In this document: positions 1 to 34,463 of the stretch, in pieces | How positions within the stretch are numbered: position 1 is the stretch's first letter | How the letters are laid out: each line of letters begins with the position of its first letter | From: a virus | Reading direction: 5' to 3' (one strand) | Virus record (IMG/VR): IMGVR_UViG_3300018041_000026 | Coordinates: 1-34,463 of that record | Length of the DNA: 34,463 nt | Position numbers and translations under genes: made by a program | The notes under the pieces: model-generated | What the model saw: only the letters and a program-made list of their open reading frames with translations | Database searches by the model: none | Told to the model about the DNA's origin: nothing

Positions 1-678
1 ACAAACGGTGTACAAAATTACACTCCAAAAACCTTAATGATAGGTAATGGCAGTACTGATGGAATGATAACAGGATTCTCACAGCCATCTGGTACAGGTA
101 GTAACTCAATTGCCGGTAGAAATTTAATTTTAAGAGGAGGAGTTGGAACCGGAGCAGGAGCAAATGGCGATATAATTTTCAAAGGAGCTAATACTCTGGT
201 GTATGGAAACCAGTTACCTCATGCTGAAGCAGAAAGAGCTAGAATACTATCATCAGGAGGTATTACCTTTAACGGTGACACTGCCGCTGCTAACGCGTTA
301 GATGATTATGAAGAAGGGACTTGGACTCCAAGTATACTACAGCAAGATAATTTATCGTCTACTACTGTTTCTTCTGCTAAGTATATTAAAATTGGTAATA
401 TAGTTCATATAAATGCTGAATTTTTAACTACAGCGTCTTCAACAACGGCAGAAACAAGACTACGTTTCACCATTCCGTTTAGTACAAATAATAACGGGTA
501 CGATGACGTTGGTCATGCAGCCCTAATCTTTGGTTCTGGTAATAATAGATTTGGATTAGGATCAGTGTATAGAGGTACATCTGAGTTAACAAGTACTTTT
601 GTTTATATAGCAGCAGGACAGATAAATTCTGCAACTAATGGTAGTATCAAAGTTTCATTTACATACTTAATAGAATAA
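1..678 (+). CDS. Tail fibre / receptor-binding protein, C-terminal part (5' end outside window)
   Basis: The reading frame is open from base 1, so the ATG at 37 is probably internal and the gene starts left of the window. The visible 225 residues are rich in Gly, Ser, Thr and Asn. The motif LDDYEEGTWTPSI (about 295-335) is recurrent in phage tail fibre and spike proteins, where it joins the shaft to a C-terminal head domain. The last ~110 residues form a beta-rich segment with alternating hydrophobics (for example YIKIGNIVHINAEF), fitting a trimeric receptor-binding tip. It probably sits at the virion surface and binds the host envelope. The next gene starts 2 nt after the stop, implying co-transcription. 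No enzymatic motif is seen. The fibre call rests on the motif and composition; the receptor is unknown. Confidence 0.72.
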   Translation, partial: TNGVQNYTPKTLMIGNGSTDGMITGFSQPSGTGSNSIAGRNLILRGGVGTGAGANGDIIFKGANTLVYGNQLPHAEAERARILSSGGITFNGDTAAANALDDYEEGTWTPSILQQDNLSSTTVSSAKYIKIGNIVHINAEFLTTASSTTAETRLRFTIPFSTNNNGYDDVGHAALIFGSGNNRFGLGSVYRGTSELTSTFVYIAAGQINSATNGSIKVSFTYLIE

Positions 679-680
679 AA

Positions 681-932
681 ATGGCAATAACAAAAACAAC
701 TAAAACAGACAAGATTGAGATCGTGGGTGATTTCAAGAACATTCAAGTAAGAGAAGCAACCGTTATCGAAGAAGATGGTGTAGAACTTACAAGAAGCTTT
801 CATCGATATGTATTAGCTCCGGGTAGTGACCTTACAGACCAACCATCTGAGGTGGTAGCTGTAGCTAATGCAGTATGGACGCAAGAAATAATTGATGCTT
901 ATAACGCTAGCATGGAGTCACCAGAAATTTAG
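681..932 (+). CDS. Small protein of unknown function after the tail fibre
   Basis: This 83-residue protein starts 2 nt after the fibre stop codon and is probably translated by coupling with it. It has a basic N-terminal start (MAITKTTKTDKIEIVG), alternating beta-like segments, and a C-terminal half with VVAVANAVWTQEIIDAYNAS that looks helical. There is no signal peptide, membrane segment or catalytic motif. Similar small proteins commonly sit beside fibre genes in marine Bacteroidota phages, so a minor structural or assembly role is possible. That is inference from position only. Confidence 0.6.
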   Translation: MAITKTTKTDKIEIVGDFKNIQVREATVIEEDGVELTRSFHRYVLAPGSDLTDQPSEVVAVANAVWTQEIIDAYNASMESPEI

Positions 933-940
933 TATATTTG
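933..940 (+). promoter_or_regulatory. Bacteroidota-type promoter -7 box (TATATTTG)
   Basis: TATATTTG matches the Bacteroidota -7 consensus TAnnTTTG. It begins directly after the stop codon of the preceding gene and ends 25 nt before the ATG at 966. No convincing -33 TTG element is seen at the usual spacing. Confidence 0.6.
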
Positions 941-965
941 CACAAATAATTTAATTTAAAACACT

Positions 966-1226
966 ATGTCACAGAAAATCACTGACGAACAACTAAAGAG
1001 CCTACAAGAAAAGGTAGGCGCAATTCAAAACATCCAAGCTCAAATTGGAGGATTAGAGGCACAGAAACACGCTGCGCTACACGTACTTGCTTCTCAACAA
1101 GAAGAACTTCAGACGCTTCAGCAGTCGCTAGAAGAAGAGTACGGTAAAGTATCAATCAATATTCAAGACGGAACTTACGAGCCTATTGAAGAAGATGCGC
1201 CCGTTTCTGAGTTAGCGAAAGCCTAA
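966..1226 (+). CDS. Small coiled-coil protein of unknown function
   Basis: This 86-residue protein is almost entirely predicted coiled coil from about residue 5 to 60, with heptad-like L/I spacing (DEQLKSLQEKVGAIQNIQ, then the LQTLQQSLEEEYGKV region). A short acidic tail follows. It is a monocistronic unit: a TAnnTTTG promoter box lies just upstream and an intrinsic terminator just downstream, so it can be expressed independently of the fibre and packaging genes. There is no catalytic motif or signal peptide. Small coiled-coil proteins of this type recur in marine phage structural regions, but I know no assigned function. Trimerisation or an assembly-chaperone role for the fibre is conceivable but not shown. 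Confidence 0.65.
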   Translation: MSQKITDEQLKSLQEKVGAIQNIQAQIGGLEAQKHAALHVLASQQEELQTLQQSLEEEYGKVSINIQDGTYEPIEEDAPVSELAKA

Positions 1227-1250
1227 TCAAACAATAAATACACTAACTAC

Positions 1251-1290
1251 GAAGCAGGGTGGTCTAAGACTGTCCTGCTTTCGTTTTATT
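1251..1290 (+). terminator. Rho-independent terminator
   Basis: AAGCAGG (1252-1258) pairs perfectly with CCTGCTT (1274-1280). A smaller inner inverted repeat GTCtaaGAC lies in the loop. The stem is followed by a T-rich run (TTCGTTTTATT). It closes the transcription unit of the coiled-coil gene. Confidence 0.75.
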
Positions 1291-1298
1291 ACAATTAA

Positions 1299-1520
1299 AT
1301 GTCATACATTAGAAAAATATCGGTAGGTACCGACTACAAGAACGCTATGCACTATATAGTAGGGCAAACTGTTATGGGTGGTAACTATATTATATCAGAA
1401 ATAGTTTCAGACAATAACGGATACGGTGTCTGGATAAGAAACGATCAAGGAGAAAGTTTTCAGTGGAAGTTTTTTGATAATATTCCATGTGTAATAGAAT
1501 TTGATCTTGACTTGATATGA
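1299..1520 (+). CDS. Small protein of unknown function upstream of the co-chaperonin
   Basis: This 73-residue protein is a mix of beta-like stretches (NYIISEIVS, GVWIRNDQG, QWKFFDNIPCVIEF). The stop codon overlaps the next start as ATGA (1517-1520), indicating translational coupling to the GroES-like gene. The start lies about 9 nt after the terminator's T-run and no promoter box was found, so expression probably depends on read-through. No recognisable motif. The compact beta-rich look and the tight coupling suggest a partner of the co-chaperonin or a packaging-region accessory, but this is speculative. Confidence 0.55.
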   Translation: MSYIRKISVGTDYKNAMHYIVGQTVMGGNYIISEIVSDNNGYGVWIRNDQGESFQWKFFDNIPCVIEFDLDLI

Positions 1521-2089
1521 AGCCTAGGTACACCTACTTAATAAAGCCTGTAGGTTCTGAGCATATAACAACAAAAAAAGTTGGAGACCAAGAGCTTACT
1601 ATTAACGCTACAATAGAAAACGCTAAGTATGTTAACAGAATCGGCGAGGTTATTTCGGCCCCTGATGATAGTGAACAACTTAAGACGGGTGATTTGGTTG
1701 TAGTTCATCACAACGTGTTTCGTACCTATCTTGATATGAAGGGTAGAAAAAGAAAGTCTAACGAGTATTTTAGGGACGGAAAATATCTTGTACCTTTAGA
1801 TAAGATGTATATGTATCAAAGAGACGGTGAGTGGAGATCTTTAAACCATTACTGCTTTGTAAAGCCTGTAGACTACCGACAAGAATCTGAGATACTAAGA
1901 ACGGATAAGGAAGAGAAGCATACAGGTGTGATTGCTTACACAAATGACTACTTAGAAAGCAAAGGTGTTTTCAACGGAGACACTATTGGTTTTACTAAGA
2001 ACAGTGAGTACGAGTTTAATATTGATGGCGAAAAACTCTATAGAATGCAAACAAGAGATATATGCCTTACGATAACAGAAAAAGAATAG
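1517..2089 (+). CDS. GroES-like co-chaperonin with two cpn10-like halves
   Basis: This 190-residue protein is twice the usual cpn10 length (about 95-100). The C-terminal half (about 111-187) follows the GroES pattern: FVKPV for the first strand, a flexible segment with EIL (125-127) at the place of the mobile-loop IVL, GVIAY, GDTIGFTKNSEYEF, then IDGEKLYRMQTRDICLTI. GroES carries the equivalent GD-x-VLF-x-K-x-x-x-T-E and IDG-EEYLIL-x-ESDILA. The N-terminal half repeats the theme with RIGEVISAPD (41-50) and LKTGDLVVVHHNVF (55-68). Such a protein would cap the host GroEL, as T4 gp31 does, to help fold the capsid protein. It overlaps the gene before by 4 nt (ATGA) and the next by 28 nt, and sits next to the terminase and capsid genes. 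No GroEL homologue is present here. The fold assignment is by motif reading, not by search. Confidence 0.7.
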   Translation: MKPRYTYLIKPVGSEHITTKKVGDQELTINATIENAKYVNRIGEVISAPDDSEQLKTGDLVVVHHNVFRTYLDMKGRKRKSNEYFRDGKYLVPLDKMYMYQRDGEWRSLNHYCFVKPVDYRQESEILRTDKEEKHTGVIAYTNDYLESKGVFNGDTIGFTKNSEYEFNIDGEKLYRMQTRDICLTITEKE

Positions 2090-2361
2090 AACGTATTATA
2101 TCTGCTGGAGAACGTGCCGTAGAAGAGCTTATAAAAGTTCTTCACAGTGAGATCATTACAGATGACCCAGAGCACGACCTAGCAGCGGATAGGTTGAAAA
2201 ACGCAGCAGCTACTAAAAAGATGGCTTTGAACGATGCGTTTGATATGTTAAATAGAATAGAATTAGAACGAGCTAAGTTGGATGGCAACGAGGAAACAGA
2301 AGATACAAGCAGTAAAGGATTCCAAAGCTTCGCAGAGGGAAGAAGCAAGAAGTCTAAGTAA
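2062..2361 (+). CDS. Probable terminase small subunit (by position)
   Basis: This 99-residue protein is almost wholly helical. It has a basic N-terminal patch (NRKRIERI), a long helical pair through about residue 70, and a Ser/Lys-rich tail ending GRSKKSK. It lies immediately before the large terminase and overlaps it by 80 nt (2282-2361); it also overlaps the co-chaperonin by 28 nt. Size, helical content and position fit a small terminase that recognises phage DNA and forms a ring, but I cannot point to a diagnostic helix-turn-helix. An alternative is an unrelated packaging accessory. Confidence 0.4.
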   Translation: MPYDNRKRIERIISAGERAVEELIKVLHSEIITDDPEHDLAADRLKNAAATKKMALNDAFDMLNRIELERAKLDGNEETEDTSSKGFQSFAEGRSKKSK

Positions 2362-4522
2362 AACTGTAGACATAAGCTTTCCTAAAAACAAGAAGTGGGA
2401 ATACGGCTATGACGAAAAGTACGACGTGGTTTGCATTTCTAAGGATGGAACTGTTGGTGAGGTTATTGAGATTCAAAACCTTAAGATAGCTTTACCTGCT
2501 ACACCTAAAAACGTATATTCTAACGAATATAAAAGATGGGAGCCTTTTGAGTACGCTAAAGAACTTTCAAAAATCAAGTCTATATTCCATTGGAACGAGT
2601 ATCCTAACTCATTTAAGTCTCAATGGGTTGATTATATTGAAGAAGAGTTTAACCGTAGAGAAAACGGTTTCTGGTTCAATAATAATAATAAGCCAACCTA
2701 CATAACAGGAACCCACTACATGTACCTTCAGTGGACAAAGATAGATGTTGGCCACCCAGACTACAGGGAATCAAACCGACTATTCTTTATATTTTGGGAA
2801 GCTTGTAAAGCAGATAACAGGTGTTATGGAATGTGTTACCTCAAGAATCGTCGTTCAGGATTCTCTTTTATGTCTTCATCAGAAACGGTAAACTTAGCTA
2901 CAATAACAAGCGACGCTCGTTTTGGTATACTGTCAAAAACAGGATCAGATGCAAAGAAGATGTTTACAGATAAGGTGGTACCAATATCAATGAACTACCC
3001 TTTCTTTTTTAAGCCTATACAAGATGGTATGGACAGGCCAAAGACGGAACTTGCTTACCGTGTACCTGCATCAAAACTTACAAGAAAAACTATAGAAAAC
3101 ACTAACGGACCAGCGGATTTAGAAGGTTTAGATACAACTATTGACTGGAAAAACACAGGAGACAACTCTTACGATGGTGAGAAATTACGCTTCCTTGTAC
3201 ATGACGAGTCTGGTAAATGGTTACCTCCTGATAGCATTCTAAATAACTGGCGCGTGGTAAAGACCACTCTTAGACTCGGTCGGCGAATTATTGGAAAGTG
3301 TATGATGGGATCAACTTCAAACGCGTTAGATAAAGGGGGGTCTAACTTCAAAAAAATGTATGAGGATTCCAATGTATTAGAGCGTAACGCTAACGGACAA
3401 ACTAAGAGTGGTCTATATTCTTTATTTATACCTATGGAGTGGAACTTCGAAGGATTTATAGATGAGTATGGGCAGCCCGTATTCAGAAAGCCAGACAAAC
3501 CTGTGTTTGATGCTATGGGTGATGTTATAGATAATGGTGTCTTGGACTACTGGGAAAACGAAGTGGAGTCCTTAAAGAACGACCCTGACGCACTTAACGA
3601 GTTTTATCGTCAGTTCCCAAGAACAGAGTCTCACGCATTTAGAGATGAAGCAAATAATAGTTTGTTCAACCTTCAAAAAATATACGAGCAGATAGATTAT
3701 AATGAAGGTTTAGAAGCTCAGAGAATATTGAAGAGAGGAGACTTTTCTTGGAAGAACGGGGTGAAAGATACTGAGGTGGTTTGGACGCCAAATAACAGAG
3801 GTAAATTTTTAGTATCTTGGTTACCAAGCCCACAACTTAGGAACAGAACAGAAAACAAAAATGGACGAAAATATCCTGGAAATGTTCATATTGGCGCATT
3901 TGGATGTGACAGCTATGACATCAGCGGAACTGTCGGTGGTGGTGGATCAAATGGTGCACTACATGGCGTGACCAAATTTAATATGGACGACGCTCCGAGT
4001 AATCAGTTTTTCTTGGAGTACATAGCTAGGCCTCAGACCGCAGAGTTGTTTTATGAAGACGTACTAATGGCTTTAGTTTTCTATGGTATGCCAGTACTTG
4101 CAGAGAACAATAAACCACGTCTTTTGTATCACCTTAAGAATAGGGGATATAGAGGATATAGTATTGATAGGCCAGACAAACATAAAAATAATTTGTCTAA
4201 GGCAGAGAAAGAACTGGGCGGCATACCTTCGTCTCAAGCAGTAATATCAATACACGCAGAGGCTTTAGAGGCTTATATAGAAGAGCATGTTGGGCTAACT
4301 GAAGAAGGTTCTGGTAACATGTATTTTAACAGGACACTTATTGATTGGGCTAACTACGATATCAGCAAGCGTACCAAGTTTGACGCCACTGTATCATCGG
4401 GATTAGCTATTATGGCTAACCAAAAATACCTTGTGAAACCACAAAAAGTCAGTAAAGAAATAAATGTTAACTTTGCAAAGTATAATAACAGCGGTTTATT
4501 TAGCTCAATACTAAAGAAATAA
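2282..4522 (+). CDS. terL: Terminase large subunit (packaging ATPase and nuclease)
   Basis: The 746-residue motor protein pumps DNA into proheads and cuts it. The N-terminal ATPase shows a Walker-A-like KNRRSGFSFM (188-197, an atypical loop with Arg and Gly-x-Ser), Walker B LRFLVHDES (302-310; D308, E309), and a coupling-motif-like GSTSNALDKGG (343-353). The C-terminal RNase-H-like nuclease shows D543 in GAFGCDSYD, the ENN acid E607, and D701 in KFDATVSSG. The length is typical of terminases from short-tailed Bacteroidota phages. The start at 2282 is the only ATG before the conserved region and gives an 80-nt overlap with the preceding gene. The portal follows 1 nt after the stop. It assembles on the portal vertex. 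Confidence 0.92.
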   Translation: MATRKQKIQAVKDSKASQREEARSLSKTVDISFPKNKKWEYGYDEKYDVVCISKDGTVGEVIEIQNLKIALPATPKNVYSNEYKRWEPFEYAKELSKIKSIFHWNEYPNSFKSQWVDYIEEEFNRRENGFWFNNNNKPTYITGTHYMYLQWTKIDVGHPDYRESNRLFFIFWEACKADNRCYGMCYLKNRRSGFSFMSSSETVNLATITSDARFGILSKTGSDAKKMFTDKVVPISMNYPFFFKPIQDGMDRPKTELAYRVPASKLTRKTIENTNGPADLEGLDTTIDWKNTGDNSYDGEKLRFLVHDESGKWLPPDSILNNWRVVKTTLRLGRRIIGKCMMGSTSNALDKGGSNFKKMYEDSNVLERNANGQTKSGLYSLFIPMEWNFEGFIDEYGQPVFRKPDKPVFDAMGDVIDNGVLDYWENEVESLKNDPDALNEFYRQFPRTESHAFRDEANNSLFNLQKIYEQIDYNEGLEAQRILKRGDFSWKNGVKDTEVVWTPNNRGKFLVSWLPSPQLRNRTENKNGRKYPGNVHIGAFGCDSYDISGTVGGGGSNGALHGVTKFNMDDAPSNQFFLEYIARPQTAELFYEDVLMALVFYGMPVLAENNKPRLLYHLKNRGYRGYSIDRPDKHKNNLSKAEKELGGIPSSQAVISIHAEALEAYIEEHVGLTEEGSGNMYFNRTLIDWANYDISKRTKFDATVSSGLAIMANQKYLVKPQKVSKEINVNFAKYNNSGLFSSILKK

Positions 4523-4523
4523 T

Positions 4524-6938
4524 ATGGCAAAAACATCAGATGTTGGTGGATTTCCAGATCAATTTGCTTCTGACTCAAAGAAAGCTACACCTGAATATGG
4601 TCTACAAGTAGGTAGAGCCATTGAGAATGAGTGGTTTAAAAGAGACGGTAGCGGTTCTAGATTCTACAATAGCAGAAGAAATTATCATAACTTGCGTAGC
4701 TACGCAATGGGTGAGCAGTCTGTTAAAAAATACAAAGATGAGATGTCTGTTAACGGAGACATTTCTTACCTAAATTTAGACTGGACTCCAGTACCTATCA
4801 TCCCTAAGTTTGTAGACATTGTTGTTAACGGAATGTCTAACAGACTGTTTGACGTAAAAGCCAACGCTGTAGACTCTGTATCTAGCAACAAAAAGTCTGT
4901 TTACAAAAACAAGATTCAAACCGAAATGCGAAACAAGGATTTGTTTGAGAAAATCGGTGAGAATATTGGAGAAGATATGTTTTCTATTGAGTCAGATTTG
5001 TTACCTAAAACACAGGACGAGCTTGACTTACATATGATTATTGACTACAAGGATGATATTGAGATTGCTGAAGAAAAAGCTATCGAATCAATCCTTAACA
5101 ATAATGACTACGAGTTAATTAAAAAGAGGATTGACGAAGACGCTACTGTTATTGGTATATCAGCGTTAAAACACTCTTTCAACAACCACGATGGTATTAG
5201 AGTCGAGTACGTTGACCCAGCAAACCTTATCCATAGCCCTACAGACGACCCAACGTTTAAGGATTGTTACTATTTCGGAGAGGTAAAAAACGTTAACGTT
5301 ACAGAGCTTAAAAAACTCGATCCATCACTAAGTACTGATGAGCTAAGAGATATTGCTAAGACAGCGTCTAAGTGGGACTACTATCAAAACCTAAGAAAAG
5401 AGTTTAGTGCATCTAACTCTGAGTTTGATAAGAACACGGTAAACTTACTTTACTTCTGTTATAAGACAGATAAGAATATTGTATACAAGAAAAAGGTTAC
5501 TCCAGTTGGGACTGATAAAGTAATCAAAAAGGATGATTCATTCAACCCGCCAGAGAACGAAAAGTTTGAGGTACTATCAAAGCGTATTGACGTTTGGTAT
5601 GAGGGTGTACTAGTTCTTGGTACAGATAAGATTCTTAAATGGGATCTTATGAAAAATATGGTTAGACCAAAGTCAGCCATCGAAAAAGTTCACGCGCCGT
5701 ATATTGTGTCTGCCCCTAAAATGTATAGAGGACAGATTGACTCTTTGGTAAAGCGAATGATTCCTTTTGCTGACCAGATCCAAATGGTTCACCTAAAGCT
5801 TCAGCAAGTAACCTCTAAGATGATACCTGATGGTGTGTACTTAGATATTGATGGTCTGGCATCTATTAACTTGGGTAACGGAGCTTCGTATACACCTCAA
5901 GAAGCGCTTAACCTTTACTTCCAAACAGGATCGGTTATTGGTCGTAGCTATACTGAAGATGGTGAGTACAACCACGGTAAAGTGCCAGTACAAGAGCTAA
6001 CTTCTTCTGGAGCAAACGGTAAGATTAGTTCGCTTATTAGTATGTACAACTACAACCTAAATATGATTAGGTCTGTAACAGGTCTTAATGAGGCTAGAGA
6101 CGGTAGTATGCCAGATTCAAACTCTTTGGTGGGTGTACAAAAACTAGCAGCACTAAACTCAAATACAGCTACAAGACATATCTTAAAGTCTGGACTATTT
6201 GTTACTCAACGTATTGCTGAGTGTATCAGTTATAGAATATCTGACATGTTGGAGTACTCTGATATGGCAGAGGACTTTGCTAAAAACATTGGTAGAGCTA
6301 GTTTAGAGATATTAAAAGAAATTTCTGAACTACACCTACATGACTTTGGTATATATATTGAGTTGCATCCAGACGAAGAAGAGAAGGCTGTTTTAGAACA
6401 AAACATTCAAGTAGCTTTAGCTAATGGAAAGATTGATATTGACGACGCTATTGATGTTAGGTCTATCAAAAACACCAAGATTGCTTCTCAACTTCTTAAG
6501 GTTAGAAAGCAAAGAAAAGAGAAGTTAGATAACAAGAGACAACAAGAGAATATTGCATTGCAAGCTGAAGCAAACCAACAAGCAGCTATGACCGCTGAAC
6601 AAGGTAAGCAACAGACTATAATGACTGAAGGTGAGGTTAAGGCCAAACTAAAAGAGTTAGAGGCTCAGTACGAGTTACAGAGAATGCAGATGGAGTTTCA
6701 ATTGAAGTCACAACTTATTCAAATGCAGAAGAGTATGGACAGCCAAATAAAGATGGCTGAAGTACAAGGACATATGGATAAGGAGAAATACAAAGAAGAT
6801 CGTAAAGATCAAAGAACTGCTAAGCAAGCAACCCAACAATCTAAATTAATTCAGCAAAGAAACCAAGACTTAGACCCAATAGACTTTGATGGACAGGACT
6901 CACTAGGCTCTGGACTTGAAGGTTTAATGGATATTTAA
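4524..6938 (+). CDS. Portal protein
   Basis: This 804-residue protein would form the dodecameric channel at the capsid vertex where terminase docks. Family-typical features are the early segment YLNLDWTPVPIIPKFVDIVV, a long alpha/beta middle, and MVHLKLQQVTSKMIPDG near residue 420-440. The last ~170 residues (about 640-800) form a Gln- and Lys-rich helical region (for example QYELQRMQMEFQLKSQLIQM). It resembles an extended helical barrel such as that of the P22 portal. It is flanked by terL and the scaffold, the canonical order. It probably shares the terminase transcript, and a new promoter box follows it. Assignment is by position, size and recognisable segments. Confidence 0.88.
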   Translation: MAKTSDVGGFPDQFASDSKKATPEYGLQVGRAIENEWFKRDGSGSRFYNSRRNYHNLRSYAMGEQSVKKYKDEMSVNGDISYLNLDWTPVPIIPKFVDIVVNGMSNRLFDVKANAVDSVSSNKKSVYKNKIQTEMRNKDLFEKIGENIGEDMFSIESDLLPKTQDELDLHMIIDYKDDIEIAEEKAIESILNNNDYELIKKRIDEDATVIGISALKHSFNNHDGIRVEYVDPANLIHSPTDDPTFKDCYYFGEVKNVNVTELKKLDPSLSTDELRDIAKTASKWDYYQNLRKEFSASNSEFDKNTVNLLYFCYKTDKNIVYKKKVTPVGTDKVIKKDDSFNPPENEKFEVLSKRIDVWYEGVLVLGTDKILKWDLMKNMVRPKSAIEKVHAPYIVSAPKMYRGQIDSLVKRMIPFADQIQMVHLKLQQVTSKMIPDGVYLDIDGLASINLGNGASYTPQEALNLYFQTGSVIGRSYTEDGEYNHGKVPVQELTSSGANGKISSLISMYNYNLNMIRSVTGLNEARDGSMPDSNSLVGVQKLAALNSNTATRHILKSGLFVTQRIAECISYRISDMLEYSDMAEDFAKNIGRASLEILKEISELHLHDFGIYIELHPDEEEKAVLEQNIQVALANGKIDIDDAIDVRSIKNTKIASQLLKVRKQRKEKLDNKRQQENIALQAEANQQAAMTAEQGKQQTIMTEGEVKAKLKELEAQYELQRMQMEFQLKSQLIQMQKSMDSQIKMAEVQGHMDKEKYKEDRKDQRTAKQATQQSKLIQQRNQDLDPIDFDGQDSLGSGLEGLMDI

Positions 6939-6946
6939 GGTTTTTG

Positions 6947-6954
6947 TATCTTTG
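6947..6954 (+). promoter_or_regulatory. Bacteroidota-type promoter -7 box (TATCTTTG)
   Basis: TATCTTTG fits TAnnTTTG and ends 18 nt before the scaffold ATG. It gives the scaffold and major capsid genes, whose products are needed in excess, their own promoter separate from terminase and portal. Confidence 0.68.
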
Positions 6955-6972
6955 TGCCAAATCTAATATAAT

Positions 6973-8055
6973 ATGGAATGGAATTTTAAAGTACTGGACG
7001 ATAACGGAAACGCTATTGAGCCAGAACAGCCAGAGGTTGAAGCTCAAGAAGAAGTAACTGAAGAGCTGACTGAGGATGTAAATACAGAGGTTCAAGAAGA
7101 AGTTTCTGAGCCAGAAGTAGTGGAGGAAGAACCACAAGAAGAACCTGTTGTTGCAGCACAGGAGCCAGAGGTTGACGTAGATTCACTTTACGCCAGAATC
7201 AAAGAGCTCGAAGAAGTAAAAGTTCAGACAAATACTGAAGAGCTACCTGAAGATGTAGCTAAGTTTTTAGAGTACAAAAAAGAGACAGGACGTGGTTTTG
7301 AGGATTACTTAAACCTACAAAAAGACTGGAACTCAGTTGAAGACACTAACGTGTTACGACAGTACTACAAAGAAACTAAGCCACACTTAGACGATGAGGA
7401 TATTGATTTCCTTATCAATAAGAATTTCTCTTACGATGAGGATTACGCAGAGAATGATGAGATTAGAGAAAAGAAGGTAGCATTAAAAGATGAGTTATAT
7501 AAAGCTCGAAACCACTTTAATGATTTGAAGGAAAGGTATAAGGCACCACTTGAGTCAAGTTCTGCTAACCTTCCTGAAGACGTAAAAGAGGCTTACGAGT
7601 TTTACAATGACTATAAACAAAGTTCGCAAAAGGAAAAGGAACTAACTGAGCAAAGGGCTAAAGTTTTCGCTGAAAAGACAAGCAGTCTATTCAATGAAGA
7701 GTTCAAAGGTTTTGAATTCGATCTCGGAGAAAAGAAACAAGCGTTTGTCCCGAAGGATGTAAACAAAGTCAAAGAGTTTCAGTCTGATATTTCTAATTTC
7801 TTTGCTCAACACTTGGATGAGAATGGTATCATAAAAGATGCCACCTCATATCACAAAGCTCTATTCGCTGCGACTAATGCAGACGCCATGGCCAAATATT
7901 TCTATGAGCAGGGTAGAGCAGACGCAACCGATGGGATTGTAAAAGAAACCAAGAACATCGACATGTCTGTTCGGGATAACAAGGGTGTTGAGACAGGAGT
8001 GCCGAAAATCAGGTTGGTGAATGATTCAAGTAGCGAATTTAAACTAAAATTTTAA
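6973..8055 (+). CDS. Capsid scaffolding protein
   Basis: This 360-residue protein has a strongly acidic, Glu/Pro/Val-rich first ~75 residues (repeats like EVEEEPQEEPVV), then a long helical and coiled-coil middle (ELEEVKVQTNTEEL; KEKELTEQRAKVFAEKTSS), and a basic C-terminal tail ending SSSEFKLKF. This layout and its place directly between portal and major capsid genes are typical of scaffolds of HK97-fold phages. It would line the inside of the prohead and leave on packaging. The basic tail is a candidate capsid-binding end, as in P22 scaffold. No protease motif is seen. It follows its own promoter box by 18 nt. Confidence 0.78.
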   Translation: MEWNFKVLDDNGNAIEPEQPEVEAQEEVTEELTEDVNTEVQEEVSEPEVVEEEPQEEPVVAAQEPEVDVDSLYARIKELEEVKVQTNTEELPEDVAKFLEYKKETGRGFEDYLNLQKDWNSVEDTNVLRQYYKETKPHLDDEDIDFLINKNFSYDEDYAENDEIREKKVALKDELYKARNHFNDLKERYKAPLESSSANLPEDVKEAYEFYNDYKQSSQKEKELTEQRAKVFAEKTSSLFNEEFKGFEFDLGEKKQAFVPKDVNKVKEFQSDISNFFAQHLDENGIIKDATSYHKALFAATNADAMAKYFYEQGRADATDGIVKETKNIDMSVRDNKGVETGVPKIRLVNDSSSEFKLKF

Positions 8056-8077
8056 ACAACGCTAAAAAACATAAAAA

Positions 8078-9421
8078 ATGGCATTAGATTTAAACGGTGC
8101 AGCAGCTGGAGTTTTACCAGCAGCAAATTTAACACCTGCACCATCAAAGGTAGCTTTACCAGGTAACTATATTGGGGATACATTCGCATTCGCGTCTCAG
8201 TACCTACCTGACACACAAGCTAAAGAATTCGCAAAGTACGGTAATCGTTCTGTATCTGGATTCCTATCAAGAATGGGAGCTGAAGTTCCTTTCTCTTCTG
8301 ATATTATCCAGTGGTCAGAGCAAGGTCGTCTTCACATTGCTGCTACAGGAATGTCTGTAACTGGTAATGTAATTACTGCAACTGGTCACTCTTTTAGAGC
8401 TGGTCAAACAGTTATCTTAACTGACGGTACAAACACTGATAAAGGTATTGTACTAGCAGAGGGCTTAACCGCTAATGAATTTGAAGTAGCTCCATATGCA
8501 GGCGCTTCATTAACTGTTACAGGTGCAGCTATCTCTGGTTTTGTTTACGGTTCTGAATTCAGAAAAGGAACTAATGGTATGTCTGGATCTCTAGAAGCTC
8601 CTAAAGACATTCACTCTGTTACTCCTATTATCATTAAAGATAAGTATGAAGTAGCTGGTTCTGACATGGCTCAAATCGGATGGATCGAAGTAGAAGGCGC
8701 TGGATACCTATGGTACCTAAAGTCTGAGTCTGAAACACGTAAGCGTTTCGAAGATTACCTAGAGCTTTCTATGGTAGAGGGCGTTCCTGCTGCTGCTGGA
8801 TCTGCTGCTCTTACTGAGAACTATAAAGGTACTGAAGGTTTATTCTACCAAGTAGAGCAAGGTGGTAACATCGCTGCTGGATCTATTGATAGCAAAACCG
8901 ATATCGATAACATCGTTAAGGTACTAGACCAAGAAGGAGCTATCCAAGAGAACGTAATCTTTGTTAACAGAACTAAATCTTTCGAGATTGACGCTGTATT
9001 AGCTGGATTAAACACTTACGGAACTCAAGGAGCTGCATCTTACGGTTTATTCGATAATGACGAAAACATGGCTCTTAGCCTTGGATTCTCAGGATTCAAC
9101 TTAGGATATGATTTCTATAAGACTGACTGGAAATACTTAAACGACGCTACAACTGGCGCTATCGCTGGTGGTGTAGATGGTTTAATTGCTCCAGCTGGTA
9201 CAACTAGCGTATATGACGAAGTAATGGGTGAGTCAGCGACTCTTCCTTTCCTACACGTTAAGTACCGCCGTTCTGCTACTGAAGACCGTAAATACAAGTC
9301 TTGGGTAGTTGGATCTGCTGGTGGAGCTAGCAATAGCGATCTTGATGCAATGCAAGTACACTTCTTATCAGAGCGTGCACTTTGTGTTATGGGAGCTAAC
9401 AACTTCGTATTATTGAAGTAA
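8078..9421 (+). CDS. Major capsid protein (HK97-type)
   Basis: This 447-residue protein lies after the scaffold and is followed by a strong terminator, as expected for the most abundant virion protein. It begins MALDLNGAAAGVLPAANLTP and contains GYLWYLKSESETRKRFEDYLE in the middle region, consistent with the spine helix. The C-terminal part has FLHVKYRRSATEDRKYKSWVV. Residues about 92-158 form a separate beta-rich, Thr/Val/Gly-rich segment (SVTGNVITATGHSFRAGQTV onward) that looks like an inserted domain on an HK97 core. Codons use a restricted set (GCT, GGA, GTA), typical of high expression. No cleavage site is evident. The identity is inferred from order, length and pattern. Confidence 0.85.
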   Translation: MALDLNGAAAGVLPAANLTPAPSKVALPGNYIGDTFAFASQYLPDTQAKEFAKYGNRSVSGFLSRMGAEVPFSSDIIQWSEQGRLHIAATGMSVTGNVITATGHSFRAGQTVILTDGTNTDKGIVLAEGLTANEFEVAPYAGASLTVTGAAISGFVYGSEFRKGTNGMSGSLEAPKDIHSVTPIIIKDKYEVAGSDMAQIGWIEVEGAGYLWYLKSESETRKRFEDYLELSMVEGVPAAAGSAALTENYKGTEGLFYQVEQGGNIAAGSIDSKTDIDNIVKVLDQEGAIQENVIFVNRTKSFEIDAVLAGLNTYGTQGAASYGLFDNDENMALSLGFSGFNLGYDFYKTDWKYLNDATTGAIAGGVDGLIAPAGTTSVYDEVMGESATLPFLHVKYRRSATEDRKYKSWVVGSAGGASNSDLDAMQVHFLSERALCVMGANNFVLLK

Positions 9422-9429
9422 TATACCTC

Positions 9430-9480
9430 GGTAGTTTACCCTCGTCACAACGGCGGGGGTAATTACTACCTTTATTTTTA
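9430..9480 (+). terminator. Rho-independent terminator after the capsid gene
   Basis: GGTAGT-TTACCC (9430-9441) pairs with GGGTAA (9457-9462) and ACTACC (9465-9470), with a 2-nt bulge. The stem is followed by TTTATTTTTA. It limits transcription past the capsid gene. No promoter box is seen before the next gene, so that gene depends on read-through. Confidence 0.8.
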
Positions 9481-9501
9481 ATCAAATTAAATAACAATAA
9501 A

Positions 9502-10257
9502 ATGGCAAAAAGAATTGCAAAGGCTCTTCCTGAGCTAAAAAATAGAGTGTTTATCTTAAAGGATGGTCTAACACCTGTGAACTATATCTTACGTTCAAGA
9601 CACTCAACAAATAAACCACTACAATATTTTGATGAAGAAATGCGAGTGTATAGAACACTTCGTTATGCATCAAACCAAACAAGTGTCTTTGAAGACGAGC
9701 AAGTAGGTGATGTTTCACTTCCTGCTATCATATTTAGAAACGGTAGACTAGATATTCGTAAAGAAGACCAAGTATTACAAGAATTTTTATTAAAGCACCC
9801 AGATAACGGTAGCATATTTTTTGAATTTGACCCTGGAGCACAAGCAGAAGCTGAGCTTGATAGAGTTGAGTTGGAACTTGAAGCAATGAACGCAGTTAGG
9901 TCTTTAGATATTGAAGATTTAGAAGCTATCGCAAGATCTGTAATCAAAGGTCGTATCAATAACATGACCTCTAAAGAAATTAAGAGAGATATGTTGATGT
10001 GGGCTAAAAACAACCCAGATAAGTTCATGGGGTTACTCAACGACGAGAACCTTAAACTTAGAAACTTAGCTATTAGAGCGGTTGAAATGGGAGTTATTTC
10101 TGTAGACCAAGATCAACGAACTGTTAAGTGGGGATCTGGAAAGAAAGAGAAGATTGTTACCATACCTTACGGTGAGAATGTTTACTCTGCTCTAGGTGCT
10201 TATTTTAAAACAGACGAAGGACTTGACGTTATGCAAAAGATCGCAAACGAATTGTAA
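9502..10257 (+). CDS. Conserved head-region protein of unknown function
   Basis: This 251-residue protein sits right after the major capsid gene. The N-terminal ~110 residues are mixed alpha/beta (FILKDGLTPVNYILRSRHS, then VSLPAIIFRNGRLDI) and end IFFEFDPGAQAEAELDRVEL. The C-terminal part is helical, with VIKGRINNMTSKEIKRDMLM and DENLKLRNLAIRAVEMG. Proteins of this size and position are common after the capsid gene in Bacteroidota podovirus-like phages and are probably virion or head-completion proteins, but I know no demonstrated function. It lies between two terminators and has no obvious promoter of its own, so its level is probably well below that of the capsid protein. No catalytic motif, signal peptide or membrane segment is seen. 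Confidence 0.65.
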   Translation: MAKRIAKALPELKNRVFILKDGLTPVNYILRSRHSTNKPLQYFDEEMRVYRTLRYASNQTSVFEDEQVGDVSLPAIIFRNGRLDIRKEDQVLQEFLLKHPDNGSIFFEFDPGAQAEAELDRVELELEAMNAVRSLDIEDLEAIARSVIKGRINNMTSKEIKRDMLMWAKNNPDKFMGLLNDENLKLRNLAIRAVEMGVISVDQDQRTVKWGSGKKEKIVTIPYGENVYSALGAYFKTDEGLDVMQKIANEL

Positions 10258-10280
10258 GCATACGTTCAAAGCATATGTGA

Positions 10281-10314
10281 AAGGAGGGTGTCAAAAGGCA
10301 TCCTCTTTTTTTTT
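10281..10314 (+). terminator. Rho-independent terminator immediately before a promoter
   Basis: GAGGGTG (10284-10290) pairs with CATCCTC (10299-10305), including one G-U pair. The stem can extend by AAG/TTT and is followed by a run of nine T ending at 10314. The -7 box of the next promoter begins 2 nt later. Confidence 0.82.
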
Positions 10315-10315
10315 G

Positions 10316-10323
10316 TATTTTTG
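10316..10323 (+). promoter_or_regulatory. Bacteroidota-type promoter -7 box (TATTTTTG)
   Basis: TATTTTTG fits TAnnTTTG and ends 17 nt before the ATG at 10341. It abuts the T-run of the preceding terminator. It would start the adaptor and tail unit. Confidence 0.65.
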
Positions 10324-10340
10324 TACCAAATAAACGGGAT

Positions 10341-11045
10341 ATGGTTCATATGATAGACGACGTGAGAAAGACTGTTCTCACTGCGTTAAATAAAGAGAAT
10401 AGAGGGTACTTGACTCCTGAGCAGTTTAACTTATACGCTAAGCAGGCTCAGATGAATGTATTCAACCTATACTTCTCTGAATATAACAAGCTTGTAGCGA
10501 TGAAAAACGCTAGAAGACTCAGCTCTGAGCACGGAGACACCTTAAGTGCGTTGCAAGAAAAGATAGATTCTTTTGTAACGTCAGATGATATTAGTATTGA
10601 CGGAAGTTCTTACCCGATACCTTCTGATATGTACCAAGCGATTAACTTGCAGTACGACGGAAAGATTGCTGAAAAGGTTTCTCTTTCTAGAGCTTTACTT
10701 CTTGGTTCATCTAATATGACCTCTCCAAACTCACTATATCCCACATACACTGAGTCTGATGGTGTATACAAAATGAACCCGACAAATGTAACAGTGGATG
10801 TAATAGTTAACTACATAAGAGTTCCTAAAGACCCTGTGTGGACTTATCAAAACATATCAGCTTCAGAAGACCCTATATTCAACCCTAACATAACTGGATA
10901 CCAAGACTTCGAAGTTCCCGCTGAAGACGCACCAAAACTTGTTTTAGAGATTCTTAAATTAGCTGGTGTTACAATAAGAGACGCAGAGGTTGTTCAAGGA
11001 GCGACAAGTTTGGATACCAATCAATACCAAAAAGAAAACTCATAA
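10341..11045 (+). CDS. Probable head-tail adaptor / connector protein 1
   Basis: This 234-residue protein starts 17 nt after a promoter box; a second in-frame ATG at 10350 is possible. The N-terminus is helical (KTVLTALNKENRGYLTPEQFNL region), as in connector proteins that bind under the portal. A beta-rich middle (SSYPIPSDMYQAINLQYDG; VTVDVIVNYIRVPKDP) and a C-terminal helix (FEVPAEDAPKLVLEILKLAG) follow. The order, capsid then adaptor 1, adaptor 2 and large tail hub protein, matches short-tailed phages. The stop and the next ATG are 3 nt apart. Assignment is mainly by order; the exact ring position cannot be read from sequence. Confidence 0.55.
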   Translation: MVHMIDDVRKTVLTALNKENRGYLTPEQFNLYAKQAQMNVFNLYFSEYNKLVAMKNARRLSSEHGDTLSALQEKIDSFVTSDDISIDGSSYPIPSDMYQAINLQYDGKIAEKVSLSRALLLGSSNMTSPNSLYPTYTESDGVYKMNPTNVTVDVIVNYIRVPKDPVWTYQNISASEDPIFNPNITGYQDFEVPAEDAPKLVLEILKLAGVTIRDAEVVQGATSLDTNQYQKENS

Positions 11046-11048
11046 GAG

Positions 11049-11918
11049 ATGGCAGCAGCAAACGATAGAGCGTATTACGAAGATGGCCAGTACTGGGGTG
11101 AAGAACAGTATGTTAAAATGGCTGATGTCGTAAATAACTTTCGACTTTTTTACGTTGGAGACAGCAAGGTAATTAACTCGGTAGATAGAAGTGATATTAT
11201 ATTTCATGCGAAGCGTGGGTTACAAGAAATCCACTACGACGCACTTAACGAGATAAAGGTTTGGGAACAAGATTTACCAGACAATTTACAAGTGGTTTTC
11301 CCAAGAGACTTTATCAGATTAGTAAGGATATCATACAAAGACGATACAGGAAGGTTAATACCTCTTAACGAAAGCACAAGAACAAAAGTTGTTGATCAAG
11401 GGCCTTTACAAGATTCATTTGGTAACTTCTTCTCTGATGAGGTTAACACATCTAACAACCTTATATACGGTACACCTATTCACGATATTCGAAGTGCTGA
11501 GTATAATGTAGAATTAACAGACCCTACCTCAAACCAAGATGACTACTCTGGTGGTAGATTCGGTCTAGATACATCTGACGCAAACACCAATAGTTTATAT
11601 AACGTAAATACCAAGCTTGGTGTTATAAACTTTAGCTCTCAGCTGGACGGAAAACTTCTAGTTATAGAATACGTGACAGATGGTCTATACAATACCACAG
11701 ATTCAGATTTAAGAGTCCATAAACTCGCTGAAGACTTTTTATACAAGTATATCGCTCATGAGATTATCAAAAACAAGTTTGGTGTTCAAGAGTATATTGT
11801 AAGGAGAATGAAAAAGGACGCATCTTCTTCGTTAAGAAACACGAAGATCAGGATGATGGACATACACCCATTAGATATACTTAAAGTCTTAAGAGGACGA
11901 GATAAATGGATTAAGTAA
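11049..11918 (+). CDS. Probable head-tail adaptor / tail tube-like protein 2
   Basis: This 289-residue protein has helices near the start (MADVVNNFRLFYVG; DIIFHAKRGLQEIHYDALNE), a central beta-rich part with PRDFIRLVRISYKDDTGRLI and LGVINFSSQLDGKLLVIEYV, and a basic C-terminus (YIVRRMKKDASSSLRNTKIR). The pattern of a helical start plus a beta sandwich resembles tail tubular and adaptor proteins of podoviruses (T7 gp11-like or P22 gp4-like roles). Its stop codon overlaps the next start by 1 nt (TAATG), so it is translationally coupled to the 1030-residue tail protein. The label rests on context and fold impression. Confidence 0.55.
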   Translation: MAAANDRAYYEDGQYWGEEQYVKMADVVNNFRLFYVGDSKVINSVDRSDIIFHAKRGLQEIHYDALNEIKVWEQDLPDNLQVVFPRDFIRLVRISYKDDTGRLIPLNESTRTKVVDQGPLQDSFGNFFSDEVNTSNNLIYGTPIHDIRSAEYNVELTDPTSNQDDYSGGRFGLDTSDANTNSLYNVNTKLGVINFSSQLDGKLLVIEYVTDGLYNTTDSDLRVHKLAEDFLYKYIAHEIIKNKFGVQEYIVRRMKKDASSSLRNTKIRMMDIHPLDILKVLRGRDKWIK

Positions 11919-14900
11919 TGAAGATAAAGAACGTTTTTACATCTGGAAAGATGAACAAAGACGCTGATGAGCGTCTTATACCTCAGGGTGAATATAGAGA
12001 TGCTTTGAACGTAAAGGTAGCTAACTCTGAAGGATCGGATGTTGGATCTATCGAGAACGCTTTATCTAACGCAGTTAAAAGTAGTTTAGACTTTGGATCA
12101 AATGCTGAGTGTATCGGATCTGTAAGTAGTGACGGACTCAAAAAAATATACTGGTTTGTAGTTTCTGATAACGGATCTTATATAGTAGAGTATAACGAAG
12201 AAACAGAGGCTTCAGAAATTATTATTAGTGGCAGTGCACTCAACTTTAGTTCAGATTACAGAATACACAGCTCTGATATTGTAATAGATTCAGATAACGA
12301 CAAAGTATTCTTATACTGGACGGATAATAACAATCCTCCAAGACGTATAGAGATATCTGAAGCTAAATTATGGACTACCTTTACAGATGCTGATATATCT
12401 GTTATAAAAGCAGCTCCTAAAAACGAGCCTACATTTACAGGATATAACTCGGCTCAGTACGCTGACAACAACAATATAGAAGACAAGATGTTTTCTTTCG
12501 CTTACCGATACCAATATACTCACGGTGAGTGGAGTGCTTTATCGCCATTCTCTGAACCTGCATTTTTAGCAGGAATAATAGATACCGACTTTTCTGACTC
12601 AGAAAATCAAGGTATGGCTAACACATGGAACAATATACAAGTGTTTTACAACAACGGAGGGGCTGAAGTAAAGAAAGTTGAGGTATACGCCGTAGAAAAC
12701 GGTAAAAACACTGCATACAGAATACATACAGATAAGAAGCTTGGTGCTGATAACTTAACAGATTCTTTCTACTTCAGAAACGACAAGACATATCCTGTAT
12801 TGGCTTCAAATGAATTCAATAAAGTATATGACAACGTTCCTTTAAAAGCCTCTACACAGGCTATGATAGGTAATAGATTGGTTTATGGGGGTTATGAAGA
12901 AAACTACGATATTGATACTACTCTAAACTATTCTTTAGCACAAACACCAGGGAATACAATAACAGGTGGTCAAGCAGAAAAAACACTAAAAGCTGGGCAC
13001 ACATACGAGGTTGGCTTTGTTTATTTTGATGACTACGGTAGAAAGTCAACTGTACTTTCTAATTACTTAGAAAGCACTATAAATTTTAGTGCTAACGATA
13101 CTTCTACAAGATTAAGAGTAAATATAGAACACTTAGCTCCTAGTTGGGCTAAGAGATATAAGTTTGCTGTAAAGTCTAATGTTGGTCTGTATGAAACCAT
13201 AAGAACTGAAGGTCCTGCATACAAGAAAGATGGTGTGATGTATGTTAAAATGTATCAAGATGATTACAACAAACTAAGCACTGAAAGAAATGTTGTCCTA
13301 AAGAATAATGGAAAGGGACGTATGGCTACTAAGTATATTTTCGATTTTGTAGAAATATATACAGCTGAAGCCAATGAACTTTACTCTGGTTCTGAAGCAG
13401 GAGCTTACGCTAAACTAGAATCTTCTTTTGATGTAAACACAGTCTTTGATTGGGTTAGTGGAGCTTTGGTAGATCCTAATCAAGTGGACGTTGACACTGA
13501 TACCGCATTAGTTTTTGAGTCTGTAGAGAAATCAGCTCCAGAGTCAGTGTACTACGAAGTTCCTGGAACTTACGATATTATAGATCGATACCATCAAGGC
13601 AACAGTCAAAATCAGAACGCAACAGACGACGGTATAGTAATTTTAGATGCTTACAACGCTTGGGCTTTCGGAGATGGAACAGAGTCTGCTAAAGCGTTAG
13701 ACTTACAGACCAACCTACAAATATACATGGGTGTTAGGGTTAACGAAGAAATAGATGATTACGGTAAAACTGTACGTCCTTCATCAATCACTTACAGCGA
13801 AGTATACGAACAATCTACAGGATATAACGGCTTGAGTTCTTTCAACCTAAATCTACTAAACTACAAAGATTTAGACGATAAATATGGTCGTATTACCAAG
13901 GTTGTGTCTAAAGACACCGATCTTATATCGTTTCAAGAAGATAAGGTTCATAGAATCCTTGTAAACAAAAACGTTTTATTCACAGCATCTGGAACAGGTG
14001 ACGTATCTCAAACACTTAATGTATTAGGTCAAGAAGTAGCTTACTTGGGAGAGTATGGTATAAATAACTCACCTGACTCAGTTCAGCTATGGAGAAACAG
14101 TATATACTTTGTAGATAACAGACGTGGAGTTGTTTGTGATTTAGATGCCAACGGAATATTCGAGATATCCCAATACGGGATGAAGCGTTGGTTTAACGAC
14201 AACTTAAGTTTAGAATCTGGAAACACAGCCATCGCTGGTTACGACCCGTATAACGATCATTACATCGCATCAATAGGAGACCAATACACCGTTGCTTTCA
14301 GTACAGACGCTAAAGGGTGGGCCTCTTTTTATTCTTACATTCCAGAGTCCATGACTAGTGTAGGTAATAATTTCTATACTTTTAAGGATGGTCAATTATA
14401 TAAACATAATATTAAGACAGGTCAAAGAAATGTGTTTTATGGTCAATCTCCTGCAAACACAGAGGTTGAGTTTGTAATGAATGCTTCGCCTTCTGAGGTA
14501 AAAATATTCAAAGCAGTTGAGTTGGAAGGTAATTCAGGAAACTGGGACGCAAGTATTGTAACTAATTTAGACGAAGGTCACATCAACAAACTATCCTTCA
14601 AAGATAAAGAAGACAAATACTGGGCTTACATTAGAAGAAACCTAGATGATATACTTAATACAAGACTACTTTCTGTTCAGGGTATAGGTAATCTAACTAG
14701 CATAGACGGCAATACTGCTGCGTTTATTAATGTTCCTTCGTCTGCAAGAGTAGGTGATTCATTATATTTCTTTGATGGTGTAGACAATCTACTAATGGGT
14801 TCTGTAACAGACAAGACAAGTACAACGCTTGTGGTAGATACAGTAAATAATACACCGTCGGTATCTGACTTTTGTTTTGTAGCTAAAAACCCTGAAGCAG

Positions 14901-15010
14901 AAAGCTATGGTTTAAAAGGTTATCACGCCAACGTAAGATTAACTAACAACACTACTGAACCTCTAGAGTTATTCGCTGTTAACAGTGAAGTAGTCAAGAG
15001 CTTCATGTAA
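11918..15010 (+). CDS. Large tail hub / DNA stabilisation protein (P22 gp10-like role)
   Basis: This 1030-residue protein begins with segments typical of a family widespread in short-tailed marine phages (NKDADERLIPQGEYRDALNV, SEGSDVGSIENALSN). It then carries repeated beta-strand blocks with W/Y and D-x-D-rich turns (KIYWFVVSDNG, KVFLYWTDNNNPPRRIEI, IYFVDNRRGVVCDLDANG), suggesting a propeller-like core. The C-terminal part is beta-rich. In this family the protein closes the tail and holds packaged DNA. There is no peptidase, lysozyme or pectate-lyase motif visible. It is the last gene of the adaptor unit: a new promoter box begins 8 nt after the stop. Tail hub function is inferred from family and order. 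Confidence 0.68.
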   Translation: MKIKNVFTSGKMNKDADERLIPQGEYRDALNVKVANSEGSDVGSIENALSNAVKSSLDFGSNAECIGSVSSDGLKKIYWFVVSDNGSYIVEYNEETEASEIIISGSALNFSSDYRIHSSDIVIDSDNDKVFLYWTDNNNPPRRIEISEAKLWTTFTDADISVIKAAPKNEPTFTGYNSAQYADNNNIEDKMFSFAYRYQYTHGEWSALSPFSEPAFLAGIIDTDFSDSENQGMANTWNNIQVFYNNGGAEVKKVEVYAVENGKNTAYRIHTDKKLGADNLTDSFYFRNDKTYPVLASNEFNKVYDNVPLKASTQAMIGNRLVYGGYEENYDIDTTLNYSLAQTPGNTITGGQAEKTLKAGHTYEVGFVYFDDYGRKSTVLSNYLESTINFSANDTSTRLRVNIEHLAPSWAKRYKFAVKSNVGLYETIRTEGPAYKKDGVMYVKMYQDDYNKLSTERNVVLKNNGKGRMATKYIFDFVEIYTAEANELYSGSEAGAYAKLESSFDVNTVFDWVSGALVDPNQVDVDTDTALVFESVEKSAPESVYYEVPGTYDIIDRYHQGNSQNQNATDDGIVILDAYNAWAFGDGTESAKALDLQTNLQIYMGVRVNEEIDDYGKTVRPSSITYSEVYEQSTGYNGLSSFNLNLLNYKDLDDKYGRITKVVSKDTDLISFQEDKVHRILVNKNVLFTASGTGDVSQTLNVLGQEVAYLGEYGINNSPDSVQLWRNSIYFVDNRRGVVCDLDANGIFEISQYGMKRWFNDNLSLESGNTAIAGYDPYNDHYIASIGDQYTVAFSTDAKGWASFYSYIPESMTSVGNNFYTFKDGQLYKHNIKTGQRNVFYGQSPANTEVEFVMNASPSEVKIFKAVELEGNSGNWDASIVTNLDEGHINKLSFKDKEDKYWAYIRRNLDDILNTRLLSVQGIGNLTSIDGNTAAFINVPSSARVGDSLYFFDGVDNLLMGSVTDKTSTTLVVDTVNNTPSVSDFCFVAKNPEAESYGLKGYHANVRLTNNTTEPLELFAVNSEVVKSFM

Positions 15011-15017
15011 TAATTTG

Positions 15018-15025
15018 TATATTTG
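15018..15025 (+). promoter_or_regulatory. Bacteroidota-type promoter -7 box (TATATTTG)
   Basis: TATATTTG lies 8 nt after the tail hub stop codon and ends 15 nt before the ATG at 15041. It would drive the three ejection-type genes that follow, a 10.5-kb unit ending at the convergent terminator. Confidence 0.65.
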
Positions 15026-15040
15026 TAAAAATAAAACGAT

Positions 15041-15649
15041 ATGAGTTTATTTGAAAAAATAGGTAAGCTTGCCGGACTAGGAGGTTCGGGCGCTGCATTA
15101 GGTGGAGCGGGTTTAGCTATTGGTGCTATCGGATCGATAGGACAAATGATTTCTGGAGCTTCAAGAGCTAATAAAGCTAGAAAAGCATTAGAGAATTACC
15201 AAAGACAAGAACTTAAGAATGTAACGGAAGGTATGAGAGTATCTACTCTTGCTGCCGAGATGAAGACAGAAGAAGCGCAAAGACGCTTTGCTACTACTGT
15301 TGGTGCACTACAATCAGGAGGAGTTAGAGGTCTTGTAGGTGGTTTAGGAGTAGCTGAGCAACAACAACAACAGCAGCAACAACAAATCGCAGCTGACCTT
15401 GATAGACAGCAAACTCAAATAGAGCAAATGAGAGCTCAAGACGAAGCAAGAATCAGAGGTATGCAAGAGGCAAGAGAAAGCCAAGAAATACAAGGTATGG
15501 GAGCTGAACTTGCCGCTGGTAGACAAATGCTAAACGCAGGAATCACCGGACTAGCGGGTACCGCTATGGCAGGATTCAAAATGGCTAATCCGGCTAATAG
15601 CTTTCTTAGTAATGATGAATTAGCTAAAGAATTAACAGGTAATGTCTAA
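15041..15649 (+). CDS. Probable internal virion / DNA ejection protein (small)
   Basis: This 202-residue protein has a Gly/Ala-rich hydrophobic N-terminus (about 10-40, GGAGLAIGAIGSIGQMISGA), a long amphipathic helical middle (KARKALENYQRQELKNVTEG, then RARIRGMQEARESQEIQ-like stretches) and a second Gly/Ala-rich segment near the C-terminus (ITGLAGTAMAGF). A run of nine Gln occupies residues 107-115. This make-up resembles podovirus ejection proteins that leave the capsid ahead of the DNA and insert in the host envelope. It has its own promoter box 15 nt upstream and overlaps the next gene by 8 nt. The call is by composition and position. Confidence 0.6.
   Translation: MSLFEKIGKLAGLGGSGAALGGAGLAIGAIGSIGQMISGASRANKARKALENYQRQELKNVTEGMRVSTLAAEMKTEEAQRRFATTVGALQSGGVRGLVGGLGVAEQQQQQQQQQIAADLDRQQTQIEQMRAQDEARIRGMQEARESQEIQGMGAELAAGRQMLNAGITGLAGTAMAGFKMANPANSFLSNDELAKELTGNV
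15359..15385 (+). repeat. Poly-glutamine CAA/CAG triplet repeat
   Basis: Nine consecutive Gln codons (CAA x4, CAG x2, CAA x3) lie inside the small ejection protein. It is a potential slippage site whose length changes would stay in frame. Confidence 0.9.
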
Positions 15650-17126
15650 AGGAGGAGCATACTACGCAGCAGCTGGAGCAGCTAATCAAGTACAGCCAGT
15701 TAGCTTTGGTGACATAGCAATGGGATTTGCTAATATCGCTGAATCTAAAAGAAAAGAGTCTGCTGAGCAAGCTAAATATCGTCAAGACTTCTTAATGAAA
15801 CAGCAGGAGCTGTTTGGTAACGAAATTATAGGAGAGTTTGACGGTACAGGGATCGATAATATCGATGGCGTAGCTGATAAAACAAAAGACTCGATAAAAA
15901 AACATGCTGAGATACTAAACTCATTATATGAGGACGGTAAAATAAGTGAGTCTCAACTAAACTCTAGAATGAGAAAGCTATCAAACGCTTCAGCTCAGTA
16001 TAGAAACATGGTAGGTAACGTATCTTCTTTTATACAGCAACACAATGAACTTGGTGGTAAATCATCTAAATACAATGAAGCTGTTATAGAGCGCCTAAAC
16101 TCATTTACACAGGACATGCTGCCTGTTGTTAACGAAAATAGTGAGTTGGTTTTTCTAAGTAGAGGTGGCAAGAGAGGCTTACAACAAACTTCTTTATCTG
16201 GTATGCAAGATATGTTATCAGCTAAAGAAGGTATTAGTGATAACGATATATTCAAGGGTGTTATGGCTGGTATCAAACCAACCACACAAGTCAAAGGAAA
16301 GGCTGTAGTTTCTACATATATGCCCAACGGAGATCTTAGCGCAAACACTAAAAACTTCCTAAAAGAACAGTTCGATACAATGTCAGACGATCAGTTAATT
16401 GATTTGGCTGTAAAGAATGATATTGATTATGGAGATGGTTTAGAAATAGAAAATAAAGACGCTCTTAAGAGTAGTCTTATGAATGTATATGAAAATAAAA
16501 CCAAATCATACCTTACAGATCAGGAAGCTGCAAATGAAGTTGAAGGAATAAGACTATCTATACAAAGAGGTAACTTTAAAATTTCTTCAGACAGAGAAGA
16601 GAGGGCTAAGAAAAAAGAAGCTGAAGCAGAAAGAAAAATGCTTGACCCTCAATCAACTGTTGTTAATTACAATGAAGGTCAATACGCAGCTAAGGTTTGG
16701 CAAACTCCTTTAGATAAAACATATAACATAGCTCCTTATATTGAGGGTGCTACAGAACTAAAACATTCTGGTGCTGTTCAGTTGACTCAGGTAGAGCAAA
16801 TTAATACAGGTACCGACGAGAATCCAAACTATAAATACCGTTTAAGTGTTTATATACCACCTTCAAAATCTAGTCTTGACAGCACGGAATTAATGGGTAT
16901 AGGATCTACAATATCTAATAAAGCCGAAGAAATGAGAAACAATGGAGCTACTCAAGAGGAGATAGACACTTATATTAGTCAAACTAAGCAGGCTTATGGT
17001 ATTTCTGGATCAGGACTAACTTACCAAACAATAGATGTTAATGAATCTGACCTATTAAAACTACAGAAGTTTTTACCAGACGATTTTATCGAGGAACAAA
17101 AGAACTTAAACAACCTATTCCAATAA
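15642..17126 (+). CDS. Probable internal virion protein (medium)
   Basis: This 494-residue protein overlaps the previous gene by 8 nt. It starts with a small-residue-rich segment (SKGGAYYAAAGAANQVQPV) followed by a long helical and coiled-coil region (ANIAESKRKESAEQAKYRQ; SQLNSRMRKLSNASAQYRN). A charged helix with EEAKKKEAEAERK-like composition lies near 320-335, and the C-terminal third is mixed, with a beta-rich stretch (YKYRLSVYIPPSK). No catalytic residues were recognised and it has no signal peptide. Its place between the small ejection protein and the giant polyvalent protein suggests a middle member of an ejectosome, like T7 gp14-15-16 or P22 gp7-20-16. That is inference. Confidence 0.55.
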   Translation: MSKGGAYYAAAGAANQVQPVSFGDIAMGFANIAESKRKESAEQAKYRQDFLMKQQELFGNEIIGEFDGTGIDNIDGVADKTKDSIKKHAEILNSLYEDGKISESQLNSRMRKLSNASAQYRNMVGNVSSFIQQHNELGGKSSKYNEAVIERLNSFTQDMLPVVNENSELVFLSRGGKRGLQQTSLSGMQDMLSAKEGISDNDIFKGVMAGIKPTTQVKGKAVVSTYMPNGDLSANTKNFLKEQFDTMSDDQLIDLAVKNDIDYGDGLEIENKDALKSSLMNVYENKTKSYLTDQEAANEVEGIRLSIQRGNFKISSDREERAKKKEAEAERKMLDPQSTVVNYNEGQYAAKVWQTPLDKTYNIAPYIEGATELKHSGAVQLTQVEQINTGTDENPNYKYRLSVYIPPSKSSLDSTELMGIGSTISNKAEEMRNNGATQEEIDTYISQTKQAYGISGSGLTYQTIDVNESDLLKLQKFLPDDFIEEQKNLNNLFQ

Positions 17127-17139
17127 CAAAATAAAGGGA

Positions 17140-20100
17140 ATGAATAAAGAAGCTATAGAACAACTTTATCAAGCGTATGTTCAACAAGGGTTACTAGATT
17201 CAGAAGCTGTAAGTTTAGAAGCTTTTTCTAGCATGAACTACGACCAAGCACAGCAAGTATATAAAGCTGGTGTAGAAAAAGAATTATTTAACGTTCCATT
17301 CGATAGCTTCTCTTCTTTGTTTGGTTTACAGAAACCCGTAGAAGAGCCAAAAAAAAAAGAAGATACGGAATCAGATTCAATGGCTGGTTCATTGGAGTCT
17401 CCAGAGATTGATTCCGACAAAGCATTAATAAACTACATAACACAGCAGAAAACTGCTTACCAAAACTCACTTGACGAATACAGAACTCTTAGAAGAGAAC
17501 TGACTGAAGAACAAGCGAGACTAGTTCAAAAGAAGAACGCAGACCCTACATTCGATACTACACAAGGGTTTGAAGAACTAAATAAAAAGATCTCTAAGTC
17601 GGAAACGATGAAGATTGATCTTGACCGACAAAAAGATTTCTTAGACGCAGAACTTGATAAAGCTTATAAAACCTCAGAGGAGGCTATGAGAGAAGCTTTT
17701 GGCGGTGACGGCACTATGGTTGAAGGGATTTTTGCTGCTTTCTTAGAAAACACACAAGAATCAGGTCTTTTAGGAACCATTATAGATATGGCTACATCTG
17801 TGCTACCAAACTTTGGTATGTCAGAAAACGACTACAAGAGGTTTAAGGATAAGGGTATGAAAGACTCTGAGATCTTAGACAAGGTTCGTAAAGACAAAAA
17901 GAAAGAGTATCAACCAATGGTAAGAGAATCTTTGAAAGAGGTTCTAGGAGTTGATATTGACGACAGGAAAAGACAAGAGTTTAGAGAGGAAAGTCTTATA
18001 TACGAAGGTCTTGAAGGTATGGCTGGTAGTTTACGTGCCATGATGGGTACTAAAGAACAAAGAATAGCTCAGTTTGCTCTTCTTGGAGTAGATGCTCTAG
18101 ACCAAGAAACCTTGAACGACCCAGACTTTGATAACGTATCAGAGAATGAAAAGTATCTTTTTAAAGCACCTATAGCTTTAGTTGCTGGTATACTTGAGAA
18201 TGTTGGTTTCAGAAACATGATGGGAAAAAGTCCCGCTATAGTAAAGTTAATTACAAAAAACGTACTGGGTAAGGCTGCTACAAACGCAACCGTAAAAGAC
18301 TTTGAAACCTTAGTAAATAAAGAAATAACAAACCTGTACGCTAGATACGGTATTAGAGTTTTTACAGCTGCTGCTGGAGAGTTTGAGACTGGTTTTGCGC
18401 AAGAGTTGTCTGAGGTAGGTATAAAGAGTATTTACGAGACAGCTAAAGGTGTAGAGCTGTTTAAAGACCCTGATTTCTTTTCTAAAGAGATGTTAAAGAA
18501 CTCTTTAAAGGCGGGTGTATTAGAAGCTATTGGAGGTTTTGCTATGGGTAGTGCCGCTAACGTAAGTACTACTATTCAGGAAGGTAAAAGAGCTTCTGAA
18601 TTAGGAAAGCTTTTTGACACTGCTGACAAAATGGCTTTGAACCCAAAACTAAATGAACTTGCAAGGCTACACCAAAAAACACTTTTACAAGCAGGTGATA
18701 TCACTCAAGAACAGTATGACAAGAATATAAAAAGCCTAGATTTTGTAAGCGCTATATCGTCGAAGATACCTCAAAACATAAGTCAAGAAGATAGAAGAAG
18801 AGCTTTCGATCTTATATTAGAAAAACAGAATCTAGAAAAACAAAAAGCTGGTCTTGACTATGCAATGGGTCAAACTATTGCAGAAAGAATAGACCAAGTA
18901 AATGAAGAGTTAATTGAAATATCTAAAAGAACTGTAAGCAAGGAAACTACCGAAGAAGAAGTTGCTACTGAGGAAGAAGTTGCTACTGAAGGAGAGACTG
19001 CTGCTGAAGAAGAGACTGCTACTGAAGAAGAAACCCCAGGTGTTCAGTCGGAATTAGAGGAAGAAGGCGTTGATGAAGAGTATATCGACGAGGATGGATC
19101 TACGGTGTTTATGTATACCGATGGTATTGGAAGGTTGGTTAAAGATACTATGGCTGGTGAGACCATCTTCGACACTAGAGAAGAGTTCGACGCTGAAAGA
19201 GAAAGGCTTAGAAGCTTGCAAGCTGAAGAAGAGGTTGTTGCTGAAGCAGATGCTAGAGTTTTTGTTGCGCCATTCTACGATACTACCGTAGAAAGCGTTA
19301 ATGACGCTGGAGAATTAAGAAAATCCAAGGGCTATAAAAAACATATCAGCGCTATAAAAAATACAGCTAAAGCTATAGGCCTTGAAATAGAAGCAATAGA
19401 AGAAGGTATAGGTGGCTTTATAAACGAAAAAGGCACTAAAATTAGGGAAATACAAAACGTAGTTAGGTTTAAGCCTGGGCAGGATATAGGAAAGATCGAA
19501 GAGTACGCTGCTGTTATAGGTGTTTTAACTACAGAAGTACAGGAAGCTACTATAGCTGCTCAATACGTAGATGAGAATTCTGACGCTTACAACAGCGATA
19601 GCGGTGTGTTAGAATACACTATTAAAACAGACAAATCAAAGAGCGATGAGGTTCTTAAAGCTCTTAAGGATAATGATATATACGACTTTACTTACAATGA
19701 AAGTACTGGAGAATTAGTTTTCTTGGATTTTAGTAAGGGACAAAGCACTGAATTTAACGAAAAGATATCTAAATTTGCAGAGTATCTAAAAAGCAAAAAA
19801 ATAAAACATGAAGCAGCAAACAAAAGGGCAATCGAATCAAGGTACATCGACCCCACAAGAAGAAAAGAACTTCTTTCAAATATTGCAAGAAATGCCGTTC
19901 AGCAAGGACAAGATCGGGGAGAGTTTTATAAGACGGTCGAAGAAGCGATAAGAAGAAGCGATAAGTTTCTGAAGCAAACTCAGGAGGTTAAACCTGCTGA
20001 AACCAAAAAGACCACCCCTAAAAAGAAACAGCCTACAAAGAAAGCTGAGCCTGCTAAAAAGACGGCTCCTAAAAAACCCACTACACAAAGAGAACAGGGC

Positions 20101-23100
20101 TTAGATAGAACAGGTCAGTTAAAAGACGCTGACCACAAAAAACTAACTGAGTTATTCAATACACTCCAAGAAGCTGAGTCAGACGCTGAGTCAACCAGTA
20201 GTAAAGGCGCACAAGAAAACCTAAGAAAGGCTAAAGACAAGTTTGTTAGAACAGCCAGAACTATGGGCTTGGACGCAGATATGAGAGAGGTTTGGGCTGA
20301 CGCACTTATCATTGAACAAAAGGCGGCACTAGCTAAATTAGCTCCACAAGCGGCTGCTTCAATGAATAAAAAGAAGACTGCCGAAGATAAAGCAAAGGCT
20401 AAAGAAGCAGCTAAATCAGCTCAGTTACAAGAAGATATTAAGCGTGCTAGAGAAGAGAGCGAAGATGCTAATATGAGGTTTGAGGAGGTCAACGAAGAAA
20501 TCCAGAACGAAAAAGACAACCTTAATATTGCTAAAGAAGAGTACGCTAAACAAACAGAAAGACTAAAGAAAGAGCTTGAGATATTAAAAACAGAACTTCA
20601 AGTAGCTAGTAAACCAGACGCCGAAGAAGGTTGGTCTGACACGGTTAAAGAGAAGATCAAAAGAAATAAAGAAAGACAAGCAGAAGAAAAAGAAAAGTTC
20701 CAAGAAGAGAAGGAAAGAGTAGCTGACGCTATCGAATACTACAAACAAGAACTTCCTTCTGTTAGATCTGAAGCTAAAAAAGCAGCTACAAAACTAGCTA
20801 AGTTAGAAGCTAAACAACCTAAGTTCCAAAAAGGAACTATAACCGATGTTGATCCGTCTGACATTACAGCTGTTGTTGATGAAATGAATCAACTTTCTGA
20901 CGAGCAAGCGGCTTTCGAAAACCCTTCAGAGTTAACCACTAAAAATAAGTTAAGCTTAAAATCTTTAAGGGATAGGTTTGGTAGAAAAGTGAAGACAATT
21001 AAAAACATGTCTGAGTTTGAAGGAATACCATTTGTATTCTCTATATCGGATCAACTTATGACAGGTGAGTGGACTAGCCCTTTTACTGGAAAAGTAATGG
21101 AGTTTTTTGGTGGACTTGGATTTAATATGTCTAAAGGAAACCAAAATAATGCTTGGGCAAACACTGATGAAAGGACAGCTAAAGGAATGCTGAGAAATGC
21201 TAGGGATGTTTACAATAAAAACAAAGAGTTATTTGATAGGCTTTGGGACGAAGGCAAACTACCTAAAGGTCATGTACCTATGGCTATTCTTAAGATGGGA
21301 CAAACATCTATACAAAGTAACGAAGCTTTGTTTAGAGTTATAGCAGACAACCTTGACACACACTTCACGAAACAAGAGCAACAAATAATTTTTGAGGCTC
21401 TAAAAGAAGATTTAAAAGATAGAGCCAAATCTACAGTAGCTCTTGGACACCTAAACAAGTACGATAATATTGTTGATGCTTTAAATAATATTACGGAAAT
21501 AAATATCGGTAACAGGGTTATAATAACAGAAAGACTTACTTACGGAAGCACAGATCTAGGGCCTGCATCAAAACCAGGGGTGCCCAAGAAAGAGGCAATA
21601 GCAAAAGTTCTTGAAGCGAAAGGCAAAGAATTTTACAAATACCTACACCTACCAACCATAAACGAATCCATAAGAGAAGAGGCTTCCAAAGAAATACCTG
21701 ACTCTCACGTAATCTCTATAACTGGTATTGATGTAATTAACGGTAAAGTCACAAAAAGAAAAGACGGAGAGGTAAATCACCAAAACTATCCATTTGGAGT
21801 AAAAGGGCAGTTAATAGGTGTTCTTGAAAAACCTGTTCATATGGCAGATGTGTTCCCTGAAGCTTATGCTAGAATAGCACCTATGGTTAAGGTAAGTGAG
21901 AAAGGTGATGCAACAACACCAATGTCGGCTGTTTCTCAAGCTATTGCTGTTTCTGGCATGGTCGCAACAATTAAAGCGTATAGAGGAGCTAAGCCAGTGC
22001 AAAAAATTAATTCATTGAATGCTGTTTTAGGCCTTATAAAAAGCTCATTTCCTTCTGTAGCTGTAGTAAACAGCAAGCAAGAGTATGAAGCTATGTTAGC
22101 GTCTCCTGAGGTATCTAAACAACTAAAAAGAGGTGATGTTGTTTACGGATTTACTATAGACAATAGAATATTCTTAAATCCTGAGTATGAAAGTGTAAAC
22201 ACCGCTATTCACGAATACGCACACATATGGACATCTTTTTTAAGGGAGAACAATCCTCAACTTCTTGAAAAGGGTTACAAACTACTCGAAGGAACAGAGG
22301 TACTTGAAAGAAAGAAGAAGGAGTTTCCTGACGATATCGAACTAGCAAAAGAAGAGGCTTTAGCTGAGCTTATTGGTAATAGAGGTGAGACTTTAGTAAA
22401 CGCATCTCAAGACACTAGAAATAAGTTTAAAGAGTGGTTTAATGCTCTTTTTGAGTACGTTAAAAACAAGATAAAAGGATTTGACCAAATGAGTCAGGAA
22501 GAGTTCTCTAACATAACTTTAGATGAATTCGTTGATGGAGCTATAAAACAAATACTTTTAGGTCAGGACGGGAAAGAACTTACAAAGAAGGATGTAAAAA
22601 CCCTTGGTGTTGTTTTTAGAAAGTCTAATATAGATGAGATTGTAGACTCTGTACTATCAAGCACTGAATCATCTAGGCCAGCAAAAAGAAAATCTACTAA
22701 GCTTAGAGAAGATAGTGAAAAAGCGATCAAGGATAAGTTAAAAAGAAAAAAGCTAAAACAAGTAGTACGAGGTCTGAGAGAAAAATTCTTAGACAGAGGT
22801 GTAAAGATAAAAGACTTCCTAAAAGAAATAGGTACTAAACAAGCTACTGAAGCAGCTGACGCGTTTGTTAATAGAGCTGGAGCTAGCGGTTTTGCAGACT
22901 TTAGATTTAAGGAAGCTTACAAAAAGATATATAAAGGTCTAAACGATAAACAAAGAAAAGACCTTGATGAGTTGGTGTTCATAAAAAGGATAGTAGCTAT
23001 CAATGAGAATAGAGTCGAAAGAGGTCTTGAGCCTTATGTAGGTAAGGACAACTACACTTATGAAGATGCTAAAGCGGATCTTTTAGAGATGGAGATGACT

Positions 23101-25506
23101 CTAGATAATTTTTCTGATCTATCTAAAAGAGTCGACATCTACTTTAGTGAGATGGCAGATAGCCTTAAAAGATTAAGAGACGCAGGACTAATATCTCAAG
23201 AAGTTTTTGAACAGCTAAAAGATATAGAGTACTCACCTATCAAAACCATCAAGTATATCATTCCAGAAGGTACTAGCAAAGAAGACCTTAATAGGTATGC
23301 TGAAATGACTGGAATGAATAAAGACCTTATTCAGAACCTTAGTAACGAGAACAAGAACGATGTAATAATGGACTCTGAGTGGTTGCTACAAGCAAACATA
23401 TCTATGATTTCAGCTGTTACCTTCGAGAACAAGATGCTTAATAAGTTTTACGAAGGATACCTATCAGCTAGCGCTGAGGTAAAAGAAGCTTTAAGTGAAT
23501 TTATGCTAGACAATCCTGTTATTGGAAAGTATAAAAACGGAAAGCTGAAGTATAAGTATGATACCGCAAAAGATCTTACAGGATACACTAAAGTAAGGTT
23601 TATCAAGGATGGTGTTCCAACGTACATGGTTATTCAAAGCCAGTACGCAAACTCATTGTTAGATATAAAGAAGAATAGCGAAGCTCTTGACAAAATTGGT
23701 AAATACTCTGGAACAAAAATACTTAGGTTCTTCGCAACTGGTGGTAACCCATTATTTATTGTAGGTAACACCGCAGTGGATTTCCAGAACATACTATTTT
23801 TGTCTGACGTTTACTCCAACAATAAATTTAAAGGAGCGTTCAACCTAACTAAAGACGCTGTGAAATTCTTTACTCAAAAAGCCCTGTCAGACTTAACTAA
23901 AAAAGGTAAGTTTAAAGAAACGTACAGGGAGTATATGGAAAATGGAGGCGGAATGAGCTACCTTTCTAGAGACGGTTTAAAATCTCTTGAGAGTCTAAAC
24001 CCTGTAAGTAAGTGGAAAAAAATAGGTCTTTCTTGGATGAAGGGATACGGTAATGTAATGTCTTATCTTGGAGAGACTTCAGAGATAGCATTCAGAATGT
24101 CTGTTTACGAGAAGTCTAAGGAAAACCAAATAAAAGAATATAAGAGAGAGAATGGTGCAGAACCTACTGGAGAGGCTTTAGAAGTTATAAAACAAAAAGC
24201 TGTAAGAGAAGCAAGAGAGACAATTGATTTTAGTCAGGGAGGAACAGTAGTGAAACAAGCTGACAAAGTATTTCCTTACTTAAACGCAGCTACTCAAGGT
24301 TTGAGAAAGGGTATTGACTACGCTTTAGCCAACCCTGTCAAGTTTGGTTCTAGTATGATTCAATTGATGGCCTTCTCAAGTTCTTTAGCGTCACTTTCTA
24401 TGTACTTACTTTTATCAGCTATGGATGATGATGACGATCTTGAAGAGATATTAAAGTCTGTTAGCGAATACGAGAAAGCTAACTATCAAATCATATTCAC
24501 TGGAAGGAAAGATGAAAAAGGAGAGTGGGAGTATTTAAGATTTAAGAAACTACCTACAACAAATGTATTTACTACACTTGCTGAAAACATAGTGATTAAT
24601 ACTATACTTAAAAACAAAGGATATGATTCTTCTTACACTAAAAACTACTTATCTCAAGGGTTAACTAGTGCACTTCCTTTAGATGTTACTAAAGGGCTTT
24701 TTAACCAAATAGTAAGCAGAAACCCTGGTCTTAGCGCTATGATAGCATATAACATGAATTACGACTTGTTCTATGATAAAGAAATTTTTACAGCGCCTAG
24801 AGGTAAAGATATACATCCAACAGCTGAAGGTTTATATGACGATAGAGTAGATGAAATCTATAAGTTAATAGCTCCAGCTTTAGGCGATGGTTTCTCACCT
24901 ATCAGGTCTAAAGCTTTTGTAGAAAAGATTTTAACCAGCGAAAGTACTAATCCAACAATCGGTCTTATCTATGCTGGCTTTGATGCATACGCTAAAGAAG
25001 ACAAGACACTTACGGGTGAGTTAGCTAATGTTGTAAAAAGACTTGCAGGTTCTGCCACAAAAAAAGTGACTAGAACAACAAATAAGAAGCTTATCTCGTA
25101 TGATAAGTTGGCGGAAGAGAAGACTCAGAAAATGATCATCGAAACCGACATATGGAAGAGCGAACAAGAAGTATATAAGATGATTAGAAAGAAGGTAGAA
25201 GACGGAGGATACTTTAGTCAAGAAGAATTCAATCAGATGTTAGTAGATAACTTTGAACCTAGAGACTTTAAAAAGTACTATAAGAAGTATACTACATACC
25301 TTAAGAACATCAACCTAGACAGAAAAATTCTTGATGTAATATACGAAGACACTCCTGAAGTACAAGCGTTGATGCTATACAACAGGTTTGGCACTAGCTT
25401 AGAAGCTGAAGAACTAGCCTTACTAGAAAGAACTGGTAAAAACGCTGGTAGAAGAGTGTCTAAGAAAGCCTTCGCAATATACTTCTCTGAGTATATGGGT
25501 AAATAA
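17140..25506 (+). CDS. Giant polyvalent virion protein with HExxH peptidase-like motif and LPD38-like region
   Basis: A 2788-residue open frame without interruption, with AAAGGGA just before the ATG. In order: two similar short helical N-terminal motifs (IEQLYQAYVQQGLLD and QQVYKAGVEKELFN); helical and glycine-rich segments (about 340-480); a Glu/Thr/Ala repeat (602-631); a mixed block (~700-920) with IGGFINEKGTKIREI; a Lys/Pro/Ala linker (about 955-985); a coiled coil (~1078-1227); a block at about 1290-1610 (FVFSISDQLMTGEW; HVPMAILKMGQ); a zincin-like HEYAH (H1691, E1692, H1695) with downstream EEALAE (1738-1743); an LPD38-like region (~2188-2430; RFFATGGNPLFIVGNTAVDF, IDFSQGG, FPYLNAATQGL); a hydrophobic segment (~2402-2427) and an acidic DDDDD. 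LPD domains belong to polyvalent proteins delivered with phage DNA. A virion-borne ejection and host-modifying protein is likely. Confidence 0.75.
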   Translation: MNKEAIEQLYQAYVQQGLLDSEAVSLEAFSSMNYDQAQQVYKAGVEKELFNVPFDSFSSLFGLQKPVEEPKKKEDTESDSMAGSLESPEIDSDKALINYITQQKTAYQNSLDEYRTLRRELTEEQARLVQKKNADPTFDTTQGFEELNKKISKSETMKIDLDRQKDFLDAELDKAYKTSEEAMREAFGGDGTMVEGIFAAFLENTQESGLLGTIIDMATSVLPNFGMSENDYKRFKDKGMKDSEILDKVRKDKKKEYQPMVRESLKEVLGVDIDDRKRQEFREESLIYEGLEGMAGSLRAMMGTKEQRIAQFALLGVDALDQETLNDPDFDNVSENEKYLFKAPIALVAGILENVGFRNMMGKSPAIVKLITKNVLGKAATNATVKDFETLVNKEITNLYARYGIRVFTAAAGEFETGFAQELSEVGIKSIYETAKGVELFKDPDFFSKEMLKNSLKAGVLEAIGGFAMGSAANVSTTIQEGKRASELGKLFDTADKMALNPKLNELARLHQKTLLQAGDITQEQYDKNIKSLDFVSAISSKIPQNISQEDRRRAFDLILEKQNLEKQKAGLDYAMGQTIAERIDQVNEELIEISKRTVSKETTEEEVATEEEVATEGETAAEEETATEEETPGVQSELEEEGVDEEYIDEDGSTVFMYTDGIGRLVKDTMAGETIFDTREEFDAERERLRSLQAEEEVVAEADARVFVAPFYDTTVESVNDAGELRKSKGYKKHISAIKNTAKAIGLEIEAIEEGIGGFINEKGTKIREIQNVVRFKPGQDIGKIEEYAAVIGVLTTEVQEATIAAQYVDENSDAYNSDSGVLEYTIKTDKSKSDEVLKALKDNDIYDFTYNESTGELVFLDFSKGQSTEFNEKISKFAEYLKSKKIKHEAANKRAIESRYIDPTRRKELLSNIARNAVQQGQDRGEFYKTVEEAIRRSDKFLKQTQEVKPAETKKTTPKKKQPTKKAEPAKKTAPKKPTTQREQGLDRTGQLKDADHKKLTELFNTLQEAESDAESTSSKGAQENLRKAKDKFVRTARTMGLDADMREVWADALIIEQKAALAKLAPQAAASMNKKKTAEDKAKAKEAAKSAQLQEDIKRAREESEDANMRFEEVNEEIQNEKDNLNIAKEEYAKQTERLKKELEILKTELQVASKPDAEEGWSDTVKEKIKRNKERQAEEKEKFQEEKERVADAIEYYKQELPSVRSEAKKAATKLAKLEAKQPKFQKGTITDVDPSDITAVVDEMNQLSDEQAAFENPSELTTKNKLSLKSLRDRFGRKVKTIKNMSEFEGIPFVFSISDQLMTGEWTSPFTGKVMEFFGGLGFNMSKGNQNNAWANTDERTAKGMLRNARDVYNKNKELFDRLWDEGKLPKGHVPMAILKMGQTSIQSNEALFRVIADNLDTHFTKQEQQIIFEALKEDLKDRAKSTVALGHLNKYDNIVDALNNITEINIGNRVIITERLTYGSTDLGPASKPGVPKKEAIAKVLEAKGKEFYKYLHLPTINESIREEASKEIPDSHVISITGIDVINGKVTKRKDGEVNHQNYPFGVKGQLIGVLEKPVHMADVFPEAYARIAPMVKVSEKGDATTPMSAVSQAIAVSGMVATIKAYRGAKPVQKINSLNAVLGLIKSSFPSVAVVNSKQEYEAMLASPEVSKQLKRGDVVYGFTIDNRIFLNPEYESVNTAIHEYAHIWTSFLRENNPQLLEKGYKLLEGTEVLERKKKEFPDDIELAKEEALAELIGNRGETLVNASQDTRNKFKEWFNALFEYVKNKIKGFDQMSQEEFSNITLDEFVDGAIKQILLGQDGKELTKKDVKTLGVVFRKSNIDEIVDSVLSSTESSRPAKRKSTKLREDSEKAIKDKLKRKKLKQVVRGLREKFLDRGVKIKDFLKEIGTKQATEAADAFVNRAGASGFADFRFKEAYKKIYKGLNDKQRKDLDELVFIKRIVAINENRVERGLEPYVGKDNYTYEDAKADLLEMEMTLDNFSDLSKRVDIYFSEMADSLKRLRDAGLISQEVFEQLKDIEYSPIKTIKYIIPEGTSKEDLNRYAEMTGMNKDLIQNLSNENKNDVIMDSEWLLQANISMISAVTFENKMLNKFYEGYLSASAEVKEALSEFMLDNPVIGKYKNGKLKYKYDTAKDLTGYTKVRFIKDGVPTYMVIQSQYANSLLDIKKNSEALDKIGKYSGTKILRFFATGGNPLFIVGNTAVDFQNILFLSDVYSNNKFKGAFNLTKDAVKFFTQKALSDLTKKGKFKETYREYMENGGGMSYLSRDGLKSLESLNPVSKWKKIGLSWMKGYGNVMSYLGETSEIAFRMSVYEKSKENQIKEYKRENGAEPTGEALEVIKQKAVREARETIDFSQGGTVVKQADKVFPYLNAATQGLRKGIDYALANPVKFGSSMIQLMAFSSSLASLSMYLLLSAMDDDDDLEEILKSVSEYEKANYQIIFTGRKDEKGEWEYLRFKKLPTTNVFTTLAENIVINTILKNKGYDSSYTKNYLSQGLTSALPLDVTKGLFNQIVSRNPGLSAMIAYNMNYDLFYDKEIFTAPRGKDIHPTAEGLYDDRVDEIYKLIAPALGDGFSPIRSKAFVEKILTSESTNPTIGLIYAGFDAYAKEDKTLTGELANVVKRLAGSATKKVTRTTNKKLISYDKLAEEKTQKMIIETDIWKSEQEVYKMIRKKVEDGGYFSQEEFNQMLVDNFEPRDFKKYYKKYTTYLKNINLDRKILDVIYEDTPEVQALMLYNRFGTSLEAEELALLERTGKNAGRRVSKKAFAIYFSEYMGK
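18943..19032 (+). repeat. Five tandem 18-bp coding repeats (Glu/Ala/Thr)
   Basis: Five imperfect 18-nt units (variants of GTTGCTACTGAAGAAGAA) encode ETTEEE, VATEEE, VATEGE, TAAEEE and TATEEE. They form an acidic flexible linker within the giant protein, between the helical N-terminal part and the block starting near residue 700. Confidence 0.85.
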
Positions 25507-25533
25507 AAAAAGGGAGCTTTTTAAGGCTCCCTT
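25503..25533. terminator. Bidirectional terminator between convergent blocks
   Basis: AAGGGAGC (25510-25517) pairs perfectly with GCTCCCTT (25526-25533) around an 8-nt loop. Leftward transcripts meet a strong U-run (seven T on the minus strand at 25505-25511). Rightward transcripts meet a weaker CTTCTTACATT. It closes both the giant protein gene and the leftward replication block. Confidence 0.82.
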
Positions 25534-25581
25534 CTTACATTCAAAACAAACTAGATTATGAATCTATAAATACAATCAGTA

Positions 25582-25589
25582 CAAATATA
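25582..25589 (-). promoter_or_regulatory. Orphan leftward promoter-like box (TATATTTG)
   Basis: On the minus strand 25582-25589 reads TATATTTG. No gene starts after it. About 70 nt downstream is the terminator hairpin with its minus-strand T-run, so a short RNA ending at about 25505 would be the only product. No -33 element was found. It may be chance in AT-rich DNA. Confidence 0.3.
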
Positions 25590-25590
25590 G

Positions 25591-25630
25591 TTGTATTACA
25601 TTGTATTGCATTGGATTCAATTGGATTAGT
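25591..25630. repeat. Four tandem imperfect 10-bp repeats
   Basis: The units are TTGTATTACA, TTGTATTGCA, TTGGATTCAA and TTGGATTAGT, in exact 10-bp register. All share TTG-x-ATT; the first two and last two form pairs. An inverted copy (AATACAA, 25569-25575) lies just upstream. The 10-bp phase puts each unit on the same face of the helix, as in iteron or operator arrays. It lies in the non-coding junction of the convergent blocks. Confidence 0.65.
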
Positions 25631-25653
25631 TATTCACTATCATCAAAGTGATT

Positions 25654-25890
25654 TCAACAATTCTCTTTAAATTCGTATACTACCTTGTCACGTTTTTTAG
25701 TTAGGATATCTAACTCCCTTTGTAGGTAGTCCATTGCTTTTCGTAGGTCTTGTATTTCGTTTTCTTTCTTGCCTGCACGAGCAACATACTTAATAATGTT
25801 ACCACGATTAAAGTTTAGTTCGTAGTCAGATATTACATCAATAAGGTCGTAGTCCTTACCGTTGTCATAGTGTATTTGTGAAGATCTCAT
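25654..25890 (-). CDS. DUF3310 family protein
   Basis: This 78-residue protein carries the DUF3310 pattern: IHYDNGKDYDLIDVISDYEL (6-25), then LNFNRGNIIKYVARAGKK (25-42) and LRKAMDYLQREL (49-60). In other phages the family is annotated as a SaV-like nucleotide kinase, but no P-loop is present and the biochemical role is not firmly shown. The family is usually found among phage replication and nucleotide-metabolism genes, as here. It is the last gene of the leftward block and overlaps the gene before by 26 nt. The bidirectional terminator lies about 120 nt downstream, beyond the repeat array. Confidence 0.85.
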   Translation of the reverse strand: MRSSQIHYDNGKDYDLIDVISDYELNFNRGNIIKYVARAGKKENEIQDLRKAMDYLQRELDILTKKRDKVVYEFKENC

Positions 25891-26050
25891 TTAATGTTTT
25901 AATTGAAATTATACTTACTTGATTCTCTAAACCTCTTATTCTTGCTAATTTATCGTCGATATATTCTATAACATGAACCTGTTTAGGTTTGTTATATATA
26001 TCAGTCCAGCAAGGTTTGGTTGTAATCTTATCCCCGAGACTAAATGTCAT
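25865..26050 (-). CDS. Small basic-start protein of unknown function
   Basis: A 61-residue protein read from the ATG at 26050; a GTG one codon earlier (26053) would add a single Met. Beta-like segments (FSLGDKITTK; VHVIEYIDDKLARIRGL; VSIISIKTLNEIF) suggest a compact SH3-like barrel, a guess from the spacing of hydrophobic and turn residues. It overlaps the upstream gene by 11 nt and the downstream DUF3310 gene by 26 nt, an arrangement that favours a translated gene. No catalytic motif is seen. Confidence 0.55.
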   Translation of the reverse strand: MTFSLGDKITTKPCWTDIYNKPKQVHVIEYIDDKLARIRGLENQVSIISIKTLNEIFTNTL

Positions 26051-26303
26051 CACTCAGCGTGTCTATGTATAAAGGAGTATGTACACCAACGTACGCTCCC
26101 CATACATTATACTCAAGGTACTCGATAGATTCTAGATCAGACATACCTTCTTCGACTAAGATTTTTATCATCTTGTCTTTGTCGTATATTACCCTCTCTG
26201 ATTCTGCCTCAACACCAATAATAGCGTCATCAAAACCTTCTGCAAAAAGAGCTTCGCTTTTATCGTTTAGCTCGATCAAAAACTCTTGTATTTTAGTTCT
26301 CAT
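26040..26303 (-). CDS. Conserved small acidic phage protein
   Basis: This 87-residue protein shows EGFDDAIIGVEAESERVIYD (22-41), MIKILVEEGMSDLESIEYLEY (45-65) and NVWGAYVGVHTPLY (66-79). This series (a FDDAIIG start, a YD, an EGM-S helix, then YN-x-x-GAYVG-x-x-TP) recurs in small proteins of many unrelated phages; the function is unknown to me. It is strongly acidic. It overlaps the phosphoesterase end by 11 nt and the next gene by 11 nt, so it belongs to the same operon. A frame of equal length on the opposite strand (26044-26307) is its shadow. Confidence 0.65.
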   Translation of the reverse strand: MRTKIQEFLIELNDKSEALFAEGFDDAIIGVEAESERVIYDKDKMIKILVEEGMSDLESIEYLEYNVWGAYVGVHTPLYIDTLSDDI

Positions 26304-27447
26304 CTAATGGAAAGTAATGGGTTAAACGTGCGATTTGTCCTTTGTCTTTAGAGTGAATAAAACCTTCAATAGCAGGCATATTCATGTAGCCGTTATCGGC
26401 GTGCCACCTATCAGCTTCTGAAGGGGTGCGTAATGTTTCGATAGTACAACTAACGGTATCCTTAGACATTTTGTGGTGGTAGTGGTGTAGGTACCAGTAC
26501 CTAAAGTCACCTTTATTTAGGTCGTCTGTAGCCTCTATAGACATAAGCTCACCTAAGTTATTCTGCTTAGCCCCATCCCCGTGAGTTGTTCCTATCAAGT
26601 TCTTTCCGTACTTAAAATACTTTCTATGTCTAAGGTCTGAGTCGAACGTAATGTTTTTACAGTCCTTGAACCAAGTCTGGATAGCATCCGCTAAAAAGAA
26701 CCCGTGTGTGTAGTCGTGGTTTGAGGGATTGAAAACAAAGTGTACGTCAGCAACCTTCATTAGCTCCTCTAACACCTCGACATAAAGTCTTTTAGCAATT
26801 AAGAAGTTATCGTACCACATACCGTCAGTATCCTGAGGAGTTCCTGAAGTTGTAGTTCTTTTTGGTGAATCGATATGAAGGATATCGTTACCCGCAACAA
26901 AAAGTATTTTGTCTATCTGAAAACCAGATGCTTTTTCTAAGATACCTCTTACTCCTTCCTTGACTCTTTGTACTGCGACTTGATTGTTGTAGTCTTTTCC
27001 CGTTGCGAAGACAGTAGATAGTTTGCCAATATGTACATCAGCGGGGTCAACAACAAGTAAATGACCATCAGCAACAACAGTCCTTTTGATCGGTTCATAT
27101 TTAAACGTGTGGTTTTTAATTGCGTCTAAGTGATCGTTTAACATATCGTCAAACGTAGGCCCATCATTATCTTGTTTAAAGGCTATTGACCAGTGTTTAC
27201 CTTTATACCACCCGTGTTTTACGTTCTCAAAAGGAACACCTGCTTCTTCGCAAGCCTTAGTTAAGCCCGGATTATTTTCCTGAGCCTCCATCTTTCTAAT
27301 AGTGTAACGAGCTAATTGATATAGGTTGTTTTCACTTTGTTCGTAAGAACCTTCAGAATACATTGTTCTTGCTAGTTCTTTCAGGTTTGTTATACCTGAC
27401 CTGTAGAGCTCAATAGCTCTTTCTTTTACATGATTGTACTTATGCAT
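26293..27447 (-). CDS. Calcineurin-like metallophosphoesterase
   Basis: This 384-residue protein has the full two-metal phosphoesterase signature: DPADVHIG (134-141; D137, H139), AGNDIL (185-190; D188), PSNHDYTHG (241-249; N243, H244), THGD (288-291; H289) and HHYHH (321-325; H-x-H). The first ~55 residues look like a helical DNA-binding or HTH-like segment (VKERAIELYRSGITNLKELA). Phage members are often called SbcD-like or DNA repair exonucleases; the substrate here cannot be read from sequence. GND replaces the usual GD-x and SNHD the usual GNHD. The gene overlaps an upstream 58-residue ORF by 8 nt and the downstream gene by 11 nt. Probably it acts on nucleic acid during replication or host DNA breakdown. 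Confidence 0.85.
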   Translation of the reverse strand: MHKYNHVKERAIELYRSGITNLKELARTMYSEGSYEQSENNLYQLARYTIRKMEAQENNPGLTKACEEAGVPFENVKHGWYKGKHWSIAFKQDNDGPTFDDMLNDHLDAIKNHTFKYEPIKRTVVADGHLLVVDPADVHIGKLSTVFATGKDYNNQVAVQRVKEGVRGILEKASGFQIDKILFVAGNDILHIDSPKRTTTSGTPQDTDGMWYDNFLIAKRLYVEVLEELMKVADVHFVFNPSNHDYTHGFFLADAIQTWFKDCKNITFDSDLRHRKYFKYGKNLIGTTHGDGAKQNNLGELMSIEATDDLNKGDFRYWYLHHYHHKMSKDTVSCTIETLRTPSEADRWHADNGYMNMPAIEGFIHSKDKGQIARLTHYFPLDEN

Positions 27448-27616
27448 TATCGATTGAATTTAGGATTTCTTCTAGTAGTTCCTCCAACGCAATAGAAGAT
27501 TTTTTTATAGCATCGAAGTCTTCATCGACAAGCCCTTCATATATTTCATCAACAAGGTCATGAACCTGATCCATTAATCGGTTTATGTACCTCAGTTTGT
27601 TATCGATGTAACTCAT
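27440..27616 (-). CDS. 58-residue acidic helical protein (small gene)
   Basis: A 58-residue frame starts ATG at 27616 and ends TAA at 27440-27442, overlapping the phosphoesterase start by 8 nt. It reads MSYIDNKLRYINRLMDQVHD, then an acidic helix-rich rest ending LEEILNSIDNA. Hydrophobic spacing suggests two helices or a helical hairpin. A leftward TATATTTG box ends 19 nt before the ATG, the same spacing as other genes of the phage, and the frame fills an otherwise empty 170-nt gap. These are good reasons to believe it is real. Function unknown; coupling to the phosphoesterase suggests a partner or regulator. Confidence 0.65.
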   Translation of the reverse strand: MSYIDNKLRYINRLMDQVHDLVDEIYEGLVDEDFDAIKKSSIALEELLEEILNSIDNA

Positions 27617-27635
27617 TCTTATTGTGTTAGATACA

Positions 27636-27643
27636 CAAATATA
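27636..27643 (-). promoter_or_regulatory. Leftward Bacteroidota-type promoter -7 box (TATATTTG)
   Basis: The minus strand reads TATATTTG, ending 19 nt before the ATG at 27616. It would start the unit from the 58-residue protein through DUF3310, ending at the convergent terminator. Confidence 0.62.
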
Positions 27644-27678
27644 TAGAATAAGTAGACTGAGGTTAATAACTTCTTATA

Positions 27679-27686
27679 CAAAGATA
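27679..27686 (-). promoter_or_regulatory. Second leftward promoter-like box (TATCTTTG)
   Basis: The minus strand reads TATCTTTG just after the stop of the 81-residue gene. It is 43 nt upstream of the first box and could be an alternative promoter for the same unit. Its distance to the start codon (62 nt) is longer than usual here. Confidence 0.35.
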
Positions 27687-27693
27687 TTAACAG

Positions 27694-27939
27694 TTAGTCC
27701 AATTCTTCAAGAACAATAGTTCTTAGAAACTCTGATCCAACAACTGGATCAATTTTATTAATGGCTCTAGCCATCTTTTTCCATTTACGGTCAGCTTCTT
27801 TAATTTCTGCTTTAGTAGAATCAGTGCCTAAGTTACATCTTAGCTCTGCATTAATACGCAAACACTCTTCTACTTTTTGTCTAACAGTCCACGTAGTGAA
27901 CCCCATGAACTTATCTAAGTCCTCAAATTTATACGCCAT
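27694..27939 (-). CDS. Small helical protein of unknown function
   Basis: This 81-residue protein appears fully helical, with a Lys-rich central helix (STKAEIKEADRKWKKMARAI) and an acidic last segment (FLRTIVLEELD). A basic middle with acidic ends could support nucleic acid or protein binding. It overlaps the upstream acidic protein gene by 11 nt and is the last gene before the internal promoter region. No known motif is recognised. Confidence 0.55.
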   Translation of the reverse strand: MAYKFEDLDKFMGFTTWTVRQKVEECLRINAELRCNLGTDSTKAEIKEADRKWKKMARAINKIDPVVGSEFLRTIVLEELD

Positions 27940-28213
27940 ATTTAATGTATTTATTTAAATTAATATAATCTAGAAACGTGTCGATATCTATCTCAACAAT
28001 ATCAACTACAAGAACCTCTATCGGTGATTCAAAAACAATGTCAGCTACAAAAAAATAGTCTCCTATTTCAGTCTTCACAACAAAAGCTTGCTGATCTATA
28101 ACATACTCCTCACCAGGATACTCAACGTCATTAACTACGTCTAATATATCCCACTTAATATCGTCGTACTTTGCAGTCAAGTATCTATCAACATCGATCG
28201 ATATCTGTATCAT
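27929..28213 (-). CDS. Small, very acidic beta-rich protein (possible DNA mimic)
   Basis: The frame extends to an ATG at 28249, but the ATG at 28213 is the better start: it follows GAGGAG by 6 nt and lies just after the stop of the upstream VRR-NUC gene, avoiding a 35-nt overlap. The 94-residue product contains about 21 Asp/Glu and only 6 Lys/Arg, spread along beta-like stretches (DYFFVADIVFESPIEVLVVD; IVEIDIDTFLDYINL). Such composition is seen in phage DNA-mimic inhibitors, but also in ordinary small acidic proteins, so this is only a hint. It has no signal peptide or catalytic motif and overlaps the next gene by 11 nt. Confidence 0.55.
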   Translation of the reverse strand: MIQISIDVDRYLTAKYDDIKWDILDVVNDVEYPGEEYVIDQQAFVVKTEIGDYFFVADIVFESPIEVLVVDIVEIDIDTFLDYINLNKYIKYGV

Positions 28214-28214
28214 A

Positions 28215-28457
28215 CTATTCTCCTCTGTAAACCTCAGTTGTGAATCCATACTTACCTAGTTCTTTTAATCTATACTCTTGTATTTTACTAAGCTTACCGT
28301 TAGGTGTTTTAATCTCTGAAAAAATCACACGCCCGTCAGGGTGTATTCCCAACACATCTGGTATACCATTTTTATTTGTTTTGACAAGCTTCAGAACATA
28401 ATACCCTTGCTTTTCAAGTTGGTCTATCCTTTTCTTTTGTATCTGTTGCTCAGTCAT
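28215..28457 (-). CDS. VRR-NUC domain nuclease
   Basis: This 80-residue protein is a minimal VRR-NUC, a PD-(D/E)XK-type fold: GIPDVLGIHPDGRVIFSEIK (31-50) holds D34 and the E48-x-K50 pair, followed by TPNGKLSKIQ with Q60. Phage stand-alone VRR-NUC proteins of this size are known as structure-selective endonucleases. The stop lies 2 nt before the next start, and its own start is 9 nt after the stop of the SNF2-type helicase. The helicase-nuclease pair suggests joint action on branched recombination or replication intermediates. Host DNA degradation is an alternative. Confidence 0.88.
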   Translation of the reverse strand: MTEQQIQKKRIDQLEKQGYYVLKLVKTNKNGIPDVLGIHPDGRVIFSEIKTPNGKLSKIQEYRLKELGKYGFTTEVYRGE

Positions 28458-28466
28458 ATAACAAAT

Positions 28467-29699
28467 TTAAGAAAAATCTTTTCTGAAGTGTCTGAGGGTA
28501 TAATCCTTTTTGTTTGACACAGCTCTGTAAACTTTTTTCTCAATTCCGTTTTTAGAAAACAACCAATATACCTTATTGTATTTTCGGTCTTTAGTTGTCA
28601 TTCGATCACGAGCTTGCCAGTAGCTTGTAGCACTGAAATCTATGTTGTAGAAAACAATGAAGTCAGCGTTACGAAGTGATATACCTTCTCTACCAGATAC
28701 AATCTGAAGCGCTATGTGTTTAGCTTTTCCAGAGTCAAAGTCTTCTAGTGTAGTGCAAACCTCATCACCAAAAACTTGTTTGATAGCATCAAGCTCAGCT
28801 TTGAACTTGTAGAAGATTCCCAACCTATTATCAGTAAACCTCCACTTTATATATTCAGCCTTACTAGTGTCTAGCACAGCACTATTACCACTCTCAAACT
28901 TAACAGTTCCACTATACATCTGGTGTAGCTTAGACATTAGTTTAACTCCAGTGTCAGCAAGAATAACTTCTTCTTTACCTTCTACAACTAAATCTCTTTT
29001 TAGCCTACTACAAAGTTCATAGGTAGATTGTTTAATAGGAACCTCAATGATTTCTTCCTCAATCGATGACTCAAACCCCGCTTCTTTTTGTGTGTAAGAA
29101 ATTGTATAAGGCTCCATTGCTTCCGGAATTTCTTTCCGACCATCGGAATAGTCATTGATATTGAACCCATTGATTTTTTTCTGGGTAACATTAACGTAGT
29201 CCTTTGCAAACTTGTAGAAACTCTTGTACTCCGAGAATGGGTTGTTGGAAACCCCATACACCTGATGGTACATCTGAGAGTACGATTCAGGTGTTGGAGT
29301 ACCAGAAAGGAAGATTACGTACGGGTTGTTCACTACCATCATCTTCTTGACAAGCTTTGCTCTAGAGCTAGGTTTAGGAAACGCACCTAGAGAATGTGCC
29401 TCGTCTACAATAATAGTGTGCCAACCTTTTTCAGAAACCTTATGTAGGCTCTCGTAGTTTATTATAGTTATCTTAAAGCTAGGTTTCAAGAGATCGTAGT
29501 CGTCTTGAATGTTAGGTATAGCTTTTTTCTTTGTAACAAAAAGTACGTTGTAACCACAAGCTAATGTGTCTGCGATACCTAAACTAGTAAGTGTCTTACC
29601 AGTTCTAACCTCCATAGCCAAATACAACATTCGCTTTTCACGAAGTATCTGGTAGCCTCTGGAAATAATATCTTTTTGGTAGTCCCTAAACTCAACCAT
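28467..29699 (-). CDS. SNF2-type superfamily 2 helicase / translocase
   Basis: This 410-residue protein carries helicase motifs in order: Q-like RDYQKD (5-10), Walker A VRTGKT (31-36), motif II IIVDEAH (96-102), motif III SGTPTP (132-137), motif V IVSGREGISLRNADFIVFYN (333-352), and a motif VI variant QARDR (362-366), where QAxxR-x-x-R is usual. It lacks extra domains, a compact form typical of phage SNF2-like proteins next to VRR-NUC genes. It probably translocates on DNA to remodel forks or joints. It overlaps the upstream gene by 8 nt. The catalytic motifs are intact. Confidence 0.9.
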   Translation of the reverse strand: MVEFRDYQKDIISRGYQILREKRMLYLAMEVRTGKTLTSLGIADTLACGYNVLFVTKKKAIPNIQDDYDLLKPSFKITIINYESLHKVSEKGWHTIIVDEAHSLGAFPKPSSRAKLVKKMMVVNNPYVIFLSGTPTPESYSQMYHQVYGVSNNPFSEYKSFYKFAKDYVNVTQKKINGFNINDYSDGRKEIPEAMEPYTISYTQKEAGFESSIEEEIIEVPIKQSTYELCSRLKRDLVVEGKEEVILADTGVKLMSKLHQMYSGTVKFESGNSAVLDTSKAEYIKWRFTDNRLGIFYKFKAELDAIKQVFGDEVCTTLEDFDSGKAKHIALQIVSGREGISLRNADFIVFYNIDFSATSYWQARDRMTTKDRKYNKVYWLFSKNGIEKKVYRAVSNKKDYTLRHFRKDFS

Positions 29700-30003
29700 A
29701 TCTTTCTCTTAGTTTTGCGTACACATCCCAACAGGCTACTGCTGCTTCTGTACTATCTTTATAAATCTTACTTCCTACTGTTACTTTACTGGTATACTTA
29801 ACTCCATCCTTGTAAATGAAGTCTTTACCCTCAGTAGTTATACCACCTTTACGGATATGTATTTGGCACTCTTTACTTCCGTAGTAACCACCGTACCTGT
29901 CGGGTATCCACTCAACAGGTTGGATGGTTACTTGGAAGTCATTCTCTACGCACCAATTAAAATTCGAACATATCGTCGTCATCTCTTCTGAGCTCGGAAA
30001 CAT
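29692..30003 (-). CDS. Small protein of unknown function between primase and helicase
   Basis: The frame from ATG 30003 gives 103 residues and overlaps the primase by 47 nt. A second ATG at 29982 (MTTICSNFNWCVENDF) would cut the overlap to 26 nt and is plausible. Beta-rich segments (FQVTIQPVEW; ECQIHIRKGGITT; YTSKVTVGSKIYK) are followed by a helix (STEAAVACWDVYAKLRERYG). Cys residues are few and not arranged as a zinc knuckle. No function is recognised; its position suggests a replication accessory. Confidence 0.55.
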   Translation of the reverse strand: MFPSSEEMTTICSNFNWCVENDFQVTIQPVEWIPDRYGGYYGSKECQIHIRKGGITTEGKDFIYKDGVKYTSKVTVGSKIYKDSTEAAVACWDVYAKLRERYG

Positions 30004-32386
30004 CTACTTCTTTTTTAGAGTTAAACATAATCCATCTACCCATCTTCTCTCTTCCATCAGTAACCTCTACGTTATCTAAGAATTTACCGTATAGGTCAAG
30101 CCACTTGTAGAAAAGAGTTCTGGATATAGTGTACTTAGCTTTAGGAGCGTAATCAGGGTTGTCAAGTATAAAGTCGTTATACAAGTCGTCCTTAAATATT
30201 CGTTTGTCGTAAACAATTAAGTCTGACTTAATAGACCCATCAACTAATCCACACCACTCAATAAACTCTTGTCGTGTCTCCTGACCAAGCTTCTTAATCT
30301 TACTGTTCTTAGATTGTGAAACGATAAGCCCGTGACGTAAGAAGAATTGTAGGTTGTTTATCATATAGTTGTCAAACACCACCCACTCTTCGTCTGACCA
30401 CTCGTCAAACAAACGCTTACCAAACTCATCAACTGGAGTGAAGTCTGCTTTATAGTATTGCTTTAGCTCCAACTCGAACTTACGTCTAACGAAAGAGTTA
30501 CCCGTACCCCTAACTGTGTAGTTAGTAGTAATGATAATCTTAGGTGAGTACCTGAATGGTATGCTGATAGCGTCCTTGTTTTTCTTCTCAATAGTAATAC
30601 CCTCAGTAATAACTGAGAATAGTCTTTCGAAGTCAAAACCTTTCTTAACGTCATCAAAAGTAACCACTTGAGTGTCGGTAGATATCGTCTGGTAAGCGAA
30701 GGACTTGTCAAAAGAAAATGCCTTACCATCTATGTAAGAAACTTTCTTCATCTTGCTTATCGCTTGAGCAAATATACCTTTACCGGTACCACCTTCTGGG
30801 TCGTTAGACATTTCCTCGTCATTAAGAATTATTGAAGGACAATAACCTGGATCCTTGTAACTGCTCATCAAGAACCCGATAGCGGACTCAATAGACTTAA
30901 TACGCTCATCTTCGTTTCCAGATATGTTATTGATAAAGGTTTTGAAGTCGCAGTTTTCAACGTCTACTACACTCCAGTCCCTATCGATAACTTGGTCACG
31001 CCAAACGTAACCGCCTAAGTCAATATAGTCGATCGAATCAATATCTTTTTTTGTTACACGAAGCGCACAGTTTCTGAAGTAAATAAACGACTCGTACTTC
31101 GTATCCTCAACAAAGTGAATGTTTACTGTATCCAAGAACGACAAGAAGTCTTCTTTGAAATAACGTGTCTTGTCAGCAAAGAAATTGTAGACAATCATGT
31201 CTCCCTTCTCTAACACATAGTTAAGCACAAAATCTTTTACCTCTTCTTCTGAAGCCTTATCAATAAGGTTGTTGGTTACACGAACAAATATGTATTTGTC
31301 TGAGCCGTGAGGAGTGAACTTGTAAAACCCGTTGTCTTCTAAAAACTCTTTGAATAAAAAGTGTTGTAGAGACACAGCTCCCTTATCTGAAACGCTCCAG
31401 AACTTATCCACTCCAGAGGTTTTTTCGATAGCCTCGTACACCTCGTTTAGGTTACCTTCATCGATCTCAAGTCTGCGCAGGTCTTTCTTTATTTCGCTAG
31501 AGGATGCTCCACTCTTTATTTTTTTTCTGATGTTTTGAAGTTGCGCCTCATCCTCGTAGAACTTTGTCCCAAACGCACTAGCGTTGCTATACGCTGAGTT
31601 TATTGTAGTTCTAATTTCTGTCATAGGAAAGTCCGACTGAGCCATGCTAGACATAAATATCTCAGCAGTGGTTTTAGTAATACCAAACTCATTGAAAGCA
31701 GAAGCAAGTATAAATACGTTGTGGTTACGCTCACCATCAACCAACCCATACTTTCTGTTCCACCACTTCATAAGTCTCTCGATAATTACCCCCTCGTCTG
31801 TAACTGGTATCGTTGTATTGAGGTCGTATTTATCAATAGGTTTACCCTCCAACTCAGACAACTCAGTCCACTCTTCAGAATCCATGTTGACATACATGTC
31901 TGGGTCTGAAGACTCGTAACAAACTCTAGAGATATTCTTTGATGTAACGTCGAAGTATTTTGAATCGAAGTGGTCTTGAAGAGCTTCGAAGTACCTCTTG
32001 TGGTTATCTGGCTCCGCAGGTATCTTAACAATAACCTTGAGTCCGTTACCGCTTGGAGACACAAAAGCCGCCATAACATATGGGTTCTCAGTCATAGCGT
32101 GCTTGTCTTCCAACATCACACCAGAGTTTTCGTACCCGTCGAAGTCAAGACATATAAGCCCACTATGCTCTATGATAGCGTCGTCAGCTCGTTTTTTAAA
32201 CTGACCGCTAAAACATATAGCGGGTAAGCCTTTCTTCAGTTCGTTTCTTTTAGATTTATCGTCTTCTTTTCTAATTTGATCGACTAACTCAGCGTACTTA
32301 CCATTTTTAATCCTATCAAATACGAACTCGACATCTCTATAAAAAGGGGTTGAGGTCTCTTTAATGTTCTTAAAAATAGTAATCAT
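29957..32386 (-). CDS. Replicative primase-helicase: BT4734/VirE-N-type primase fused to SF3 helicase
   Basis: This 809-residue protein has an N-terminal archaeo-eukaryotic primase-like region of BT4734/VirE-N type: GLICLDFDG with the catalytic pair D81-x-D83, then SPSGNGLK (110-117) and H129. A middle helical region links to an SF3/D5-like AAA+ helicase: Walker A PEGGTGKG (530-537; K536), Walker B VVTFDDV (574-580; D578, D579) and sensor-like KIIITTNY (616-623). The C-terminus is acidic (RRDDDDMFEF). It would prime and unwind DNA at the phage origin, which could remove the need for host primase and helicase loader. The start overlaps the stop of the DnaA-IV-like gene as ATGA, so the pair is translated together. 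Motifs are intact. Confidence 0.85.
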   Translation of the reverse strand: MITIFKNIKETSTPFYRDVEFVFDRIKNGKYAELVDQIRKEDDKSKRNELKKGLPAICFSGQFKKRADDAIIEHSGLICLDFDGYENSGVMLEDKHAMTENPYVMAAFVSPSGNGLKVIVKIPAEPDNHKRYFEALQDHFDSKYFDVTSKNISRVCYESSDPDMYVNMDSEEWTELSELEGKPIDKYDLNTTIPVTDEGVIIERLMKWWNRKYGLVDGERNHNVFILASAFNEFGITKTTAEIFMSSMAQSDFPMTEIRTTINSAYSNASAFGTKFYEDEAQLQNIRKKIKSGASSSEIKKDLRRLEIDEGNLNEVYEAIEKTSGVDKFWSVSDKGAVSLQHFLFKEFLEDNGFYKFTPHGSDKYIFVRVTNNLIDKASEEEVKDFVLNYVLEKGDMIVYNFFADKTRYFKEDFLSFLDTVNIHFVEDTKYESFIYFRNCALRVTKKDIDSIDYIDLGGYVWRDQVIDRDWSVVDVENCDFKTFINNISGNEDERIKSIESAIGFLMSSYKDPGYCPSIILNDEEMSNDPEGGTGKGIFAQAISKMKKVSYIDGKAFSFDKSFAYQTISTDTQVVTFDDVKKGFDFERLFSVITEGITIEKKNKDAISIPFRYSPKIIITTNYTVRGTGNSFVRRKFELELKQYYKADFTPVDEFGKRLFDEWSDEEWVVFDNYMINNLQFFLRHGLIVSQSKNSKIKKLGQETRQEFIEWCGLVDGSIKSDLIVYDKRIFKDDLYNDFILDNPDYAPKAKYTISRTLFYKWLDLYGKFLDNVEVTDGREKMGRWIMFNSKKEVDVSELRRDDDDMFEF

Positions 32387-32901
32387 TGTTTAGCCATGTA
32401 ATTAGTTAGGTTGTTTAGTCTCTCTAGAAACTCTGGTAAATTATTTTCTGGTACTCGGCTAATATATTTAGATACCCTTTCGTCACTTTGAGAAAGGTCA
32501 AGTCCTTTTATATATTCTTTTAGTGCTGATACCTCGTTAGTCAACTCTTCGTTAACCTCTAAATAATGTTTTTCGATCTCACCCTCAATAGATAAAGCAA
32601 CCTTAGAGTCATCTTTTTTAATGACCTTTTTATACACAATATCTTTAGCTACAAGGTATGCGTTGTAGAATTCTGGTTCAAACCTTTGAATTACCTCGAA
32701 GTTCTTTTCTAGGTGAAATAAAACTGTTGCGTGGTCTTTACCCACTTCCCCTCCAATAGCTGAAAGTGAGTACTTGGTAACGTCTCTAGCTATCTTAAAG
32801 TAGATAACTCTAGCGTATATTACATTTCTTTTTCTGTTGTTTGCTCTAAGGTCAATACCCGTAACGTCAGAAACGACGCTAATAATCTCGTTCAGTTTCA
32901 T
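32383..32901 (-). CDS. Origin-binding protein resembling DnaA domain IV without the ATPase
   Basis: The N-terminal ~70 of 172 residues follow the DnaA C-terminal DNA-binding domain: a basic helix (NNRKRNVIYARVIYFKIARD, 21-40) as in R-x-R-x-VV-x-ARQIAMYLAR, then SLSAIGGEVG (45-54) and the signature GKDHATVLFHLEKN (54-67), equal to DnaA GRDHTTVLHA. The remaining ~100 residues are charged, helical and coiled-coil-like (ELTNEVSALKEYIKGLDL), possibly for dimerisation or primase contact. No Walker motif is present, so it is not a full DnaA. It would bind DnaA-box-like sites and bring in the primase-helicase encoded next (ATGA overlap). It lies behind a terminator, suggesting lower expression than SSB. 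Confidence 0.8.
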   Translation of the reverse strand: MKLNEIISVVSDVTGIDLRANNRKRNVIYARVIYFKIARDVTKYSLSAIGGEVGKDHATVLFHLEKNFEVIQRFEPEFYNAYLVAKDIVYKKVIKKDDSKVALSIEGEIEKHYLEVNEELTNEVSALKEYIKGLDLSQSDERVSKYISRVPENNLPEFLERLNNLTNYMAKQ

Positions 32902-32922
32902 ATGATTGTATTTAAATAAGAT

Positions 32923-32951
32923 AAAAAAGGGCAGGTGTGTTAAGCCTGCCC
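32923..32951 (-). terminator. Leftward terminator inside the replication block
   Basis: GGGCAGG (32929-32935) pairs perfectly with CCTGCCC (32945-32951) around a 9-nt loop. On the minus strand the stem is followed by a TTTTTTATCTTATTT run. It lies between the ssb-like gene and the DnaA-IV-like gene. No promoter box was found between it and the next start, so it probably acts as a leaky attenuator. Confidence 0.8.
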
Positions 32952-32973
32952 GATAGATTACTAGTTGGTTAAC

Positions 32974-33642
32974 TTAGAACCCTAAGTCATCCACTTCTTC
33001 AGCTTCAATAACTTCGATTTGGTTTACATCTTTATTGAAGTAACCCTCCATGTAGTTTTGAAGTTCACCCGCTACGCTATCAGCTTTTGCTGAATCTTTA
33101 GCAGTTAGGTTCTTGCCTAGTACAAAGTTAGGTGTAGAGTACTTAACACTCCCTTTCTTCGCTTCATTAGCTTCGTTTACCTCAATCCACTGGTTGTCTA
33201 GTAGATTTTTGTTGGCCTCAACAAAGTCAGACCATTCTTTTACACCTGCTCCTTTTAGGGATAGGTTAGCTAAAGTTCCGTCCTCAAGCATAATGTAAAT
33301 CGATCTGTGGTAACGACCACCTGCTTGTTGAACTTTTGCTTTGATGTCTTTGTAAAGACCCGAAGCAATTTCACCACCTTTAAACGCACGTACCGTCATC
33401 GGCTCAGTGCCAATGTAGTAAACTTCGTTCGACCAGATTCCAGATTCCGAAGCATCGTTCCAACCTTTTACGGTGTGGTAGTGTTGCAGGAACAAGAACT
33501 TTGTAGGTAGTTGAACTTGAACTTTTTGACCTGCTTCTTTGTCATAGTACTCGAAGCATTTGTCATTTGATTTCCACTCTAAGTATTTAGTAGTGGGGTT
33601 AGAGCTTTTGCTCTCTTGAGAAGTGTGGCTGATTCTTGCCAT
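32974..33642 (-). CDS. Probable single-stranded DNA-binding protein
   Basis: This 222-residue protein has a central beta-rich, Lys- and aromatic-rich region (VQVQLPTKFLFLQHYHTVKG; SNEVYYIGTEPMTVRAFKGG; RYHRSIYIMLEDGTLANLSL) compatible with an OB fold. It ends in an acidic tip EAEEVDDLGF, close to the SSB C-terminal tail that binds partner proteins (DDDIPF in E. coli). It is the first gene of its unit, behind a leftward promoter box and a long structured leader, and before a terminator, consistent with high and regulated output. I infer SSB from tail, composition and position; the OB fold is not proven from sequence. Confidence 0.62.
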   Translation of the reverse strand: MARISHTSQESKSSNPTTKYLEWKSNDKCFEYYDKEAGQKVQVQLPTKFLFLQHYHTVKGWNDASESGIWSNEVYYIGTEPMTVRAFKGGEIASGLYKDIKAKVQQAGGRYHRSIYIMLEDGTLANLSLKGAGVKEWSDFVEANKNLLDNQWIEVNEANEAKKGSVKYSTPNFVLGKNLTAKDSAKADSVAGELQNYMEGYFNKDVNQIEVIEAEEVDDLGF

Positions 33643-33674
33643 AATAAAAAGTGTTTTAAAGTACGAACATCAAC

Positions 33675-33691
33675 GCCCTGTCCGCTTGGGC
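33675..33691 (-). other. D-arm-like hairpin in the ssb leader
   Basis: On the minus strand GCCC-AAGCGGACA-GGGC folds into a 4-bp stem with a 9-nt loop. The loop (AA-GC-GG-AC-A) resembles a tRNA D loop, with A14, G18, G19 and A21 equivalents. It lies 6 nt downstream of the tRNA-like minihelix, in reverse order from a normal tRNA. Confidence 0.35.
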
Positions 33692-33697
33692 TCTCGT

Positions 33698-33736
33698 GCC
33701 ACGCTAGGAATCGAACCTAGAAAAACCGTTCGTGGC
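33698..33736 (-). other. tRNA-like minihelix (acceptor stem plus T arm) in the ssb 5' leader
   Basis: On the minus strand, reading 33736 to 33698: acceptor strand GCCACG; 10 nt (AACGGTTTTT); T stem CTAGG; T loop TTCGATT; T stem CCTAG; acceptor strand CGTGGC. Both stems pair perfectly (6 bp and 5 bp). The T arm has all tRNA hallmarks: 5-bp stem, 7-nt loop, TTC at 54-56, A at 58 and a closing G53-C61. D, anticodon and variable regions are missing, so it cannot decode. A leftward promoter box (33770-33777) lies upstream and the ssb-like ATG is 55 nt downstream, so it lies within a transcribed leader of about 120 nt. It may be a regulator, an RNase P/Z substrate, or a tRNA remnant. Confidence 0.6.
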
Positions 33737-33769
33737 TACCATAAAAAAAACTAACCAAATGATGAATTA

Positions 33770-33777
33770 CAAATATA
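33770..33777 (-). promoter_or_regulatory. Leftward Bacteroidota-type promoter -7 box (TATATTTG)
   Basis: The minus strand reads TATATTTG, 127 nt before the ssb-like ATG. That leaves a leader near 120 nt, unlike the 15-25-nt spacing of other boxes here. The 172-nt space between the exonuclease stop and the ssb-like start holds this box, the minihelix and the D-arm-like hairpin, with no gene. Confidence 0.58.
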
Positions 33778-33815
33778 AACGTAATGTTTATTTCTCACAA
33801 GAAAAAAGTGTTTTT

Positions 33816-34463
33816 TTACAAAATGATTACACCTTCTTCGTCCATAAAGTCCCAATTATATAGTGGAGCTTCGCCAGTATCTAAGTACTCTCTCCACTGA
33901 ATGATTGCGTTCTCGTAGTCAATTCGTCCACGCTCAATCATGTCTTCACTCAACCTATAACACTGAACGCTATACGGGTGATTGGTTTCGATCGCTTGGA
34001 AGATAAACCTACTTGGGTCAATACCTAGTGCGTCGCAGTAGAGCGTAGCTTGGATGTGGTACCCGTACTTGTAGATGTCGTTTCTAAAAGCTTTTGGTGT
34101 ATTACTTCTACAAGTCTTTATGTCAGATATAAAACCTTCGTCGTAGTTAATTACGTCAGGTCGTATTCTGAGGTACACGCCTTGAAAGTCTTCTACGTAG
34201 TGTGATAACTCAACATCACCTTTAGCGTACTTTGATGCGGTAGGGTTGTTGTCAAAGTTGTCTTTGATGATAGTGAACATCTCCCTATCAGTCTCTGGGA
34301 ACACTAACTTACCCTCTTCTTGCCACTTCTCTACCAACTTCTTTTGTTCCTTACCTTCAGCGGTTCTTCCGTCTATCTTGTCGTAGAACTTTACCTGCTC
34401 ATCAAATAAGTGTGGCTCAAGTACAAGTGTATGGATAGCGGTACCTAATTGGTACGCGTCGCT
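33816..34463 (-). CDS. RecE / PD-(D/E)XK-type exonuclease, partial (5' end outside window)
   Basis: The frame stays open to the right edge; the TTG at 34337 is internal, since upstream codons encode typical family sequence (QLGTAIHTLVLEPHLFDEQ, then DGRTAEGKEQKKL). The visible 215 residues include a His in GTAIHTLVLEP, the acidic motif IRPDVI, ISDIKT with the D-x-K pair, and YHIQATLYCDAL with the Q-x-x-x-Y of RecB-like nucleases. This matches the DUF3799 / exodeoxyribonuclease VIII-like group. It would resect double-stranded ends for annealing recombination. No phage annealase is visible here; it may lie further right. The next leftward gene is SSB-like. Confidence 0.82.
   Translation of the reverse strand, partial: SDAYQLGTAIHTLVLEPHLFDEQVKFYDKIDGRTAEGKEQKKLVEKWQEEGKLVFPETDREMFTIIKDNFDNNPTASKYAKGDVELSHYVEDFQGVYLRIRPDVINYDEGFISDIKTCRSNTPKAFRNDIYKYGYHIQATLYCDALGIDPSRFIFQAIETNHPYSVQCYRLSEDMIERGRIDYENAIIQWREYLDTGEAPLYNWDFMDEEGVIIL

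Follow-up and report, generated by a model that had tools for sequence, protein, structure and literature searches.

RNase P, RNase Z, and the CCA-adding enzyme all recognise the tRNA elbow, and bacterial RNase P shows a preference for CCA. In MALAT1/mascRNA and in mitochondrial tRNA punctuation, a tRNA-shaped element lies directly 3' of an RNA, and cutting makes the 3' end of that RNA; in mitochondria, the transcripts are cut by the tRNA machinery. These elements are either true tRNAs or retain an anticodon-like arm. A more reduced form is the RNase P model substrate AT1, which consists of the acceptor stem, T stem, and T loop of tRNA-Phe (PMC11143913), and the tRNA-like domain of tmRNA (RF00023), including its version in phage DS6A (PMC4131195), likewise has an acceptor and a T arm and no anticodon arm. 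The T4 gene 32 operator consists of a pseudoknot, UUAAA/UAAA repeats, and the ribosome-binding site (PMC535899), and the gene 32 mRNA is a reported RNase P substrate (PMC11143913).

We analyzed a minihelix in the window, that is, the whole stretch of 34,463 nucleotides of the IMG/VR virus record IMGVR_UViG_3300018041_000026. Read on the minus strand from 33736 to 33698, it comprises a 6-bp acceptor, the 10-nt linker AACGGTTTTT, a 5-bp T stem, and a TTCGATT loop; the original prediction had given the perfect stems, the linker length, and the loop exactly, and 11 of the 11 pairs are Watson-Crick in the window sequence. The features of the region, in the order of the minus strand, are as follows.

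33816 to 34337, minus strand: upstream gene, exonuclease VIII-like / DUF3799 nuclease, with its 5' end outside the window.
33770 to 33800, minus strand: Bacteroidota-type promoter-like TTG-N20-TATATTTG, by pattern match; predicted transcription start at about 33763.
33731 to 33736, minus strand: mini-tRNA acceptor 5' strand GCCACG, from the sequence, found by a model built without it.
33721 to 33730, minus strand: linker AACGGTTTTT, resembling the tRNA D loop (A14 R15 Y16 G18 G19 U20 U20a); family consensus AAYGGTTANN, partly set by the search pattern itself.
33704 to 33720, minus strand: T arm CTAGG TTCGATT CCTAG (33720-33716, 33715-33709, 33708-33704), from the sequence.
33698 to 33703, minus strand: mini-tRNA acceptor 3' strand CGTGGC, from the sequence and from acceptor covariation across the mini-tRNA family.
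33694 to 33697, minus strand: 3' tail ACGA, in agreement with the family tail A-C-(not C)-A.
33688 to 33691, minus strand: pseudoknot P1 5' strand GCCC, by parser, alignment, and strand reading.
33679 to 33685, minus strand: pseudoknot P2 5' strand GCGGACA, on the same evidence.
33675 to 33678, minus strand: pseudoknot P1 3' strand GGGC, on the same evidence.
33663 to 33669, minus strand: pseudoknot P2 3' strand TGTTCGT, on the same evidence.
33643 to 33662, minus strand: A/U-rich ACTTTAAAACACTTTTTATT with UUUAAA, from the pseudoknot to the start codon; TTAAA is invariant in alignment A5.
32974 to 33642, minus strand: SSB-like replication-module gene, 222 aa, phrog_6706 (unknown function), by profile match and context.

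With its acceptor stacked on the T arm and its TTCRANN loop, the minihelix is a tRNA-like structure in the broad sense; it has no anticodon arm and is thus no cloverleaf tRNA. ARAGORN, one of the tools originally suggested for the leader, reported nothing there, and Rfam at gathering thresholds, RF00005 included, likewise gave no match for the element. In the covariance search that had also been suggested, a model excluding the window sequence recovered the element at 53.1 bits (E=2.8e-15 in 115 kb, E-values being rough). Thermodynamic folding of the whole leader was ordinary compared with shuffled sequence (z=0.03); thus, energy by itself would have overlooked the minihelix. A structural scanner found one match in the window and, in controls on 2.06 Mb of fetched loci, none after Markov randomization and two in reversed sequence; its 119 matches in the real 2.06 Mb are an inflated count, because the loci were selected by related patterns.

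The window minihelix is one copy of a widespread phage mini-tRNA family whose members consist of an acceptor, a D-loop-like linker, and a T arm. A search with the acceptor fixed (GCCACG/CGTGGC) returned 32 loci, approximately 22 of them clean minihelices; two control acceptors also yielded clean minihelices, and the acceptor sequence was therefore rejected as a conserved feature, pairing alone being conserved. From the shared features, we derived the acceptor-free pattern RANGGTT-N6-GGTTCGATTCC, for which the IMG/VR matches listed are a lower bound. A slightly narrower pattern matched only 47 stretches of the GTDB genome set (257 Gb), and this contrast between IMG/VR and GTDB suggests viral enrichment.

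The central evidence for the fold is a register test on 158 unique loci among the matches listed for a register-fixed form of the pattern. It is the fairer test because these loci were picked by linker and T-arm sequence and acceptor pairing was no criterion, apart from a few loci that entered through acceptor patterns. The acceptor was fully paired (6 bp) in 45 loci at shift 0 and in 58 at shift +1, where one base lies between the T stem and the 3' strand; these two expected registers thus account for 103/158, compared with at most two fully paired acceptors in every other register. Among 106 accepted elements, 79 distinct acceptors were found. The tail after the acceptor showed a preference for A, C, not-C, A, with C at the second base in 79% and at the third in 8%. 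The apparent invariance of the linker and T loop was partly demanded by the search pattern, and a looser search revealed other linkers, some resembling a short D arm.

In an alignment of 36 members, restricted to the 41-nt class and partly selected for pairing, 99.7% of cells were paired versus 58.1% after shuffling, the covariation score was 1.095 versus 0.206, and changes on both sides were seen at each of the six acceptor pairs and at the three outer pairs of the T stem. A MAFFT alignment mixing 41- and 42-nt elements (A2) misplaced the one-base insertion and was left out. Compensatory change was also observed at orthologous sites: G002 and G004, sister phages of the phage of the window, carry TGATGC/GCATCA and CGATGC/GCATCG, respectively, past a noncoding stretch conserved in both, and both stems changed in a compensatory manner between the orthologues L150 and L172. 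Rfam and ARAGORN missed the elements of the family.

Related but larger structures were observed in two settings. In a related phage group (L042-L071, from the GCCACG pattern), the element is longer, its linker containing an additional small hairpin, CCC-N6-GGG, and it begins 5-8 nt past the stop codon of an upstream gene shared by the group. In the Lactococcus skunaviruses L302 and L306, a noncoding region near the genome end holds two tRNAs and, with linkers of 16-20 nt, two larger anticodon-less tRNA-like elements, which are unannotated in the records consulted and represent intermediate forms.

We addressed the placement of the elements relative to genes. The upstream gene was on the same strand in 61 cases versus 12 and the downstream gene in 64 versus 12, with random intergenic controls near even, and a stop codon lay within 20 nt upstream of 25/61 elements versus 17.6% of controls; these counts used mechanical ORFs and leave out 29 elements that overlap an ORF call. 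In Predator, a mycobacteriophage with annotated genes, one element begins 9 nt past gp43 and another 6 nt past gp45. In four loci (L130, L179, L188, and L291), the 3' end of a GOLLD RNA (RF02032) lies 7-10 nt before a mini-tRNA, an order that we liken to MALAT1/mascRNA and mitochondrial punctuation, although the mini-tRNAs lack an anticodon-like arm and belong to a phage or bacterial setting. A second mini-tRNA was seen approximately 510 nt before the GOLLD model match in L291:2641-3634.

Each phage record held one to six copies, full-length or nearly so, and mini-tRNAs are also present in cultured mycobacteriophages; because BLAST of cultured phages with such short elements returned mostly true tRNA genes, every candidate used was inspected. 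Twelve bacterial genomes searched whole contained one element each. Proteins near the bacterial elements had PHROGs matches in six of the eight loci scanned: clear terminase and portal matches beside the element in L274 and L277, a transposase in L276, Sak4 in L241, a primase in L268, and a weak tail-fibre match in L266; neighbouring proteins in L260 and L280 had no PHROGs match. A prophage context is clear for some of the bacterial copies and likely for others.

The leader of the window gene was then compared with those of related phages. The promoter match at 33800-33770 makes the promoter-like box and the 5' leader of ~120 nt proposed originally a reasonable reading, and the stop of the exonuclease VIII-like gene lies 79 nt before the minihelix. 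Relatives of the downstream 222-aa protein are encoded on 40 IMG/VR contigs, and the minihelix is absent from every readable sister leader among them except L002, whose protein and leader are identical to those of the window. Thus, the minihelix is not a conserved part of the control of the downstream gene. The sensor controlling SSB output that had been suggested originally found no support, because sister leaders lack the element and mini-tRNAs adjoin many unrelated genes as well as GOLLD.

The conserved feature specific to this leader is an H-type pseudoknot directly 3' of the minihelix, ending 20 nt before the start codon; the earlier reading of the leader, correct for the minihelix, had missed it. 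The two structures do not overlap, so both can form. A parser found the pseudoknot at the expected place in 31/35 distinct leaders, and no shuffled control reached the median real score. For several leaders that were missed or skipped by the automatic parser, the structure was read by hand: it is present in L017, L028, and L041, which brought the total to ~34/37 readable leaders, and only partial in L015. In the 27 leaders with both helices (14 distinct P1 and 22 distinct P2 sequences), all pairs form versus 57% after strand reassignment, a partly circular comparison in that the strands had been read off as helices. In alignment A5, made from sequence only on 13 close leaders, 100% of cells were paired, seven pairs changed on both sides, slid registers reached at most 44%, and TTAAA occurred between P2 and the start codon in 13/13 members. 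Alignment A6, of a second pseudoknot group, was unreliable and was excluded from the counts. In the window sequence, ACGAAC at 33733-33728 could also pair with GTTCGT at 33668-33663, breaking both the minihelix and P2; this pairing, found in one sequence, may be a switch or chance.

The leader shares its plan with the T4 gene 32 operator: a covarying H-type pseudoknot, then a UUAAA/UAAA element, then the start codon, in T4 that of a phage SSB gene. The strongly conserved pseudoknot probably controls a DNA-replication gene. The two differ in that the window has a single UUUAAA whereas T4 has several repeats, no sequence homology is evident, the window protein is unrecognizable as gp32, and no separate mini-tRNA is known in T4; for the window gene, repression is a proposal. 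The original label "ssb-like" fits the context of the gene, which neighbours an exonuclease VIII-like nuclease, a DnaA-C-terminal-domain protein, and a primase/helicase, but not the profile matches of its product, which belongs to phrog_6706 and matched no Pfam family. The AlphaFold model of the protein has a pLDDT of 84; its best PDB match, a chain of a phiC31 integrase-RDF fusion, was weak (prob 0.98, TM 0.33), and its viral matches were mostly uncharacterized proteins. In mycobacteriophage Gaia, the homologue is flanked by a DNA-binding protein and a polymerase/primase. No cultured relative was retrieved by Megablast of the replication module. It is plausible that the gene encodes an SSB.

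Taken together, we proposed that the mini-tRNAs act as processing punctuation in cis and that the cut in the window would feed an SSB-like mRNA subject to pseudoknot-mediated autorepression; we give this reading a probability of roughly 0.55. The RNA would fold as a tRNA elbow, with acceptor and T stem stacked into an 11-12-bp helix and the GG of the linker docked into the T loop. Host RNase P would cut on the 5' side of the acceptor; a second cut, after the discriminator, might be made by RNase Z or a different 3' nuclease. Adjacent phage genes would thereby receive separate RNAs, or noncoding RNAs such as GOLLD would be released. In the window, the SSB-like mRNA would, after such cleavage, have its 5' end just ahead of the pseudoknot, through which the encoded protein would most likely repress its own translation, like T4 gp32.

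We infer the cleavage from the shape of the element, whose likeness to the minimal RNase P model substrate favours punctuation: both have a T loop and an acceptor stem stacked on the T stem, here 11-12 bp in all. The T loop, GG linker, stack, and covarying stems of the family give good support to the earlier suggestion that the minihelix could mark the leader for cleavage. Unlike AT1, which is artificial and has a CCA end, the phage elements occur naturally, contain a D-loop-like linker, and mostly carry the tail AC(T/A/G)A; their cleavage is predicted. Several observations argue against this reading. The window tail, ACGA, is not an encoded 3' RCCA, family tails likewise lack an encoded CCA and rarely have C as third base (8%), and no clear U precedes the acceptor. 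For several elements, a same-strand gene close upstream is lacking, and the window element sits in a long leader, 79 nt past the previous stop rather than directly after it. A broader form of the proposal is a grammar used by phages of many bacterial phyla, in which a ~40-nt mini-tRNA, set between genes and behind noncoding RNAs such as GOLLD, would recruit host RNase P (and RNase Z) to cut operons, much as mitochondrial transcripts are cut, here feeding a T4-like pseudoknot; we advance it tentatively, at somewhat less than even odds.

As the main rival, a free small RNA acting in trans draws on the absent CCA and on the L133 tandem array. Such an RNA would be excised, perhaps CCA-added, and would titrate or decoy tRNA enzymes, EF-Tu, or tRNA-targeting defences. 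It would account for the retained elbow, the three copies in L101, and an encoded ACCA end in one element (L094), and it fits the six-copy noncoding array of L133, in a long stretch without clear genes, about as well as punctuation does. We nevertheless consider it unlikely, because the position beside stop codons and GOLLD 3' ends suggests action in cis, the acceptors differ almost everywhere so that no single identity is kept, and most tails are not CCA. Less likely again is a structural cap in cis that shields an RNA end or leader from exonucleases and involves no specific processing. The compact 11-12-bp helix right after stop codons is what such a cap would look like, but a plain hairpin would suffice, and the retained T-loop and D-loop-like features imply a tRNA-binding partner; with no U-run after it, the element is by sequence not a terminator either.

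Mimicry of the tRNA-like domain of tmRNA, by which the element would occupy SmpB and inhibit trans-translation, appears improbable. For some family members, tmRNA was the closest Rfam match, at 15-21 bits, and phage DS6A carries little beyond the tRNA-like domain of tmRNA, a similar molecule inhibiting tmRNA (PMC4131195). These scores are far under the threshold of 47, and the window gave no match at the gathering score. In addition, alanylation depends on G3-U70, whereas pair 3 is C-G in the window and GC, CG, AU, or UA in 32/36 members (G-U in 4/36), and the mini-tRNAs have no mRNA-like part and occur in many copies and positions. A decayed tRNA gene or a captured host attachment site, both raised originally, is more improbable still: integration-derived tRNA fragments are often present in prokaryotic genomes (PMC9897764), but both acceptor strands are kept and covary with no pattern of decay, and one to six copies per genome share an identical layout across unrelated phages; the position of the elements also speaks against it. 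A YrlA Y-RNA-like permuted tRNA mimic (RF02553), with which the leader shares a T-arm-like hairpin, can be dismissed, because the match spanning the minihelix and P1 scored 19.1 bits against a threshold of 69 and its supposed D arm is P1 of the pseudoknot, kept in phages without the minihelix. A PreQ1 match on the opposite strand was also below threshold.

Searches of Rfam 15 and of open-access papers yielded no prior description of the mini-tRNA family or of the leader pseudoknot. The natural, anticodon-less, intergenic phage form appears to be a new version of the known tRNA-like structures. If our reading is correct, tRNA-shaped punctuation would be a common phage route to cutting transcripts with host enzymes, the minimal RNase P substrate, first built as a laboratory design, would exist throughout nature, and the origin of the 3' end of the giant GOLLD RNA would become accessible. 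The compact covariance model would allow annotation of elements overlooked by tRNA finders. Separately, a pseudoknot conserved in the leader of a phage SSB-like gene would provide an independent parallel to the classical T4 gene 32 operator, in phages whose hosts are apparently Bacteroidota.

Several further arrangements were observed. On the minus strand of L133:940-1780, six mini-tRNAs lie ~150-200 nt apart among AACATAAC-like repeats, and on that of L101:1726-1988, three mini-tRNAs stand in tandem, with GGCAAGGC-type repeats and a GACCC-TTCG-GGGTC hairpin between them. In L285 (G002:38500-41266) and L286 (G004:16500-19500), a conserved noncoding stretch lies ~160 nt before the mini-tRNA; it is shared by these two sister phages, has no Rfam match at E<=0.1, and may represent a new phage noncoding RNA, with the mini-tRNA defining its 3' end. 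The annotated starts of Cosmo gp144 (L298:1208-1765) and Send513 gp56 (L305:1210-1680) overlap a mini-tRNA and have probably been placed too far upstream.
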